DNA of 64,000 bases from Clostridium sp. AM33-3 (GTDB lineage Bacteria > Bacillota > Clostridia > Lachnospirales > Lachnospiraceae): NCBI RefSeq assembly GCF_003480315.1, contig NZ_QUIV01000011.1, positions 31,881 to 95,880 of the forward strand. The letters are read 5' to 3'. The position numbers and the translations under genes are program-made. The notes under the pieces are model-generated. The model made no database searches and was not told where the DNA came from. It saw only the letters and a list, made by a program, of their open reading frames with translations. This document shows positions 1 through 64,000 of the stretch, piece after piece; the first letter of the stretch is position 1, and every line of letters starts with the position of its first letter.

Positions 1-1
1 C

Positions 2-190
2 GCCATCAGCGTCAATAATTATAATCACGCCCACGGCGCAAAACTGGTGGAGGAGGTTCTTCCAATTATTGCCCTGATTCAGCTGGACGGCGGTGATTAT
101 CCGGGACTTCCCTGTATTGTAAAGGGTGGCTCCATCGGAGACCGGGAAGCACTGGCAAAATCCATCGTGTATTTCAAAGAGCGGATGTAA
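2..190 (+). CDS. Four-carbon acid sugar kinase, C-terminal end (partial)
   Basis: Only the last 62 codons lie in the window. The tail matches the nucleotide-binding C-terminal domain of the OtnK/DtnK (DUF1537) kinases, which phosphorylate D-threonate, D-erythronate or 3-oxo-tetronate; the visible KGGSIGDREAL segment fits the glycine-rich end of that domain. The stop codon lies 33 bases before the next gene, pdxA2, the normal genomic partner of these kinases, which supports the call. Substrate is inferred from context only. Confidence 0.7.
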   Translation, partial: AISVNNYNHAHGAKLVEEVLPIIALIQLDGGDYPGLPCIVKGGSIGDREALAKSIVYFKERM

Positions 191-223
191 AAATAAAGTT
201 TGAGCGGAAGGGAAGGATTGTTC

Positions 224-1198
224 ATGAAAAGACTGGGAATCACCATGGGAGATCCGGCCGGAGTCGGACCGGAAATTATTATGAAAGCGCTGGGAGACGG
301 CACAGAGTTTGGGGGAAAATACGTTGTGTACGGTGCTGTCGATATTCTGAAATTTTATAATGATCTGTTAAAGCTGGATTGTAAATTTAAGGAAATTCAG
401 GCTCCGGAGGAGTACGAGGACGGTGTGATCAATGTAATCGATCCGAATCATCTGACCATGGACCAGTATGAGATTGGCAAGCTTTCCGCTAAATGCGGAG
501 ATGCGGCATACCAGTACATCGCACATGCCATTGCAGATGCGAACGCAGGGAAAATTGATGCAGTGGTAACTGCACCGCTCAACAAAGAAGCCCTGCATAT
601 GGGCGGTCATAATTATGACGGTCATACTGAGATCTTTGCAACCCTGACAGGAACCAAAAAGTATGCTATGATGTTTTACGGACCGCTTAAGATCATGCAT
701 GTTTCGACCCATTGTTCTCTTCGTGAGGCTTGCAACCGGGCAACGAAGCAGCGTGTCCTGGATTGCATTGAGCTGATGGACAAGGCATTAAAGCAGACCG
801 GAATGGAGAATCCGCTGATCGCGGTAGCCGGATTAAATCCGCATGCAGGAGAACACGGGCTGTTCGGCATGGAGGAGATTGAAGAGATCATTCCGGCCAT
901 TGAAGCGGCAAAGGAAGAGGGCATCAACGTTACCGGCCCGATTCCGCCGGATTCTGTGTTCAACAAGACATTAAATGGTATCTATGATGCAGCTATTGCC
1001 ATGTATCATGATCAGGGACATATCGCAGCGAAGCTGCAGCTCATGAGCGAGTGTGTAAACTGCACTATCGGACTTCCGATCATCCGTACTTCCGTTGATC
1101 ACGGAACCGCGTTTGATATTGCCGGAAAAGGCATTGCCAGCGGAGATAACATGAAGCAGTCCATGCGTGTGGCAGAGGAATTTTTGAATAATAAGTAG
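224..1198 (+). CDS. pdxA2: PdxA2-type 4-phospho-D-threonate/D-erythronate 3-dehydrogenase
   Basis: NAD-dependent, metal-dependent oxidative decarboxylase of the PdxA family. In the PdxA2 branch the kinase product (4-phospho-D-threonate or -erythronate) is oxidised and decarboxylated to dihydroxyacetone phosphate. The 324-residue protein shows the N-terminal GDPAGVGPEI motif and three histidine motifs that fit the metal site: GHNYDGHTE, NPHAGEHG and MYHDQGH, followed by GTAFDIAGKG. ATG at 224 is preferred over the TTG at 200 because a GGAAGGGAAGGA ribosome binding site lies just before it. It follows a sugar-acid kinase and precedes a triose-phosphate isomerase homologue, so catabolism is far likelier than the B6-biosynthetic role of PdxA. 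Confidence 0.85.
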   Translation: MKRLGITMGDPAGVGPEIIMKALGDGTEFGGKYVVYGAVDILKFYNDLLKLDCKFKEIQAPEEYEDGVINVIDPNHLTMDQYEIGKLSAKCGDAAYQYIAHAIADANAGKIDAVVTAPLNKEALHMGGHNYDGHTEIFATLTGTKKYAMMFYGPLKIMHVSTHCSLREACNRATKQRVLDCIELMDKALKQTGMENPLIAVAGLNPHAGEHGLFGMEEIEEIIPAIEAAKEEGINVTGPIPPDSVFNKTLNGIYDAAIAMYHDQGHIAAKLQLMSECVNCTIGLPIIRTSVDHGTAFDIAGKGIASGDNMKQSMRVAEEFLNNK

Positions 1199-1214
1199 TA
1201 AGGTGGAGAATAAC

Positions 1215-1991
1215 GTGAAGCATTTCATTTGTGGTTCCGGATGGAAGATGGTAAATGGATATCAGGACAGCATCCGCATTGCGAGAGAGCTGCAGGAGAA
1301 ACTGAAGGACTTTCATGACTATCCGGTTGTGATCTTTCCATCCTTTCCAGTGATCCCGGAGATTACAAAGCATCTAAATCCGGACAGTGTGGTAAAGGTG
1401 GGGGGCCAGGACATGTTCTGGGAACTGGACGGTGCCTACACTGGTGAGGTGTCCGGGCAGATGCTCCTGGACATCGGCTGCCGGTATGTGGAGATCAATC
1501 ATCAGGAACGGCGGCGTTACCTGAAGGAAGATAACCAGATGTCAAACCGGAAACTGAAAACTGCTGTGAAGATTGGTTTGCATCCGTTCCTGTGTGTGGG
1601 CGAGGAGCTGAAAGAATCGGATGAGCAGGTTCAGGCATTCATCCAAAAACAACTGGAGGAGCTTCTGGATGGAGTGTCGAAGGAGGAGGCGAGGAGGATT
1701 ATTTTTGCTTATGAGCCTATGTGGGCCATTGGAAAGAAATCTACTGCAGACCTTTCTCATATTCAGATGGTTCATCATTATATTCGCAGTGTTGTGGCTT
1801 CCTTATATGGAAGTGATGTAGCAGAAGCGGTGTACATTGTATATGGTGGTGGCGTGAATATGGAAACGTATCTTGATATTGCAGCTCTGCCAGATGTCAA
1901 TGGCCTGTTTACCACCGGTTGCGGTGTAAACGCGGAGACTTACAGCGAACTGGCCATCACAACCGCGGTAATGTTAAAAAGAATGTCGTAA
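1215..1991 (+). CDS. Divergent triose-phosphate isomerase family protein
   Basis: A 258-residue TIM-barrel isomerase. The catalytic lysine (GSGWKM), histidine (EINHQERRR) and glutamate (AYEPMWAIG, loop 6) and the phosphate-binding YGGGV segment are all present. It departs from housekeeping TpiA: the usual GNWKMN is changed so that the Asn two places before Lys is Gly, and the Ser after the catalytic His is Gln. GTG at 1215 is chosen over GTG at 1203, which lies inside the AAGGTGGAG ribosome binding site. It may convert the DHAP made by PdxA2, or act on a tetrulose phosphate like the EryH/LerI/DerI isomerases. The family is secure; the substrate is not. Confidence 0.8.
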   Translation: MKHFICGSGWKMVNGYQDSIRIARELQEKLKDFHDYPVVIFPSFPVIPEITKHLNPDSVVKVGGQDMFWELDGAYTGEVSGQMLLDIGCRYVEINHQERRRYLKEDNQMSNRKLKTAVKIGLHPFLCVGEELKESDEQVQAFIQKQLEELLDGVSKEEARRIIFAYEPMWAIGKKSTADLSHIQMVHHYIRSVVASLYGSDVAEAVYIVYGGGVNMETYLDIAALPDVNGLFTTGCGVNAETYSELAITTAVMLKRMS

Positions 1992-2006
1992 GTGAAGGAA
2001 AACAGC

Positions 2007-2654
2007 GTGAAATTATATGTGATAAGACACGGGGAAACCGACTGGAACTGCAGAAGAAAGCTACAGGGAGAATCGGATATTCTATTGAATGAAAATGGAC
2101 GAAGGCTTGCGGAGATTACCCGTGAGAATATGGGAACGATCCCGTTTGACCTGGTAATTACGAGTCCTTATCAGCGTGCACGGGAGACCGCGCAGATCAT
2201 AACGGGAAATGCGGATATTCCCTGTATCCAGGATGCCAGAATCCGGGAGATTACCTGGGGAGACTGGGACGGCCTGACACCGGAAGAAATTGCAGAAGCT
2301 GGAGGAAAAGAACGGTTTGAACTATTTTACACCAATCCGTTCTTTTTTCGGGGAGCACCCGGTGGGGAGAATATACGTCAGGTATGCGAGCGAGGAAAAG
2401 ATTTTTATGAGGAACTGATTCGGAACGAAGTCTTTCAGGACAAAACCATTCTCGTTGCAACCCACGGTTGTGCACTGCGGGGAATCCTGAACCATCTGTA
2501 TGAGAATCCCTCTGATTTCTGGCAGGGTGGCGTGCCAGCCAACTGCGCCGTCACTATTCTGAAAGTGAAGCATGGAAAAAGCTGTTTTCTGGAACGGGAT
2601 AAAATTTATTATGATGTATCCCTGATTCAAGATTTCTATACATTAAAAGCATGA
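2007..2654 (+). CDS. Histidine phosphatase family protein
   Basis: A 215-residue protein of the phosphoglycerate mutase/histidine phosphatase superfamily. It has the N-terminal phospho-histidine motif RHGETDWN, the ITSPYQRARET segment and the second catalytic histidine in ATHGCALR. GTG at 2007 is preferred over GTG at 1992 because a GAAGGA site lies six bases before it. It is the last gene before a strong terminator, 15 bases after the isomerase gene, so it belongs to the same transcript. A cobC/gpmB-like phosphatase on a small phosphosugar is plausible; the sequence does not fix the substrate. Confidence 0.8.
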   Translation: MKLYVIRHGETDWNCRRKLQGESDILLNENGRRLAEITRENMGTIPFDLVITSPYQRARETAQIITGNADIPCIQDARIREITWGDWDGLTPEEIAEAGGKERFELFYTNPFFFRGAPGGENIRQVCERGKDFYEELIRNEVFQDKTILVATHGCALRGILNHLYENPSDFWQGGVPANCAVTILKVKHGKSCFLERDKIYYDVSLIQDFYTLKA

Positions 2655-2655
2655 A

Positions 2656-2700
2656 AAGACGGTGCTGCCCTATTTTGAGCAGCGCCGTCTTTTCTGTTTT
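2656..2700 (+). terminator. Rho-independent terminator of the sugar-acid operon
   Basis: Thirteen-bp stem AAGACGGTGCTGC / GCAGCGCCGTCTT (one G-U pair) with a 10-base loop, followed by a T-rich tract. It begins at the stop codon of the phosphatase gene. Confidence 0.9.
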
Positions 2701-2729
2701 AACATTCAATTTTTCATAGGAGAATCAAA

Positions 2730-2758
2730 TTGCACCAGCGGGGAAATTACAGTATACT
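2730..2758 (+). promoter_or_regulatory. Sigma-A promoter of the small orphan gene
   Basis: TTGCAC (2730-2735), 17-bp spacer, TATACT (2753-2758), followed by a purine-rich ribosome binding site and an ATG at 2788. This gives a very short leader. Confidence 0.7.
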
Positions 2759-2787
2759 GAAACTGGAAAAAAGAGGAGGAATCCATT

Positions 2788-3096
2788 ATGGTCTATGAAT
2801 TAACCGTTCAGTCCGTAAAACTGAAATCAACCCTGTTTACGCCGCCGTCTCGGCTTATCAATACCTGTGAAGTAACATGTGCCATCGGCATGCTGTACAA
2901 AAAAGCAGGCCAGCCCATGCCGGAGGTGAAAGCGGGCGATAACCTGGGAAAACTCATCGAGAGCATTCCACAACAGGTCTACGACGCAGAAAACGGCAAT
3001 CTATCCGAAATTGTCCGTAGCTACACCTGGTTCGACAACGATGAAGTGACGGAAGATGCGGCCATCACGCTTCAGATGGGGTACGAATCAATATAA
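2788..3096 (+). CDS. Small hypothetical protein
   Basis: A 102-residue acidic protein that I do not recognise. It has no signal peptide or membrane segment. The gene has its own near-consensus promoter and an AGAGGAGG site nine bases before the ATG, so it is very probably expressed. It stands alone between a terminator and the proS T-box. The two Cys residues (TCEVTCAIG) are close together near residues 30-35 and could bind metal or form a disulfide; this is a guess. Confidence 0.75.
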   Translation: MVYELTVQSVKLKSTLFTPPSRLINTCEVTCAIGMLYKKAGQPMPEVKAGDNLGKLIESIPQQVYDAENGNLSEIVRSYTWFDNDEVTEDAAITLQMGYESI

Positions 3097-3229
3097 AAAT
3101 TTGAGCTACAAAGCTGAATAAAGGTCCGGAAGTGAATGAGACCGCCTTCCTCTATTTTCACATATCGTTGTTTCACAAAAAACTGATAACAATTTCACAT
3201 AACATGGAAAAAGGAAAGTTCAGCTTCCC

Positions 3230-3258
3230 TTGACAAAGTGCGGAAAATGGCTTAAAAT
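3230..3258 (+). promoter_or_regulatory. Sigma-A promoter of the proS T-box leader
   Basis: TTGACA (3230-3235), 17-bp spacer, TAAAAT (3253-3258). Transcription would start near 3265 and run through the whole T-box. Confidence 0.8.
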
Positions 3259-3264
3259 CAAGCA

Positions 3265-3522
3265 AGAGAAAACGACAGTGAAGAGGATTAGTAAGCAGAC
3301 ATTACATCACAGAGAGATGGCTATCTGGTGCAAGGCCGTCATGTCCCTGGAAGCTGAACCGGCCTTGGAGTCCTGCAGTGAACTGCAGCGTAGTTTCCGG
3401 CGTTAACGGAGCATAGAGTGAGCGATTCTGCATCCATTGCAGCGCTAATCAGGGTGGTACCGCCGAATTTATCTGGTCATTCGGTCCCTTGTCAGAAATG
3501 GCAGAGGACCGGATGATTTTTT
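3265..3522 (+). promoter_or_regulatory. T-box riboswitch, proline-specific
   Basis: Leader RNA that senses uncharged tRNA and controls proS by antitermination. The invariant T-box AGGGTGGTACCGCC is at 3451-3464. A terminator stem (about 3477-3489 with 3503-3516) ends in a T-run. Stem I contains the AGAGAGATGG and CTGGTGCAAGGCC segments typical of the class. The bases after a GAA at 3356-3358 read CCG (3359-3361), a proline codon in the expected specifier position, matching the downstream prolyl-tRNA synthetase gene. The specifier assignment is by pattern only. Confidence 0.9.
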
Positions 3523-3524
3523 AT

Positions 3525-3571
3525 TTCATAGGAAATTACGTCCTATGAAATAAAATGCGTCGCGAGGAAGC
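3525..3571 (+). repeat. Hairpin element with conserved AATTACG loop
   Basis: CATAGGA / TCCTATG arms (3527-3547) enclose a 7-base loop AATTACG. A second small GC-rich hairpin (TGCG...CGCA) and a T-run follow before the proS ribosome binding site. A related hairpin with covarying arms and loop AATTGCG lies just upstream of adk (about 25307-25324). Role unknown. Confidence 0.55.
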
Positions 3572-3606
3572 GCACTTTTTTTCATTAAAAATAAAGGAGA
3601 GTTATC

Positions 3607-5040
3607 ATGGCAAAGGATAAGAAATTAGTAGAAGCCATCACATCCATGGACGAGGATTTCGCCCAGTGGTATACGGATGTGGTAAAAAAAGCAGAGCTGT
3701 GTGACTACGCAAGCGTAAAGGGCTGCATGGTCATCAAACCGGCTGGTTATGCAATCTGGGAGAATATCCAGCATGAGCTGGACCGCCGCTTTAAGGAAAC
3801 CGGAGTTCAGAATGTATATATGCCGCTCTTCATTCCGGAGAGCCTTCTGGAGAAAGAAAAAGATCATGTGGAAGGCTTTGCGCCGGAGGTTGCATGGGTA
3901 ACCCACGGCGGCCTGGAGCCGCTTCAGGAGCGTCTGTGCGTGCGCCCGACCTCAGAGACTCTGTTCTGTGATTTCTATGCAAAGGATATCCACTCTTACC
4001 GTGACCTGCCGAAGGTATACAACCAGTGGTGTTCTGTAGTCAGATGGGAAAAAACCACCCGTCCGTTCCTGCGCTCCAGAGAGTTCTTATGGCAGGAGGG
4101 GCACACCGCTCACGCAACCGCAGAGGAAGCAGAGGCAAGAACCATCCAGATGCTGAATCTCTATGCAGATTTCTGTGAGCAGGTGCTGGCTATTCCGGTA
4201 ATCCGCGGTCAGAAGACTGATAAAGAGAAATTCGCAGGCGCAGAGGCTACCTACACCATCGAGTCCCTGATGCATGACGGAAAAGCACTGCAGTCCGGAA
4301 CCAGCCATAACTTTGGTGACGGCTTTGCAAAGGCATTCGGCATCCAGTATGCAGCAAAGGACAACACTCTGCAGTATGTTCATCAGACTTCCTGGGGCAT
4401 GACGACCCGTATGATCGGTGCGATCATCATGGTACACGGTGATAACAATGGTCTGGTGCTGCCGCCGAGAATCGCTCCGACCCAGGTTGTGATCGTGCCG
4501 ATCCAGCAGCAGAAAGAGGGCGTTCTGGACAAGGCATTTGCACTGAAAGACGTTCTTTCCAACTTCCGCGTAAAAGTAGATGATTCTGACAAGAGCCCGG
4601 GCTGGAAGTTCAGTGAGTCTGAAATGCGCGGAATTCCGGTACGTGTGGAGATCGGACCGAGAGATATCGAGAATAACGAGGCAGTTCTGGTCCGCCGCGA
4701 TACTCATGAAAAGATCACGGTTTCCTTAGACGAGATCGAAGCCAAGGTAAGCGAGCTCTTAGACACTATCCAGAGTGATATGTTGGAGCGCGCAAGAGCA
4801 CACCGCGATTCTCACACCTACGTTGCAACCACCTACGATGAGTTTGTAAAAACCATCAACGAGAAGCCGGGCTTTGTAAAAGCTATGTGGTGCGGCGATC
4901 AGGCCTGCGAGGACAAAATCAAAGAAGATACAGCTGCGACCTCTCGCTGCATGCCGTTTGCACAGGAGAATCTCTCCGATAAGTGCGTATGCTGCGGCAA
5001 GCCGGCCAAGAAGATGGTTTACTGGGGCAGAGCATACTAA
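3607..5040 (+). CDS. proS: Prolyl-tRNA synthetase, archaeal/eukaryal type (ProS3)
   Basis: Charges tRNA-Pro with proline. At 477 residues it is the short form without the bacterial editing insertion. Class II motifs are visible: motif 2 region [20 protein letters not shown] and, after it, the HTAHAT segment of the proline pocket. The C-terminus carries the Cys-rich zinc-type domain (CGDQACE, then CVCCGK) and ends in a Tyr, as usual for this type. ATG at 3607 follows an AAAGGAGA site. Control is by the T-box upstream; a bidirectional terminator follows. Confidence 0.96.
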
Positions 5041-5063
5041 AATTTTATATGAAATCGGTAAAA

Positions 5064-5107
5064 AGGTCCGGGAAAGCGCCTGTTCGGCGGTCTTTCCCGG
5101 ACCTTTT
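5064..5107. terminator. Bidirectional terminator between proS and the LysR gene
   Basis: Thirteen-bp perfect stem AGGTCCGGGAAAG / CTTTCCCGGACCT with T-tracts on both strands. It serves proS on the plus strand and the LysR gene on the minus strand. Confidence 0.88.
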
Positions 5108-5125
5108 TCGTTTTTGCTGATGTTG

Positions 5126-6058
5126 TCAGGCCCAGAAGGCGCGGACCAGTTCAATAAAGTATTTAGCGGCTTCGCTTAAGTATCCGTTTTTGCGGTAGTT
5201 GGCTACAATGTCCCAGGACGGATGGGATGCAAATGAGAAACAGCTGATTCCCTTTGGCAGCCTGCGTACATAGTGTTCAGGAACTACGCCGCAGCAGAGG
5301 TTTGCCTCGATCATGGAGAGTACAGTATTGTTGCTGGCAGTTTCAAAAAGAACATTTGGGGTAAAACCGGATTTTCGGAAAATCTCATCGGTGATGGCCC
5401 GGATAGTGGACTCCTTGTACATCAGGACGAAGGGCTCATACTGGAAGCGGGCGAGGCTGACGGTGGGGTAAGGCCCGGTCAGCTGACCCTGCTGATCAGC
5501 TGCTGCCTGTGCAGCCGTCAGTTCCTCCACAGCGGGATGAATGCTGGGCACCAGAAGAAAAATCTCCTCTTCGCCAAGCTTTATGTATTCGCTGTCGTTG
5601 CGTTGCCGCTCCGAGAGTGTCTGAAATCCGATGTCCAGGTTGCCCTGGGTGATCATCTGCTGCTGGCGGTGTACGCTAAGCTCATGAGGCTCAACGACAA
5701 CATTCGGATAAGCCTGGTGAAATGCGGGGTAAACGTGGGTAAACATCTCACTGCCGCGGCCCGGCGTGAAGCCAATGGAAAGACGGCCCTTCTTGGCATC
5801 TGTCATGTCGTTTATGAGGTTGTAGGTGCGCTGCTTGATCCGCAGGATTTCCCTGGCATTGTCCAGATAAACCTGTCCGATCTCGGTGGGGCGCATATCT
5901 ACCTTGCTGCGGTGAAAAAGCGGTGCCCCAAGCTCCTTCTCCAGCCGCAGAAGCTGCTGGTTTAAGGCGGACTGGGTTACGAACAGCTTTTCCGCCGCGC
6001 GGGTGATGCTGTGTTCATCATCAATTTTTACAATGTATTCAATCTGTTTTAAATCCAT
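5126..6058 (-). CDS. LysR family transcriptional regulator
   Basis: A 310-residue one-component regulator. The N-terminal winged helix-turn-helix (residues about 1-60, with SITRAAEKLFVTQSALNQQL) is followed by a substrate-binding-type effector domain. No divergent target gene lies next to its promoter: the gene upstream runs in the same direction 56 bases away and may be co-transcribed with it. The effector cannot be told from sequence. Confidence 0.92.
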   Translation of the reverse strand: MDLKQIEYIVKIDDEHSITRAAEKLFVTQSALNQQLLRLEKELGAPLFHRSKVDMRPTEIGQVYLDNAREILRIKQRTYNLINDMTDAKKGRLSIGFTPGRGSEMFTHVYPAFHQAYPNVVVEPHELSVHRQQQMITQGNLDIGFQTLSERQRNDSEYIKLGEEEIFLLVPSIHPAVEELTAAQAAADQQGQLTGPYPTVSLARFQYEPFVLMYKESTIRAITDEIFRKSGFTPNVLFETASNNTVLSMIEANLCCGVVPEHYVRRLPKGISCFSFASHPSWDIVANYRKNGYLSEAAKYFIELVRAFWA

Positions 6059-6114
6059 AAAAGTGCCTCCGGCATGGAATTATTCGTAACTGTTCAGTAC
6101 CTTCACAGTCACAA

Positions 6115-7194
6115 TTATTCTTTAAAAAGCTCCTTCCAGGCATTGGCAAAACGCCGGGATACAGCAGTTGGATTACGTCGCAGGATGGACGGGCGAAGTA
6201 TTGATTTTTTGTTGTTTAAGAGTCGGGTTGTGTCTGTCATCTTCTCATTCAGTGCGCTGATACGTGCCGCCAGAGTCTCTCTGCGTGCAGCTGCAGCCTC
6301 GGCCAGCTCCTCTCTGCGTGCGGCAACAGTCTCCCTGCGTGCAGCGGCAGCCTCGGCCAGCTCTTCCCTGCGTGTGGCAACAGCTTCCTTATGGGCTTCG
6401 ACAGCCTCAGACAGCTCTTCCCTTCGTACGGCAACAGCTTCCTTATGAGCTTCGACAGCCTCGGCCAGTTCTTCCCTGCGTGCAGCAACAGCTTCTTCCA
6501 GAGCCTCCCTGCGTGCGGATACCATCTCTTTGTGTGCTTCTACATTTTCGGCCACGGCCGCGCGCAGCTCCTCCTTCGCGTTTTCGATATTTTGTTCGGT
6601 CTCGGCCTTCAGGAGAGCAAGCTGTACCTGCATTTCTTCCAGGTCAGCACGCAGCTTAGAAACAGATTCCAGAGTCTTTGCCAGGCTGAGAGCCTCTCTG
6701 GTGGACTGGATGGTATCCATGACAAAGCATCCGCTCACGATCCCAAGCAGGCACCATTCCAGTGACGGCGGAAGATTCAGAACAAAACGTTCAATGGGCC
6801 TGTGGATGATCTCGGTCATAAAGATGGTTAAGAAGCCCCAGGCAATGGAAGAGGTCAGGCAGATGTAACCATGAAGATTGAACTTCTGACTGCTGTAATC
6901 CCAGTAACGGACCTTGAACAGACGCTCCATAATATAGCCGGTTACATATTCCAGCAGGGTGGCTGCCACCACACCGGAGCAGTAGACCAGAAGGAGATTG
7001 TCCTTGACCGGAAGGGATACCCACAGCATCATGACGGCTCCGGTGCCATACAGAGGCAGCATGGGAAGCCTCAGAAAGCCGCGGTTGACAAAATGGTGCT
7101 GCTTTAAGGAAACATAGGTGGATTCAAAAATCCAGCCGAAGAAGCAATATATATAGAAGAAAGTAAGCCAGTGATACCAGGCATATGTGTACAT
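6115..7194 (-). CDS. PF06541-type membrane protein with a repetitive helical tail
   Basis: A 359-residue protein. Residues 1-165 hold about five membrane segments and match the putative ABC-transporter type IV (PF06541, CmpB-like) family, common in Clostridia and of unknown function; the motifs FFGWIFES and the RLFKVRYWDYS segment are typical. Residues 170-315 form a long, charged Ala/Glu/Arg helix built of 18-residue repeats (EAVEAHKEAVAVRREELS and variants). The extreme C-terminus is basic (ILRPSILRRNP). The tail probably projects into the cytoplasm as a coiled coil or single helix. Start at 7194 has little choice around it. Confidence 0.85.
   Translation of the reverse strand: MYTYAWYHWLTFFYIYCFFGWIFESTYVSLKQHHFVNRGFLRLPMLPLYGTGAVMMLWVSLPVKDNLLLVYCSGVVAATLLEYVTGYIMERLFKVRYWDYSSQKFNLHGYICLTSSIAWGFLTIFMTEIIHRPIERFVLNLPPSLEWCLLGIVSGCFVMDTIQSTREALSLAKTLESVSKLRADLEEMQVQLALLKAETEQNIENAKEELRAAVAENVEAHKEMVSARREALEEAVAARREELAEAVEAHKEAVAVRREELSEAVEAHKEAVATRREELAEAAAARRETVAARREELAEAAAARRETLAARISALNEKMTDTTRLLNNKKSILRPSILRRNPTAVSRRFANAWKELFKE
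6265..6549 (-). repeat. 54-bp tandem repeats encoding 18-residue helical units
   Basis: Inside the preceding gene, residues 216-233, 245-262, 263-280, 281-298 and a partial 299-310 repeat the pattern E-A-V-E-A-H-K-E-A-V-A-x-R-R-E-E-L-A; residues 234-244 are an 11-residue partial unit. The copies agree at the DNA level, so recent slippage or recombination is likely. Confidence 0.85.
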
Positions 7195-7296
7195 GATCGA
7201 AATCCTCTTTTGCGAATCAACAACTTATCTTAGTTTAGCATATCCGGAAAAAACCTTCAATATGCCTTCAGAGGCTTTTGTTTGCAAAAGAAAGCA

Positions 7297-7326
7297 TGGA
7301 CAAAGGATATTGGTCTGTGCTACAAT
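7297..7326 (+). promoter_or_regulatory. Probable thrC promoter
   Basis: TGGACA (7297-7302), 18-bp spacer, TACAAT (7321-7326), about 70 bases before the thrC start codon. No T-box or attenuator was recognised in the leader. Confidence 0.5.
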
Positions 7327-7396
7327 CAACAAAAATATAGTTACATGTGCAGCTGCACAAAAATGTATTCTGAAATGGGAGAAAGGAAAGAGAGCT

Positions 7397-8884
7397 ATGA
7401 ATTTAACATATCAGAGCACAAGAGGCGGAGAGAGCGGACTGACTGCATCTCAGGCAATCTTAAAAGGATTGGCTGATGACGGCGGCCTGTTTATGCCGAC
7501 TTCAATCCCGAAACTGGATGTAACGATGGAAGAGCTGGCAGGCATGAGTTACCAGGAAACTGCTTACCGTGTTATGAAACAGTTCTTAACAGATTTCACC
7601 GAGGAAGAACTGCGCTATTGCATCGATCACGCTTACGACAGCAAGTTTGACACGGAGGAGATTGCTCCGCTTGTCAAGGCAGACGGTGCCTACTATCTGG
7701 AACTCTTCCACGGAAGCACCATTGCGTTCAAAGATATGGCACTGTCCATTCTTCCGTATCTGATGACTACCTCTGCAAAGAAGAATCATGTAGAGAATGA
7801 AATTGTCATTCTGACTGCAACCTCCGGAGATACCGGAAAGGCAGCTATGGCAGGTTTCGCGGATGTACCGGGAACCCGCATCATTGTCTTCTATCCGAAG
7901 GGCGGCGTCAGCAAGGTTCAGGAGCTGCAGATGGTGACCCAGAAAGGAGCCAATACCGCCGTTGTTTCCATTCACGGCAACTTCGATGATGCGCAGACCG
8001 GCGTAAAGAAGATCTTTGGTGACAAAGAGTTTGCTGCAAAGTTGGCTGCAAAGGGCTTCCAGCTTTCCTCTGCGAACTCCATCAACATCGGCCGTCTGGT
8101 TCCGCAGGTGGTTTACTATGTATACGCTTACGCCAAGCTGGTGCAGAACGGAGAAATCCAGAACGGTGATCTCATCAATGTGACTGTTCCGACCGGAAAC
8201 TTCGGCAATATCCTGGCTGCATACCTGGCAAAACAGATGGGCGTGCCGATCAAAACCCTCATCTGTGCATCTAACGACAATAAAGTCCTGTATGACTTTT
8301 TCAAGACCGGTACTTACGATCGCAAGAGAGAGTTTATCCTGACCAATTCCCCGTCCATGGATATCCTCATCTCCAGCAACTTAGAGCGCCTGATCTACTT
8401 AAGCACCGGCTGTGATGCAGCAGCCAACAGGCAGCTGATGGAAGATTTAAGCACCAAGGGCGCTTATACGGTTACGGATTCCATGAAAGCCTTCATGAAG
8501 GATTTTGTGGGCGGTTATGCAACCGAGGCAGAGAATGCCGCAGGTATCAGACACCTGGCTGATGAGACCGGATATATCATTGATACACATACCGGTGTGG
8601 CTTCCTGCGTATATAAAAAATATGTGGCAGAGACCGGAGACAAGACCCCAACGGTTATTGCGTCTACCGCAAGTCCGTACAAGTTCTCCCACAGCGTTAT
8701 GGCGGCAGTGACCGGCAAGGAGGCAAAGACGGATGAGTTTGCTTCCATCGATGCTTTGTGCAAGGCATCCGGCGTAGCCATCCCGCGCGCAGTGGAGGAA
8801 ATCCGCAACGCAGAGATCCGTCACAACAGAGAGTGCGACGCAGCCGACATGGAAAAGACTGTGGCAGAGATTCTGGGCTTATAA
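7397..8884 (+). CDS. thrC: Threonine synthase
   Basis: PLP enzyme that converts O-phosphohomoserine to threonine. The 495-residue length fits the long bacterial form. N-terminal YQSTRGG and DDGGLFMP are typical, and the PLP lysine lies in HGSTIAFKDMAL; the phosphate-binding TATSGDTGKAAMAGF follows. The ATG at 7397 is preceded by a GAGAAAGGAAAG site; the longer upstream reading is not supported. The gene is monocistronic, between a divergent membrane protein and fba. Confidence 0.95.
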   Translation: MNLTYQSTRGGESGLTASQAILKGLADDGGLFMPTSIPKLDVTMEELAGMSYQETAYRVMKQFLTDFTEEELRYCIDHAYDSKFDTEEIAPLVKADGAYYLELFHGSTIAFKDMALSILPYLMTTSAKKNHVENEIVILTATSGDTGKAAMAGFADVPGTRIIVFYPKGGVSKVQELQMVTQKGANTAVVSIHGNFDDAQTGVKKIFGDKEFAAKLAAKGFQLSSANSINIGRLVPQVVYYVYAYAKLVQNGEIQNGDLINVTVPTGNFGNILAAYLAKQMGVPIKTLICASNDNKVLYDFFKTGTYDRKREFILTNSPSMDILISSNLERLIYLSTGCDAAANRQLMEDLSTKGAYTVTDSMKAFMKDFVGGYATEAENAAGIRHLADETGYIIDTHTGVASCVYKKYVAETGDKTPTVIASTASPYKFSHSVMAAVTGKEAKTDEFASIDALCKASGVAIPRAVEEIRNAEIRHNRECDAADMEKTVAEILGL

Positions 8885-8896
8885 TTCGTTATCTGC

Positions 8897-8925
8897 TTCA
8901 CAAAAAACTGTTTTTGTAATATAAT
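8897..8925 (+). promoter_or_regulatory. Sigma-A promoter of the aldolase gene
   Basis: TTCACA (8897-8902), 17-bp spacer, TATAAT (8920-8925), about 75 bases before the ATG. Confidence 0.75.
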
Positions 8926-9000
8926 AAAGACAGTTATGCCCCCCGGCCTGAATTTGGGACAGGCTGCGCGGAAAACTATAGAAAAACGGAGGTTTTGAAC

Positions 9001-9864
9001 ATGTTAGTATCTGCAACAGAAATGCTGAAAAAGGCAGTAGAAGGCCACTATGCAGTAGGTCAGTTCAACATCAATAACCTGGAGTGGACCAAGGCTATCC
9101 TGGCAACCGCACAGGAGTTAAACTCCCCGGTCATCCTGGGTGTATCTGAGGGCGCAGGAAAGTACATGACCGGATTTAAGACGGTTTCCGCTATGGTAAA
9201 GGCCATGATCGAGGAAATGAACATTACCGTTCCGGTAGCACTGCACTTAGACCACGGCACCTACGATGGCTGCTACAAGTGCATTAAGGCAGGATTCTCC
9301 TCCATCATGTTCGATGGTTCTCACTATGCCATTGAAGAAAATGTAGAGAAGACAAAAGAGTTAGTAAAGGTTGCTCACGCTATGGGTCTTTCCATCGAGG
9401 CTGAGGTTGGTTCCATCGGCGGCGAGGAAGACGGTGTGATCGGTATGGGCGAGTGCGCAGATCCGAACGAGTGCAAGATGATCGCAGACCTGGGCGTAGA
9501 CTTCCTGGCAGCAGGCATCGGCAACATCCACGGCAAATATCCGGCAAACTGGCAAGGCTTAAGCTTTGAGACTCTGGCAGCAGTCAAGGAGAAGGTGGGC
9601 GACCTGCCGTTAGTTCTTCATGGCGGTACCGGTATCCCGGCTGACATGATCAAAAAAGCGATCGATCTTGGTGTGGCAAAGATCAACGTAAATACCGAGT
9701 GTCAGCTTTCCTTTGCAGACGCTACCCGTAAGTATGTCGAGGCAGGCAAGGATTTAGAGGGCAAGGGCTTCGATCCGCGTAAGCTGCTCGCACCGGGCGC
9801 AGAGGCTATCAAGGCAACTGTAAAAGAGAAAATGGAGCTGTTCGGTTCCGTTGGAAAAGCCTGA
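9001..9864 (+). CDS. fba: Class II fructose-bisphosphate aldolase
   Basis: Zinc-dependent aldolase that splits fructose-1,6-bisphosphate to DHAP and glyceraldehyde-3-phosphate. The 287-residue protein carries the zinc and substrate motifs of the class II family: LHLDHGTYDGCYK (zinc His and catalytic Asp), EAEVGSIGGEED, GIGNIHGKYP and LHGGTGIP, then INVNTE. The ATG at 9001 follows ACGGAGG. A tagatose-bisphosphate aldolase is a less likely alternative, because no tagatose genes are nearby. Confidence 0.93.
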   Translation: MLVSATEMLKKAVEGHYAVGQFNINNLEWTKAILATAQELNSPVILGVSEGAGKYMTGFKTVSAMVKAMIEEMNITVPVALHLDHGTYDGCYKCIKAGFSSIMFDGSHYAIEENVEKTKELVKVAHAMGLSIEAEVGSIGGEEDGVIGMGECADPNECKMIADLGVDFLAAGIGNIHGKYPANWQGLSFETLAAVKEKVGDLPLVLHGGTGIPADMIKKAIDLGVAKINVNTECQLSFADATRKYVEAGKDLEGKGFDPRKLLAPGAEAIKATVKEKMELFGSVGKA

Positions 9865-9949
9865 AAATCAGTGCTTTGAAAAAAATACGGGAAAATGCAA
9901 AAAAACACTTGCTTTTTCCAAGCTGATGGTTTATTTTAATTAGGGAACG

Positions 9950-9988
9950 ATGGTGTTCTTCCACATGGGAAGAGCACCATTTTTTTTA
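9950..9988 (+). terminator. Terminator of fba
   Basis: Thirteen-bp stem ATGGTGTTCTTCC / GGAAGAGCACCAT followed by eight T. Confidence 0.92.
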
Positions 9989-10091
9989 ACCAGATACCCA
10001 GCTTAAGAAAATTAAGTATACATAAAAATAATTTAGGGCAGGGTGAGGAGACCGGGAACGGCAATTCTAAGTGAGAGGAAGGAAAAAGTCT

Positions 10092-12209
10092 ATGAGCGAA
10101 ATCGTAAATGTAGCTGAGATTTTTGGCAAGAACGTCTTCAACGAAACCGTTATGAAAGAGCGCTTACCAAAGAGCGTTTTCAAAAAAATGAAAAAGACCA
10201 TCGAAGATGGTGCTGAGCTGGATCCGTCCATTGCAGATGTAGTTGCACATGCAATGAAGGACTGGGCTATTGAGAGAGGAGCAACCCACTATACCCATTG
10301 GTTCCAGCCGCTGACCGGCGTAACCGCAGAGAAGCATGATTCCTTCATTTCCGCACCGGATGCGGAGGGAAAGGTCATCATGGAATTCTCCGGCAAGGAG
10401 CTCATCAAGGGCGAGCCGGATGCATCCTCCTTCCCGTCAGGCGGCCTGCGTGCTACCTTCGAGGCAAGAGGCTATACCGCATGGGACTGTACCTCCCCGG
10501 CCTTTTTAAGAGAAGATGCCTGCGGCGTGACTCTTTGCATTCCGACCGCGTTCTGCTCCTACACTGGTGAGGCACTGGATCAGAAGACCCCGCTTCTTCG
10601 TTCTATGCAGGCCATTGACGAGCAGTCCTTAAGAATTTTAAGACTCTTCGGCAACACCACCGCAAAGCGTGTCTGCCCGTCTGTTGGACCGGAGCAGGAG
10701 TACTTCATCGTAGACCGTCAGAAGTATTTACAGAGAAAAGATCTGATCTACACCGGCCGCACCCTGTTCGGTGCCATGCCTCCAAAGGGCCAGGAGCTGG
10801 ACGACCATTACTTCGGTGCAATCCGTGAGCGCATCGGTGCTTACATGAAGGCAGTCAACGAGGAGCTCTGGAAGCTTGGTGTTACCGCTAAGACCCAGCA
10901 CAACGAGGTAGCACCGGCACAGCATGAGCTGGCTCCAATTTACGACCAGGCAAACCTGGCGGTTGACCACAACCAGATGGTTATGGAAACCTTAAAGAAG
11001 GTTGCCGGGCGTCAGGGCCTTACCTGTCTGCTTCATGAGAAGCCATTTGCGGGCGTAAATGGTTCCGGTAAGCACAATAACTGGTCCCTTACCTCTGATG
11101 ATGGTGTGAACCTGTTAAACCCGGGCGATACCCCGCACGAGAACATTCAGTTCCTTCTTGTTCTGGCCTGCATCTTAAAGGCAGTCGATATTCATGCAGA
11201 CCTGCTTCGTGAATCCGCAGCTGATATCGGAAACGATCACCGTCTGGGAGCAAACGAGGCACCGCCGGCAATCATTTCCGTATTCCTGGGCGAGCAGCTT
11301 GAGGATGTGATTGATCAGCTGTGCAGCACTGGTGAGGCAACTCACTCTAAGAGCGGCGGTACGTTAAGGACTGGTGTTGCAACCCTTCCGGATCTGGATA
11401 AAGATGCAACCGACCGTAACCGTACTTCACCGTTCGCTTTCACCGGAAACAAGTTCGAGTTCCGTATGGTAGGTTCTTCCGATTCTGTTGCCCCGGCCAA
11501 CGTAGTCCTGAACACCATCGTGGCAGAGGCTTTCAAAGAGGCGGCAGATGAGCTGGAAAAGGCAGATGATTTCGATACTGCAGTACATGACATGATCAAG
11601 AAACTGCTTCGCGACCACAAGCACATCATCTTCAACGGCAATGGTTACTCTGATGCATGGGTAGAAGAGGCAGAAAGACGCGGCCTTCCGAACATCCGCT
11701 CCATGGTAGATGCAATCCCGGCCCTCACTACCGAGAAGGCAGTAAAACTCTACGAGTCCTTCGGCGTATTTACCAGGGCAGAGCTGGAGTCCCGTGCCGA
11801 GGTTGAGTATGAGGCATATGGCAAGATGATCAACATCGAGGCAAGAACCATGATCGATATGGCGAGCAAGCAGATCATTCCGGCTGTGATCAAGTACACC
11901 ACTCAGCTGGCAGGTTCACTTGGTGCAGTCAAGGCTGCATGCCCGGAGGCAGATACCAGCGTACAGGCTGAACTGCTGACCGAGACCTCTGCTCTTCTGT
12001 CTGATATGAAGGTTGCCCTGGCAGCTCTGATCGATATTACGGAAGAGGCAGCATGTGTTGACGGTGTTGAGACTCAGGCACGCGTTTACCACGAGAAGGT
12101 GGTTCCGGCTATGGCAGCGCTCCGTACACCGGCAGATAAGCTGGAGATGATCGTGGACAAAGACCTGTGGCCATTCCCGAGCTACGGCGATCTAATCTTC
12201 GAGGTATAA
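10092..12209 (+). CDS. glnN: Glutamine synthetase type III
   Basis: ATP-dependent assimilation of ammonia into glutamine. At 705 residues it is the large type III enzyme found in Bacteroides, cyanobacteria and many Clostridia, far longer than GlnA type I. The catalytic GS domain is seen in [12 protein letters not shown] (glutamate/metal site), GSGKHNNWS (ATP site) and [19 protein letters not shown] at 10092 follows an AGAGGAAGG site and is preferred to the GTG at 10071. The gene is alone between two terminators. A short palindrome CTTAAGAAAATTAAG lies about 80 bases before the start; its meaning is unclear. Confidence 0.95.
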
Positions 12210-12238
12210 AGTTCCAATCATATTAGAAAAAAATCAGG

Positions 12239-12272
12239 GCAGGCTTTCGCTGTTTGGCGGAGGCCTGCTTTG
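12239..12272 (+). terminator. Probable terminator of glnN
   Basis: Twelve-bp stem GCAGGCTTTCGC / GCGGAGGCCTGC (two G-U pairs). The T-tract after it is short, so strength is uncertain. Confidence 0.6.
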
Positions 12273-12493
12273 TAGTTACGGGTAAGAATACAGCGGGAAA
12301 GCTTTTTGAATCGGACCTTCCGGCCGATAGGAAATCGTAAGAATCTATTTGCGCGAATTGGTTGAATATTTATGCCGTTATTGTTAAAATGAAACGTATA
12401 AGAGACCGCCCGGGGAAAGCAGGCATCTGCGCAGGCAGACTGGCTGCAAAAAAGAAGAAACGGCGGCGCAACGATACGAAGGAGCTTTTATAT

Positions 12494-13858
12494 ATGAAGA
12501 AAAAGGGTTTGGCAATGTTTGCCCTGGCAGCAGTCATGAGCCTTGGCGCGGTGGGGATTACGGCGTTTGCGGCCGGCTGGTCACAGGAAGGCAGCAACTG
12601 GGTATACTATAATAACAATGGAAGCAAGGTAACCAATGCGTGGCGTCAGGCACAGGATGGAACCTGGCGTTATCTGGAAAGCAGCGGAGCCATGGCAACC
12701 AACAAATGGGTCGATAACGATGATTACTATGTAGATGCCAGCGGTATCATGATCACCAATAAATGGCTTCAGGTGGCAAATAGCCGGAAAACCAGCGGGT
12801 ATGACTGGTATTATTTCGGAAATAACGGCAAGTGCTCGAAAGAAAAATGGGTGCAGATTGATGGTAAGTATTATTATTTCGGAGATACCGGCGCCATGGA
12901 GACTGGCTGGATCTTGGATGACATGTATTACTGCGACGATGTGGGCGTTATGGTGACCGGATGGAAGAAACTGACCCCGCCGGAGGAATATCAGGATGAG
13001 GACAAGCACACCGGTCCGTTTGAAACTGCCAGTGATGGTCAGTACTGGTACTATTTCGGAACCAACGGAAAGAAAACGGTTCCAAGCGAGAACGGAACCA
13101 ATATCAAACAGAAAAAGATCAACGGAACCTATTATTGCCTGCGCGAGGACGGTGCTGTTCAGACCGGCTGGGTCTGCGTCACCGGCGATGAATCCGACAA
13201 CATTGAGGATTACCGCCTGGTAGATGCCGAGGGAAAAGTCCGCACCGGCTGGTATTCTGCCGAGCCGCCGGAATATCTGGCGGGGCATTATGATCATGAC
13301 GTTGAGTGGTTTTATTTCAATTCCAAGGGTGTTCCGGAAGTGGGACCGGCAAAGGGCAGTGCGAAAACCAGTGATTTAAAGCGCATCAACGGATATACAC
13401 ATTTGTTCAATGAATATGGAACTCCTGTATATGGCGTTCAGAAGGTGTATACCAACAGCAGTGAGTATACCGCCTATTACTTTGGCAATTATCCGCAGAG
13501 CAGTATGCTGACAGGCAAGTACAATATCACGGAGGGAGGAGTTTCCTGGCCGTATTATTTCAACTCTACCGGAAAAGGCTATACCGGAGTGTATGACAAT
13601 TATCTGTATTATATGGGTAAACTGCAGAAGGCAGATTCCGGCAGCAAATACGAAGTCTTCTCCGTTCCGAACGGAAACAGCTATAAGAACTATGTAGTGA
13701 ACACTTCCGGCAAGATTGCCAAGAACACTACGGTCAAGGACAGCAATGGCGTAAAATACAAAACCAACAGCAGCGGGGTCCTGACTAAAGAAGATGACGA
13801 GAGCGTAGACGGCGGAAGCTACCGCAGCCCGGAAGAACCGGAATGGGATAACGAATAA
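12494..13858 (+). CDS. Secreted protein with choline-binding-type cell-wall repeats
   Basis: A 454-residue exported protein. The signal peptide is residues 1-27 (KKK, a long Ala/Leu core, cleavage after AFAA). The mature protein is almost wholly made of aromatic/glycine cell-wall-binding repeats of the choline-binding family (GW..., NWVYYNNNGSK, YYYFGDTGAMETGW, WYYFGNNGK), about a dozen units, longer and more irregular after residue 160. No catalytic domain is visible. ATG at 12494 follows AAGGAGC and begins the signal peptide. Such proteins attach non-covalently to the envelope; ligand and role are unknown. A terminator follows immediately. Confidence 0.88.
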   Translation: MKKKGLAMFALAAVMSLGAVGITAFAAGWSQEGSNWVYYNNNGSKVTNAWRQAQDGTWRYLESSGAMATNKWVDNDDYYVDASGIMITNKWLQVANSRKTSGYDWYYFGNNGKCSKEKWVQIDGKYYYFGDTGAMETGWILDDMYYCDDVGVMVTGWKKLTPPEEYQDEDKHTGPFETASDGQYWYYFGTNGKKTVPSENGTNIKQKKINGTYYCLREDGAVQTGWVCVTGDESDNIEDYRLVDAEGKVRTGWYSAEPPEYLAGHYDHDVEWFYFNSKGVPEVGPAKGSAKTSDLKRINGYTHLFNEYGTPVYGVQKVYTNSSEYTAYYFGNYPQSSMLTGKYNITEGGVSWPYYFNSTGKGYTGVYDNYLYYMGKLQKADSGSKYEVFSVPNGNSYKNYVVNTSGKIAKNTTVKDSNGVKYKTNSSGVLTKEDDESVDGGSYRSPEEPEWDNE

Positions 13859-13880
13859 AGCAGAATACCATTAAAGAAAC

Positions 13881-13920
13881 AGAGGCTGATACAGGGAAAA
13901 GCTGTATCGGCCTCTTTGTT
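13881..13920 (+). terminator. Terminator of the repeat-protein gene
   Basis: Fourteen-bp stem AGAGGCTGATACAG / CTGTATCGGCCTCT (one G-U pair) with a 7-base loop and a T-rich tail. Confidence 0.88.
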
Positions 13921-14005
13921 GTATTATATATAGAAGAAACACAGCTCTGGCCAATGCACGGAAAATTGCATGAGAATAAAAACATTAAAATAATAGATAA
14001 AATAC

Positions 14006-14034
14006 TTGCTTTTTTGGAAAGACTATGATATCAT
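14006..14034 (+). promoter_or_regulatory. Promoter of the S10 ribosomal operon
   Basis: TTGCTT (14006-14011), 17-bp spacer, TATCAT (14029-14034). It is the only promoter-like site found between the preceding terminator and rpsJ, and gives a leader of about 230 bases. Confidence 0.65.
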
Positions 14035-14123
14035 ACAAAGGCTGTGACATGATAGCAATGAAGCGCGAGGTTGCTGCCAAAATGGCAGGTTTTCCGTGGA
14101 GCGAATGTCAAGTTAGGAAACTG

Positions 14124-14232
14124 ACGACAAGTCACTGTACCAATTTAACAGCTGTAGTAAAGAGTAATTGCAGTAACGCAGTGTGTAGTCCGCGCGACAC
14201 ACACGGAGATGTGTACAGTCACCGCTTGTCGT
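14124..14232 (+). ncRNA. Structured leader RNA of the S10 operon
   Basis: Long-range pairing closes a branched domain: ACGACAAG (14124-14131) pairs with CTTGTCGT (14225-14232), and ACTGTAC (14134-14140) with GTACAGT (14213-14219), leaving a small internal loop. Within it GTGTGT/ACACAC segments (14181-14205) can form another helix. The size and place suit an autoregulatory ribosomal-protein leader, as known for S10 operons elsewhere (L4-controlled in enterobacteria). No named family is claimed. Confidence 0.6.
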
Positions 14233-14241
14233 ACTTCAAAC

Positions 14242-14270
14242 AAAAGTGCGAAAAGGAGGCGACTTTTTTT
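14242..14270 (+). promoter_or_regulatory. Hairpin presenting the rpsJ ribosome binding site in its loop
   Basis: AAAAGTGCG and CGACTTTT can pair (one bulged G) around a loop AAAAGGAGG, which contains the Shine-Dalgarno sequence, and the stem runs straight into a T-run before the ATG. It could act as an attenuator or as a translational switch. Confidence 0.45.
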
Positions 14271-14588
14271 ATGGCAAGTCAAGTAATGAGAATCACATTA
14301 AAAGCTTATGATCATCAGTTAGTTGATCAGTCTGCTGGAAAAATCATCGAGACCGTAAAGAAGACAGGGGCTCAGGTGAGCGGACCGGTACCGTTACCGA
14401 CCAAGAAAGAGGTAGTAACTATTCTGAGAGCGGTACACAAGTACAAAGATTCCAGAGAGCAGTTCGAGCAGAGAACTCACAAAAGACTTATCGATATCAC
14501 CACTCCGAGCCAGAAGACAGTTGATGCATTAAGCAAACTGGAAATGCCGGCTGGTGTTTATATCGACATCAAAATGAAACAGAAATAA
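14271..14588 (+). CDS. rpsJ: Ribosomal protein S10
   Basis: A 105-residue 30S subunit protein, also NusE in transcription antitermination. Recognised by [15 protein letters not shown] at the start and [22 protein letters not shown] near the end. ATG at 14271 gives the normal N-terminus; the open frame to the left of it lies in the leader RNA. First gene of the S10 operon, with rplC 51 bases downstream. The AGGAGG site is 12 bases from the ATG, longer than usual. Confidence 0.98.
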
Positions 14589-14639
14589 GCTTTAGTATGA
14601 TTGCCGTAAAAGGTAATCCGCTGTAAGGAGGAAATTGAA

Positions 14640-15275
14640 ATGAAGAAAGCTATCTTAGCTACTAAAGTCGGAATGACTCAGATCTTCAACGAAGATGGCG
14701 TGTTAGTTCCGGTAACCGTTCTTCAGGCTGGCCCGTGTGTAGTAACCCAGGTTAAGACCGTTGAGAACGATGGCTACAAAGCAGTTCAGGTTGGTTTTGT
14801 AGACAAGAGAGACAAACTGGTTAGCAAACCGGTTAAGGGACACTTCGACAAGGCAGGTGTTTCCTACAAGAGATTCGTCCGCGAGTTCCGTTTCGAGAAC
14901 GCAGAAGAGTATTCTGTAAAGGACGAGATCAAAGCTGACATCTTCGCTAACGGCGATAAGGTGGATGCAACCGCTGTTTCCAAAGGTAAAGGTTTCCAGG
15001 GCGCGATCAAGAGACACGGCCAGCACAGAGGACCTATGGCTCATGGTTCTAAATTCCATCGTCATCAGGGTTCCAACGGTGCTTGTTCTGATCCGAGCAA
15101 GGTATTCAAGGGTAAAGGCATGCCGGGACATATGGGTTCCAAGCAGGTTACCATTCAGAACCTTGAGATTGTCCGCGTAGACGTTGAGAACAATCTGCTT
15201 CTGGTTAAGGGCGCTGTTCCGGGACCGAAGAAATCTTTAGTAACGATCAAAGAAACAGTGAAAGCTTCCAAGTAA
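14640..15275 (+). CDS. rplC: Ribosomal protein L3
   Basis: A 211-residue 50S protein that binds 23S rRNA near the peptidyl transferase centre and starts assembly. The bacterial start [15 protein letters not shown], the loop with [20 protein letters not shown], and GKGMPGHMG are clear. Preceded by AAGGAGG; 28 bases before rplD. Confidence 0.98.
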
Positions 15276-15303
15276 GCTTTGACGAGAAAGGAGGAACACA
15301 CAG

Positions 15304-15924
15304 ATGGCAAACGTATCTGTTTACAATATGGAAGGTAATGAAGTAGGCAAGATGGATTTAAACGATGCTGTATTCGGTGTTGAGGTTAACGAGCACTTAG
15401 TACACATGGCAGTCGTTGCACAGCTTGCTAACAATCGTCAGGGTACTCAGAAAGCAAAAACCCGTTCTGAGGTATCTGGTGGCGGCAGAAAACCGTGGAG
15501 ACAGAAAGGAACCGGACATGCACGTCAGGGTTCAACCAGAGCTCCGCAGTGGACCGGCGGCGGTATCGTATTCGCTCCGACTCCGAGAGATTATACAATC
15601 AGACTCAACAAGAAAGAGAAGAGAGCAGCTCTGAAGTCTGCACTGACCAGCAGAGTGCTTGAAAACAAGTTCATCGTTGTTGACGAGCTGAAGCTTGATG
15701 AAATCAAGACCAAAAAATTCCAGAACGTCCTGAATAACTTAAAGGTTAACAAGGCTCTGGTAGTAGTTGACGAGAACAGCGACAACGTTGTTAAGTCCGC
15801 TAAGAACATCCAGTCTGTAAAGACCGCTTATGTCAATACCATCAACGTATATGACATTCTGAAATACAACACCGTAGTAGCTACCAAGGCTGCTGTTGCA
15901 AATATCGAGGAGGTGTACGCATAA
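15304..15924 (+). CDS. rplD: Ribosomal protein L4
   Basis: A 206-residue 50S protein lining the exit tunnel; in several bacteria it represses its own S10 operon, which makes it the natural candidate ligand for the leader at 14124-14232. The extended tunnel loop is seen as [20 protein letters not shown]. Its TAA stop overlaps the ATG of rplW by one base, so the two are translationally coupled. Confidence 0.98.
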
Positions 15925-16223
15925 TGGCTAACGTTCAGTACTATGACGTCATTCTGAAACCGGTTGTAACCGAGAAGAGCATGAACGCAATGAGCGAGAA
16001 GAAATACACTTTCCTGGTTCACACCGATGCGAACAAGTCCATGATCAAAGAGGCTGTTGAGAAGATGTTCCCGGGAACCAAAGTTAAGAGTGTAAACACC
16101 ATGAACAGCGAAGGCAAGAACAAGAGACGTGGTATGACCTTCGGCAAGACCGCTGCAACCAAGAAGGCTATCGTTCAGTTAACTGAGGACAGCAAAGAGA
16201 TCGAGGTATTTGCAGGTCTGTAG
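15924..16223 (+). CDS. rplW: Ribosomal protein L23
   Basis: A 99-residue 50S protein at the tunnel exit, docking site for trigger factor and SRP. Recognised by [13 protein letters not shown] and by the KVKSVNTM segment with the basic KRRGMTFGK after it. Start overlaps the rplD stop. A 212-base spacer with a repeat element separates it from rplB. Confidence 0.98.
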
Positions 16224-16231
16224 GCATTGAA

Positions 16232-16322
16232 CACTTAACGAGCGCGCAGAGCGCGAGTTTAGTGAGAAAGCCCATCGCGAACCTTAACGAAGCGAAGCTG
16301 AGTTTAGTTGAGCGATGAGAAT
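16232..16322 (+). repeat. Intergenic palindromic element, copy 1
   Basis: Two hairpin units in tandem. Each has a CTTAACGA-type left flank and a TTAGT-type right flank around a variable stem (CGCGC-AGA-GCGCG in the first). The second unit is bracketed by CATCGC (16273-16278) and GCGATG. A second, longer copy with the same conserved flanks lies at 21056-21172 in the same operon. Non-coding in all frames. Confidence 0.7.
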
Positions 16323-16376
16323 TAATGAAACTATACGGCTGCCAGTGAAAAGAATATACTGCGCCGTGATAAAGAG

Positions 16377-16412
16377 ATACACGCGAGTGCGTTGATAACG
16401 CACGACCGTGTA
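16377..16412 (+). other. Double hairpin before rplB
   Basis: TACACG/CGTGTA (16377-16382 with 16407-16412) encloses GTGCGTT/AACGCAC (16387-16393 with 16397-16403). No T-run follows, so it is not a terminator. It may be an RNA processing or regulatory site. Confidence 0.5.
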
Positions 16413-16435
16413 CGGAATTGAAAGGAGTTCAAGTC

Positions 16436-17281
16436 ATGGGAATTAAAACATACAACCCATATACACCTTCCAGAAGACATATGACCGGATCTGACTTCAG
16501 TGAGATCACCAAGTCCACTCCGGAGAAGTCTCTGGTTACTTCTTTAAAGAAGAATGCTGGCCGTAACAACCAGGGTAAGATTACCGTTAGACATCGTGGT
16601 GGCGGTTCCAGAAGAAAATACAGAATCATCGATTTCAAGAGAAACAGCAAGGATGGTATCCCGGCAACCGTTATCGGTATCGAGTACGATCCGAACAGAA
16701 CTGCAAACATCGCACTGATCTGCTACGCAGACGGCGAGAAGGCTTATATCCTGGCTCCGGCTGGTTTAACCGATGGCATGAAGGTTATGAGCGGCGAGAC
16801 TGCAGAGGCTAAAGTTGGTAACTGCTTACCGCTGGCAAACATTCCGGTTGGTGCGCAGATTCATAATATTGAGCTGTATCCGGGCAAGGGTGGTCAGCTG
16901 GTTCGTTCCGCTGGTAACGCTGCTCAGCTTATGGCAAAAGAAGGCAAATATGCAACCTTAAGACTTCCTTCCGGCGAGATGAGAATGGTTCCGATCGTAT
17001 GCCGCGCAACCATCGGTGTTGTAGGTAACGGCGAGCACAATCTGATCAACCTCGGTAAGGCTGGTAGAAAACGTCATATGGGTATCCGTCCTACAGTTCG
17101 CGGTTCCGTTATGAACCCGAATGACCATCCGCACGGTGGTGGTGAAGGTAAGACTGGTATCGGTCGTCCGGGTCCTTCTACTCCGTGGGGCAAGCCTGCT
17201 CTGGGTCTGAAGACCAGAAAGAAAAACAAGCAGTCTAATAAGCTGATTGTAAGAAGACGCGACGGCAAGACCATTAAATAA
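16436..17281 (+). CDS. rplB: Ribosomal protein L2
   Basis: A 281-residue core 50S protein required for subunit joining and peptidyl transfer. [13 protein letters not shown] at the start, [19 protein letters not shown] and the C-terminal [19 protein letters not shown] are diagnostic. ATG at 16436 follows AAAGGAG and gives the standard N-terminus; the GTT-preceded longer reading is not needed. Confidence 0.98.
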
Positions 17282-17302
17282 TTCAAGGAGGATACAAAAC
17301 CT

Positions 17303-17581
17303 ATGGCACGTTCATTAAAAAAAGGACCATTTGCAGATGCACACTTACTGAAAAAAGTTGATGCAATGAACGCAGCAGGACAGCATCAGGTAATCAAGAC
17401 CTGGTCCCGCCGTTCTACAATCTTCCCGCAGATGGTTGGACATACAATCGCAGTTCACGACGGCAGAAAGCATGTTCCGGTATATGTTACCGAGGATATG
17501 GTTGGCCACAAACTGGGTGAGTTCGTAGCTACCAGAACTTACAGAGGACATGGAAAAGACGAGAAGAAATCCAAGCGATAA
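17303..17581 (+). CDS. rpsS: Ribosomal protein S19
   Basis: A 92-residue 30S head protein. [17 protein letters not shown] and the [21 protein letters not shown] segment are unmistakable. AAGGAGG precedes the ATG. It lies 21 bases after rplB. Confidence 0.98.
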
Positions 17582-17611
17582 TCGTCAGGATTGAAAGGAG
17601 GTTAATTAGCA

Positions 17612-17998
17612 ATGGCTAAAGGACATAGAAGTCAGATTAAGAGAGAGAGAAATGCCCAGAAGGACACCAGACCGAGCGCAAAGTTATCTTACGCACGTGT
17701 TTCCGTTCAGAAGGCTTGCTTCGTATTAGATGCCATCAGAGGCAAAGATGTACAGACCGCACTTGGTATTGTAACTTACAACCCAAGATATGCTTCTTCT
17801 TTAATTAAAAAATTACTGGAATCTGCAATTGCTAATGCAGAGAACAACAACAACATGGATCCGGCTAAACTTTACGTGGAGGAGTGCTTCGCTAACAAGG
17901 GACCGACCATGAAGAGAGTAAAACCGAGAGCACAGGGCAGAGCTTACAGAATCGAGAAGAGAATGAGCCACATCACTGTTGTGCTGAATGAGAGATAA
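17612..17998 (+). CDS. rplV: Ribosomal protein L22
   Basis: A 128-residue 50S protein whose hairpin lines the exit tunnel at the macrolide site. KLSYARVSVQKACFVLDAIRG and the C-terminal loop KRVKPRAQGRAYRIEKRMSH are typical. AAAGGAGG lies before the ATG. Confidence 0.98.
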   Translation: MAKGHRSQIKRERNAQKDTRPSAKLSYARVSVQKACFVLDAIRGKDVQTALGIVTYNPRYASSLIKKLLESAIANAENNNNMDPAKLYVEECFANKGPTMKRVKPRAQGRAYRIEKRMSHITVVLNER

Positions 17999-18010
17999 GA
18001 GGAGGCAATT

Positions 18011-18673
18011 ATGGGACAGAAAGTTAATCCGCACGGCTTAAGAGTCGGTGTTATTAAAGACTGGGATTCCAAGTGGTATGCAGAAGGCAACTTCGCTGAT
18101 TGCCTGGTAGAGGATTACAACATCCGTAAATTCCTCAAGAAAAAACTGTATAGCGCTGGTGTTTCCAAAATCGAGATCGAGAGAGCATCTGCATCCGACA
18201 GAGTAAAAATCATCATCTTCACCGCTAAACCGGGCGTAGTAATCGGTAAAGGCGGCGCAGAGATCGAGAAGCTCAGAGCTGAGGTTCAGAAGCTGACCGA
18301 CAAAAAAGTATTTATCGACATTAAAGAAATCAAGAGACCGGACCGCGATGCTCAGTTAGTAGCTGAGAACATTGCACAGCAGCTGGAAAACCGTGTTTCC
18401 TTCCGTCGTGCTATGAAGTCTACCATGGGTCGTTCCATGAAGGCTGGCGTTAAGGGAATCAAGACCGCTGTTGGCGGACGTCTTGGCGGTGCTGATATCG
18501 CTCGTACCGAGTTCTACAGCGAGGGCACCATTCCGTTACAGACATTAAGAGCAGATATTGACTATGGTTTCGCTGAGGCAGATACCACCTACGGCAAGCT
18601 TGGCGTTAAGGTTTGGATCTACAAAGGCGAGGTACTTCCTACTAGAGGAAACAAGGAAGGGAGCGATAAATAA
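18011..18673 (+). CDS. rpsC: Ribosomal protein S3
   Basis: A 220-residue 30S protein at the mRNA entry channel, with KH domain. [23 protein letters not shown] starts the protein, the KH GXXG loop is [12 protein letters not shown], and the C-terminal domain ends in [13 protein letters not shown]. Its stop codon overlaps the rplP ATG. Confidence 0.98.
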
Positions 18674-19110
18674 TGTTAATGCCTAAGAGAGTAAAGCGCC
18701 GCAAACAGTTCCGTGGAACTATGACCGGTAAGGCTTTAAGAGGAAATAAAATTAACTACGGTGAGTTCGGTCTGGTGGCTACTGAGCCGTGCTGGATCAA
18801 GTCCAATCAGATCGAGGCAGCCCGTGTTGCCATGACCCGTTACATCAAACGTGGTGGTAAAGTCTGGATCAAGATTTTCCCGGACAAACCTGTAACTGCT
18901 AAGCCGGCTGAGACTCGAATGGGTTCCGGTAAAGGCGCTCTGGAGTACTGGGTAGCAGTTGTTAAACCGGGCAGAGTAATGTTCGAGATCGCTGGCGTTC
19001 CGGAGGAAACCGCGCGTGAGGCATTACGTCTTGCTATGCACAAGTTACCATGCAAATGTAAGATTGCTGCTAAAGCAGATTTAGAAGGCGGTGATAACAG
19101 TGAAAACTAA
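18673..19110 (+). CDS. rplP: Ribosomal protein L16
   Basis: A 145-residue 50S protein that contacts the tRNA acceptor arm. [14 protein letters not shown] and the [19 protein letters not shown] loop are diagnostic. The ATG at 18673 overlaps the rpsC stop; an alternative ATG at 18679 would remove two residues, but the MLMPKR start is the common one. Confidence 0.98.
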
Positions 19111-19306
19111 TAAATTCGTAGAAGGCTTAAAGGCAAAATCAGCGGCTGAGTTACAGGAAGAATTAGTAGCTGCAAAGAAAGAACTTTTCAACTTAAGATT
19201 CCAGAATGCAACCAACCAGTTAGATAATACCAGCAGAATCAAAGAGGTTCGCAAGAATATCGCTAGAATTCAGACTGTTATTACAGAGAAATCTAAACTG
19301 GCTTAA
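19100..19306 (+). CDS. rpmC: Ribosomal protein L29
   Basis: A 68-residue 50S protein near the tunnel exit. The [20 protein letters not shown] and [20 protein letters not shown] segments are typical. The GTG at 19100 is chosen because an AAGGCGGTG site precedes it and it gives the common KTNKF start. The gene overlaps the end of rplP by 11 bases. Confidence 0.95.
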
Positions 19307-19322
19307 GGTTTGAAAGGAGAAC

Positions 19323-19583
19323 ATGACCGTGGAAAGAAATTTAAGAAAAACCCGCGTAGGTAAAGTCGTAAGCGACAAGATGGACAAGACCATCGTTGTA
19401 GCAATCGAGGACCACATCAAACATCCTTTATACGGCAAGATCGTAAAAAAGACCGTTAAGTTAAAAGCTCATGACGAGAACAACGAGTGCGGCAAGGGTG
19501 ATACCGTTAAAGTTATGGAAACCAGACCGCTGTCCAAGGACAAGAGATGGAGACTGGTTGAGATTATCGAGAAGGCTAAATAA
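19323..19583 (+). CDS. rpsQ: Ribosomal protein S17
   Basis: An 86-residue 30S OB-fold protein. [20 protein letters not shown] and the later [13 protein letters not shown] are standard. The start ATG follows AAAGGAG. Confidence 0.97.
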
Positions 19584-19607
19584 GTTATCCAGGAAGGAGT
19601 ATCAGGC

Positions 19608-19976
19608 ATGATTCAGCAGGAAACCAGACTGAAGGTTGCTGATAACACCGGCGCAAAAGAGTTACTTTGCATCCGTGTTATGGGTGGCTCTACAAGAAGA
19701 TATGCTAACATTGGTGATGTAATCGTCGCTTCCGTTAAAGATGCAACACCAGGCGGCGTTGTAAAGAAAGGCGATGTTGTGAAGGCCGTTGTAGTTCGTT
19801 CCGTTAAGGGCGCACGCAGAAAAGACGGTTCTTATATCAAGTTCGATGAGAACGCAGCAGTTATTATCAAAGATGACAAGACCCCAAGAGGAACCCGTAT
19901 CTTTGGACCGGTAGCAAGAGAATTACGTGAGAAACAGTTCATGAAGATCGTATCTCTGGCTCCGGAAGTACTGTAA
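19608..19976 (+). CDS. rplN: Ribosomal protein L14
   Basis: A 122-residue 50S protein at the subunit interface. [20 protein letters not shown] and the end [12 protein letters not shown] are diagnostic. AAGGAG lies before the ATG. Confidence 0.98.
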
Positions 19977-19989
19977 GGAGGTATTGGCT

Positions 19990-20289
19990 GTGCAGAAAAT
20001 TAAAAAAGACGACCTGGTAAAGGTTATCGCAGGTAAAGATAAAGACAAAACCGGTAAAGTCCTGAGCGTTAAGGGCGGTAAAGTTCTGGTTGAGGGCTGC
20101 AACATGGTTACCAAGCACTCCAAACCGAACGCTGCTAACCCGCAGGGCGGCATCGTAAATCAGGAAGCAGCTATGGATATTTCCAACGTTATGCTGGTTG
20201 TTGATGGCAAAGCTACCCGTGTTGGCTTTGAAGTAAAAGATGGTAAGAAAGTCCGCGTTGCAAAGGCAACCGGTAAAGTTATCGACTAA
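19990..20289 (+). CDS. rplX: Ribosomal protein L24
   Basis: A 99-residue KOW-domain 50S assembly initiator. [20 protein letters not shown] is the KOW motif, followed by [16 protein letters not shown] at 19990 is preferred to TTG at 19984: the AGGAGG at 19976-19981 is eight bases from the GTG but only two from the TTG. Confidence 0.96.
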
Positions 20290-20312
20290 TTGCAGAGAGG
20301 AGGAACAGAGAG

Positions 20313-20852
20313 TTGGCTAGATTAAAAGAACAGTATCAGAGCGAGATGGTTGACGCACTGATTAAGAAATTTGGTTACAAGAACATCATGGAAGTCCCGA
20401 AGCTTGATAAGATCGTTATCAACATGGGCGTTGGTGAGGCAAAAGACAATGCTAAGGTTCTGGATTCTGCAGTTAGAGATTTAGAGCTGATCACCGGACA
20501 GAAGGCAGTTACCACCAAGGCTAAAAAGTCCGTTGCAAACTTCAAAATCAGAGAAGGTATGCCGATCGGTTGTAAGGTTACCCTTCGTGGTGAGAAGATG
20601 TACGAGTTCGTTGATCGTCTGATCAACCTGGCTCTGCCGCGTGTACGTGACTTCCGCGGTGTTAACCCGAACGCATTTGATGGCAGAGGTAACTACGCTC
20701 TGGGTATCAAAGAGCAGTTGATCTTCCCTGAGATTGAATACGATAAAGTTGACAAGGTAAGAGGTATGGATATCATCTTCGTTACCACTGCCAAGACTGA
20801 TGAAGAAGCTCGTGAACTTTTGACATTATTCAATATGCCATTTGCAAAATAA
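20313..20852 (+). CDS. rplE: Ribosomal protein L5
   Basis: A 179-residue 50S protein that binds 5S r[21 protein letters not shown] and the C-terminal [18 protein letters not shown] are diagnostic. The start is a TTG at 20313, placed eight bases after AGGAGG; no ATG fits the N-terminus. Confidence 0.97.
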
Positions 20853-20867
20853 CAGGAGGAAAGATCC

Positions 20868-21053
20868 ATGGCTAAGACTTCAATGAAGATTAAGCAGCAG
20901 CGTCCGGCGAAGTTCTCCACCAGAGAGTACAATCGTTGCAGAATCTGTGGACGTCCGCATGCATATTTAAGAAAATACGGTATCTGCCGTATCTGCTTCC
21001 GTGAGCTGGCATATAAGGGCCAGATCCCGGGCGTAAAGAAGGCAAGCTGGTAG
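20868..21053 (+). CDS. rpsN: Ribosomal protein S14, zinc (type Z) form
   Basis: A 61-residue zinc-binding S14 (also named rpsZ). The four zinc ligands are in [23 protein letters not shown] at 20868 follows AGGAGGA. A 264-base spacer with repeats separates it from rpsH. Confidence 0.97.
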
Positions 21054-21055
21054 GC

Positions 21056-21172
21056 CGAAAGCAACTTAGCGAGTCCGAGCCGCAAGGCGACGGACAAGCT
21101 TAGTGCGAGGCCCATCGCGAACCTTAGCAAGTGCAAGCCGCAAGGCGCCGCGCGCGCTTAGTTGAGCGATGC
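21056..21172 (+). repeat. Intergenic palindromic element, copy 2
   Basis: Same plan as the element at 16232-16322. The first unit has flanks CTTAGCGAG and CTTAGTGCGAG around GTCCG-A-GCC-GCAA-GGC-GA-CGGAC. The second has CCATCGCGAACCTTAGC and CTTAGTTGAGCGATG around another GCC-GCAA-GGC hairpin. GGCC at both ends brackets the first unit, CATCGC/GCGATG the second. The conserved flanks and variable stems argue for a mobile or structural repeat. Confidence 0.72.
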
Positions 21173-21218
21173 TGCTGACTGTGAGAAATTACAGTTCAAG
21201 CAAATCAGCAGATGTCCC

Positions 21219-21262
21219 TCCCGAAACTTATGAGCCCCTGCGGCTTCGTAAGTTTCGAAGGA
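21219..21262 (+). other. Hairpin before rpsH
   Basis: CGAAACTTAT...GTAAGTTTCG arms (about 21222-21231 and 21249-21259) with GAGCC/GGCTTC inside. No T-run follows. It lies in the spacer between the repeat element and the rpsH ribosome binding site. Confidence 0.5.
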
Positions 21263-21317
21263 GTGAGGTCCAACAAAAAGGAAACCAACTAACAATATTA
21301 AGGAGGAATTATCCATC

Positions 21318-21719
21318 ATGACTATGAGTGATCCGATCGCAGATATGCTTACAAGAATCCGTAACGCAAACACTGCTAAACATGACACTGTTGACGTACC
21401 GTCTTCCAAGATGAAGCTTGCTATTGCAGACATCCTGGTAAAAGAGGGTTACATTCAGAAATACGATATCGTTGAGGACGGCGCATTCAAGACTATCCAC
21501 ATCACCTTAAAGTATGGTGCAGATAAGAATGAGAAGATCATCAGCGGCATCAAGAGAATTTCCAAACCGGGTCTGCGTGTATACGCAAACAAAGAGGATC
21601 TCCCGAGAGTACTTGGCGGTCTGGGAATCGCAATCATTTCTACCAACCAGGGCGTTATCACCGATAAGGAAGCACGTCGTCTGGGCGTAGGCGGAGAGGT
21701 ATTAGCATTCGTTTGGTAA
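21318..21719 (+). CDS. rpsH: Ribosomal protein S8
   Basis: A 133-residue 30S protein binding helix 21 of 16S rRNA; in E. coli it is the repressor of the spc operon. [19 protein letters not shown] and the C-terminal [22 protein letters not shown] are diagnostic. ATG at 21318 is 11 bases after AGGAGG; ATG at 21324 would be too far. Confidence 0.98.
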
Positions 21720-21764
21720 TTCGTTGCCGCGAAGCTACTTCTATATATTATGTAACTGAAAACA

Positions 21765-21785
21765 GAAAACGCACAGAGCGTTTTC
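21765..21785 (+). other. Hairpin before rplF
   Basis: Perfect GAAAACGC / GCGTTTTC stem with loop ACAGA (21765-21785), 27 bases before the rplF ATG and without a T-run. Function unclear. Confidence 0.5.
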
Positions 21786-21812
21786 CGAAAATTTAAGTAG
21801 GAGGTAAATGGC

Positions 21813-22355
21813 ATGTCACGTATCGGAAGAATGCCAATCGCAATCCCGGCAGGCGTAACTGTAACGATTGCAGAGAATAATAAAGTGACTGTAAAAGGTC
21901 CTAAGGGAACCCTTGAGAGAGAGTTACCGGTAGAGATGGACATCAAGGAAGAAGATGGACATATTGTTGTAACCAGACCGAATGACTTAAAGAAGATGAA
22001 ATCTTTACACGGTCTGACCAGAACCCTGATCAATAACATGGTTGTTGGTGTTACCGCTGGCTACGAGAAAGTTCTGGAAGTAAACGGTGTAGGTTACAGA
22101 GCATCTAAGCAGGGCAAGAAATTAACCCTTAACCTGGGCTATTCCCATCCGGTAGAGATGGAAGATCCGGAAGGTCTTGAGACTGTTCTGGACGGTCAGA
22201 ATAAGATCACGGTTAAAGGTATCGATAAAGAGAAAGTTGGCCAGTACGCTGCAGAGATCAGAGACAAGAGAAGACCTGAGCCGTATAAGGGCAAGGGTAT
22301 CAAGTATGCTGATGAGACTATCAGACGTAAAGTTGGTAAGACTGGTAAGAAATAA
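21813..22355 (+). CDS. rplF: Ribosomal protein L6
   Basis: A 180-residue 50S protein near the factor-binding site. [24 protein letters not shown] and the C-terminal [16 protein letters not shown] are diagnostic. AGGAGG precedes the ATG. Confidence 0.98.
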
Positions 22356-22372
22356 TTAAGGAGAGTACAAAG

Positions 22373-22741
22373 ATGGTTAGTAAGAAATCAAGAAGCGAAA
22401 TTCGCGTTAAAAAGCATACCAGATTACGTAATCGCTTTGCAGGTACTGCAGAGAGACCGCGTCTGGCTGTTTTCAGAAGTAATAATCATATGTATGCTCA
22501 GATTATTGACGACTCAGTCGGCAATACTCTGGTAGCAGCATCCACCAATGAGAAGGCAGTTAAGGCTGAGCTTGAGCACACCAATGACACTGCAGCAGCA
22601 ACTTATGTTGGAACTCTGATCGCTAAGAGAGCTCTGGAGAAGGGTATCGAGGAAGTCGTTTTCGATAGAGGCGGTTTCATTTACCAGGGTAAGATCCAGG
22701 CACTCGCAGACGCAGCTCGTGAAGCTGGTCTGAAATTCTAG
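22373..22741 (+). CDS. rplR: Ribosomal protein L18
   Basis: A 122-residue 50S protein that binds 5S r[23 protein letters not shown] and [20 protein letters not shown] are typical. It lies 17 bases after rplF. Confidence 0.98.
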
Positions 22742-22757
22742 TAGAGAGGAGAACGGC

Positions 22758-23267
22758 ATGAAGCGTACAATTATTGACCCAAGTCAGTTTGAATTAAATG
22801 ACAACGTAGTAGCAATCAAGCGTGTATCCAAAACCGTAAAAGGTGGACGTACCATGAGATTCTCTGCTCTGGTAGTAGTAGGTGATGGCAATGGTCACGT
22901 AGGTGCAGGTCTTGGTAAGGCTGGTGAGGTTCCGGAGGCAATCCGCAAAGGAAGAGAAGCAGCTATGAAGAACCTGGTAGAGATTCCGGTTGACGAGAAC
23001 AAGAGTATCCCGCACGACCACATCTGCAAGTTCGGCAGCTCTTCTGTACTGTTAAAGAAGGCTCCGGAAGGTACTGGTATCATCGCTGGTGGTCCGGCTC
23101 GTTCCGTACTGGAGCTTGCTGGTATCAAGAACATCCGTGCTAAGTCTTTAGGCTCCAACAACAAGACCAACGTTGTTCTTGCAGTGATCAACGGTCTGAC
23201 TCAGCTTAAGACTCCGGAAGAGTATGCAAGACTTCGCGGCAAATCTGTTGAAGAGATCTTAGGCTAA
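22758..23267 (+). CDS. rpsE: Ribosomal protein S5
   Basis: A 169-residue 30S protein important for decoding accuracy; the spectinomycin-site loop is in [38 protein letters not shown] follows. AGAGGAG precedes the ATG. Confidence 0.98.
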
Positions 23268-23280
23268 GGAGGGTAATGAA

Positions 23281-23463
23281 ATGGCAGAGAAGTTAAAAGT
23301 AACGTTAGTCAAATCCCCGATCGGTGCTATCCCGAAGCAGAAAGCTACCGTAGAGGCTCTGGGCCTGAAGAAAGTCAACAAGACTGTTGAACTTCCGGAT
23401 AACGAGGCTGTCAGAGGTATGATCTGGCACGTAAAGCATTTAGTTAAGGTAGAAGAAATCTAA
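23281..23463 (+). CDS. rpmD: Ribosomal protein L30
   Basis: A 60-residue 50S protein. [20 protein letters not shown] and the later [16 protein letters not shown] are typical. It lies 13 bases after rpsE behind AAGGAGG. Confidence 0.97.
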
Positions 23464-23489
23464 TTATAGAAGTAAGGAGGTGCAGTGCA

Positions 23490-23930
23490 ATGGATTTATC
23501 CAATTTACAGCCTGCTGTTGGTTCTAAACATAGTGATAATTTCAGAAGAGGACGCGGTCACGCTTCCGGAAACGGCAAAACTGCTGGTAAGGGCCACAAG
23601 GGTCAGAAAGCACGTTCTGGCGCACCGAGACCTGGTTTCGAGGGTGGTCAGATGCCGTTATACAGACGTCTCCCGAAGAGAGGCTTCAAGAATCGTAACA
23701 CCAAAGTTATCGTTGGTATCAATGTAAGCGCTTTAGAGTGCTTCGAGAACGATGCAGTTGTTACTGTTGAGACTCTTCTTGAGAGCGGAATCGTTAAGAA
23801 TCCGAGAGATGGCGTCAAGATCCTGGGTAACGGAGAACTGACCAAAAAGCTGACCGTAAAGGCAGATGCATTCAGTGAGGGTGCGAAGGCTAAAATTGAA
23901 GCTTTAGGTGGAACCTGCGAGGTGATCTAA
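23490..23930 (+). CDS. rplO: Ribosomal protein L15
   Basis: A 146-residue 50S protein. The glycine-rich start [20 protein letters not shown] and the [15 protein letters not shown] segment are diagnostic. AAGGAGG precedes the ATG. SecY begins one base after its stop, so the two are coupled. Confidence 0.98.
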
Positions 23931-23931
23931 T

Positions 23932-25251
23932 ATGTTAAAGACACTCCGAAATGCATGGAAGATCAAGGAGATCAGAACAAAACTGATCTTCACCTTCCTC
24001 ATGCTGGTGGTCATCCGTTTTGGATCTGAACTGCCGATTCCTGGAGTTAAGACGGACTTTTTCGCGAATTTCTTCGCGAATCAGTCCACTGATGCATTTG
24101 GATTTTTCAATGCGATGACAGGTGGATCCTTCTCCTCCATGTCTATTTTCGCACTGAGCATCACCCCGTACATTACATCTTCTATTATCATGCAGCTGCT
24201 CACGATCGCAATTCCGAAGCTGGAAGAGATGCAGCGTGACGGCGAGGATGGCCGTAAGAAGATTGCAGAGTACACCCGTTACTTAACGGTTGGGCTTGCA
24301 CTGATCGAGTCCATCGGTATGGCAGTCGGTTTCGGCGGCCAGGGACTTTTGATCAATTACAATGTATGGAGCGTGGTTATTGCAGTCGCTACCATGACTG
24401 CAGGAAGCGCATTCCTGATGTGGATCGGTGAGCGTATTACTGAGAAGGGCGTGGGCAATGGTATTTCCATCGTCCTGCTGTTCAATATCGTATCTTCTCT
24501 CCCACAGGATGTGAACACCCTGTACACCAGATTCTTAAGCAACAGCAAGAATATCGGATCAACTGTGCTGATCGTGCTCATCATGCTTGCGGTTACCGCA
24601 GCCATGGTTGTGTTCGTAATCATCCTTCAGGATGGTGAGCGCAGAATCCCGGTCCAGTATTCCAAAAAGATGGTTGGCAGAAAGTTAGTGGGCGGCCAGG
24701 CTTCCCACATTCCGTTAAAGGTGAACACCGCAGGTGTCATCCCGGTAATCTTTGCTTCCTCCATCATGTCCTTCCCGATTGTGATCGCACAGTTTTTCCA
24801 TCCGGATTACACCACTATCGGCGGTAAAATCCTGATGGTTCTGAACTCATCTTACTGGTTCAGACCGGAGATGCCGGCATATTCTGTGGGACTGGTGATT
24901 TACCTTGTATTGATCGTGCTTTTCGCATATTTCTATACATCCATCACCTTCAATCCGCTGGAAGTGGCAAACAATATGAAGAAGTCCGGCGGTTTCATCC
25001 CGGGTGTCCGCCCAGGTAAACCGACTTCCGAATATCTTGACAAGATCTTAAATTACATCGTATTCATCGGTGCAGTTGGCCTGATCATTGTCAGCGTTAT
25101 CCCGATCATCATTTCCGGAGTATTCACGGTAAGCCGTCTGTCCTTCATGGGTACTTCCCTGATCATTATCGTCAGTGTTATCCTGGAGACCATCAAGGCT
25201 ATTGAATCCCAGATGATCGTTAGAAATTACAAAGGCTTTTTAAATGATTAA
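23932..25251 (+). CDS. secY: Preprotein translocase subunit SecY
   Basis: The 439-residue channel of the Sec translocon in the cytoplasmic membrane, with ten predicted membrane segments. Seen: [21 protein letters not shown] at TM1, the plug region after it, [31 protein letters not shown] in the cytoplasmic loop, and [20 protein letters not shown]. It follows rplO directly, the normal spc-operon place. Confidence 0.98.
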
Positions 25252-25302
25252 GCGTTCGTAAGAGAAAGCTGCTGCCCATATGCGTGCAGCAGCTTCTTTT
25301 GT

Positions 25303-25350
25303 ATAACAGGAAATTGCGTCCTGTCATAGAGGGACGCCCTGCGAGGAGGA
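25303..25350 (+). repeat. Hairpin element with AATTGCG loop upstream of adk
   Basis: ACAGGA / TCCTGT arms around loop AATTGCG (about 25306-25325), then GCGTCC...GGGACGC pairing options and a GCGAGGAGG that is also the adk ribosome binding site. Arms covary with the copy before proS at 3527-3547, while the loop is kept except for A/G. Confidence 0.5.
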
Positions 25351-25358
25351 TTAACCAG

Positions 25359-26003
25359 ATGAAGATCATCATGTTAGGTGCTCCGGGCGCCGGCAAAGGC
25401 ACCCAGGCAAAGAAGATTGCAGCGAAATATGGTATTCCGCATATCTCTACCGGAGATATTTTCCGTGCAAATATCAAGGGCGGTACAGAGCTGGGTATGA
25501 AGGCGAAGTCTTACATGGATCAGGGACAGCTTGTTCCGGATGATGTTACCATCGGCATGCTGTTAGACCGTATTGCAGAGGCTGACTGCGAGAACGGATA
25601 TGTGCTGGACGGTTTCCCGAGAACCATTCCGCAGGCAGAGAGCCTGACAGAAGCACTTGACAAGCTGGGACAGAAGATGGATTTCGCAATTGATGTTGAT
25701 GTACCGGATGAGTCCATTATCAACCGTATGTCAGGCAGAAGAGCATGCCTCTCCTGCGGAGCTACCTACCACATCGTTTACAATCCGACCAGAGTAGAAG
25801 GTGTCTGTGACGCATGCGGCCAGAAGCTGGTACTGCGTGACGATGACAAGCCAGAGACAGTTAAGAAACGTCTGACGGTATATCATGACCAGACCCAGCC
25901 GCTGATCGAGTATTATAAGAAGGCTGGAATCCTGAAGTCTGTAGACGGAACACAGGATTTGAACAAAGTATTTGAGGACATCGAAGCTGTCCTGGAGGCG
26001 TAA
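25359..26003 (+). CDS. adk: Adenylate kinase, zinc-lid form
   Basis: A 214-residue enzyme for AMP + ATP = 2 ADP. The P-loop is [10 protein letters not shown]; the AMP-binding HISTGDIFR and DGFPRTIPQ follow. The LID domain has four cysteines (CLSCGATYH and CDACGQK) for structural zinc, as in Gram-positive forms. ATG at 25359 is set by the GCGAGGAGG site and the P-loop position. Confidence 0.97.
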
Positions 26004-26004
26004 T

Positions 26005-26754
26005 ATGTCAGTAACGATCAAATCCGCAAGAGAGATTGAACTGATGCGGGAGGCCGGAAGAATTCTGGCAAAGGTTCATGAGGAACTGGGAAAGGCGATT
26101 CATCCGGGCATGTCCACACTGGACATTGACCGACTGGGCGAGAAGCTGATCCGTGAGTTCGGATGTGTGCCTTCCTTTAAGAACTACAATGGCTATCCTG
26201 CGTCCATCTGTGTATCAGTGAATGATGAAGTGGTACACGGTATCCCGAACAAGCACCATATTATCAGGGAAGGCGATATCGTCAGCTTGGATGCGGGTGT
26301 TATCTACAAAGGATATCATTCTGATGCAGCCAGAACCCATGCGGTTGGCATCATCAGTCCGGAAGCGCAGAAGCTTATCGATGTTACCAGACAATCTTTC
26401 TTTGAGGGGATTAAGTTCGCGAAAGCTGGCAATCATCTCAATGATATCTCTTCCGCAATCCAGGCTTATGCAGAAAGCTTCGGATACGGTGTTGTCCGCG
26501 ATCTGGTGGGCCACGGTATCGGAACCCATCTGCATGAGGAGCCGGAGGTGCCGAACTTTGCACAGAAGCGCAAGGGCATCAAACTGGTTCCTGGAATGAC
26601 ACTGGCCGTTGAGCCTATGATCAACATCGGAACCCCGAATGTAGTCTGGATGGATGATGACTGGACGGTGGTCACAAAAGACCACAGTCTGTCTGCTCAC
26701 TATGAGAACACCATCCTCATTACGGAGGGTGAGCCGGAGATCTTATCTCTGTAA
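26005..26754 (+). CDS. map: Methionine aminopeptidase type I
   Basis: A 249-residue metalloenzyme that removes the N-terminal methionine. Metal ligands lie in SLDAGVIYKGYHSDAARTH (two Asp), GHGIGTHLHEEPEVPN (His), the PMINIG Glu region and the terminal HYENTILITE Glu. The ATG at 26005 starts one base after the adk stop, so translation is coupled. Confidence 0.97.
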   Translation: MSVTIKSAREIELMREAGRILAKVHEELGKAIHPGMSTLDIDRLGEKLIREFGCVPSFKNYNGYPASICVSVNDEVVHGIPNKHHIIREGDIVSLDAGVIYKGYHSDAARTHAVGIISPEAQKLIDVTRQSFFEGIKFAKAGNHLNDISSAIQAYAESFGYGVVRDLVGHGIGTHLHEEPEVPNFAQKRKGIKLVPGMTLAVEPMINIGTPNVVWMDDDWTVVTKDHSLSAHYENTILITEGEPEILSL

Positions 26755-26766
26755 AGGCGGTGTGCG

Positions 26767-27018
26767 ATGAAAATGGAGCTGTACTGTCCGGTAAGATCTC
26801 TCGCCGGACATGACAAAAACCAGTATTTTATCATAGTATCCGATGAAGGGGAATACATTACCATGGCAAATGGAACCACCCGCAAGGTGGATGACCCGAA
26901 GCGGAAAAACAAGAAACATATTCAGGCAGGGAAGACGCCGCTTTTTGCGGCGCTTCCCACTGATGAAGAAATCCGAAGCGAGCTTAAAACCTGGGTGGAA
27001 AGCCACGGTTATATGTAG
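26767..27018 (+). CDS. KOW-domain RNA-binding protein (L14e-like)
   Basis: An 83-residue basic protein between map and infA, a position held by the KOW-domain L14e/L6e/L27e-like proteins in many Clostridia. The KOW-like part is [20 protein letters not shown], followed by a Lys-rich stretch ([12 protein letters not shown]). Probable rRNA contact is inferred from family and operon. ATG at 26767 follows AAAGGCGG; ATG at 26773 is an alternative. Confidence 0.85.
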
Positions 27019-27032
27019 GAGGAATTGATTAC

Positions 27033-27251
27033 ATGTCTAAAGCAGATGTTATTGAAATTGAGGGAACTGTTGTTGAGAAGCTGCCGAACGCAATGTTCCA
27101 GGTAGAGTTAGAGAACGGTCATCAGGTACTGGCTCATATCAGCGGCAAGCTGCGTATGAACTACATCCGTATCCTGCCGGGTGACAAGGTTACCCTTGAG
27201 ATGTCTCCGTATGATTTAAGCAAGGGCAGAATCATCTGGAGAGATAAATAA
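27033..27251 (+). CDS. infA: Translation initiation factor IF-1
   Basis: A 72-residue OB-fold factor that binds the 30S A site. [20 protein letters not shown] and [15 protein letters not shown] are diagnostic. TAGGAGG precedes the ATG by seven bases. Confidence 0.98.
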
Positions 27252-27310
27252 GGTTATAGAAGCATTCGCTTTTATAAATAAAAAATAGGGAAAAATATTT
27301 TGAAAAACAC

Positions 27311-27339
27311 TTGCATAAAAGAAACCATAATGTTATAAT
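27311..27339 (+). promoter_or_regulatory. Internal promoter for rpmJ to rplQ
   Basis: TTGCAT (27311-27316), 17-bp spacer, TATAAT (27334-27339). It would separate expression of the alpha operon from the spc genes upstream. Confidence 0.8.
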
Positions 27340-27345
27340 ATCATG

Positions 27346-27444
27346 GCGACTTTGTTGAGATGCTGGGCGAAGTTTGTCTAAAATTAGTCCGGCTGTACCA
27401 ATATATCTGGACAGATATATGCAACTGTAGAAAGGAGAATTGCC
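27346..27444 (+). ncRNA. Leader of the alpha operon
   Basis: About 100 bases of transcribed leader. A hairpin of ATATATCTG / CAGATATAT lies at 27401-27420, flanked by CTGTACCAAT (27393-27402) and CTGTAGAAAGGAG, the latter containing the rpmJ ribosome binding site. The S10 leader has the same CTGTACCAAT (14135-14144) and a CTGTAGTAAAGAG soon after. S4 or another alpha-operon protein would be the expected regulator; none is proven. Confidence 0.5.
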
Positions 27445-27558
27445 GTGAAGGTGAGATCATCAGTAAAACCGATTTGCGAAAAGTGCAAAATCATCAAACG
27501 CAAAGGCAGTATCAGAGTAATCTGTGAAAATCCTAAGCACAAACAGAGACAAGGTTAA
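27445..27558 (+). CDS. rpmJ: Ribosomal protein L36
   Basis: A 37-residue zinc-binding 50S protein. [20 protein letters not shown] and the later C...NPKHKQRQG give the four-ligand pattern of the zinc form. The start is a GTG at 27445 behind AAAGGAG. It lies between infA and rpsM as usual. Confidence 0.97.
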
Positions 27559-27589
27559 AAACAAAAAGTTATAGGAGGTTACGACGCAA

Positions 27590-27958
27590 ATGGCTCGTAT
27601 TTCAGGTGTTGATTTACCAAGAGAAAAACGTGTTGAAATCGGTCTGACTTACATCTACGGAATCGGTAGAACAAGTGCAAACCGTATCCTTGCTGAGGCT
27701 GGCGTTAATCCTGACACCCGTGTTAAGGATCTGACCGATGACGAAGTGAAGAAGCTGGCAGCTGTTATTGCTGACACTCAGACTGTTGAGGGTGATCTTC
27801 GCAGAGAGATCGCTATGAACATCAAGAGACTGCAGGAGATTGGCTGCTATCGCGGAATCCGTCATAGAAAAGGTCTCCCGGTTCGTGGTCAGAAGACCAA
27901 AACCAATGCAAGAACCCGCAAAGGTCCTCGTAAGACTGTTGCAAACAAGAAGAAATAA
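27590..27958 (+). CDS. rpsM: Ribosomal protein S13
   Basis: A 122-residue 30S head protein that contacts the P-site tRNA and L5. [20 protein letters not shown] and the tail [18 protein letters not shown] are diagnostic. TAGGAGG precedes the ATG. Confidence 0.98.
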
Positions 27959-28046
27959 GTAATTCGTAACATTATGTAGAATCACGTTGCATGTTTTAAA
28001 AACAGGAAACAGGATTCGGAAATTCAAGAAAGTAGGTTAGTTTAAA

Positions 28047-28448
28047 ATGGCTAAAAAAGTGTCCACTGCAAAAAAAGTGACAAAAAAGCGCGTAAAGAAA
28101 AACGTTGAACGCGGACAGGCACATATCCAGTCTTCTTTTAACAACACCATCGTTACCTTAACCGATGCACAGGGTAACGCGTTGTCTTGGGCAAGTGCCG
28201 GTGGTTTGGGATTTAGAGGTTCAAGGAAATCTACTCCATATGCAGCTCAGATGGCTGCAGAAACTGCCGCTAAAGCAGCTTTAGTACATGGTTTAAAATC
28301 TGTAGACGTTATGGTTAAAGGACCTGGTTCAGGCCGTGAGGCAGCAATTCGTGCGCTTTCCGCATGCGGTATTGAGGTAACTAGCATTAAGGACGTAACT
28401 CCGGTTCCACATAACGGATGTCGCCCGCCAAAACGTAGAAGAGTCTAA
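28047..28448 (+). CDS. rpsK: Ribosomal protein S11
   Basis: A 133-residue 30S platform protein. [33 protein letters not shown] and the end [13 protein letters not shown] are diagnostic. The basic N-terminal tail is long but within the normal range. Confidence 0.98.
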
Positions 28449-28464
28449 TTAGGAGGTACTAAAA

Positions 28465-29058
28465 GTGGCAGTAGATAGAGTTCCTGTTCTTAAAAGATGC
28501 AGATCTCTTGGTTTAGATCCGATCTATTTAGGAATTGATAAAAAATCAAACAGAGAATTAAAAAGAGCTAACAGAAAAGTAAGTGAGTATGGTCTCCAGT
28601 TACGTGAGAAGCAGAAAGCAAAATTCATCTATGGCGTATTAGAGAAACCGTTCCGTAACTACTACACCAAGGCTGAGAAGATGGAAGGCCAGACTGGTGA
28701 GAACATGATGATCCTTCTGGAGCGCAGACTGGACAACGTTGTATTCCGTATGGGATTCGGCCGCACCAGACGCGAGACCAGACAGATGGTAGATCACAAG
28801 CACATCCTCGTAAACGGCAAATGTGTAAACATTCCGTCCTACCTGGTAAAAGCTGGTGACGTAATCGAAGTAAAAGAGAAAGCTAAATCTTCTCAGAGAT
28901 ACAAAGATGCTCTTGAGGTAACTGCAGGACGTCTGGTTCCGGCTTGGCTGGATGTTGACCAGGAGAATCTGCGCGGTACCGTAAAAGAGCTTCCGTCCAG
29001 AGATGAGATTGATGTTCCGGTAAACGAGATGCTTATCGTCGAGTTGTACTCCAAATAA
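28465..29058 (+). CDS. rpsD: Ribosomal protein S4
   Basis: A 197-residue 30S assembly protein and, in several bacteria, an autoregulator of the alpha operon. The S4 RNA-binding domain is [20 protein letters not shown] and [13 protein letters not shown]. There is no N-terminal Cys4 zinc knuckle. GTG start at 28465 lies behind AGGAGG. Confidence 0.97.
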
Positions 29059-29111
29059 TTAAGAGTACCAATTTCCCTCGATAGAAGAACCCAAAAGGAG
29101 GGGCTAGAGTC

Positions 29112-30071
29112 GTGTTCGATTTTGAGAAACCAAACATTGAGATTGTTGAGATTTCTGATGATAAGAAATATGGCAAGTTTGTAGTTGAACCACTTGAGAG
29201 AGGCTATGGCACAACGCTGGGTAACTCCCTGAGAAGAATCATGCTTTCTTCTCTGCCGGGTGCAGCTGTCAGCCAGGTGAAAATCGACGGCGTTTTACAT
29301 GAGTTCAGTTCTATTCCAGGTGTTAAGGAAGATGTAACTGAGATCATTATGAACATCAAGAGCTTATCTATTAAGAACAACAGTGATAGCAACGAAGTAA
29401 AGACCGCTTACATCGAGTTCGAGGGTGAGGGCGTTATTACTGCAGCTGATATCCAGGCTGACCCGGACATTGAGATCATGAATCCGGATCAGGTGATCGC
29501 ACACTTAAGCGGCGGCACAGACAGCAAGTTCTATATGGAGCTTACTATCACCAAGGGCCGCGGATACGTGAGCGCAGACAAGAATAAGAGTGAGGATATG
29601 CCGGTTGGTGTGATTGCGGTGGATTCCATCTACACACCGGTTGAGCGTGTCAACATGTCCATTCAGAATACCCGTGTTGGACAGGTTACCGATTACGATA
29701 AACTGACCTTAGACGTGTATACCAATGGAACCTTAGCTCCAGATGAGGCTGTAAGTCTCGCAGCGAAAGTTCTGAGCGAGCACTTAAATCTCTTTATCGA
29801 TCTTTCTGAGAATGCCAAGACCGCTGAGATCATGGTTGAGAAAGAGGACAATGAGAAAGAGAAAGTTCTCGAGATGAACATCGATGAACTGGAACTGTCT
29901 GTTCGTTCCTACAACTGCTTAAAGAGAGCCGGAATCAACACTGTGGAGGAACTGTGCAACAGAACTCCGGAGGATATGATGAAGGTTCGTAACCTTGGCA
30001 GAAAGTCCCTTGAGGAAGTTCTGGCGAAGTTAAAAGAATTAGGTCTTCAGCTGAACCCGAGTGAGGAATAA
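29112..30071 (+). CDS. rpoA: RNA polymerase alpha subunit
   Basis: A 319-residue subunit that dimerises to start RNAP assembly and contacts promoters and activators. The N-terminal domain has [20 protein letters not shown]; the C-terminal DNA-binding domain has [16 protein letters not shown] and [18 protein letters not shown] start at 29112 lies behind AAGGAGG. Confidence 0.98.
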
Positions 30072-30108
30072 AGCGAAGCTTGATTCAACAATATGAAACT
30101 TTTAAGTG

Positions 30109-30141
30109 GCGGCTCCGTAAGTCCATCAGGCAGAGAGCCGC
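30109..30141 (+). other. Hairpin between rpoA and rplQ
   Basis: GCGGCTC / GAGCCGC perfect 7-bp stem (30109-30115 with 30135-30141) in the 152-base spacer, without a T-run. It could modulate rplQ relative to rpoA or be a processing site. Confidence 0.45.
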
Positions 30142-30223
30142 TACATTATGAAAATTGGAAGCTGTGGTCCGGTAAGACCAAAGGGCGCGGGACTGCACTC
30201 CACACTATATGGAGGAAAATAAA

Positions 30224-30760
30224 ATGGCAGGTTATAGAAAGCTTGGAAGAACTTCCAGCCAGAGAAAAGCAATGATCCGCAGCCAGGTAACTGCACTGCT
30301 GTATCATGGAAGCATCAAAACTACTGAGGCCAGAGCAAAAGAGATCCGCAAAGTTGCTGAGGGTCTGATCGCACTGGCTGTAAAAGAGAAAGACAACTTC
30401 GAGACCGTTACTGTTACCGCTAAGGTTGCTAAGAAGGACGCTGAGGGTAAGAGAGTCAAAGAAGTAGTAAACGGCAAGAAAGTTACCGTTTATGATGAAG
30501 TTCAGAAGGAAATCAAAAAAGATAAGCCGTCCAGACTTCATGCTCGTCGTCAGATGCTCAAAGTTCTCTACGATGTAACTGAGGTTCCGACCGCAGCTGC
30601 AGGCAAGAAGAAAAACACCAAATCCGTAGATATCCCGGCAAAACTCTTCGACGAGGTTGCTCCGAAGTACGTTTCCCGCAACGGTGGTTACACCCGTATC
30701 GTTAAGATCGGCCAGCGTAAGGGCGACGGCGCTATGGAAGTGCTGTTAGAGCTTGTTTAA
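30224..30760 (+). CDS. rplQ: Ribosomal protein L17, long form
   Basis: A 178-residue 50S protein, against about 120-130 in most bacteria. The N-terminal AGYRKLGRTSSQRKAMIRSQ and the C-terminal RNGGYTRIVKIGQRKGDGA are normal. The extra residues are one Lys-rich insertion (about residues 70-130, with NGKKVTVYDEVQKEIKKDKP and AAAGKKKNTKS). ATG at 30224 is chosen for the canonical start; the site is GGAGG. Confidence 0.96.
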   Translation: MAGYRKLGRTSSQRKAMIRSQVTALLYHGSIKTTEARAKEIRKVAEGLIALAVKEKDNFETVTVTAKVAKKDAEGKRVKEVVNGKKVTVYDEVQKEIKKDKPSRLHARRQMLKVLYDVTEVPTAAAGKKKNTKSVDIPAKLFDEVAPKYVSRNGGYTRIVKIGQRKGDGAMEVLLELV

Positions 30761-30791
30761 TCTTATAATCATATAATTTTATGAGCTTATG

Positions 30792-30824
30792 GCTCCCGAA
30801 GATTTGTTCTTCGGGAGCTTTTTT
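30792..30824 (+). terminator. Terminator of the ribosomal cluster
   Basis: Eleven-bp perfect stem GCTCCCGAAGA / TCTTCGGGAGC with a 5-base loop and a T-run. Confidence 0.95.
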
Positions 30825-30906
30825 CATGCTTTTAAAAACTTAATAATTTGTTCAAAATATTTAGGTTTGTGGCAATATTGTGGAAAATCAGTAAGAAATA
30901 TGTAAG

Positions 30907-30935
30907 TTGACTGGACATCTTCTTTCACTTATAAT
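30907..30935 (+). promoter_or_regulatory. Sigma-A promoter of the second repeat-protein gene
   Basis: TTGACT (30907-30912), 17-bp spacer, TATAAT (30930-30935), 54 bases before the start codon. Confidence 0.8.
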
Positions 30936-30989
30936 GAAATTACAAAAGAAACAATATTTATTTTGAAAATAAGAGAGTGAGGGATGAGT

Positions 30990-32219
30990 ATGACAAAGAG
31001 AAGGTTTGCAGTATGGGGACTGATCCTGGCTCTGTGTACAGGCACAGCAGGTATGACAACAGCCTATGCGGCTGACAAAACAATTTCCAGTGTAAAGCTG
31101 CAGATTTACACAGACCTGGAGGTTGGAGATAGGATTGGAGATGCTTCCATTGATATTGACAGTACCACTGCACCGGGTGGCGGTATTGCCATCTCCGGAT
31201 CTACTGACCGTTACCAGATCAAAGAGGCAGACTGGACAACATCTTCTTCTAAAGAAATCAGTGTGGGATATCAGCCAGAACTGAAGATCCGCCTGGAAGT
31301 GACTGATTCAGATTATGCGTTTAAGGGAACCTACCGTTCCAGCAACGTAACTGTGAAGGGCGCTGAGTTTATCAGTGCCAGCAAGAGCAGTGGGGATTTG
31401 GTCATCAAGGCAAAGTTGAAACCGATCAAAGGTACCTTTGAGGCACCGGAGGATGCGTACTGGAAGGATAATGCCAAGGGAACCGCAAAGTGGGAAGAAC
31501 CGGATAATGGCGGAACCGGTCAGTATGAGGTAGAGCTGCGTAAGGGATCTTCCAAGATCCACACGGTAGAGACTACCGGCAAAACCTATAACTTCTATCC
31601 ATACATGACTCAGGCAGGCACCTATAAGTTCCGCGTGCGCACTATCGCCAAGACATCCAAACAGGATGATTACGGCAAGAGCAGTGAGTGGGTAGAGTCC
31701 GATGAGATCTATCTGGCAAAGGAAGATGTATCAGATGGCAGTGGCCGCAATGACAGCGGCACCTCCGGTAATACGAACGCAGGCTGGCGCAAGTACGGCA
31801 ATACCTGGTATTACTACTATCCGGACGGCAGCTATGTGAAGAATGGCTGGGCAGAAGTAGGCGGGCGCTGGTATCTGTTTGACGCAAGCGGAAGAATGCT
31901 GACCGGCTGGCAGGTACGCAACGGTCAGATGTATTACCTGGATGGAAGCGGAGCTATGATCACAGGCTGGCTTTCCTGGAATGGCCGCTGGTGCTACATG
32001 AATGAGACCAAGGATCAGTACTATGGCTGTCTGGTATGCGGCCATTGGATGAACCGCGATGGCAAGACCTATTATCTGGACGGTGTTGGTTACATGGTTG
32101 AAGGCTGGTACCAGGTAGACGGCAACTGGTATTATTTCTATCCGGGACAGGGCAACAAGGCAGTGAATACTACCATCGACACCTTTTATGTGAATCAGCA
32201 GGGGATCTGGGTACACTAA
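30990..32219 (+). CDS. Secreted protein with a novel N-terminal domain and choline-binding-type repeats
   Basis: A 409-residue exported protein. Signal peptide at residues 1-27 (TKRR, hydrophobic core, cleavage after AYA). Residues about 30-245 hold beta-rich sequence, with a likely fibronectin III-like module (GTAKWEEPDNGGTGQYEVEL to RVRTIAK). After a Ser/Gly/Asn linker, six cell-wall-binding repeats follow (GWRKYGNTWYYYYPDGSYVK, GWAEVGGRWYLFDASGRM and so on) to the C-terminus. ATG at 30990 is preferred to 30984, since GTGAGGG abuts the latter. Function unknown; likely envelope-attached. Confidence 0.87.
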   Translation: MTKRRFAVWGLILALCTGTAGMTTAYAADKTISSVKLQIYTDLEVGDRIGDASIDIDSTTAPGGGIAISGSTDRYQIKEADWTTSSSKEISVGYQPELKIRLEVTDSDYAFKGTYRSSNVTVKGAEFISASKSSGDLVIKAKLKPIKGTFEAPEDAYWKDNAKGTAKWEEPDNGGTGQYEVELRKGSSKIHTVETTGKTYNFYPYMTQAGTYKFRVRTIAKTSKQDDYGKSSEWVESDEIYLAKEDVSDGSGRNDSGTSGNTNAGWRKYGNTWYYYYPDGSYVKNGWAEVGGRWYLFDASGRMLTGWQVRNGQMYYLDGSGAMITGWLSWNGRWCYMNETKDQYYGCLVCGHWMNRDGKTYYLDGVGYMVEGWYQVDGNWYYFYPGQGNKAVNTTIDTFYVNQQGIWVH

Positions 32220-32230
32220 AACAGGATAGG

Positions 32231-32280
32231 ACTGCCGGAAAAAGAAGCATTAAAAACTCCTTTTTCCGGCAGTTCCTTTT
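32231..32280 (+). terminator. Terminator of the second repeat-protein gene
   Basis: Fourteen-bp perfect stem ACTGCCGGAAAAAG / CTTTTTCCGGCAGT followed by TCCTTTT. Confidence 0.88.
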
Positions 32281-32346
32281 CATTTGTGAAACTTGTATAA
32301 ATCGGAGCGAAAAATATGTGGAAAACAGAAAAAAACAGAAAATGGA

Positions 32347-32375
32347 TTGCACGCTGATAATATCAGTGATATATT
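32347..32375 (+). promoter_or_regulatory. Promoter of the UroD-like gene with overlapping operator
   Basis: TTGCAC (32347-32352), 17-bp spacer, TATATT (32370-32375). The spacer and -10 are covered by TGATAATATCAGTGATAT (32355-32372), which begins with an 11-bp palindrome. The same 18-bp pattern lies over the -10 of the oligopeptide transporter promoter at 34861-34878. Confidence 0.65.
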
Positions 32376-32409
32376 AAACTTAGCATTAAGAAAGAAAAGG
32401 AGTAATGAC

Positions 32410-33375
32410 ATGACGAAAAAAGAGCGTGTAATTGCAGCAATCGAGCAGCGAGAGATCGACGGTGTTCCGTCCAGCTTTTCTCTTCATTTCCCGGCAGACA
32501 AGAAGCAGGGAGAGGCATGTGTGAAGGCACATCTGGATTTCTTTCGGGATACAGATGCGGATATCTGTAAGATCATGAATGAGAATCTGGTACCGGTATT
32601 CGGAACCATCCATACTCCGGACGATTATGACCGTCTGATTCCTGTTATGACCATGGAAGACGAGTTCATGAAAAAGCAGATGGAACTGACCAAGCAGATC
32701 CTGGCGGGCTGTGATAAGGATGTATTTACCATGGGTACTCTCCATGGCATCTGTGCATCCGGCATTCATCCGATTGAGCAGGCTGGCATCAATTATTATG
32801 CAGCAAGACAGATGCAGGTTGATTTCCTCAGATGGGATGAGAAGAAGATGCTTTCCGCTATGCAGCGCATTACCGATGTGCTGTGCCTGTTGGCAAAGGC
32901 TTACATCGAGGCTGGTCTGGATTCTGTTTATTATGCATCCCTTGGCGGCGAATATGAGTTCTTTACGGACGAAGAGTTCGCAAAGTGGATCAAACCGTTT
33001 GATATCCAGGTTATGAAGGCTATCAAAGAGGCAGGCGGATACTGCTTCCTGCACATCTGTAAGGATCACCTGAATATGGAGCGCTACAGAGATTATGCTC
33101 CGTATGCAGATGTTGTGAACTGGGGCGTATTTGAGGCACCGTTTGATCTGGAAAAAGGAAAAGAGCTCTTCCAGGGCAAGACCATTATGGGTGGCCTGCC
33201 GAACCGTCACGGAGTTCTGGTTGATGGAACCAAAGAAGAGGTTGAGGCTGAGGTAAAGAAAGTGATTCGTGAGTACGGAAGAAAAGGCCTGATCCTTGGC
33301 GCAGACTGTACATTGGCAACAGAACAGGATCTGGATAAGGTAAAGGCCGCAGTGCTTGCTGCGAGAAATAGTTGA
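32410..33375 (+). CDS. Uroporphyrinogen decarboxylase family protein
   Basis: A 321-residue TIM-barrel protein of the URO-D/MtaA superfamily. N-terminal TKKERVIAAIEQREIDGVP and the C-terminal GGLPNRHGVLVDGTKEEV and LGADCTLATEQ are typical of the non-heme branch found in Clostridia. There are no heme genes around, so a corrinoid-methyltransferase-like or other demethylase role is more likely than HemE. ATG at 32410 lies behind AAAGGAG. Its promoter shares an operator candidate with the peptide transporter operon. Confidence 0.82.
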   Translation: MTKKERVIAAIEQREIDGVPSSFSLHFPADKKQGEACVKAHLDFFRDTDADICKIMNENLVPVFGTIHTPDDYDRLIPVMTMEDEFMKKQMELTKQILAGCDKDVFTMGTLHGICASGIHPIEQAGINYYAARQMQVDFLRWDEKKMLSAMQRITDVLCLLAKAYIEAGLDSVYYASLGGEYEFFTDEEFAKWIKPFDIQVMKAIKEAGGYCFLHICKDHLNMERYRDYAPYADVVNWGVFEAPFDLEKGKELFQGKTIMGGLPNRHGVLVDGTKEEVEAEVKKVIREYGRKGLILGADCTLATEQDLDKVKAAVLAARNS

Positions 33376-33399
33376 CAAAATCCTATTTACCTATATAAT
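33372..33399 (+). promoter_or_regulatory. Perfect sigma-A promoter without a downstream gene
   Basis: TTGACA (33372-33377) overlapping the stop codon of the UroD-like gene, 16-bp spacer, TATAAT (33394-33399). Transcription would start near 33406 and meet a terminator hairpin within about 10 bases. The next gene on this strand is 1.5 kb away. Confidence 0.65.
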
Positions 33400-33412
33400 A
33401 AGTATGTAAGAG

Positions 33413-33462
33413 AAGAACCCACACAGATGTGAGCATTCATAACTCTGTGTGGGTTCTTTTTT
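33413..33462. terminator. Terminator hairpin, possibly a short RNA
   Basis: Fifteen-bp perfect stem AAGAACCCACACAGA / TCTGTGTGGGTTCTT with a 16-base loop and a T-run (33457-33462). It ends the UroD-like transcript on the plus strand, may act weakly for pepT on the minus strand, and forms the whole of the transcript expected from the promoter just upstream. Confidence 0.88.
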
Positions 33463-33470
33463 GTATCATC

Positions 33471-34688
33471 TCAGGCAAAAAGTTTTACAAGCTCCTTCAG
33501 CATTTCGGTGATAGCTTCCATGGACTGAATGGATACAAATTCATGGCGTCCGTGGCCATTCTGACCTCCGGTACAGATGTTGGGACATGGGAGTCCCTGA
33601 TAAGAAAGACGCGCGCCATCTGTGCCGCCGCGGATCGGAGTGACGATCGGGGTGATACCGCAGTGCTCCATGGCAGTCATGACATTGGAGATAAGCTTCT
33701 CGTGGCCTTTGACCTGCTCATACATGTTTCGGTAGCTTTCAGTGATGGTGATCTCTGCAGTGCCGGCACCATATTTTTTGTTGATGAAATCGACTGCCTC
33801 CTGCATGATCTGCTGACGATGCCGGAACAGTGCCTCGTCATGGTCGCGGATCAGGTAGTTCATGACGGTGGTTTCGGTTCGTCCCTGAATCTTGTCCAGA
33901 TGATAGAAGCCTTCCCGTTTCTCTGTGCATGCCGGAGTTTCATATGCCGGAAGCAGTGCCTGATATTCCATGGCGATCTGAATGGCATTTTTCAGGATTC
34001 CTTTGGCATAGCCGGTATGGGCAGTGACTCCGTGAATCGTAACAACTGCAGAAGCGGCATTGAAGTTTTCATAGGAAAACTCACCGATCAGGCCGCCGTC
34101 GATGGTATAGCCATAGGCAGCGCCGACCTCTTCGAGGTTTACGTGGTCTGGTCCGCGGCCGATTTCTTCATCCGGAGTGAACAGGATGGAAACCGGCGGA
34201 TGCGGATAATCCGGATTCTGCATCAGAAATTCTGCCAGAGTCATGATCTCTGCCACGCCGGCTTTGTCGTCTGCACCAAGCAGGGTAGTGCCATCGGTGA
34301 CGATCAGATCCTGGCCAACGAATGTTTTCAGATTCGGAAATACGGAAACAGCGGTGACAATGTGCTTCTCTTCATTGAGGACGATGTCATTTCCGTCATA
34401 ATTGCGGATGATGCGTGGTTTGATATTGTCACCGGACATGTCCATGGCAGTGTCCATATGCGCAATGAGTGCCAGACAGGCGCCGGTGCAGCCCTTTGCA
34501 GCCGGAATATGGCCGTATACATAGCCGTTTTCATCGGTGTGGGCGTCAGTAATACCGAGAGCTTTCAGCTCATCTGCCAGCCGGGCAGCCAGAACCAGCT
34601 GTCCTTTGGTGGAAGGTACGGTGGAGCTGGTAATGTCAGACTGGGTGCCGTACTTTACATAATTTAAAAATCTTTCACTTACATTCAT
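33471..34688 (-). CDS. pepT: Peptidase T (tripeptide aminopeptidase)
   Basis: A 405-residue M20B dinuclear zinc peptidase that frees the N-terminal residue of tripeptides in the cytoplasm. Zinc and catalytic motifs: ALIAHMDTAMDMSG (His, Asp), LLGADDKAGVAEI (bridging Asp), ILFTPDEEIGRG (catalytic Glu pair) and IRGGTDGARLS. Start at 34688 is set by AAGGAGG upstream and the typical NVSERFLNYVKYGTQSD. It is divergent from the oligopeptide transporter operon, a sensible functional pairing. Confidence 0.95.
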   Translation of the reverse strand: MNVSERFLNYVKYGTQSDITSSTVPSTKGQLVLAARLADELKALGITDAHTDENGYVYGHIPAAKGCTGACLALIAHMDTAMDMSGDNIKPRIIRNYDGNDIVLNEEKHIVTAVSVFPNLKTFVGQDLIVTDGTTLLGADDKAGVAEIMTLAEFLMQNPDYPHPPVSILFTPDEEIGRGPDHVNLEEVGAAYGYTIDGGLIGEFSYENFNAASAVVTIHGVTAHTGYAKGILKNAIQIAMEYQALLPAYETPACTEKREGFYHLDKIQGRTETTVMNYLIRDHDEALFRHRQQIMQEAVDFINKKYGAGTAEITITESYRNMYEQVKGHEKLISNVMTAMEHCGITPIVTPIRGGTDGARLSYQGLPCPNICTGGQNGHGRHEFVSIQSMEAITEMLKELVKLFA

Positions 34689-34841
34689 GATTGATTTCCT
34701 CCTTGTCAAAATACATTTATCATGTTTCGGAAGGTTCGTCAAGATTGGCCCTGGCAAAATGGAAAGATTGGTAGATGTGTATAGAAAAAAATAAGAAAAT
34801 AGTCGAATTCAACAAAAAACATGTTTTTAAAACCTTTACTA

Positions 34842-34878
34842 TTGACAAATTAGATATTGGTGATATTATCAGTAATAT
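34842..34878 (+). promoter_or_regulatory. Oligopeptide operon promoter with operator
   Basis: TTGACA (34842-34847), 16-bp spacer, TATTAT (34864-34869). TGATATTATCAGTAATAT (34861-34878) covers the -10; its first 11 bases are a palindrome and match the reverse complement of the UroD-promoter site. The GntR regulator encoded at the end of this operon is the obvious candidate to bind it. Confidence 0.65.
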
Positions 34879-34949
34879 AACAATGATATTCTTGAGACTC
34901 GGAAACAGGTTTTGGGAATGATCAGGAAAATACGGAGGTCGATAGACGC

Positions 34950-35903
34950 ATGCTAAAATATACCATCAAGCGGTTATTAGTAGCAATTCCAACATTTTTC
35001 GGAATTACAGTCCTGGTGTATTTAATTTCATTGCTTGCACCGGGCAGTCCACTGGAAATGCTGATGGCGGATCCAATGGCAACAAAGGAAAGTATGGAGG
35101 CCTTAAAAGAGCAGATGGGTCTCAATGACCCAGCCATCATTCAGTATTTCCGCTGGCTGGTATCCATGCTTCACGGAAATCTGGGAATCTCATACCGGAA
35201 CAGCCTGCCGGTTCTCGGACAGGTTCTGGAAAAACTGGGACCGACTCTGATTCTCACCCTTTCCTCTACAGCATTATCTGTGCTGATCGCGGTACCGCTT
35301 GGTATCATGTCAGCATACAAGCCTTACTCCGCATGGGATTATATTTCTTCCGGACTGGCTTTTGTAGGTGCTTCTACCCCGACCTTCTTTACAGGTCTGG
35401 TTATGATCTACATATTTGCGGTAAGGCTGGGTGTCCTTCCTATGGGCGGTATGTATGACGCAGGTATCCATACCGCGGCATCGGCGGCGCATCATTTGAT
35501 TCTACCCTGTCTGGTATTAACTATTTTTAATATCGGAAGCATTCTCCGCCAGACACGAGGAAGCATGATGGAAGTCTTCAATGAGGATTACATCCGCACT
35601 GCCCGTGCAAAGGGCCTGATTGAGCCGAGAGTCGTGATCGTTCACGGTTTGCGAAACTCCTTGATTCCGGTTGTTACCGTATTGAGTACCATGATCCCGT
35701 TCATGTTCGGCGGCGCGGTCGTGGCAGAGCAGGTATTCAGCTGGCCGGGACTTGGCAGCCTGATGGTCCAGTCCATCAACGCCAGAGATTACCCGATGAT
35801 CATGGGAATCACCGTTGTGATTGCTGCAGCAGTCCTGATTGGCAACGTCCTGACGGATATTGCTTACAGCTTACTGGATCCAAAGATAAGAGAGAGCCGT
35901 TAG
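34950..35903 (+). CDS. Oligopeptide ABC transporter permease (DppB/OppB type)
   Basis: A 317-residue inner-membrane permease with six predicted segments. The N-terminal LKYTIKRLLVAIPTFFGITV and the EAA-loop AKGLIEPRVVIVHGLRNSLIP are typical of OppB/DppB. First gene of a five-gene transporter operon; 10 bases before the next permease. Confidence 0.92.
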   Translation: MLKYTIKRLLVAIPTFFGITVLVYLISLLAPGSPLEMLMADPMATKESMEALKEQMGLNDPAIIQYFRWLVSMLHGNLGISYRNSLPVLGQVLEKLGPTLILTLSSTALSVLIAVPLGIMSAYKPYSAWDYISSGLAFVGASTPTFFTGLVMIYIFAVRLGVLPMGGMYDAGIHTAASAAHHLILPCLVLTIFNIGSILRQTRGSMMEVFNEDYIRTARAKGLIEPRVVIVHGLRNSLIPVVTVLSTMIPFMFGGAVVAEQVFSWPGLGSLMVQSINARDYPMIMGITVVIAAAVLIGNVLTDIAYSLLDPKIRESR

Positions 35904-35913
35904 GAGGAGAGAA

Positions 35914-36795
35914 ATGTCCACAAAAACAGTTGAAAAAAAAGATTCATACTATCGTGACGTGCTCCGGAAGTTTACAGCGCACAAGCTGGCCATGATCGGT
36001 GTTGCGATCATTTTGCTGGAAGTGATCCTGGTCATTGTGCTTCCTATGATCATGAAGCTGGATCCGTATACGTCAGATATTCTCGCGTTCAGCGCAAAGC
36101 CGGGAGCGGGACACATTTTAGGAACCGATGATACCGGCCGTGACGTATTTGCACGACTGGTTTACGGAGGCCGGATCTCCCTTCTGGTGGGACTGCTTTC
36201 CGCGATCATCAGTCTTTGCATCGGTGTACCGCTGGGTCTGATCGCCGGTTACTATAAAGGTATCTGGGAAACCATCGTTATGAGAACCGCAGATATCTTC
36301 ATGTCCTTCCCGTCCATGATTCTGATCCTGGTGCTGGTATCCGTTATCGGACCTTCTGTATGGACGGTTACCCTGGTCATCGGTATTCTGGGCTGGACCG
36401 ATTTCGCAAAACTGATCTATGGCAATGTGCTGTCGGTCAGAGAAAAAGAGTATGTGGAATCTGCCAAGGCAGTCGGAACCAAAGATATCCCACTGCTGAT
36501 CAAATACGTGATCCCGAACGCATTTGCTCCGATCCTGATCAACTTTACATTCCGTACAGCGCAGGCGATCATTCAGGAGTCTGCACTGAGCTTTTTGGGT
36601 ATGGGTGTTCAGCCGCCGGAAGCATCCTGGGGAAATATCCTGTACGCGGCACAGTCCATCACCGTACTTTCCTCAAGACCGTGGCTGTGGGTACCGCCGG
36701 GAATCTTACTGGTGCTCACCGTATCCAGTATTAACTTCATAGGAGATGGAATCCGGGATGCCCTGGATGCCAAAACCAAAATAAAAAAGAAATAA
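35914..36795 (+). CDS. Oligopeptide ABC transporter permease (DppC/OppC type)
   Basis: A 293-residue partner permease. The OppC N-terminal domain is HKLAMIGVAIILLEVILV, followed by GTDDTGRDVFARLVYGGRIS and the EAA loop AVGTKDIPLLIKYVIPNAFAP. Located between the first permease and the binding protein. Confidence 0.92.
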   Translation: MSTKTVEKKDSYYRDVLRKFTAHKLAMIGVAIILLEVILVIVLPMIMKLDPYTSDILAFSAKPGAGHILGTDDTGRDVFARLVYGGRISLLVGLLSAIISLCIGVPLGLIAGYYKGIWETIVMRTADIFMSFPSMILILVLVSVIGPSVWTVTLVIGILGWTDFAKLIYGNVLSVREKEYVESAKAVGTKDIPLLIKYVIPNAFAPILINFTFRTAQAIIQESALSFLGMGVQPPEASWGNILYAAQSITVLSSRPWLWVPPGILLVLTVSSINFIGDGIRDALDAKTKIKKK

Positions 36796-36812
36796 ATAAA
36801 AGGAGGAATATT

Positions 36813-38477
36813 ATGAAGAGAAACATGTTAAAAGTGGTTGCTGCATCTCTGGCCGGAGCAATGCTCCTTACCGCATGCGGCGGTGGATCCAGCAGCTCAA
36901 CCCAGACAACCGCGGCTGCAGGTAATTCTGCGGAAACCAGCGCGGCAGCAGAGGCAGGAAGCACAGGCGGCGAGAAGGTCATTACCATGGCACAGACCGG
37001 TGACTGGGATACGTTCATGCCGATGAACACCACCAATTCAGGCGCGGATAACGTAATCGAGCTGATGTTTGACCGTCTGATGGTCATCAACACCGATGGT
37101 ACCTTTGAGCCGCGTCTTGCAGACAGCTGGGAGACCAACGAGGCTCAGGATAAGATCACGTACCATCTGAATGAGAATGCAAAATGGCAGGATGGAGAAC
37201 CGGTAACCGCAGAGGATGTTGTTTACTCCGCACAGGTTGCATCTTCTTCCGAGTTCAACTATCTGCGCAGAATCCGTATGCAGTACTTTGCAGGAACCGA
37301 TGAGACCGGCTGTGAGACCAGCACCGACAGCATCGAGGTAGCAGCACTGGATGATCATACCGTAGAGTTTACCTTAAAGGCCCCGATGGATCCAGCTATC
37401 ATTTACGCACTGGTTAACCGTGACTTCTTTATTATGCCGAAGCATCTGCTGGATAGCATTTCTGACGCAGATCTGGTAAACGATGCATTCTGGCAGAAAC
37501 CGATTGGCTCCGGCCCATGTATCTTCGACAGCATGGAGTCTGGCGTATCCATTGAGTTCAAGGCAAACAAAGACTACTATCTTGGCGCTCCGGATTTTGA
37601 CCGTCTGGTATTCAAGAAGGTACAGTCCTCTAACCTGTTATCCGGCTTAATGAGCGGCGACATCGACGTTCTGTCCGGCAACAGCCAGATCCCGTTAGCA
37701 GACTGGGAAGCAGCTAAGAATACACAGGGTATCGTTACGAAATCTGTACCGACCTTTGCATATCAGTACATGGCAATGAACACCGCCAGAGATTATCTGA
37801 CCGAGGATGTCCGTCACGCAATCAGCCTTGCAATCAACCGTCAGGTTATCGTTGACCAGCTGCTGCAGGGTGAGGCACGTATCGCAATCGGACCTCTGGC
37901 TGAGGATCATCCGTACTTTGATGAGAAGCTGCTGCCGATCGAGTATGATCCGGAGAAAGCAAAATCCATGCTGGAGGCTGCTGGCTGGGACAGCAACCGT
38001 GAGCTGCAGGTACTGGTATCTACCGGTAACGAAGTTCGTGAGAAATCTGCGATCCTGATTCAGCAGGATTTACAGAAGATCGGCATCAAGACCAAGATCC
38101 AGACCTTAGACTTCCCGACCCTGCTTACCAACGCAAGAAACGGTGACTACGATCTGTGCTTCATCGGTTCCGCAGGTTCCGTTGATCCGTCTGAGTCTGT
38201 ACCGAACGTAACTGCTGGTTACATGAACAACTTTGCACAGTTATCTGATCCGACCCTGGGCCAGATCGGTGAGTCCGGTGCAAAGGAAATCACGTTTGAG
38301 GCACGTAAGAAGATCTACGATCAGTATCAGGAAGAGTTATTCAAACAGATGCCGATGGCATTCCTGTATCACACCAACGATCTGTTTGCATATAACGAGA
38401 AGCTTGAGAATGTACGCGAAGGTGCAATCGATTACAACATTAACAAGAATGTATGGGAATGGAAAGTAAATAAATAA
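36813..38477 (+). CDS. Oligopeptide ABC transporter substrate-binding lipoprotein
   Basis: A 554-residue SBP family 5 protein that captures peptides outside the membrane. Lipoprotein signal peptide with lipobox LTAC (Cys at residue 22), followed by a Ser/Thr/Ala linker. The family-5 signature is in YHLNENAKWQDGEPVTAEDV, and further FTLKAPMDP and LAINRQVIVDQLL are typical. AAAGGAGG precedes the ATG. Peptides are the likely cargo given pepT and the M20 peptidase around; nickel or other ligands cannot be excluded. Confidence 0.92.
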   Translation: MKRNMLKVVAASLAGAMLLTACGGGSSSSTQTTAAAGNSAETSAAAEAGSTGGEKVITMAQTGDWDTFMPMNTTNSGADNVIELMFDRLMVINTDGTFEPRLADSWETNEAQDKITYHLNENAKWQDGEPVTAEDVVYSAQVASSSEFNYLRRIRMQYFAGTDETGCETSTDSIEVAALDDHTVEFTLKAPMDPAIIYALVNRDFFIMPKHLLDSISDADLVNDAFWQKPIGSGPCIFDSMESGVSIEFKANKDYYLGAPDFDRLVFKKVQSSNLLSGLMSGDIDVLSGNSQIPLADWEAAKNTQGIVTKSVPTFAYQYMAMNTARDYLTEDVRHAISLAINRQVIVDQLLQGEARIAIGPLAEDHPYFDEKLLPIEYDPEKAKSMLEAAGWDSNRELQVLVSTGNEVREKSAILIQQDLQKIGIKTKIQTLDFPTLLTNARNGDYDLCFIGSAGSVDPSESVPNVTAGYMNNFAQLSDPTLGQIGESGAKEITFEARKKIYDQYQEELFKQMPMAFLYHTNDLFAYNEKLENVREGAIDYNINKNVWEWKVNK

Positions 38478-38515
38478 GCATCTGTTAAATACCATACGAA
38501 AAGCGAGGTATTGGA

Positions 38516-39514
38516 ATGTCAGAGAATTTAATTGAAGTAAAAAAACTCGTTACTCAGTTTTCAGGTAAGAATGGAACCGTGACAGCGGTAGACGGAGTAT
38601 CCTTTCATGTAAAGAGAGGAGAAACACTTGGAATCGTGGGTGAATCCGGGTGTGGAAAATCCGTTACAAGTATGTCGATCCTGCGGCTGATTCCCAAGCA
38701 GACAGGAAAAATCGCATCTGGAGAGATTCTGTTCGAAGGCCGCGATCTGGCAAAGCTGTCAGAAAAGGAGATGCGTCAGATCCGTGGAAATGAGATAGCG
38801 ATGATCTTCCAGGATTCCATGACAGGCTTAAACCCGGTTATGACGATCGGTAAGCAGCTGGTAGAAACCATTACCGCGCACAGTAAGATGGATAAAAAAG
38901 AGGCTTGGGCGAGAGCTGAGGAGATGCTGACGAAAGTCGGCATCCCTTCTCCGGCTCAGCGCCTGAAAGAGTTTCCGCACCAGTTATCCGGCGGTATGCG
39001 TCAGCGTGTCATGATTGCCATGGCACTGTCCTGCAATGCATCACTGTTCATTGCAGATGAGCCGACGACAGCCCTTGACGTGACGATCCAGGCCCAGATC
39101 CTTGAATTGATGAGGGAGCTGAAGGAAAAGGAGAATAAGTCCCTGATGCTGATCACCCATGATATGGGAGTTGTGGCAGAGATGGCAGATGACGTCATGG
39201 TCATGTATGCAGGAAAAGAGATGGAATACGGAGACGTAAGAAGTATTTTCAAAGATCCGCTCCATCCGTATACCCGCGGTCTGTTAAAGTCCATTCCACG
39301 TCTGGACCAGAGTTCCGATGATCCGCTGTTCAACATTCCGGGATCAGTTCCGGATTTGTCCGAGATGCCGAAGGGATGCCGTTTCTGCACCAGATGTCCG
39401 GAAGCAGACAAACGATGCAGGGAGCAGGAGCCGGGGCTTTACAATGTAAATGGAAGACAGGTACGCTGCTGGAAGTACGCACCGGAAGGAGGTCAGGATG
39501 ATGTCAGAGGATAA
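38516..39514 (+). CDS. Oligopeptide ABC transporter ATP-binding protein (DppD/OppD type)
   Basis: A 332-residue ATPase. Walker A GESGCGKS, signature LSGGMRQRV, Walker B LFIADEPTTALD, and the Cys-rich oligopeptide C-terminal domain (CRFCTRCPEADKRC) that often binds an Fe-S cluster. Its end overlaps the start of the second ATPase. Confidence 0.93.
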   Translation: MSENLIEVKKLVTQFSGKNGTVTAVDGVSFHVKRGETLGIVGESGCGKSVTSMSILRLIPKQTGKIASGEILFEGRDLAKLSEKEMRQIRGNEIAMIFQDSMTGLNPVMTIGKQLVETITAHSKMDKKEAWARAEEMLTKVGIPSPAQRLKEFPHQLSGGMRQRVMIAMALSCNASLFIADEPTTALDVTIQAQILELMRELKEKENKSLMLITHDMGVVAEMADDVMVMYAGKEMEYGDVRSIFKDPLHPYTRGLLKSIPRLDQSSDDPLFNIPGSVPDLSEMPKGCRFCTRCPEADKRCREQEPGLYNVNGRQVRCWKYAPEGGQDDVRG

Positions 39515-40475
39515 GAAGGTATTACTGGAAGTTCAAAAAGTAAAAAAAGAATTCGTAACATCAAAGAGCCTGACTGGAAAGCCGTTAAAGATTGTCCATG
39601 CAGTGGATTCTGTAGATCTGACCATCTATGAAGGCGAGACCATCGGCGTTGTAGGTGAGTCCGGGTGCGGCAAGTCCACACTGGGCCGCTGTATCCTCCA
39701 GCTGATCAGACCGACGGCTGGAAATGTGTTGTACCGTGGTGAGGATATCACCAAACTGAACAAGGAGCAGATGCGCCAGATGCGGCGCAAGATGCAGCTG
39801 ATCTTCCAGGATCCGTACGCATCCCTGAATCCGCGTATGACCGTTCTCGAGCTGATCATGGCCCCGCTTGAGGCCTTCGGGATCGGAACCATGGAAGAGA
39901 GAGTTCAGAGAGTCAAAGAGATCATGGAACTGGTGGGCATGCCGGAAAATATGATGAACCGCTACCCGCACGAGTTCTCCGGCGGACAGAGACAGAGAAT
40001 CGTCATCGCGCGTGCTCTGGTCTTAAATCCGGAATTTGTTGTCTGTGATGAGCCGGTATCTGCACTGGATGTATCAGTCCGTGCGCAGGTACTGAATCTG
40101 ATTCAGGAATTAAAGAAGAAAAAGCATTTAACCTATATGTTTATTTCCCACGATCTGAGCGTTGTAAAGTACATTTCCGACCGCATTGCCGTGATGTACC
40201 TGGGCCGGATCGTAGAGATCGCAGAGAAAAATGAGCTTTATAACAATCCACAGCATCCGTACACGAAAGCACTGCTTTCCGCAATCCCGATTCCGGATGT
40301 GGATAATAAAATGAAACGGGAAATTCTGACAGGGGATGTTCCGAGTCCTCTGAATCCGCCGTCTGGCTGCTATTTCCACACCAGATGCAAGTACGCTACA
40401 GAACGATGCAAGACCGAGTGTCCCGCATTACATGATGTAGGTAACGGACATATGGTAGCATGTCATCTAACTTAA
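39498..40475 (+). CDS. Oligopeptide ABC transporter ATP-binding protein (DppF/OppF type)
   Basis: A 325-residue ATPase. Walker A GESGCGKST, signature FSGGQRQRI, Walker B FVVCDEPVSALD and the same C-terminal Cys motif (CYFHTRCKYATERC). AAGGAGG precedes two adjacent ATG codons at 39498 and 39501; either may be used. The gene overlaps the preceding one by 17 bases. Confidence 0.93.
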   Translation: MMSEDKKVLLEVQKVKKEFVTSKSLTGKPLKIVHAVDSVDLTIYEGETIGVVGESGCGKSTLGRCILQLIRPTAGNVLYRGEDITKLNKEQMRQMRRKMQLIFQDPYASLNPRMTVLELIMAPLEAFGIGTMEERVQRVKEIMELVGMPENMMNRYPHEFSGGQRQRIVIARALVLNPEFVVCDEPVSALDVSVRAQVLNLIQELKKKKHLTYMFISHDLSVVKYISDRIAVMYLGRIVEIAEKNELYNNPQHPYTKALLSAIPIPDVDNKMKREILTGDVPSPLNPPSGCYFHTRCKYATERCKTECPALHDVGNGHMVACHLT

Positions 40476-40489
40476 AGGAGGCGCGCAGA

Positions 40490-41908
40490 ATGTACAAACC
40501 AGACGAAGCTTTAAAGCAGAGCATCGATCAGTGGATCGAGGCGAATCAGAATGATTTTGTAAGGGACCTGGCGAAACTGGTTGCGATACCGAGTATATCG
40601 GTAGAGAACGATGGGCCATGGCCATTTGGAGAAGAATGTAAGAACGTACTGGATAAAGCAGCAGAGATTGCCGGAGAATATGGATTTACGGTAGTAAATC
40701 ATGAATATCACTGCGGCAGCTGTGTGGTACCGGGTACCGGCGAGCATCCGAAGCGAATCGGAATGTTTGCTCACCTGGATGTTGTTCCGCTTGGAGACGG
40801 ATGGCAGTATCCGCCGCTGGGCTGCACCTTAAAGGACGGTTTTCTGATCGGACGCGGTGTAGGGGATAACAAGGGTCCGGCCATCTGTGCGCTTTATGCA
40901 CTACGCTTTTTAAAAGAACATAAAATAGAATTAAAAAATGATGTCATGATTTATTTTGGATTGTCGGAAGAAACAGGTATGAAGGATATCGAGTATTTCT
41001 GCAAGACGCAGCAGATTCCGGATCTGTGCCTGGTCACCGATACCAATTTCCCGATCTGCTATGGAGAAAAAGGTCTGCTGCGCGCAGAACTGAACCTCCG
41101 GACAGACGGAAATCTGATCGATTTTCATGCCGGAAGCGTTGTGAACGTAATCCCATCCAGGGCAGAAGCGCTGCTTTCCGGTGTATCCCTGGAAGAGGTA
41201 AAACGTCAGCTTGGAGATCAGGAAGCACTTACGGCAGAGGCAGATGGTCCGCATGTGCGGATCACGGCAACCGGAATTTCCAGACATGCAGCATTCCCGG
41301 AGGGAGCTGTGAACGCGGTTCAGGTTCTGGCAGCAGCATTATCCGCCACCACCCTGCTTCAGGGAAACTGCGCCGATGCAGTGAAAGGCCTGGCAGAGCT
41401 GACTTCTGACTTTTACGGAGCAGGAGCAGATATCTCCTTTGAGGACGAAGCGTCCGGAAAGCTTACCGCTGTCGGAAGCGTAGTACGCATGGAAGCCGGA
41501 AATATGAAGATTCTTTTTGATGTCCGCTACCCGGTTACGACAGATGGCGAGGAGGTCAGCCGCCGCTTTGAGGCATGCAGTGAGAAGAAAGGCTTCTCGT
41601 TCAGGGTGACGGAGCTTTCCAGACCGGCTTACCAGCCGATCGACCGGCCGTACATTCCGCTGTTATGCGATATCTGCGACGATGTCCTTGGAAAGCATTA
41701 CGAGCCTTATACCATGGGAGGAGGAACCTATTCCCGCAAGCTTCCGGTAGCAGTCGGTTTTGGACCGGGCGTACCGGACGCAGTCAATCCGTTTGAGAGC
41801 GGTCATGGACAGGGACACCAGCCGGATGAATGTGTTCCGCTGAAGATGTTGCTAAATGGCCTGAAAACATATATAATTGCGTTGTTGGAGCTTGATAAAA
41901 TGATGTAG
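40490..41908 (+). CDS. M20 family metallopeptidase (dipeptidase-like)
   Basis: A 472-residue zinc peptidase of the Sapep/PepV group. Metal ligands in IGMFAHLDVVPLGDGW (His, Asp), GRGVGDNKGP (bridging Asp) and GLSEETGMKDI (Glu pair), and the late histidine in HGQGHQPDE. ATG at 40490 follows AAAGGAGG. It ends the transporter operon, so imported peptides are probably its substrate. Confidence 0.88.
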   Translation: MYKPDEALKQSIDQWIEANQNDFVRDLAKLVAIPSISVENDGPWPFGEECKNVLDKAAEIAGEYGFTVVNHEYHCGSCVVPGTGEHPKRIGMFAHLDVVPLGDGWQYPPLGCTLKDGFLIGRGVGDNKGPAICALYALRFLKEHKIELKNDVMIYFGLSEETGMKDIEYFCKTQQIPDLCLVTDTNFPICYGEKGLLRAELNLRTDGNLIDFHAGSVVNVIPSRAEALLSGVSLEEVKRQLGDQEALTAEADGPHVRITATGISRHAAFPEGAVNAVQVLAAALSATTLLQGNCADAVKGLAELTSDFYGAGADISFEDEASGKLTAVGSVVRMEAGNMKILFDVRYPVTTDGEEVSRRFEACSEKKGFSFRVTELSRPAYQPIDRPYIPLLCDICDDVLGKHYEPYTMGGGTYSRKLPVAVGFGPGVPDAVNPFESGHGQGHQPDECVPLKMLLNGLKTYIIALLELDKMM

Positions 41909-41927
41909 GGAAGGGCAAAAAAACGGT

Positions 41928-42599
41928 ATGAGTGGAAAGCCATCTTTGAAGGCCGAGATTTATGAAGCTGTTTTGAGTGATATTATCCAGGGAATTTACA
42001 AACAGAACGAAATTATTACGGAGAAACAGCTGATTGCCAAGTACGGAGTGAGCAAATCTCCGATTCGGGATGCCCTGATCGAACTTTGTAAAGAGGGAGT
42101 TCTGATCAGCCATCCGCGCTACGGCTACGAGGTGGTACGGATCAATGAGAAGGAGATCCTCGATGTCGTGGATTTCCGAATTCTGATCGAAACCGGTTGC
42201 TTCCGGGTTTATGCTCCGACGTTTACCCCGGAAGATATTACGGAACTGAAGGAGTTCACCATGAAGGAATGCTGCTGGAATGGGACAGATGAGCTTCCGG
42301 CATTGAAACACTGGGAAAACAACATGAAGTTCCATCTGAAGCTCATTTCCTACAGCGGCAACGATTACTGTTACCATATGTTGGAGAGCAGTACCGGAGT
42401 TCTGACCCGTGCCTATGCACAGCGCTTCTGGGATCAGCGGGATAACCGGTCCTGGAATGTGGATGTCGAAGGCCATCTTTGCATTATCCGGTGCATGGAG
42501 GAAGGCAGATTTGACCAGGCAGAGCAGGCATTAAAAAAGGATATTGCGTCCTTTCTGGATATCATGTGTCCGAATTACGCGAGGACTTTTAATCTGTAG
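41928..42599 (+). CDS. GntR family regulator, FadR/FCD subfamily
   Basis: A 223-residue regulator. The winged helix (residues 5-72) contains ITEKQLIAKYGVSKSPIRDALIEL; the remaining all-helical FCD domain binds an effector, with the metal-type His residues (EGHLCIIRC and others) less regular than usual. It lies 19 bases after the peptidase gene, in the same operon, and probably controls the palindromic sites at 34861 and 32355. Confidence 0.9.
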   Translation: MSGKPSLKAEIYEAVLSDIIQGIYKQNEIITEKQLIAKYGVSKSPIRDALIELCKEGVLISHPRYGYEVVRINEKEILDVVDFRILIETGCFRVYAPTFTPEDITELKEFTMKECCWNGTDELPALKHWENNMKFHLKLISYSGNDYCYHMLESSTGVLTRAYAQRFWDQRDNRSWNVDVEGHLCIIRCMEEGRFDQAEQALKKDIASFLDIMCPNYARTFNL

Positions 42600-42614
42600 T
42601 AAATGGAGAAAAGG

Positions 42615-42670
42615 GAGAGGCTGTCATGAAATGGAAACGTACCAGATTCCATTTTGCGGCAGCCTCTTTT
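42615..42670 (+). terminator. Terminator of the oligopeptide operon
   Basis: GAGAGGCTGTC / GGCAGCCTCTT with an inner AATGGAA / TTCCATT helix and a T-run. Confidence 0.82.
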
Positions 42671-42756
42671 GTCAGTCATCTTTTCTCTTTTTCTTTTGGA
42701 AAAGAAGGCGTATAATGAAAGGCAGTATTTGAAAGAAAAAATGGAGGAGACAGAGA

Positions 42757-43347
42757 ATGGGGAACGGATTGTCTGACAGAAAGGCAGATACACAGGAGCT
42801 GATGCAGATTCGGCAGGAGGCTTATGAGGCAGCCTCCCAGCTTCTTGCGGCAGCGCATCCGAAGAAAGGAAGCATTCTGGTGGTGGGATGTTCTACCAGC
42901 GAAGTTGCCGGTGAGCGGATCGGAAGCTTTTCCAGTCCGGAACTGGGACAGGCACTTTTTGACGGCGTATATCAGGCAGCTAAGGAAGCGGAGGTATTTC
43001 TGGCCGCCCAGTGCTGTGAGCATCTGAACCGGGCACTGATCCTGGAAGAGGAAGCGGCAGAACGTTATGGCTATGAGCAGGTCAATGTGGTTCCGCAGCC
43101 GAAGGCCGGCGGTTCCTTTGCGACAGCTGCATATCACAGCTTTGCGCATCCGGCAGCAGTGGAGCATATCCGGGCAGCAGCCGGAATGGATATCGGCGAC
43201 ACCCTGATCGGCATGCATTTAAAAGAAGTGGCGGTTCCGGTACGGATTGAGCGGCGTCAGATCGGAGCAGCCCGGGTGATCTGTGCCAGAACAAGACTGA
43301 AGTTTACCGGCGGAGCAAGAGCCGTATACGACGAGAGTCTGTTATAA
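42757..43347 (+). CDS. UPF0340/TIGR01440 family protein (YwlG-like)
   Basis: A 196-residue protein of the TIGR01440 family, widespread in Firmicutes and of unknown function. The GCSTSEVAGERIGSFSS segment and the Cys pair in FLAAQCCEHLNRAL are the family marks. ATG at 42757 follows GGAGGAGAC. It stands alone between a terminator and the ecf genes. Confidence 0.88.
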   Translation: MGNGLSDRKADTQELMQIRQEAYEAASQLLAAAHPKKGSILVVGCSTSEVAGERIGSFSSPELGQALFDGVYQAAKEAEVFLAAQCCEHLNRALILEEEAAERYGYEQVNVVPQPKAGGSFATAAYHSFAHPAAVEHIRAAAGMDIGDTLIGMHLKEVAVPVRIERRQIGAARVICARTRLKFTGGARAVYDESLL

Positions 43348-43397
43348 AAGGAATTGCATCTATCGCAGATCAATGTGGATAACAGATGGATTTTTTC

Positions 43398-43426
43398 TTG
43401 ACGCTGTGTATAATTTCGCTTAAAAT
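43398..43426 (+). promoter_or_regulatory. Promoter of the ecf genes
   Basis: TTGACG (43398-43403), 17-bp spacer, TAAAAT (43421-43426). Confidence 0.6.
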
Positions 43427-43476
43427 GAAACAACGACAATATATACAGAGATACACAGGAAAGGAAGCATTTGTTT

Positions 43477-44352
43477 ATGGGTATCATAAAAGCTTCAAAA
43501 TTAATATATGATTACATCCGTCGGGATGAAGATGACCATGTGGAAGAAGTAAAACGTGCGATCGATGATCTGACTCTGGACATTAACCAGGGAGATTTTG
43601 TGGCTATTCTGGGGCACAACGGCTCCGGAAAGTCTACCTTTGCCAAACAGGTGAACGGCATTCTGCTTCCGACAGACGGCACTGTCTGGATCTCCGGTAT
43701 GAATACAGCGGACGATGCTCATATCTGGGATATCCGAAAGACTGCAGGCATGGTATTCCAGAACCCGGATAACCAGATCATTGGCAACATTGTGGAAGAG
43801 GATGTGGGATTTGGACCGGAGAATCTGGGAGTGCCGACCGACGAGATCTGGCGCAGGGTAGACCAGAGCCTGGAGGCAGTCGGCATGACTGCGTACCGTT
43901 TAAAATCACCAAACAAACTGTCCGGCGGTCAGAAGCAGCGTGTGGCTATTGCCGGTGTCATGGCTATGCGTCCGCAGTGCATCATCCTGGATGAGCCGAC
44001 TGCCATGCTGGATCCGAATGGTCGCAGGGAAGTCATCGCGACCCTTCATGAGCTGAATCGTCAGGAGAAGATCACGGTTCTTCTGATTACCCATTATATG
44101 GAAGAAGTCATTGATGCGGACCGTGTTATTGTTATGGATGACGGAAAGCTGGTTATGGACGGAACACCGCGGGAAATCTTTTCCAGGGTAAAGGAACTGA
44201 AGGAATATCGTCTGGATGTTCCGCAGGTGACGGAGCTTGCCTATGAGCTGAAGCAGGCAGGCGTAAACCTTCCGGATGGAATCCTGACGATGGATGAGCT
44301 GATGGAGAAGCTTCTTCCCATTCTCCACGAAAAATTTCCAGAGGTAAAATAA
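43477..44352 (+). CDS. ecfA1: ECF transporter energy-coupling ATPase EcfA1
   Basis: A 291-residue ATPase that powers vitamin uptake by group II ECF transporters together with EcfA2 and EcfT. Walker [11 protein letters not shown]-loop [25 protein letters not shown] (typical Ecf), signature LSGGQKQRV, Walker [16 protein letters not shown] at 43477 is preferred to the TTG at 43471. Confidence 0.94.
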
Positions 44353-44364
44353 AAGGAGGCATAT

Positions 44365-45225
44365 ATGTCGATCAGGGCAGAACATTTGAATCATATATAT
44401 GGTGAAGGAACAGCCTTTGAGCAGTATGCCTTAAAGGATGTTAGCTTTGAGATCGAAGATGGACAGTTTATCGGGCTGATCGGTCATACCGGTTCCGGAA
44501 AATCCACGCTGATCCAGCATCTGAACGGACTTTTGCGCGCCAGCAGCGGCGCAATCTATTATAATGGAGAAAATATCTACCAGGATGGCTATGACATGAA
44601 GGCCCTGCGCAGTAAGGTAGGGCTGGTATTCCAGTATCCGGAGCATCAGCTTTTTGAGGTGGATGTCTTTTCGGACGTATGCTTTGGTCCGAAGAATCAG
44701 GGCCTCTCAAAAGAAGAGGTAGAGGCCCGGGCCAGGGAAGCACTGATCCAGGTTGGACTTGATGAAAAACTCTGGCAGCAGTCACCGTTTGAATTATCCG
44801 GCGGTCAGAAGCGTAGAGTTGCCATTGCCGGGGTGCTGGCCATGCATCCGGAGGTACTGATCCTGGATGAGCCGACTGCAGGTCTGGATCCGAAGGGCCG
44901 TGATGAGATCCTGGATGAAATCTCCGCATTGCACCGGGAACATCATATGACCATTGTGCTGGTATCTCACAGCATGGAGGATATTGCCCGCTATGCGGAC
45001 CGGATCATGGTGATGAACCATGGTGAAAAGATATTTGACGCGCCGCCGAAGGAAGTGTTCCGCCATTACAAAGAGCTGGAGGCCATGGGACTGGCTGCCC
45101 CTCAGATCACCTACATTGTACATGGCTTAAAGGAGCATGGCGTGCCGATCGCAGACGATATTACCACAGTGACAGAGGCAAGGGATGCGATCCTGCATCT
45201 GCTCGGGAAGGATGAAAGACCATGA
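44365..45225 (+). CDS. ecfA2: ECF transporter energy-coupling ATPase EcfA2
   Basis: A 286-residue partner ATPase. Walker A GHTGSGKST, Q-loop FQYPEHQLFEVDVFSDVCFG, signature LSGGQKRRV, Walker B LILDEPTAGLD. AAAGGAGG precedes the ATG; the stop overlaps ecfT by four bases (ATGA). Confidence 0.94.
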   Translation: MSIRAEHLNHIYGEGTAFEQYALKDVSFEIEDGQFIGLIGHTGSGKSTLIQHLNGLLRASSGAIYYNGENIYQDGYDMKALRSKVGLVFQYPEHQLFEVDVFSDVCFGPKNQGLSKEEVEARAREALIQVGLDEKLWQQSPFELSGGQKRRVAIAGVLAMHPEVLILDEPTAGLDPKGRDEILDEISALHREHHMTIVLVSHSMEDIARYADRIMVMNHGEKIFDAPPKEVFRHYKELEAMGLAAPQITYIVHGLKEHGVPIADDITTVTEARDAILHLLGKDERP

Positions 45226-46016
45226 TTCGCGATATTACATTAGGACAATATTATCCGGTGGATTCTGTGCTGCATCGCATGGATCCGAGGACGAAGCTGT
45301 TTGGAACGCTGGTGTTCATTGTTTCTCTGTTTTTTGCAAACAGCATTGCCTGCTATGTGGCGGCCACCCTGTTTCTGGTCACAGCCATCCGCATGTCAAA
45401 GGTACCGTTTTCTTTCATGGTGCGAGGCTTAAAGGCAATTTTATTTTTACTTTTGATCAGTGTGAGCTTTAACCTGTTTCTGACGCCGGGAACACCGGTC
45501 GTTCAGTTTGGTATCTTTAAGATTACCCAGGAGGGCATCCGAACCGCAGGCTTTATGGCCCTGCGACTGATCTATCTGGTGATCGGTTCCTCAGTCATGA
45601 CGCTGACGACTACGCCGAATGAACTGACAGATGGCCTGGAAAAGAGCCTGGGTTTCTTAAATAAGGTTGGAGTACCGGTGCATGAGGTATCCATGATGAT
45701 GTCCATCGCACTGCGGTTCATCCCGATTCTGGTAGAAGAGACCGACAAGATCATGAAGGCACAGATGGCGAGAGGCGCTGATTTTGAGAGCGGCAACCTG
45801 ATCCAGAAGGCAAAGAGCATGGTGCCGCTTCTGGTGCCGCTGTTTATCTCTGCGTTCCGCCGCGCAACGGACCTTGCCATGGCTATGGAGGCACGCTGCT
45901 ACCATGGCGGCGAGGGCCGTACCAAGATGAAACCGCTCAAATATGCCAAGCGTGATCAGGTGGGATATCTGGTGTATGTGATCTACCTGATGATCGTGAT
46001 CCTGCTTCGTGCGTAG
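45222..46016 (+). CDS. ecfT: ECF transporter transmembrane protein EcfT
   Basis: A 264-residue membrane scaffold with about five segments. The N-terminal YYPVDSVLHRMDPRTKL is typical, and the cytoplasmic coupling motif is seen in QMARGADF and the later MEARCYHGG (A-R-G / A-R-C pair). Overlaps ecfA2 by four bases. Confidence 0.94.
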   Translation: MIRDITLGQYYPVDSVLHRMDPRTKLFGTLVFIVSLFFANSIACYVAATLFLVTAIRMSKVPFSFMVRGLKAILFLLLISVSFNLFLTPGTPVVQFGIFKITQEGIRTAGFMALRLIYLVIGSSVMTLTTTPNELTDGLEKSLGFLNKVGVPVHEVSMMMSIALRFIPILVEETDKIMKAQMARGADFESGNLIQKAKSMVPLLVPLFISAFRRATDLAMAMEARCYHGGEGRTKMKPLKYAKRDQVGYLVYVIYLMIVILLRA

Positions 46017-46040
46017 GATGATAAAATAAAATGTAACTGT

Positions 46041-46078
46041 AAATTGCTTCCTGTCATGATGGCCGGGAAGCAATTTTT
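46041..46078 (+). terminator. Terminator after ecfT
   Basis: Eleven-bp perfect stem AAATTGCTTCC / GGAAGCAATTT with a T-run. The left arm and loop start (AAATTGCTTCCTGTCAT) resemble the AATTGCG hairpin before adk. Confidence 0.82.
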
Positions 46079-46167
46079 GACTTGCGCATCCGGCAGGAAA
46101 ATCTGCCAGGGCAGATTCTCGCATATCATGAAAGCTCAGGCCGGGATGCTTTGGGAGGATAACATTG

Positions 46168-47271
46168 ATGAAACGAGTAAGAATGGTGGTAGCCTATGAC
46201 GGAACTGCCTACCGCGGCTGGCAGCTTCAGCCAAACGGCATCACCATAGAGCAAGTGCTGAACCGGGAACTGACTGCTCTTTTAAAAGAACCAATTTCTG
46301 TCATCGGTGCAAGCCGTACGGATTCCGGCGTACATGCCCGTGGGAATGTGGCGGTTTTTGACACGGAAAACCGCATGCCGGCAGATAAGATCTGTTTTGC
46401 TTTAAACCAGCGTCTGCCGGAGGATATCCGGGTGCAGAGTTCGGAAGAGGTTCCGGCGGACTGGCATCCCAGAAAGGCTAACTGTACCAAAACCTACGAA
46501 TATAAGGTGCTGAACCGGAAAATTTCCATGCCGTTGGAGCGTCTGTATGCCCATTTCTGCTATTTTAACCTGGATCTTGATAAAATGAGAGAGGCAGCAG
46601 CGCATCTGGTGGGAGAGCATGATTTTAAGAGCTTCTGCACTGTGCGGACCCAGGCAGAGGAAACCGTGCGGACCATCTACAGTCTTGATATTACAAAACA
46701 GGATGACATGATCACCATTCGTATCAGCGGAAGCGGTTTTCTCTATAATATGGTGCGCATCATTGCAGGCACGCTGCTGGAGGTTGGAATGGGGGCTTAT
46801 CCACCGGAACACGTGGAAGAAATTCTGGATGCCAGGGACCGCCAGGCAGCAGGACGCACGGCACCGGCCAGAGGCCTTACCCTGGTCAGCATGGAGTATC
46901 AGCAGGAATTGCCTGACTGGCATCACCGGGAGAACAAATACTGGGAATATGACATTCTGCAGTCTCATATCAAACAGGACAAGACAGCGTATTTTGCGAT
47001 CTCGCGCTGCGCGGATGAGGAACTGGATGGAATCCTGCGGCGAAATATCCACCATGCATTCCAGAACGGAGCAGACCGGGTATATGTGACAGATCTGGAA
47101 AGAGGCAAGGACCGCCTGGTTCCGGGGCAGATACACGGGCGTTATGTTCTAGGGGAGATGCCGGAAACAGCAGAGATATGCCTGACCGACGAAGAACGGA
47201 AAAAACTGGTTCAGACAGACTGCCGGTGGGTAACTGCGCTCCCGGCTGTGGATAACTCTCCGGAAAAATAA
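46168..47271 (+). CDS. truA: tRNA pseudouridine(38-40) synthase TruA with a C-terminal extension
   Basis: A 367-residue protein. The TruA core occupies residues 1-246: catalytic Asp52 in GASRTDSGVHARGNV, with DFKSFC and GSGFLYNMVRIIAGTLLEVG. About 120 further residues (HHRENKYWEYDILQ to the end) have no counterpart in the usual 245-residue TruA; they contain FAISRCADEEL and NGADRVYVTDLERGKDRL and I do not recognise the fold. Start at ATG 46168, not TTG 46165, from the GGGAGGA site. Position before rplM is the conserved Firmicutes order. Confidence 0.93.
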   Translation: MKRVRMVVAYDGTAYRGWQLQPNGITIEQVLNRELTALLKEPISVIGASRTDSGVHARGNVAVFDTENRMPADKICFALNQRLPEDIRVQSSEEVPADWHPRKANCTKTYEYKVLNRKISMPLERLYAHFCYFNLDLDKMREAAAHLVGEHDFKSFCTVRTQAEETVRTIYSLDITKQDDMITIRISGSGFLYNMVRIIAGTLLEVGMGAYPPEHVEEILDARDRQAAGRTAPARGLTLVSMEYQQELPDWHHRENKYWEYDILQSHIKQDKTAYFAISRCADEELDGILRRNIHHAFQNGADRVYVTDLERGKDRLVPGQIHGRYVLGEMPETAEICLTDEERKKLVQTDCRWVTALPAVDNSPEK

Positions 47272-47321
47272 AAAAACGGTGGAAAACCCCTCAAAAAGGC
47301 GTAAAATCAAGGAAAAAGCGC

Positions 47322-47350
47322 TTGACACAAAGAATCGCTTATTATATAAT
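47322..47350 (+). promoter_or_regulatory. Consensus promoter of rplM-rpsI
   Basis: Perfect TTGACA (47322-47327), 17-bp spacer, perfect TATAAT (47345-47350). Confidence 0.92.
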
Positions 47351-47355
47351 ATACA

Positions 47356-47464
47356 ACTGTGACGTTAGGTGGAAATGCTTAGGCCAAAGCCCCGGAATAG
47401 GCATTTTACTATACATTTCAAAACAATTGCGGTGATGAACCGTTAGAATCAGATAGTTTAACAG
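47356..47464 (+). ncRNA. Leader RNA of rplM-rpsI
   Basis: About 115 bases of leader with a hairpin AAATGCTTA / TAGGCATTT (47373-47381 with 47398-47406, one G-U) enclosing a GGC-CAAA-GCC stem. An L13 leader motif is known from Firmicutes at this place; this is a candidate member by location and shape, not by alignment. Confidence 0.55.
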
Positions 47465-47475
47465 GAGGTTAACCA

Positions 47476-47910
47476 ATGAAGAGTTTTATGGCTAGTCCAG
47501 CGACGATTGAGAGAAAATGGTATGTAGTAGATGCTGCCGGATGTACTTTAGGACGTTTGGCTTCAGAAGTAGCAAAAGTATTAAGAGGAAAAAATAAACC
47601 GATCTACACCCCGCACATCGACTGTGGCGATTATGTGATTGTTGTTAATGCAGATCAGATCAAAGTAACCGGTAAAAAGTTAGATCAGAAGATCTACTAT
47701 CATCATTCCGATTACGTAGGTGGTATGAAAGAGACCACTCTGCGTGAAATGATGGCTAAGAAGCCGGAGCGCGTTGTTGAGCTGGCAGTTAAGGGAATGC
47801 TTCCGAAAGGACCTTTAGGAAGAAGCATGATGACCAAGCTTCATGTATATGCAGGACCGGATCATGAGCAGGCAGCTCAGAAGCCGGAAGCTCTGGAAAT
47901 CAAATTCTAA
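47476..47910 (+). CDS. rplM: Ribosomal protein L13
   Basis: A 144-residue early-assembly 50S protein. [33 protein letters not shown] and [19 protein letters not shown] are diagnostic. AGGAGG precedes the ATG. Co-transcribed with rpsI 28 bases downstream. Confidence 0.98.
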
Positions 47911-47938
47911 GGAAAGGTACTGAAAGGAGGAAGTTATC

Positions 47939-48328
47939 ATGGCAAATAAATATTACGGAACAGGTAGAAGAAAAAAATCTATCGCAAGAGTATATCTGGT
48001 ACCGGGTACCGGTAAAATCACCATCAACAAGAGAGACATCGACGAGTATCTTGGTCTTGAGACCTTAAAGGTAGTTGTTCGTCAGCCGTTAGTAGCAACC
48101 GAGACCGTTGACAAGTTCGATGTTCTGGTTAACGTTCGCGGCGGCGGTTTCACCGGCCAGGCTGGTGCAATCCGTCACGGTATCTCCAGAGCACTGCTTC
48201 AGGCAGACGCTGAGTTCAGACCGGTTCTGAAGAAAGCAGGCTTCCTGACCAGAGATCCGCGTATGAAAGAGAGAAAGAAATACGGCCTCAAAGCCGCTCG
48301 TCGCGCACCTCAGTTCAGCAAGCGATAA
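47939..48328 (+). CDS. rpsI: Ribosomal protein S9
   Basis: A 129-residue 30S protein whose C-terminal tail reaches the P-site t[22 protein letters not shown] and the tail [16 protein letters not shown] are diagnostic. AAAGGAGG precedes the ATG. It is the last core gene before the accessory region. Confidence 0.98.
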
Positions 48329-48348
48329 TCTACAACTTAAAAATGCTA

Positions 48349-48385
48349 AAAAAGCCCGGAAATACGCCATTTTCCGGGCTTTTTC
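48349..48385 (+). terminator. Terminator of rplM-rpsI
   Basis: AAAAGCCCGGAAA / TTTCCGGGCTTTT with an 8-base loop and a T-run. Confidence 0.92.
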
Positions 48386-48453
48386 TATGCCTGAAATCAC
48401 CTGATTCCGATGGTGAAATTTGAGGAAATTTGACTTCAAATTAGTCCATTTTG

Positions 48454-48514
48454 ATGGGTTTACCATGGGTTTACGGCCTATTTTTGAGCCTAATGGGTGG
48501 GAAAATGGGTTTAC
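48454..48514 (+). repeat. Three direct repeats of ATGGGTTTAC at the core/accessory border
   Basis: Perfect 10-mers at 48454-48463, 48465-48474 and 48505-48514; the first two are 11 bp apart, close to one helical turn. The stretch 48386-48663 has no convincing gene on either strand. The position between the rpsI terminator and conjugative-element debris suggests recombinase arm sites or an attachment-region remnant. Confidence 0.6.
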
Positions 48515-48663
48515 AGAAGGCCATTTTGGAGGGAAAATTAGCCCCATATCCTTGACAGATTTTCGGTAAAAATCCGGCTGAAATGGAATGAAAAACAGTG
48601 TCAGGATCGTTTGGCGAGTTCTGACGAATTCTGCAAAAAAATAATATCAGGTATCCTGTTACA

Positions 48664-48718
48664 TAGAGCCTTGGCTCATTCTTTGAAAACGAGAATGGGT
48701 CGAGGCTCTATTTTTTTT
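48664..48718 (+). terminator. Strong terminator-like hairpin
   Basis: Nineteen-bp stem, left arm 48664-48682 and right arm 48692-48710 (three G-U pairs), 9-base loop, then eight T. It lies 45 bases before the ParB-like fragment. No gene precedes it here, so it may be a left-over attenuator or the end of a lost gene. Confidence 0.85.
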
Positions 48719-48762
48719 CGCCTGAAATCCGGCGAGACAAATTTGAGTAGGAGGTAACAGGT

Positions 48763-49023
48763 ATGGACTATGCACAGGCATCTCCATCCCTGTCGCAGGC
48801 ACAGCGGTTGAAAAAGCTCTCGCAGGAGGGCGGCTGCACCTTGGATGCCATGTGTGAAGTGATGAATGAAATAAAAAAGGATGAGCTTGACCATGTGACG
48901 ATTAAAAATGAGGTTCTTCGGAAGTATTTTCCGAAATCCTATACGCCGAAGCAGATGCAGGACACGATTATCCGGCTGCTGGAAAAGTGGCAGCGAAGTA
49001 AACAACGAGATATGGAACGATGA
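48763..49023 (+). pseudogene. ParB/RepB-like partition protein, C-terminal remnant
   Basis: An 86-residue reading frame that looks like the end of the ParB-type nucleoid-partition proteins carried by Tn1549-like conjugative elements (SLSQAQRLKKLSQEG, KYFPKSYTPKQMQDTIIRLL). The nuclease/HTH parts that should precede are absent, with an in-frame stop four codons upstream. An AGGAGG-like site sits before the ATG, so a short product is possible. Assignment is from family memory. Confidence 0.6.
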
Positions 49024-49036
49024 GAAGGAGATTTTT

Positions 49037-49479
49037 ATGATGTTGAACTTTAAGAAGAATCAGAACAACGCAGTGTGTAGCATGGACTGTAAGAACTGCC
49101 GAACGGTGCCTCGCAGCCGAATCCGATGGATGATCCCAAGTTTGAAAAGTCCATTGCGATGGTGATCCTGCCGGGGGATGGCGTCGAACTTCTGACCGAG
49201 GCTGGCAGTCGAGATATCTTTGAGGATGTTTACGATGAGATGGAGGCTGACCTGGTGGCAGATGGGGAACTGCTTCTCCATTATGATAAGAGCGATGTGA
49301 TCGAGACTGATAGAACCCGCTATCTGCTGGGAGCTGCGGAAGTTTCGGAAATCGACCAGAACGGCAACGAGTGCAGCATCAATCTGTTTACGCTGGAACG
49401 CACCATCGACTATGTGAACGAAAACCTGACGGTGGTTTCCATTGGCGGCGAGTTGGTTCCGGCACTGCGCCTGATCTAA
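49037..49479 (+). pseudogene. Conjugative-element accessory protein, frameshifted
   Basis: Starts well (GAAGGAG site, ATG at 49037) with NFKKNQNNAVCSMDCKNC, then loses frame near 49101 and reads on in another frame as NGASQPNPMDDPKFEKSIAM and about 110 further residues ending at 49479. One missing base after the CKNC codons restores a single product of about 147 residues. Proteins of this kind are part of the Tn1549-like gene block; function unknown. Confidence 0.65.
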
Positions 49480-49483
49480 GGAG

Positions 49484-50209
49484 GTGCCTATAAAGAAATT
49501 TGATGTGGAGATTACAGAGACTCTCCAGAGAAAGGTTTCCGTGGAAGCTGCCTCACAGGAAGACGCGGAACGCATGGTGACGCAGGCGTGGAACAATCAG
49601 GATTATGTTCTGGATTCCGGCGATTTCACCGGTGTGGACTTCAAGACCGTGGGAGAACATGAACTGGCAGAGACCAGGACGATGGATGTGCTGCTGGTAC
49701 AGCCCAATGCTTACCCGAAGAAAATCAGTGTTGGCACGGAGCTGGAAGATTTGCAGGCAATGGTCGGTGGTGATATTGAAGTCACCTATCCGTTTGAGGA
49801 TAATGTGGCCATTATTCTGAATGAATCTGGCAAAATAAATGGACTGCTCCTGAACCGTGCGATTTACACCGAAGATGGGGATATGTGGGACATTTATGCC
49901 GGTGATTTTCTGGTGGTTGGGCTGACAGAGGATGACTTTGGTTCTCTGACTTCGGAGCAGATGCAGAAATTTGAGGAACAGTTCCATCAGCCCCAGATGT
50001 TCGTTCGCATGGGACGCAGCATCATGGCGATTCAGGTTCCGGATGACATGGTGAAGAAGATGGAGGAAAAGGCTGCAAAGCCCCAGGAAAAGAGTAAACC
50101 GGCACCATCAGGCGAAGGTAGCTCAGAAAACAGCGCAGCTGCCGATTGGGAAGCAAAGTATCAAAGAACTGATCGGTCAGAATCAGGGAGTCAGCAGTAT
50201 CCCCATTGA
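49484..50209 (+). pseudogene. DpnD/PcfM-like plus DUF3846 protein, start and end damaged
   Basis: Residues 4-55 match the DpnD/PcfM family (KKFDVEITETLQRKVSVEAA) and about 70-165 match DUF3846 (MDVLLVQPNAYPKKISVG to WDIYAGDFLVVGL), both typical of Tn1549-like elements. The expected ATG is ATA at 49490, seven bases after AAGGAGG; the only other start, GTG at 49484, lies inside that site. After residue 210 the frame runs into PcfB coding sequence out of register and stops at 50209. Domain calls are by recognition, not search. Confidence 0.65.
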
Positions 50210-50302
50210 GAAAACGGATTTGAAAGGCTTTGAACAGGTGGCGCGGAAATACGGTGTGGATTATGCCATTACGAAATCAAAAAATACAGTAAGAGGGCTG
50301 TA
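50106..50302 (+). pseudogene. PcfB (DUF3801) fragment
   Basis: In a second frame overlapping the end of the preceding gene, QLPIGKQSIKELIGQNQGVS and EQVARKYGVDYAITKSKN read as the central part of PcfB, a conserved protein of conjugative elements. The start is missing and the frame stops after TVRGL, well short of the family length. It is a deletion product joined to the DUF3846 gene. Confidence 0.6.
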
Positions 50303-50598
50303 AAAAGACCTCTGAGCATTTCGTTTAGTGTAAAGAACTTTTTTGCTTCTTACACGAACTTTGAAAACGAAACAGCCTGCCCATAGTGATACCAGAACTG
50401 AATAGGCATTCAGCGTGTCTTTTCTGGTTAATACGTCCCGGAAACATCAGCACCCGGTACAGGAACGGATATGGGATGAGAACAGGAATTTAATAAACGA
50501 AGGAAGGAGGACATCTGACTATGACAGAGATGTAATTGTAGGAGAAGTATGATATTATGTGAGTAACAAATCGGGAGTTGTAGTAAAGGAGGTTTACA
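50303..50598. other. Non-coding remnant
   Basis: No gene is supported here. It contains two purine-rich sites (AAGGAAGGAGG at about 50502, TAGGAG at about 50538) each followed by an ATG with a very short frame, which looks like the start of lost genes. GC content falls sharply from here to 51600. Confidence 0.5.
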
Positions 50599-50976
50599 AT
50601 GGGGTTTTGGATTTTTATGTTGATTATGGATTTGCTTCTTCCATTTACGATGATTGGTTTTGGAAGATATTTTATGAAAAAGGCTCCAAAGGAAATAAAT
50701 TCAGTATTTGGATATCGGACTTCGATGTCTATGAAGAACAAAGACACATGGGAATTTGCTCATAAATATTGTGGTAAAGTCTGGTATGTCTGTGGAATGG
50801 TTATGTTGCCGATAACAGTAATATTCATGCTTTTAGTGATTGGAAAAAATGAAGATTGTGTTGGGAGTATAGGAGGAATTATCTGTGGTGTTCAACTTAT
50901 TCCTTTAATTGGGTCTATTCTCCCAACAGAAATAGCATTAAAAAAGAATTTTGATAAGAATGGAACAAGACGATAA
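50599..50976 (+). CDS. SdpI family membrane protein
   Basis: A 125-residue protein with three or four membrane segments. FGYRTSMSMKNKDTWEFAHK is the SdpI/YhfL family signature. SdpI itself gives immunity to the SdpC toxin of Bacillus, but most members are of unknown role. AAAGGAGG precedes the ATG by eight bases. The gene is AT-rich, unlike both neighbours, so it was acquired separately. Confidence 0.8.
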   Translation: MGFWIFMLIMDLLLPFTMIGFGRYFMKKAPKEINSVFGYRTSMSMKNKDTWEFAHKYCGKVWYVCGMVMLPITVIFMLLVIGKNEDCVGSIGGIICGVQLIPLIGSILPTEIALKKNFDKNGTRR

Positions 50977-51022
50977 ATTCTCGTTTATCCAATAGAAAAA
51001 TAAGAATAGATTGGAGAAAGAT

Positions 51023-51340
51023 ATGGCTTCAAGTAAAGAATATTTAACCTTTATATTGGAACAGTTATCCGATTTAGAGGGAATTTCATACCGTGCGATG
51101 ATGGGCGAGTATATCATCTATTATCGTGAGAAAATTGTTGGCGGTATATATGACGATAGGTTGCTTGTAAAACCTGTAAAATCTGGTGTTTCACTTATGC
51201 CTAATGCAATTTATGAGTTGCCCTATGATGGAGCAAAAGAGATGTTGTTGGTTGATAATGTTGATAACAAAGATTTCCTGACAAGATTGTTTGTCGCTAT
51301 GTATGATGAACTTCCTGCACAAAAAAAGAAGAAGTCATAA
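51023..51340 (+). CDS. TfoX N-terminal domain protein
   Basis: A 105-residue protein of the TfoX/Sxy N-terminal family (YRAMMGEYIIYYREKIVGGI, DRLLVKPVKSG). In Gammaproteobacteria TfoX activates competence; the short stand-alone Firmicutes forms are uncharacterised. ATG at 51023 is preferred to TTG at 51011, as GGAGAAAG lies between them. Confidence 0.82.
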   Translation: MASSKEYLTFILEQLSDLEGISYRAMMGEYIIYYREKIVGGIYDDRLLVKPVKSGVSLMPNAIYELPYDGAKEMLLVDNVDNKDFLTRLFVAMYDELPAQKKKKS

Positions 51341-51370
51341 AATCGGAAGTTTACAGCGAGGTGAAAGAGG

Positions 51371-51560
51371 TTGAATTATGTAGAATATGGAAAAGAAAAC
51401 AGCAATGTAATTATCCTTTTACACGGAGGCGGTTTATCATGGTGGAATTACAAAGAGGTTGCTGAAAGACTTCAAACAGATTATCATGTGGTTTTGCCTA
51501 TATTAGATGGTCATGCAGGATGTGATAAGCAGTTTACAACGATAGAGAATCCTCCATGTC
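51371..51560 (+). pseudogene. Alpha/beta hydrolase, N-terminal fragment
   Basis: TTG start behind GAGGTGAAAGAGG. About 60 residues of a hydrolase N-terminus are seen: YVEYGKENSNVIILLHGGGL (oxyanion HGGG), then DYHVVLPILDGHAGCD. After IENPPC the sequence changes into part of another gene in a different frame, and the frame stops at 51589. The nucleophile and histidine are lost. Confidence 0.7.
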
Positions 51561-51665
51561 AGCACGGATTATCTTCTAATGGGCAGTGAGCCAAGTAAAG
51601 AGGAAGTCAAAAATGATCTTCTGAGCATTATTTCGGAGCTGTCTACGATTGCGAAGAAAATCTAA
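51561..51665 (+). pseudogene. XRE-type repressor, C-terminal fragment
   Basis: Thirty-four codons reading STDYLLMGSEPSKEEVKNDL and ending in a helix, the usual segment after the helix-turn-helix of Cro/CI-like regulators. The DNA-binding part is missing. It joins directly to the hydrolase fragment, which marks a deletion junction at about 51560. Confidence 0.5.
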
Positions 51666-51709
51666 TCGTGCTCTGCGTTTGGAAATGACAAAATAGAGAT
51701 ACTACACCA

Positions 51710-51738
51710 TTGCAAAAAAGAAGTGAGCACGATATAAT
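51710..51738 (+). promoter_or_regulatory. Sigma-A promoter upstream of the methyltransferase cluster
   Basis: TTGCAA (51710-51715), 17-bp spacer, TATAAT (51733-51738). A small GCCGC/GCGGC hairpin with TTTT (51884-51903) lies between it and the cluster, so it may drive a short RNA or be attenuated. Confidence 0.6.
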
Positions 51739-51916
51739 ATGAATAAGATGGCAAAAGTCACCGCAATGGTGTGAAAATAGATTTTGGCTGTTTCCATAAG
51801 GAGTAGATCGAGAGGCGTTATCCTCAGTGGCTGAAAATACAGATGTGTGATGCTTGCAGCAAGCTATTTGTATAAGCCGAAAGGCCGCAGAAATGCGGCT
51901 TTTCCTAAATACGTGA

Positions 51917-51968
51917 GTTAGCCGAAACTAACTTGTCAATGCGCGCGTGCTGGTTAGATGAATCTAAC
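51917..51968 (+). promoter_or_regulatory. Paired GTTAG-N6-CTAAC operators at the cluster promoter
   Basis: GTTAG-CCGAAA-CTAAC at 51917-51932 and GTTAG-ATGAAT-CTAAC at 51953-51968 (extended to GGTTAGAT/ATCTAACC). A weak promoter TTGTCA (51933-51938), 16-bp spacer, TAGATG (51955-51960) fits exactly between and over them. A third copy lies at 58099-58114. The half-sites resemble DtxR-family boxes. Confidence 0.65.
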
Positions 51969-51987
51969 CGCAAAAGGAGAGACAGCA

Positions 51988-52602
51988 ATGCGAGAACACA
52001 AGAATTTCTGGGACAGAAATGCAGGTCTGTATGACTGCTTTATGCGAAAAGACAGGGCAGTATACGAGAAAATGTATGAGCTGATCCGTCCGGTCGTGAA
52101 AGACAAAACAGTGCTGGAGGTGGCTACCGGAACGGGACTGATCGCCAAGCACATCGTAAAAGCAGCGGCACACATCGAGGCGACGGACGCCTCCGTGGAG
52201 ATGATCGCCGAGGCAAAGCGGGATAATCAATCTGCAAAGCTGCACTTTTCGGTGCAGGATATGTTCCGCCTGCCCTATGCAGACAAGTCCTTCGACGTGG
52301 TGATCGTGTCCAACGCGCTGCACATCGTGCCGCAGCCGGAGAAAGCCCTTGCCGAGATTCATCGGGTGCTGAAGGACGATGGCGTACTCATCGCGCCGAC
52401 CTTCACCCACGCGGGGAACTCGTTTTCCGGCAAGGTCAGGGCATTTTTCATGAAGCTGGCGGGCTTCCCTCTCCACAGAAAGTGGACGAGCGAGGAATAC
52501 TTGCGCTTCCTGCGGCAAAACGGCTGGGCGGTGCGGAAAAGCGTTGTTCTGAAAGCCTCATTCCCGCTGACCTATGCCGAGTGTGAGAAAACGGAGGTGT
52601 GA
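51988..52602 (+). CDS. Class I SAM-dependent methyltransferase
   Basis: A 204-residue Rossmann methyltransferase of the UbiE/Methyltransf_11 type. SAM motif I is TVLEVATGTGLIAKHIV, motif II region DMFRLPYADKSFDVVIVSNA, and the LAEIHRVLKDDGVLIAPTF segment closes the fold. ATG at 51988 follows AAAGGAGA; the ATG at 51958 lies inside the operator. First gene of the cluster; substrate unknown, and the short C-terminus suggests a small hydrophobic acceptor. Confidence 0.88.
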   Translation: MREHKNFWDRNAGLYDCFMRKDRAVYEKMYELIRPVVKDKTVLEVATGTGLIAKHIVKAAAHIEATDASVEMIAEAKRDNQSAKLHFSVQDMFRLPYADKSFDVVIVSNALHIVPQPEKALAEIHRVLKDDGVLIAPTFTHAGNSFSGKVRAFFMKLAGFPLHRKWTSEEYLRFLRQNGWAVRKSVVLKASFPLTYAECEKTEV

Positions 52603-52603
52603 T

Positions 52604-53209
52604 ATGTCATTCTTTGAAAACACCCGCAAGCCTGTGGGGCTTGGCGGGAAAATTATGGTTGCTATGATGAATCTGGGACACAGTCCCGTGGCGCGGTGGG
52701 GGCTTCGCTTTTTAGAGCTTGCGCCGGATGCCAGAGTGCTGGATTGCGGCTGCGGAGGAGGCGCCAATATCAAAAGGCTGCTGAAAAAATGCCCGCAAGG
52801 CATCGTCAGGGGTGTGGATTATTCTGCTGTCAGCGTAGAGAAAGCCCGGAATTTAAACCGGACTGCTATTCAGAAAGGGCGCTGTGCGGTGTGGTAGGGC
52901 AGCGTGGAACACATCATCTTTGCAAAGGATTGGTTTGATGCGGTTACCGCGTTTGAAACGGTCTACTTCTGGTCGGATTTGCCACGGTGCCTTCGGGAAG
53001 TCCGGCGGGTGTTGAAGCCCGGCGGGACCTTTCTCATCTGCAACGAAAGCAACGGTGACACGGACAAGGACGAAAAGTGGACGGAGATCATCGGCGGCAT
53101 GACCATCTACAAAGATATTGAATTAAAGGCGTATCTGGAGCAGGCAGGCTTTCACGATGTACAGATACACAAAAAGAAAAGTTGGCTCTGCATCACGGCG
53201 CGAAAATGA
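52604..53209 (+). pseudogene. Class I SAM methyltransferase with an in-frame TAG
   Basis: SAM motif I is RVLDCGCGGGANIKRLL. At 52895-52897 a TAG interrupts the frame (GRCAVW stop GSVEHI); the same frame continues to 53209 with FDAVTAFETVYFWSDLPRCL and RRVLKPGGTFLICNES. A single CAG-to-TAG change explains it, since a Gln fits the family there. Starts at ATG 52604 behind ACGGAGG, one base after the first methyltransferase. Without readthrough the product lacks half the fold. Confidence 0.8.
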
Positions 53210-53220
53210 GGAGATCAAGC

Positions 53221-54126
53221 ATGAGCATTTTTGCATCCATCCTGCACATGGCTTATAAGCTCTCCGGCGCGAAAAAGGCGTTCGCTTTGCCGGAGGATGC
53301 GCTGCAAAAGGAAATCGAAAAGCAGAACCGGCACCGCGGCATTTTTACGCCCACCGACCGCAAGGCGTATTATGAAACAATTACAGTGAACGGCTTTCCC
53401 TGTCTGATCGTGCGAGAGCGTCCGAAACCGTCCAAGCGTGCTATTCTCTATTTCTTCGGCGGCGGCATGGTGATCGGCCCCGATAAGGGCGACCTGCCTG
53501 TGATGCGCAAGCTCTGCCGCGAGACCGGCTGTGATGTGTGGTTTCCGTTTTACCCGCTCTGCATGGAACACTGCATTACTGAAACATACGCGATGGTGTA
53601 CGAATGTTATCGAAAAATGATTGCACTGTACGGCGGCGGAAATGTCAGTACTTGCGGCTTTTCCTCCGGCGGTGCGCTGGCGCTGGGCATTGCGGCGCAC
53701 AATAACGCGCAGCCCGAACCGCTGCCGCAGCCGAGGCACATCGTCGCCGTATCCCCCGGTGAGGTGCCGTGGAACGATGCGGAAAAGGCGCGGATGCAGG
53801 CGCTCAATGAATGGGACATCTCCATCGACTATGCCTTTATAGTGACAGTGAAAAAATTCATGCGGCACGGCTGCGAGAATGTGCCGGACTATATGCTCTC
53901 CGGCTCCCGGGGAGATTTTACCGGCGTAGGCGATATCCACTTCTTCTATTCTGCCGATGAAGTACTCTACGGCGCACTGCCGGACTTCGAGGAAGCCTGC
54001 AAACGGGCGAATGTCCCATATACGGTGTCTGCCCGCCCGAAGATGGTGCATTGCTACTGTATGCTGCCGATCTTCAAGGAGGCAAAAGAGGACTTTGCGA
54101 AAATCGTGGAGATTTTGGAGAAATGA
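53221..54126 (+). CDS. Alpha/beta hydrolase (HSL-like esterase)
   Basis: A 301-residue serine hydrolase. The oxyanion motif is FFGGGMVIGPDKGDLP, the nucleophile elbow GFSSGGALALG, and the catalytic His probably in KMVHCYCM near the end, with an Asp region before it. ATG at 53221 follows GAGGAGA, just after the methyltransferase stop. Its own stop overlaps an ATG (ATGA at 54123-54126) that was probably the start of the next methyltransferase. Confidence 0.85.
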   Translation: MSIFASILHMAYKLSGAKKAFALPEDALQKEIEKQNRHRGIFTPTDRKAYYETITVNGFPCLIVRERPKPSKRAILYFFGGGMVIGPDKGDLPVMRKLCRETGCDVWFPFYPLCMEHCITETYAMVYECYRKMIALYGGGNVSTCGFSSGGALALGIAAHNNAQPEPLPQPRHIVAVSPGEVPWNDAEKARMQALNEWDISIDYAFIVTVKKFMRHGCENVPDYMLSGSRGDFTGVGDIHFFYSADEVLYGALPDFEEACKRANVPYTVSARPKMVHCYCMLPIFKEAKEDFAKIVEILEK

Positions 54127-54769
54127 GGCCGGAAACAATTTTTATGACGGCATGATCACCTGCTCTACCCTGAGTGGGAAAGCGGTGTGCCGTTTGGTGT
54201 GGGCAATGAACAAGGCAGAAAACGACGATTATCTGGAAAAAGCGCTGTCTGGGATTCCGGAGAATTTCTCCGGTAAGCTGCTGGAAGTGCCGGTGGGAAC
54301 CGGCATTCTGACCATGCCGGTTTATCAGACTATGCCGGAGGCAGACATCACTTGCCTCGATTACTCGGCGGATATGATGGGGCAGGCACAGGAAAAGGCG
54401 GAGCACCTGCGTCTGAAAAATGTAACCTTCCGGCAGGGCGATGTGGGGGCACTTCCCTATGCAGACGATACCTTTGACATCGTTTTGTCGCTGAACGGCT
54501 TTCACGCTTTCCCGGACAAGGAGGCCGCCTATCGGGAGCTTTTCCGGGTCTTGAGACCCGGCGGGACATTCTGCGGCTGCTTTTATGTGATGGGCGAGCA
54601 CAAGCGGACGGACTGGTTCGTCCGGCGCGTCTATGAAAAGACGGGGTTCTTCACACCGCCCTATGAGACGGCGTTCAGCTTGAAAAAACGGCTGGGGAAA
54701 CTGTACGAAGCCGTAACACTTGGAACCGTGAAGAGCATGGCATGGTTCGTCTGCCGGAAAGCAGAATGA
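54123..54769 (+). pseudogene. Class I SAM methyltransferase, frameshifted at the start
   Basis: The body reads from about 54134 to 54769: NNFYDGMITC, motif I KLLEVPVGTGILTMPVYQ, ITCLDYSADMMGQAQEKA, GDVGALPYADDTFDIVLSLN, and RVLRPGGTFCGCF. The expected ATG at 54123, overlapping the hydrolase stop, is in another frame; one extra A in the GGAAAC run at 54131-54136 would join them as MRPENNFYDG. ATG at 54152 has no ribosome binding site but could give a shorter protein of 205 residues. Confidence 0.75.
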
Positions 54770-54954
54770 AGAGAACAGGGATGGTTTTACAAACGATTCT
54801 GGAGGGCCTTGGACTGGGGCGTTGCTGGCGCTTGTCTGCGCTGTGGGCATCTGCAAAGGGGCTGTTGGGGTGGTGCATCTTTATAGCCCGGCGGTGCAGC
54901 AGCGGTGCTGGCGGTCCTTATGACGGCTTTTATTCACTGAGGAAAGGAGAGACA
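54770..54954. other. Remnant between methyltransferase and hydrolase genes
   Basis: No intact gene. One frame reads LALVCAVGICKGAVGVVHLY before a stop at about 54921, which looks like the end of a membrane or transferase protein that I cannot name. It ends in an AAAGGAGAG site for the next gene. Confidence 0.4.
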
Positions 54955-55743
54955 ATGAAGTTTAAGACATTGGGAAATCGGAATGCTCCCGCTGTTTTGT
55001 TTTTTCACGCAATGGGCGTGACGGGGGAGAGCAGCGAACCGGTTGCAAACTATTTACAGGATAGATATTTCTGTATTCTGCCTACTTCCACGGTGTACTG
55101 CAAAGGGCAGAAATATGTCAGCAAGGCAGACGAGGTTCGTCAGGTGGAAGCATATCTGAAATCGCAGGGAGTGGAACGCCTTGAACTGGTTGTGGCTTCC
55201 TCAATCGGTGCCGACCTTGCCATGGCTTTTTTAACAGGCACGAAGCTGCCCATCGGACACGTTTTCTTTGACGGCGGGCAGTTTGCGCAAATCGCAAAAG
55301 GAACGCGCCGCGTTATGACGCCGTTTTTGTATTTCGCTATCAAGAGCCTGTATTGGTCAAAGGGCGGTACACTGAAAAAGATTTTGTGGTGTGACGATGA
55401 CTCCATAAAGCCGTATTTTATAGCCGCAGGCGAAAATCTGACCTATACAAATCTGCGGCGACAGATTCTGGACAGCCTGGAGGATAAACCCTTTCCGTCA
55501 CTTTCCAAAGAAATGCAAAGGCATATCTATTTCGAGTTTGGCAGCATAGAAGACCATTTCAAATACCGTCAGATCGTGATGGAAGCCTACCCCTGCGGCA
55601 ATTACCCCGTGTTTGAGGGGAATGATCATATGCAATATCAGATTCGTGATCCGCAAGGCTTTGCTGAAATGCTGACATATATCGCTGCGTATGACGGTAT
55701 GCCGAAGCTCCCGTTTATCAGAAAGTATGAGGACCCGATATGA
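54955..55743 (+). CDS. Alpha/beta hydrolase
   Basis: A 262-residue hydrolase. The N-terminal strand and oxyanion region are APAVLFFHAMGVTGESSEP. The elbow VVASSIGADLAMAFL carries the likely serine (S-x-G in SSIGAD), and the final His is in FEGNDHMQYQIRDP. ATG at 54955 follows GGAAAGGAGAG. It overlaps the next methyltransferase by four bases. Confidence 0.82.
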   Translation: MKFKTLGNRNAPAVLFFHAMGVTGESSEPVANYLQDRYFCILPTSTVYCKGQKYVSKADEVRQVEAYLKSQGVERLELVVASSIGADLAMAFLTGTKLPIGHVFFDGGQFAQIAKGTRRVMTPFLYFAIKSLYWSKGGTLKKILWCDDDSIKPYFIAAGENLTYTNLRRQILDSLEDKPFPSLSKEMQRHIYFEFGSIEDHFKYRQIVMEAYPCGNYPVFEGNDHMQYQIRDPQGFAEMLTYIAAYDGMPKLPFIRKYEDPI

Positions 55744-56582
55744 AATACAGGATTGAGAAAAACACCGTGCAGGAGACGTTAATTCTTCCGCTGTATTCCC
55801 GGAAGCTGTGCACAGAGCTGTATCCGAACCTTTACCGGGACGAAACAGCGGTGTGCCTGATCGATGAAATCGACTACGACTTTTCGGAGGCAGAGAAAAA
55901 TTCTCGCAGCCTGATGCAGCGTTTCGGTGCGCTGGAGGTCGCCATGCGGCAGAATGACCTTGCGTGGGAGGTACGGAATTATCTGAAAACCCATCCCAGC
56001 GCAGCGGTGGTCAACCTCGGCTGCGGTCTGGATAACATCGGTAGAGCCTGCGACAATGGCAGATGCAAGATCTACAATCTGGATTTCCCGGATGTGATCG
56101 CCTTGCGGCAGCAGCTGCTGCCTGCCGGGGAGCGGGAGCAAAACATCCCCTGTGACCTAAAAGACCCCGCATGGTTTGACAAGATCGATGCTTCTGGCGG
56201 GGCGGTGTTCTTTGCCTCCGGGGTGTTCTATTACTTTCTGACGGAGCAGGTCAGGGCGCTGGTGCAGGGGATGGCGAATGCCTTTCCCGGCGGGGTGCTG
56301 GTCTTTGATGCCGCCAACCGGACGGCAGTGAAGATGATTGCAAAAACGTGGCTCAGGACTGCAAAAATCAAGGATGTGGGCGCGTATTTCGCGGTTTCCG
56401 ACGCGGAAAGGGAGCTTTCTCCATGGGACAGCCGTTTGCAAGTATCCAGGATGGGCTATATGCTGGGGTACAACGATTTGAAAGACCCTTCCGTCAGCGG
56501 CTTTTTCCGATTTCTCGCCAAGGTTGGGGACAACGGGATGAAAATGCAGATCGTAAAGATTGGATTTGGAGACAAGCTATGA
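55740..56582 (+). CDS. Leucine carboxyl methyltransferase family (PPM1/Tcmp-type) protein
   Basis: A 280-residue SAM methyltransferase. SAVVNLGCGLDNIGRACDNG is the family motif I; then NLDFPDVIALRQQLLP, and the late FFASGVFYYF segment. Bacterial members methylate carboxylates or hydroxyls of small molecules, including polyketide-like products. The ATG overlaps the hydrolase stop (ATGA), and its own stop overlaps the next start, so four genes are tightly coupled. Confidence 0.85.
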   Translation: MKYRIEKNTVQETLILPLYSRKLCTELYPNLYRDETAVCLIDEIDYDFSEAEKNSRSLMQRFGALEVAMRQNDLAWEVRNYLKTHPSAAVVNLGCGLDNIGRACDNGRCKIYNLDFPDVIALRQQLLPAGEREQNIPCDLKDPAWFDKIDASGGAVFFASGVFYYFLTEQVRALVQGMANAFPGGVLVFDAANRTAVKMIAKTWLRTAKIKDVGAYFAVSDAERELSPWDSRLQVSRMGYMLGYNDLKDPSVSGFFRFLAKVGDNGMKMQIVKIGFGDKL

Positions 56583-57034
56583 AAATTCTGGTATATGGTG
56601 CAGGCGTTCTGGGGTGCAATCTGGCAAGAAATCTGCTGCGCGCCGGAAAGGATGTCACTCTGCTTGCGCGGGGAAAACGGGCTGCGGAGATCAAGCAGAA
56701 CGGCCTGCGGATCAAGGACAAATTTTCGCTCCGCACCTCGGTCAGCCGTATTCCGGTGGTGACTGAACTTGCACCGGATGCAATGTACGATGTGATCTTT
56801 GTGGTCCTGCGCTATACACAGCTGGATTCCGCTCTGGACACGCTGCGGGCGAATCGGACGAAGAACATCGTTTTTGTGGGGAACAATGTGCAGGCGAGGG
56901 TGCTGGCGGCGGCGCTGCCGGGGAAGATGGATGCAGAGATCCGCACGGTTCCGGGCGGTCATGAGGGCTTCATTGTTCAGGCGGAACGGTATCTTGATTT
57001 GATGGAAACATTTTTGCAGAGAAATGAAATTTGA
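56579..57034 (+). pseudogene. Ketopantoate-reductase-like Rossmann protein, truncated
   Basis: A 151-residue product against about 300 for the ApbA/PanE family. The NAD(P)-binding start ILVYGAGVLGCNLARNLLRA and YDVIFVVLRYTQLDSAL, then FVGNNVQ, are intact. After LAAALPGK the sequence jumps to a tail (MDAEIRTVPGGHEGFIVQAE) that skips the catalytic C-terminal domain, so an internal deletion is likely. It could still bind NADPH. The start overlaps the preceding stop. Confidence 0.65.
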
Positions 57035-57085
57035 CAGTTCACGTCTGCGAATCAGTAAGAAAAAGCGAATCTTCAGGAAAAGAGA

Positions 57086-58042
57086 ATGGCTATGTATAAA
57101 TCACTTTTTGATCTTTCCCCGGAGCAAACTGCTTCCACGGCGATGCCCCGCACCGTCGTGTTCTCCAACGGAACGGGGAGCGGGAGTATGACCATCTGTC
57201 CACTGTTTTCGGGGGCAGAACTGTACTACAACGATATGCATCTTGTTTCCTTTGACGAGGCTCCCGCACCAGCGCGGAATGTGATCGAGATCAACCACTG
57301 CCGCGTGGGGCGTTACGAGTGCAGTTTTGGGGAAAATAGCTGCTGCTATCTGGCAGCAGGGGATTTTGCGGTGTGTGCAGCAGCGCGCAAGAAATCCTCC
57401 TCCTGCTTCCCATTGCGGCACTATCACGGCATTACCATTCTGCTGGATCTGGATGCGATCTCGCCGGAAATGCGGAGCCAGATGGAATGGTATGGCGTGA
57501 ATCTGAACGCTATCCGGCAGTATATCTGCACAGAGAACCGCTGCTGCATCCTTCGGTCTGCGCCTGTGGTTGCACATGTTTTTTCCGAGTTGTATACAGC
57601 TCACGCTGTGCCGGACACCGGCTATATGAGGTTGAAAGTACTGGAGCTGCTGCACGTTCTGAGCCGCCTGAAAGGCCGGGATGATGTGCAGCAGACAGAC
57701 TACTTCAATCAGCATCAGGTGGAATGTGCCAGACGCGCGGCAAAACTTCTCACACAGAAACTGACCGTCCATCAAACCATTGAACAGCTTGCGCAGGATG
57801 TTGGACTTTCGGCTACAGCACTCAAGAGCTGCTTCAAAGGCGTTTACGGCAGCTCGGTCTATGCATATCAGAAGAAATACCGCTTGCAGATGGCACAGAA
57901 GCTGCTGACCGAAACGGACAGCACTATTGCAGAAATTGCACACCAGATCGGCTACGAAAATCCAAACAAGTTTTCTTCCGCGTTTCGCCAGTCTCTTGGT
58001 ATGACCCCGACGCAATATCGGAAGATGCGTCCGATTGGATAG
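57086..58042 (+). CDS. AraC family transcriptional regulator
   Basis: A 318-residue regulator. The N-terminal part (1-200) is a sensor domain with several Cys and a DFAVCAAARKK stretch; the C-terminal double helix-turn-helix (about 215-318) shows IEQLAQDVGLSATALKSCFK and IAEIAHQIGYENPNKFSSAF. The general layout is like the PchR/YbtA regulators next to siderophore transporters. It lies between the methyltransferase genes and the ABC transporter pair, in the same direction, and is likely their activator. Confidence 0.9.
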   Translation: MAMYKSLFDLSPEQTASTAMPRTVVFSNGTGSGSMTICPLFSGAELYYNDMHLVSFDEAPAPARNVIEINHCRVGRYECSFGENSCCYLAAGDFAVCAAARKKSSSCFPLRHYHGITILLDLDAISPEMRSQMEWYGVNLNAIRQYICTENRCCILRSAPVVAHVFSELYTAHAVPDTGYMRLKVLELLHVLSRLKGRDDVQQTDYFNQHQVECARRAAKLLTQKLTVHQTIEQLAQDVGLSATALKSCFKGVYGSSVYAYQKKYRLQMAQKLLTETDSTIAEIAHQIGYENPNKFSSAFRQSLGMTPTQYRKMRPIG

Positions 58043-58060
58043 ATTTTGTCTGTTTGGTTC

Positions 58061-58114
58061 TTGTAAAAAACGGCCTGTTCCAGTAAAATCTGTTTGTGGT
58101 TAGCGAATGCTAAT
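58061..58114 (+). promoter_or_regulatory. Promoter and operator of the lipocalin-ABC unit
   Basis: TTGTAA (58061-58066), 17-bp spacer, TAAAAT (58084-58089). The dyad GTTAG-CGAATG-CTAAT (58099-58114) covers the expected transcription start, matching the two operators at 51917-51968. Confidence 0.65.
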
Positions 58115-58150
58115 TACAAAATCAAACGATTTTTCTGGAGGGGATTTTCC

Positions 58151-58827
58151 ATGCGTATGATGAAAAAAGTTCTGGGTACGGTGACCGTACTGGCTCTGTT
58201 GTTTCCGAAACGACATCCGCAGCGGCGGATGAAAACGTAGCTGCCATTGCACAGTTACTGAACGACTTGACAGGCAGCTATCAGGAGCTGTGGCCGGTAA
58301 TTTTGGCAGACGAATATCAGCAGACATGGCTGGACGACTGTACCGCCCTTGTGGGAGAGGAAAATGCGGAAGCTGCCTTTGAAAAGCTCTCTTCAATGGT
58401 TACGGGCGATGTCTACGGCGAGGATGCCGTCGAGGCCTATGCAAACGGCGGCGATGCCTACTTCTGCGACCTTGCGACCCTGACCTTTGACGGCGAAACT
58501 TCCACCATTTCTGGTACCGATAAGGATGGCAATGAGCTGTTCTCCCATACCTATCACTACATTGGCATGGAGCCTGTGCGTGGACTGTATGAGTTTGAAA
58601 GTGATGATGCCGATTCCGGCGAGTTTACCTATTTTTTCCTCGCGCCAGACACCAGTGCGGAAACCTACCACATTGAGTTTCGCTATGGTTCGGATGCAGA
58701 TGCTCTGAGTCAGTATGATGCAGGCGATTATGCTTACTGGCTGGCATCTGGCATTTCTACGGATTGCGACCAGACTATGATAGACAACTGCATTGAGCTG
58801 TTCTGTACTGAAAATCTAGCAGGTTAA
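58151..58827 (+). pseudogene. ZinT/lipocalin-like secreted protein, frameshifted in the signal region
   Basis: ATG at 58151 starts a signal peptide (RMMKKVLGTVTVLALL) that leaves frame near 58199. The next frame continues VSETTSAAADENVAAIAQLL to a stop at 58827, about 205 residues. The mature part (SYQELWPVILADEYQQTWLD; YFFLAPDTSAETYHIEFRYG) resembles the ZinT/YodA metal-binding lipocalin fold by pattern, although no His cluster is seen. The lost stretch probably held a lipobox. Family call is tentative. Confidence 0.55.
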
Positions 58828-58901
58828 TACGCAGAATGTGCTGTGGAGCAAAAACGCCACGGCACATTTTGGCATAAAAATTATTTGAAGGAGGTCTTTC
58901 C

Positions 58902-60671
58902 GTGAAAAAACAGTCCGATCTTTCCCGGCTGATGGGCTATGCCGGGAACTACCGAGCCTTTACCTACGCTTCATGGGTGCTGTCTGCGGTCAGTGCGCTG
59001 GTGGCACTGGTGCCCTTCGTATACATCTGGAAAATCCTGCGGGATGTGCTGAACGCCGCGCCGGACTATGCGCAGGCGGTGAACATCCCCCATTACGGCT
59101 GGATGGCAGTGCTGTTTGCAGTGCTGTCCTACCTCATTTACATTGCGGCGCTGATGTGCTCTCATCTGTCAGCGTTCCGGGTGGCGACCAATCTGCGGCT
59201 GGCGGTGTCGGAGCATCTGGCGGTGCTGCCGCTGGGCTTTGCCGAAACTTTTGGCAGCGGCAAGCTGCGCAAGATCATCCACGAAAGCACCGGAGCCGCC
59301 GAGACCTATCTTGCCCACCAGCTGCCCGATCAGTATAACGCCATCGCAACCCCGGTGGGGCTGCTGGTTTTGCTGCTGGCATTCGACTGGCGGCTGGGGC
59401 TGCTGAGCCTTGCGCCGGTGGTGCTGGCGTTTCTCATCATGGCAACCATGATCGGCAAGCAGATGGCTGAAAAAATGCGGCAGTACGGCAACGCTTTGGA
59501 ATCCATGTCCAACGAGGCCGTGGAGTACGTCCGGGGCATCCCGGTGGTCAAGACCTTCGGGCAGTCGGTCTTTTCCTTCAAAAAGTTCAAGGCCACCATT
59601 GACGAATACGAAAAGTGGGTCATCTCCTACACCAAAGACCTGCGCCTGCCCATGATGTTCTACACCGCCGCCGTCAACGGCGTGTTCGCCTTTTTGATCG
59701 CGGGCGGACTGCTGTTCACGGCACACGGTGTCACGCCGGAATTCCTGCTGAACCTGCTGTTCTATATCATCATTACGCCGGTGATCTCCCTGACTCTGAC
59801 CCGTATGATGTATATGAGCGAGAGCAAGATGGTGGTAGCGGATGCGCTGGCACGCATCAACTCGGTGCTGGAGGCGGTGCCCATGCAGGTGCAGGCTGTT
59901 CCGCAGCACCCGAAGGATTCCTCTGTCACGTTGCAGGATGTGCATTTCAGCTACGACGGAAAAACCGAGGTCATCAAGGGCGTTTCGCTGGAGATTCAGC
60001 CGGGACAGACCGTGGCTTTTGTAGGTTCCTCCGGCGGCGGCAAATCCACGCTGGCAAACATTGTCTGCCGGTTCTTTGATGTGCAGAGCGGCAGCGTCCG
60101 GGTGGGCGGAGCGGATGTGCGGGCTATCCCCAAGGAAGAGTTGATGGATACCATCTCCTTTGTGTTCCAGAACAGCCGTCTGCTCAAGGGCAGCATTCTG
60201 GATAACGTCCGTCTGGGCAGATCGCAGGCCACCGAGGCTGAGGTACTGGCAGCGTTGAAGGCGGCGCAGTGCATGGATATTGTGGAGAAATTTCCGGCGG
60301 GCATCCATATGGTCATCGGCACCAAAGGCGTGTATCTTTCCGGCGGCGAGCAGCAGCGCATCGCCATTGCTCGTGCCATGCTGAAAAATGCGCCCGTCCT
60401 GATCCTGGACGAGGCCACCGCTTTTGCTGACCCGGACAATGAAGCAAAAGTGCAGGCCGCTTTTGCCCAGCTTGCCAAGGGCAAAACGGTGCTGATGATC
60501 GCACACCGCCTGTCCACCGTCGCCAACGCCGACTGCATCCATGTGGTGCAGGATGGGCAGATTGTGGAATCCGGCACAAAGGATGAGCTGTGCGCACAGA
60601 ACGGCTTGTTTGCTCGGATGTGGCAGGATTATCAGGCTTCGGTGCAGTGGAAGGTCGCAAAGGAGGGGTAA
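58902..60671 (+). CDS. ABC transporter, fused permease/ATPase (YbtP-like half)
   Basis: A 589-residue half transporter. Six membrane segments (residues 1-310), then the ATPase with Walker A VGSSGGGKSTLAN, Q-loop FVFQNSRLL, signature LSGGEQQRIAIARAM, Walker B VLILDEATAFADPDN and the H-loop. GTG start at 58902 behind GAAGGAGG. The AFADPDN variant of the D-loop region is as in YbtP/YbtQ and IrtA/B, siderophore-related ABC proteins. It pairs with the next gene. Confidence 0.9.
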   Translation: MKKQSDLSRLMGYAGNYRAFTYASWVLSAVSALVALVPFVYIWKILRDVLNAAPDYAQAVNIPHYGWMAVLFAVLSYLIYIAALMCSHLSAFRVATNLRLAVSEHLAVLPLGFAETFGSGKLRKIIHESTGAAETYLAHQLPDQYNAIATPVGLLVLLLAFDWRLGLLSLAPVVLAFLIMATMIGKQMAEKMRQYGNALESMSNEAVEYVRGIPVVKTFGQSVFSFKKFKATIDEYEKWVISYTKDLRLPMMFYTAAVNGVFAFLIAGGLLFTAHGVTPEFLLNLLFYIIITPVISLTLTRMMYMSESKMVVADALARINSVLEAVPMQVQAVPQHPKDSSVTLQDVHFSYDGKTEVIKGVSLEIQPGQTVAFVGSSGGGKSTLANIVCRFFDVQSGSVRVGGADVRAIPKEELMDTISFVFQNSRLLKGSILDNVRLGRSQATEAEVLAALKAAQCMDIVEKFPAGIHMVIGTKGVYLSGGEQQRIAIARAMLKNAPVLILDEATAFADPDNEAKVQAAFAQLAKGKTVLMIAHRLSTVANADCIHVVQDGQIVESGTKDELCAQNGLFARMWQDYQASVQWKVAKEG

Positions 60672-60674
60672 GGA

Positions 60675-62411
60675 ATGATCGGAAAAATTCAACACGCCAC
60701 AGCCAGCTCCCCGGAGGGCGCAAAGGGGCTTGTAAAGGGCGTTCTGGCCTGTGCGTTCCAGAACATGGCGTTCATGCTGCCCACCGGGCTGCTGTATCTT
60801 CTGGTAAAAGACTTGCTGGCAGGCTCCACGAGCGGGAGAAGCACCTTCTATCTGCTGGGGTGCGTTGCCTGCTTTGCACTGATTTTACTGACCACATGGT
60901 TCCAGTACAACGGCACCTATTTTACCACCTATAAAGAGAGCGGCACCCGCCGCCTGACCCTTGCGGAGCGGCTGCGGAAGCTGCCCCTGTCCTATTTTGG
61001 CAAGCGCGACCTTGCCGACCTGACAAGCACCATCATGGCGGACTGCGAGGTGTTGGAAAAGGACTGCTCCCACTTCATTCCCGGTCTGTTCGGTTCCCTC
61101 ATTTCCACGGTGCTCATTGCCCTGAGCCTGTTTGCCTTTGAGTGGCGGATGGCACTGGCGGCACTGTGGGTCATCCCGGTATCTGTTGCCATCGTGGTGG
61201 GCAGCTACTGGGTGCAGGACAAGGTGCAGGTCAGGACCATGGCGGCGAAAATGGCCTGTGCGGACGGCATTCAGGAGTATATCGAGACCCTCCGCGACCT
61301 GAAAGCCAGCAATGCGGAGCAACGTTATCTGTTCGGCCTTTCCGACAAAATTCGGGCAGTGGAAAAGCAGTCCATCGTGGCAGAACTGACGACAGCGCTG
61401 TTCGTGTCCTCTGCGGGTATGGTGCTCAAGCTGGGCATTGCGTCGGTGGCGCTCACCGGCTCAGTGCTGCTGGTGCAGGGCAGCATCGACGTACTGACCC
61501 TGTTTCTGTTCCTGATGGCGGCATCCCGGATGTACGACCCCATGCAGGGCGCTTTGCAGAATCTGGCGGCGGTCATCGCCATGCGCACCAATGTGGGGCG
61601 GATGAATGAGATTCTGGACGCTCCCCTGCAGACCGGCAGCGAGCAGCTGACCAATCAGGGCTGCGATATCGTGTTCGACCATGTGGGCTTTGCCTATAAC
61701 TCCGGCGAGACGGTTCTGCGGGACGTTTCTTTTACCGCAAAGCAGGGGGAGGTTACGGCACTGGTGGGCCCCTCCGGCGGCGGCAAGACCACCGTTTCCC
61801 GGCTGGCAGCACGGTTCTGGGATTACCAGAAGGGTCGTATCACCGTGGGTGGCATGGATGTTTCCCAAATCGACCCGGAAAAACTGATGAGCCTGTATTC
61901 CATCGTCTTTCAGGATGTGACACTATTTGACAACACGATCCTCGAAAACATCCGTCTGGGACGCAAGGGGGCCACCGACGAGGAGGTCCTTGCGGCGGCA
62001 AAGCTGGCAAACTGCGAGGAATTTGCCGAGAAGCTGCCGGACAAGTGGAACACCAACATCGGCGAGAATGGCTGCGCTCTTTCCGGCGGCGAGCGTCAGC
62101 GCATTTCCATCGCCCGTGCTTTTCTGAAGGATGCGCCTATCATCCTGCTGGACGAGGCCACAGCCAGTTTGGATGTGGAAAACGAAACTGCTATTCAGGA
62201 AGCACTGTCACGACTTATCAAGGATAAAACGGTTCTCATTATTGCTCACCGAATGCGCACTGTTTCCAGTGCAGATAAGATTGTGGTGCTCAAAGATGGA
62301 GCAGTAGCAGAACAGGGATCGCCTGCACAGTTGCTGCATAAGGGCGGCATTTTTGCCCACATGGTACAGCTCCAGACTAAGAGCCAAGGATGGTCGTTGG
62401 TTAAGGCATAA
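60675..62411 (+). CDS. ABC transporter, fused permease/ATPase (YbtQ-like half)
   Basis: A 578-residue half transporter. Six membrane segments, then Walker A VGPSGGGKTTVS, Q-loop FQDVTLFDNTILENIRLGR, signature LSGGERQRISIARAF, Walker B IILLDEATASLD. Start three bases after the preceding stop, so the two form a heterodimer. Orientation of transport cannot be read from sequence: related pairs act in siderophore import or in peptide and drug export. Confidence 0.9.
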   Translation: MIGKIQHATASSPEGAKGLVKGVLACAFQNMAFMLPTGLLYLLVKDLLAGSTSGRSTFYLLGCVACFALILLTTWFQYNGTYFTTYKESGTRRLTLAERLRKLPLSYFGKRDLADLTSTIMADCEVLEKDCSHFIPGLFGSLISTVLIALSLFAFEWRMALAALWVIPVSVAIVVGSYWVQDKVQVRTMAAKMACADGIQEYIETLRDLKASNAEQRYLFGLSDKIRAVEKQSIVAELTTALFVSSAGMVLKLGIASVALTGSVLLVQGSIDVLTLFLFLMAASRMYDPMQGALQNLAAVIAMRTNVGRMNEILDAPLQTGSEQLTNQGCDIVFDHVGFAYNSGETVLRDVSFTAKQGEVTALVGPSGGGKTTVSRLAARFWDYQKGRITVGGMDVSQIDPEKLMSLYSIVFQDVTLFDNTILENIRLGRKGATDEEVLAAAKLANCEEFAEKLPDKWNTNIGENGCALSGGERQRISIARAFLKDAPIILLDEATASLDVENETAIQEALSRLIKDKTVLIIAHRMRTVSSADKIVVLKDGAVAEQGSPAQLLHKGGIFAHMVQLQTKSQGWSLVKA

Positions 62412-62464
62412 CAGAGAAGAAAAGCGAAACGGTCTGAGCCCTGTGTACAGCACGGGATACAGAT

Positions 62465-62665
62465 ATGCTGGATTTGAACCTGCCAAAGAATAGTTATGTG
62501 TTTTTACGTAAACATCTGGAGGAAGGCGTATATCAAGTTTCTGCTGTTTCTGCATCGGATGTACTGAAACGAAATACAGACTCTTTACGCTGTGCGGTCG
62601 AGAATGATGTGTTTGACTCGCTTCTGCAGGATTCGCTTTTGAACGAGTTGGAAATGGGGGATTAG
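62465..62665 (+). CDS. Unknown small open frame
   Basis: Sixty-six residues, acidic C-terminus. No family is recognised and no ribosome binding site precedes the ATG. GC content is low again after the ABC genes. It may be a fragment of a larger mobile-element protein. Confidence 0.3.
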   Translation: MLDLNLPKNSYVFLRKHLEEGVYQVSAVSASDVLKRNTDSLRCAVENDVFDSLLQDSLLNELEMGD

Positions 62666-62952
62666 GTGCAATATAACTGCTGACGGCGTAGAATCTTGGT
62701 GGCTAACTTGGTGGATATCTTGATGGGTGTCATCCTCTAAGTTATCATGGGTTGTGTCATAGGACTTATCATTGGCTGTGCCCATGATAGAGTGATCATG
62801 AGTGATTTGCTGATCGAACTGTCCTGTATGCAGGATTGGCCTGGAGCACAGGAGACTGTGCAGGAAATCCTGAAAGGGGACGAGTAGAAAAAAGAGCAGC
62901 TGCATGAGCAGGAAGTGCAGAAGGAAGAAGAAAATAGACAGAGCAGTTGATG
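62666..62952. other. Region without a supported gene
   Basis: One short frame (62747-62887, 46 residues, beginning with a hydrophobic CVIGLIIGC stretch) has no ribosome binding site and is not claimed as a gene. Purine-rich sequence at 62880-62945. Confidence 0.4.
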
Positions 62953-63537
62953 ATGGAATGTCCGGTGCAATGTGGGTGTAATGCTCATGTTGCATCGGTT
63001 TTTTTATCTACAAGTCAAGCTGCGAAGGACTTGGAACTGACACCTACTTCTATATCAAGGGAATCAAGACAGCTTGAAGAAATGGGATTGCTGCATATCA
63101 GAAAAGTCGGTGTGCAGAGGATCATGCAATCTGAGGATTCTCCGAAAACACTGTTCCAAAAAGCAGGAGATAAGTTGCTGAATCCAATAAAACGAACGGT
63201 TTATATTCCGAAAGAATTGGTGGGAACAGAGCTGTTGGAAAGTGGATATTCGGCGTTGGCAGAGTATTCCATGCTGAACACACCGAATGTCAGATGTTAT
63301 GCGGCAGAAAGAATCTCTCAATGGAAAGATGTTATGAGCAATAGCTTGCAGAATTCGCAGGTGCAAGTGGCCGTAGAGATGTGGAGATACAATCCACGAA
63401 AATTGTCCACGCGAAACATTGTAGATGAGCTTTCGCTGGTATTGGCATTGAGAGAAGATGCAGATGAACGGGTTGAAGAAGCAGTAGAAGAAATGTTGAA
63501 TGAACTGTGGAGGAAGATAGATGGTTACAGGAATTGA
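62953..63537 (+). pseudogene. AbiEi-like antitoxin, 5'-truncated
   Basis: About 195 residues of a winged-helix protein: FLSTSQAAKDLELTPTSISR, then QLEEMGLLHIRKVGVQRIM, and a long C-terminal part ending RVEEAVEEMLNELWRKIDGY. This matches, from memory, the regulator that precedes AbiEii nucleotidyltransferase toxins in Clostridia, which is normally about 100 residues longer at the N-terminus. The stop overlaps the toxin start by 17 bases, the usual arrangement. The family name is tentative. Confidence 0.6.
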
Positions 63538-63886
63538 TAGCTTTAAGGAATGGTTCAAGGGCAGTGAAGAACAATATGCTATCATTGGTGGAACTGCGTT
63601 CCGGCATTGTAACAATCGGAAGAGGTTTGCTCTGATTATGGATGTACCAAAAAACAAGCTGGGGCTGTAAGGCGAAGAAATGCTGGAAGTGGTTAATTTC
63701 AAATGTGGCCCAATTCTGATTGGAACACTGCGAGAGGAACCCGGCTTCTTCTCGGCGTATCACATGAGCAAGGATAGCTGGATTACTGTTGCACTGAATG
63801 GCAGCGTATCAGATGACAAAATCAAAATGTTGCTTGATATGAGTTATGAAGCAACGATACCCAAAACACGCAAAAAGAGATACTGA
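63521..63886 (+). pseudogene. AbiEii toxin start fused to a YjbR/MmcQ gene, with an in-frame stop
   Basis: The first 26 codons (VTGIDSFKEWFKGSEEQYAI, IGGTA) match the start of AbiEii nucleotidyltransferase toxins. From 63599 the same frame reads FRHCNNRKRFALIMDVPKNK, LGL, a TAA at 63668-63670, then GEEMLEVVNFKCGPILIGTL and SAYHMSKDSWITVALNGSVS, which is the MmcQ/YjbR (CyaY-fold) family. So a deletion removed the toxin active site and the start of yjbR, and the yjbR part has acquired a stop. The portion after 63680 could be a 68-residue product if translated. Confidence 0.7.
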
Positions 63887-63924
63887 CAAATTCTAGTTTT
63901 TGAAACTGAGAAACTGGAATTTGT
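63886..63924. other. Fourteen-bp inverted repeat
   Basis: ACAAATTCTAGTTT (63886-63899) and AAACTGGAATTTGT (63911-63924) pair with one G-U over an 11-base loop. No T-run follows, so it is not a standard terminator. Nothing else is seen to the end of the window. Confidence 0.55.
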
Positions 63925-64000
63925 GAAATCTACATATTTTAGAGACCGTTTCAAGTTTTGTGTAAACGTTAAAAACTGATATAAGATTTGTGAATAGTTA

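Follow-up and report, generated by a model that had tools for sequence, protein, structure and literature searches.

The question raised by the DNA analysed here, a 64,000-nucleotide stretch of Clostridium sp. AM33-3 (the window), is what purpose is served by eleven clustered genes, all on the + strand (51988-62411), that lie behind copies of one palindromic dyad. Our preferred explanation, with a probability of about 50%, is that the cluster represents a mobile cassette for iron starvation, here in a decayed state, that would take up and process a metallophore of other microbes. The features are:

51780-51876 (end approximate), + strand: tetR-family 3' remnant, matching at nucleotide level the tetR end in relative L001
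51917-51932, strand not applicable: predicted DtxR/EqbA-type operator dyad 1, GTTAG-N6-CTAAC, exact match
51953-51968, strand not applicable: predicted operator dyad 2, GTTAG-N6-CTAAC, 19 bases upstream of the MT1 start codon at 51988
51988-52602, + strand: MT1, UbiE-like class I methyltransferase, intact (Methyltransf_11, E 4.6e-24)
52604-53209, + strand: MT2, methyltransferase with an in-frame stop; relatives hold intact copies
53221-54126, + strand: alpha/beta hydrolase 1 (Abhydrolase_3), intact (PF07859, E 8.4e-14)
54152-54769, + strand: MT3, methyltransferase, 5' end lost by comparison with L030 (Methyltransf_25, E 9.4e-23)
54781-54908, + strand: remnant of a gene for a 164-aa membrane protein, from the nucleotide map
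54955-55743, + strand: alpha/beta hydrolase 2, intact (profile match to the solved alpha/beta hydrolase 4rpc, E 5.7e-6)
55740-56582, + strand: LCM-family (leucine carboxyl methyltransferase-like) methyltransferase, intact (PF04072, 36.8 bits)
56579-57034, + strand: ApbA/PanE (ketopantoate-reductase-like) gene, truncated (PF02558, E 5.9e-17)
57086-58042, + strand: AraC-family regulator, intact (HTH_18, E 9.1e-23)
58061-58089, + strand: weak promoter-like site TTGTAA-17-TAAAAT, just upstream of dyad 3
58099-58114, strand not applicable: predicted operator dyad 3, GTTAG-N6-CTAAT, final T instead of C
58151-58827, + strand: secreted lipoprotein gene, signal-peptide frame broken
58902-60671, + strand: ABC1, YbtP/IrtA-like ABC half-transporter, intact (best match among the half-transporters listed, the YbtP chain)
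60675-62411, + strand: ABC2, YbtQ-like ABC half-transporter, intact (best match among the half-transporters listed, YbtQ)

The inventory of the original prediction (four SAM methyltransferases, two alpha/beta hydrolases, an ApbA/PanE-like gene, an AraC gene, a secreted-protein gene and an ABC pair on one strand) was recovered in full. The base overlaps that it mentioned are present as four-base overlaps at 55740-55743 (hydrolase 2/LCM) and 56579-56582 (LCM/ApbA-like gene). A Pfam scan gave no match for hydrolase 2. Genes resembling rplM, rpsI and mobile-element genes (names assigned by eye) lie near the cluster. Seven of the 11 genes are intact. The reading frame of MT2 is interrupted by its stop, the 5' end of MT3 is missing, and no more than the first ~116 codons of the ApbA-like gene survive (on the nucleotide map, its match to L041 stops at 56927); the secreted-protein gene has a broken frame inside the signal peptide. 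The tetR gene is whole in relatives L001, L030, L031, L034, L035 and L075, with a TetR_N domain in the L030 gene. Genes for a metallo-hydrolase and an ATC-hydrolase-like protein, which precede the 164-aa membrane-protein gene in L001, L002 and L030, are deleted in the window. Gemmiger formicilis ATCC 27749 has a more complete version of the methyltransferase operon. Judged by comparison with these relatives, the window copy is a decayed copy of a predicted mobile cassette.

The dyad GTTAG-N6-CTAAY stands upstream of both units as predicted: the copies at 51917 and 51953 are exact, and the one at 58099 ends in T. Five strand-matches fall at these three places, where 0.10 are expected. With two mismatches allowed, 16 matches face 16.25 expected, which is chance level, so near-exact sites alone were counted. 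Likewise, the promoter-like pattern has 11 sites in the region versus 7.3 in shuffles, and the site at 58061-58089 is therefore considered weak. The position of dyad 3 also holds a dyad with zero or one mismatch in 12 of 13 relatives, the thirteenth, L154, being matched over 36 residues only. Across loci, the dyad precedes MT1 in 41 of 43 cases and an ABC1-like gene in 14 of 23, and it is conserved across phyla.

Beyond the window locus, seven carrier genomes contain GTTAG-N6-CTAAC 13, 19, 2, 7, 7, 6 and 18 times, versus 0, 2, 0, 0, 0, 1 and 0 times for a reversed-pattern control. Many of these dyads adjoin feoA, feoB, dtxR (in G001, G002 and G005), zip, fecCD or DUF3793-flavodoxin genes, with ZIP-family genes beside three dyads and no seed family alongside 15 of 78; these neighbour classes rest on seed families picked from the same regions, the independent test being that of the feoA promoters. 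There, the dyad occurs at no more than one mismatch in nine of 17 promoters, in six of the seven genomes (shuffle mean 0.05), and is absent at that threshold from the other eight. In the Coriobacteria genome G003 both feoA operons lack it at that threshold, which makes the match of dyad and repressor putative in that host. In G004, a congener of Faecalibacterium duncaniae, the feoA promoter dyad has one mismatch; the available text of PMC10781979 reports that feoB (feoAABC operon) of F. duncaniae is repressed by ferrous sulfate.

The dyad is identical to the core of the operator published for EqbA, a DtxR-type repressor whose palindrome-dependent binding is elicited by Fe2+, Zn2+ and Mn2+ (available part of PMC3672683). 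All five dtxR products read in frame (the dtxR-like genes of L140 and L143 were left out) have the Cys of an ACRIEH motif, which in the L099 repressor aligns with the metal-ligand Cys of DtxR. The place of DtxR Met10 is taken by Met in two of the five, Asp in two and Asn in one, and the L099 repressor scores 52.3 bits with DtxR and 52.2 bits with MntR. Given the abundance of dyads near iron genes and the identity with the EqbA operator core, the earlier proposal of a DtxR-type metal repressor holds, and the metal to which the predicted repressor of these operons responds is most likely iron.

The cluster itself comprises two joined modules, a methyltransferase/hydrolase operon and an AraC-lipoprotein-YbtPQ-like operon. 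The idea of one single system is not supported, as the nucleotide map and the block survey indicate separate modules with separate histories. The LCM gene and both ABC halves share one sequence stretch in 22 of 80 loci, and in 18 of the 46 stretches of at least 20 kb; these loci are the best 80 of 90 by LCM similarity and include many near-identical Collinsella, so that locus counts are not independent events. The absence of the gene set from other genomes had been named in advance as grounds for rejection, and this was not found: MT1, MT2 and LCM co-occur elsewhere, with the dyad before MT1, and most Collinsella loci retain only these three of the window's genes. Six genomes of Gemmiger, Faecalibacterium, Collinsella and Oscillospiraceae carry LCM relatives of 84-97% identity, although their SecY proteins reach only 42-46%. 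This difference implies that the cassette moves between genomes, and by such sequence comparison it is mobile among distant gut bacteria. Of 31 genomes of the Faecalibacterium genus, 11 contain the AraC-dyad-lipoprotein-ABC1 block (L154, with its short match, was left out of the count), and so does Blautia luti. In four of the 11, AraC and the lipoprotein closely match those of the window, with AraC 83-86% identical and in the same place; the other seven represent a second allele, all with one identical dyad. In the Blautia luti family, two of 200 genomes have the lipoprotein, one of them by 36 residues only, which makes the window copy unusual there.

Within the first module, the LCM protein exceeds the PF04072 cut-off of 22.3 bits, its fold also fits the LCM family, and its predicted model resembles carboxyl methyltransferases. 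Being 13-16% identical to PPM1/LCMT-1 and ML2640 of the leucine carboxyl methyltransferase family, it is not taken as a protein methyltransferase. No complete anti-phage defence set was recognised among 10 proteins scanned, the partial matches (mad2, mad3, mad8, AriA, LmuA) falling on common methyltransferase, ABC-ATPase and metallo-hydrolase domains.

In the second module, the half-transporter that scores highest with each ABC half, within the best 60 matches, is the corresponding Ybt subunit. ABC1 (best 60 of 578 sequences) scores 320.6 bits with the YbtP chain 6p6i_A, 312.5 with IrtA, 246.5 with YbtQ and 227.6 with MsbA; the identification of 6p6i_A as YbtP rests on its occurrence together with YbtQ in entry 8vsi. 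ABC2 (best 60 of 592) scores 294.3 bits with YbtQ, 256.3 with Sav1866 and 255.5 with the YbtP chain. YbtP and YbtQ are importers, which makes a putative importer the better reading of the pair that was originally described as an exporter. In the equibactin locus, the YbtPQ-like pair is EqbKL, which the available part of PMC3672683 describes as dispensable for import in S. equi and as a possible exporter. The secreted lipoprotein gave no match in a Pfam scan or a PDB sequence search, and an hhalign comparison with ZinT gave a probability of 0.6 of 100 from a shallow profile; a ZinT-like fold is possible.

How the parts may work together can be sketched from the published EqbA operator, comparative genomics, protein families and operon order. 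With plentiful iron, a short EqbA-type repressor of the DtxR family, encoded elsewhere, would bind the dyads and block both operons, which would open upon iron shortage. The AraC-type activator probably senses the ligand, the surface lipoprotein would capture a metal or metal complex, and the YbtPQ-like heterodimer would import it. The hydrolases and methyltransferases might then cleave and alkylate the imported metallophore, freeing the iron and leaving a spent, non-chelating ligand. In keeping with the original prediction, none of the proteins scanned in the cluster is an NRPS, NIS or other recognised synthase. IucA/IucC is absent from all 16 carrier genomes examined and NRPS condensation domains occur in three, leaving 13 without. 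This scarcity favours capture and processing of foreign siderophores and points to other gut microbes as the probable source of the ligand; together with the dyads at iron genes, it sustains the proposed link to metal acquisition. A bolder version, which we regard as quite unlikely, is a 'siderophore demolition' in which non-producing commensals free iron from a stolen siderophore not by reduction alone: hydrolysis would be combined with SAM-dependent methyl-capping of chelating groups, the LCM-type enzyme esterifying carboxylates.

Hydrolases and methyltransferases are common detoxifiers. The first operon could serve xenobiotic or antibiotic detoxification under its own TetR, with the dyad just adding iron control. 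The L030 TetR has a match in nine of 80 loci, seven directly before MT1, and the methyltransferase module often has no ABC pair nearby. However, no dyad lies within 130 bp of the start of any of the nine tetR matches, an argument against its being a TetR operator, and the same dyad also accompanies feoA, DUF3793-flavodoxin and dtxR genes and is conserved across phyla. We consider this reading unlikely. It is rather unlikely, too, that the cassette makes and secretes its own metallophore without NRPS or NIS synthase, its SAM enzymes and ApbA-like reductase acting in the manner of nicotianamine or opine synthesis and the ABC pair exporting or re-importing the product. The iron-type operator, the several SAM enzymes plus reductase, the shortage of classical synthases in the 16 carriers and the possible export by EqbKL (available part of PMC3672683) would suit it. 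Yet no amino-acid-joining, aminobutyrate-transferring or opine-dehydrogenase family is among the matches listed for the proteins scanned, the LCM model resembles carboxyl methyltransferases, hydrolases are numerous, and the three window genes kept by most Collinsella loci are little for a pathway.

A zinc or manganese repressor reading the operator, with the cassette serving one of these metals, appears improbable. It would be in line with the ZIP-family neighbours of three dyads, the possible ZinT-like lipoprotein, the nearly equal DtxR and MntR scores of the L099 repressor and the response of EqbA to Zn2+ and Mn2+ (PMC3672683, part available), but it is at odds with the feoA, feoB, fecCD and DUF3793-flavodoxin targets and with the DtxR-type Cys ligand of the local repressors. 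Finally, passenger genes of a mobile element, assembled by transfer and devoid of joint function, would explain a mosaic, damaged copy of two joined modules, but hardly a gene order and dyad conserved in unrelated hosts; this is highly improbable.

An iron-starvation cassette for foreign metallophores would have several known counterparts. As in the yersiniabactin system, where each subunit of the importer YbtPQ is the best half-transporter match of one ABC half (in the best 60), an AraC gene lies beside the ABC pair, comparable to YbtA, which we take to be the AraC regulator of YbtPQ. The present cassette differs by its Gram-positive host, surface lipoprotein, DtxR-type operator and lack of biosynthesis genes seen in the cluster. 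As for DtxR/IdeR regulons, the dyad neighbours here include feoA, feoB, fecCD, dtxR itself and DUF3793-flavodoxin genes, but the half-sites of our dyad are six bases apart, unlike the closely packed ones of the classical DtxR box. With the equibactin locus eqbA-N on ICESe2 of Streptococcus equi, as far as the available part of PMC3672683 describes it, the cassette shares the operator core form GTTAG-N6-CTAAC, a short DtxR-type repressor without SH3 domain, a YbtPQ-like ABC pair (EqbKL), an alpha/beta hydrolase and carriage by a mobile element. That locus encodes an NRPS and a salicylate ligase, both absent here, whereas the same part of the source makes no mention of a four-methyltransferase module, TetR or AraC. 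Among the literature matches listed, judged by titles and abstract starts, none describes the cassette or the dyad in gut bacteria, and the operator itself was encountered in PMC3672683 alone.

Competition for iron shapes the gut community, and to our knowledge little is known about iron acquisition in Faecalibacterium, Gemmiger and Collinsella beyond FeoB. A cross-phylum cassette under one operator, with the dyad as a searchable signature, makes the question directly testable, and a search for the dyad provides candidate iron genes of strict anaerobes.

The cluster at 51.8-62.4 kb of the 64-kb window comprises two gene runs, both on the + strand. Pfam and NCBIfam identify four class I methyltransferases (MT1, MT2, MT3 and the leucine carboxyl methyltransferase-like LCM), one PF07859 hydrolase, an ApbA N-terminal domain, an AraC protein and two ABC half-transporters; a second hydrolase carries no Pfam match and was recognized by a profile match to a solved alpha/beta hydrolase. 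This gene set agrees with the original prediction, as does the dyad GTTAG-N6-CTAAY shared by both transcription units.

47557-48328, rplM-rpsI-like genes, 5' of the cluster (names by eye)
48763-50209, mobile-element-like genes between the rpsI-like gene and the cluster (names by eye)
51917 and 51953, exact dyads, 55 and 19 bases before the MT1 start codon
58099, third dyad, ending CTAAT, 36 bases before the lipoprotein start (58151)
58902-60671, + strand, ABC1
60675-62411, + strand, ABC2

Elsewhere in the window, a T-box leader (3269-3492) and an S10-Clostridia ribosomal leader (14050-14130) are ordinary. Judged against five compared loci (L001, L002, L030, L035 and L041), the window cluster is a damaged copy of which fuller versions exist elsewhere. 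Only the end of tetR is left, MT3 lacks its 5' end, the metallo-hydrolase and ATC-hydrolase-like genes are absent, a 164-aa membrane-protein gene is mostly missing, the ApbA-like gene lacks its C-terminal part, MT2 is interrupted by an in-frame stop and the signal-peptide frame of the lipoprotein gene is broken relative to P0006. Seven of 11 genes are intact (MT1, both hydrolases, LCM, AraC, ABC1 and ABC2). Locus L030 reads TetR, MT1, MT2, hydrolase, MT3, metallo-hydrolase, ATC_hydrolase (PF14196), membrane protein, hydrolase 2 and LCM, followed by a BAAT_C hydrolase, two further PF14196 proteins, DUF6796 and another methyltransferase, while most Collinsella loci hold only MT1, MT2 and LCM out of the window's genes.

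The LCM protein has 90 relatives among genome contigs. Among the best 80 of these 90, identity is 96-97% in Gemmiger, mostly 90-93% in Faecalibacterium (two at 60%), 85-88% in Collinsella and other Coriobacteria, 82% in Blautia luti and in a Sphaerochaeta MAG, and 56% in a Treponema MAG; more Oscillospiraceae and Lachnospiraceae are also present. SecY was compared between the window and 12 carrier genomes. It is 63-68% identical in six (two titled Lachnospiraceae, Mordavella, Ruminococcus turbiniformis, Blautia luti and Hominifimenecus), so that the window falls within Lachnospiraceae or close to it. In the other six (two Gemmiger, two Faecalibacterium, one Collinsella and Oscillospiraceae MH27-2), SecY is 42-46% identical whereas LCM reaches 84-97%, a discordance that, at the level of these two proteins, demonstrates cassette transfer between hosts. 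Within the family of the Faecalibacterium carrier G004, 18 of 148 genomes have any match and six an LCM relative of at least 55%. In Gemmiger locus L002 (one of 80 loci), the cluster likewise lies 3' of rplM-rpsI-like genes, a possible sign of an element with its insertion site next to rpsI; a search for an exact direct repeat of the end of that gene gave nothing.

The dyad recurs with the cassette and is linked genome-wide to iron genes in the carriers. The 80 LCM loci contain 138 dyads (one end base free) versus four in one Markov resample, the exact dyad is present in 73, and 41 of 43 MT1 genes have a dyad at most 130 bp upstream. RGTTAG-N6-CTAACY occurs 13, 19, 2, 7, 7, 6 and 18 times in seven whole genomes, against 0, 2, 0, 0, 0, 1 and 0 for a reversed-pattern control in the same order. 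The fetched regions hold 78 exact core sites; when the genes next to them were matched to seed families, 63 sites had a neighbour in one of the families and 15 did not.

Classes of dyad neighbours (named from ten representatives by Pfam; FeoA genes by PF04023)
MT/LCM, 16
ECF ATPase, 15 (partly cross-matches of ABC halves)
DUF3793, 10
ABC halves, 10
Trep_Strep ECF S-components, 8
FeoA, 6
DtxR, 5
DUF2325, 4
ZIP, 3
FecCD and FeoB, 2 each
Flavodoxin, HMA and lipoprotein, 1 each

As an independent test, 140 bp upstream of every FeoA gene found by PF04023 (17 operons) were scanned. An exact dyad precedes six operons and one with at most one mismatch precedes nine, against shuffle means of 0.0005 and 0.05 (no shuffle out of 2000 gave more than 1 and 2, respectively); the dyad (at most one mismatch) is absent upstream of eight, including both of the Coriobacteria genome G003. 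Among the commonest dyad targets is DUF3793 with a flavodoxin-like gene 3' of it (loci L098, L099, L106, L107, L109, L124 and L127), and DUF3793 may be an iron-starvation protein. Trep_Strep S-component genes lie 3' of the dyad at eight sites (L100, L102, L110, L126, L132, L134 and L135), which suggests that gut Clostridia have ECF-type importers for iron complexes. Locus L033 (9.9-14.4 kb; L120 in the case of the L038 genome) has a double dyad and then a solitary LCM gene, with a CsoR-like repressor gene and a copper-ATPase-like gene 3' of it (names by eye). An enolase-like gene (name by eye) 3' of the dyad in two genomes (L119, L123) is either chance or a real target.

Which protein reads the dyad? 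TetR is unlikely, since none of nine tetR matches in the 80 LCM loci has one within 130 bp of its own start. Genes of the dtxR family adjoin dyads in carrier genomes G001, G002 (two) and G005, where the dyad sits between dtxR and feoAAB. Four of the proteins could be read as complete ORFs and are short, at 121-133 aa; the one at L099 has both Fe_dep_repress domains and matches DtxR and MntR equally (52.3 versus 52.2 bits). All five products read in frame carry an ACRIEH motif whose Cys aligns with that of DtxR (Cys102). The position of DtxR Met10 is occupied by Met in two of the five, by Asp in two others and by Asn in the fifth. According to the equibactin paper (PMC3672683), EqbA of ICESe2 is a DtxR-like repressor without SH3 domain and with Asn at this place, whose palindrome-dependent binding responds to Fe2+, Zn2+ and Mn2+. 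The window dyad is identical to the core of its operator as given there (palindrome centre GTTAGATGTATCTAAC; PMC3672683). This identity is the strongest single result and links the dyad to a repressor class that has been tested. Together with the dyads upstream of feoA and beside dtxR, it upholds the proposed DtxR-family metal repressor, and we put DtxR/EqbA-type iron control at a probability of about 0.9; this host would be expected to respond to iron.

The transporter had been proposed to be an exporter. Half-transporters were scored among the best 60 matches listed for each query, where full-length eukaryotic transporters, matched in two stretches, score higher. Among these, ABC1 matches 6p6i_A (YbtP) at 320.6 bits, IrtA at 312.5, YbtQ at 246.5 and MsbA at 227.6, and ABC2 matches YbtQ at 294.3, Sav1866 at 256.3 and 6p6i_A at 255.5. 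By these scores the pair has a YbtP/YbtQ affinity, and YbtPQ and IrtAB are siderophore importers according to PDB names and PMC3672683. The same paper offers EqbKL as a counter-example that may export. The match to importer halves speaks against the exporter, and import by the ABC pair is probable. Blautia luti and 11 of the 31 Faecalibacterium-genus genomes share the order AraC-dyad-lipoprotein-ABC1; the dyads of these 12 blocks have no mismatch in one and one mismatch in 11, and a 13th locus, L154, has a 36-residue lipoprotein piece and no dyad. These short loci end before ABC2, which does follow in L041 and L008. Two AraC/lipoprotein alleles occur in Faecalibacterium, with 83-86%/92-93% and 34-35%/43-44% identity to the window, and ABC1 is 87-96% identical across the 473-474 residues covered; the block is a mosaic. 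Lipoprotein homologues are abundant (990 matches in the protein collection), and the 120 listed include two clusters of 4273 and 3922 members.

The cassette would answer iron starvation in this host by taking in a ligand, putatively a xenosiderophore, through the ABC pair. The chances are about even that the methyltransferase/hydrolase module then acts on the imported metallophore, which would be processed by hydrolysis and methylation.
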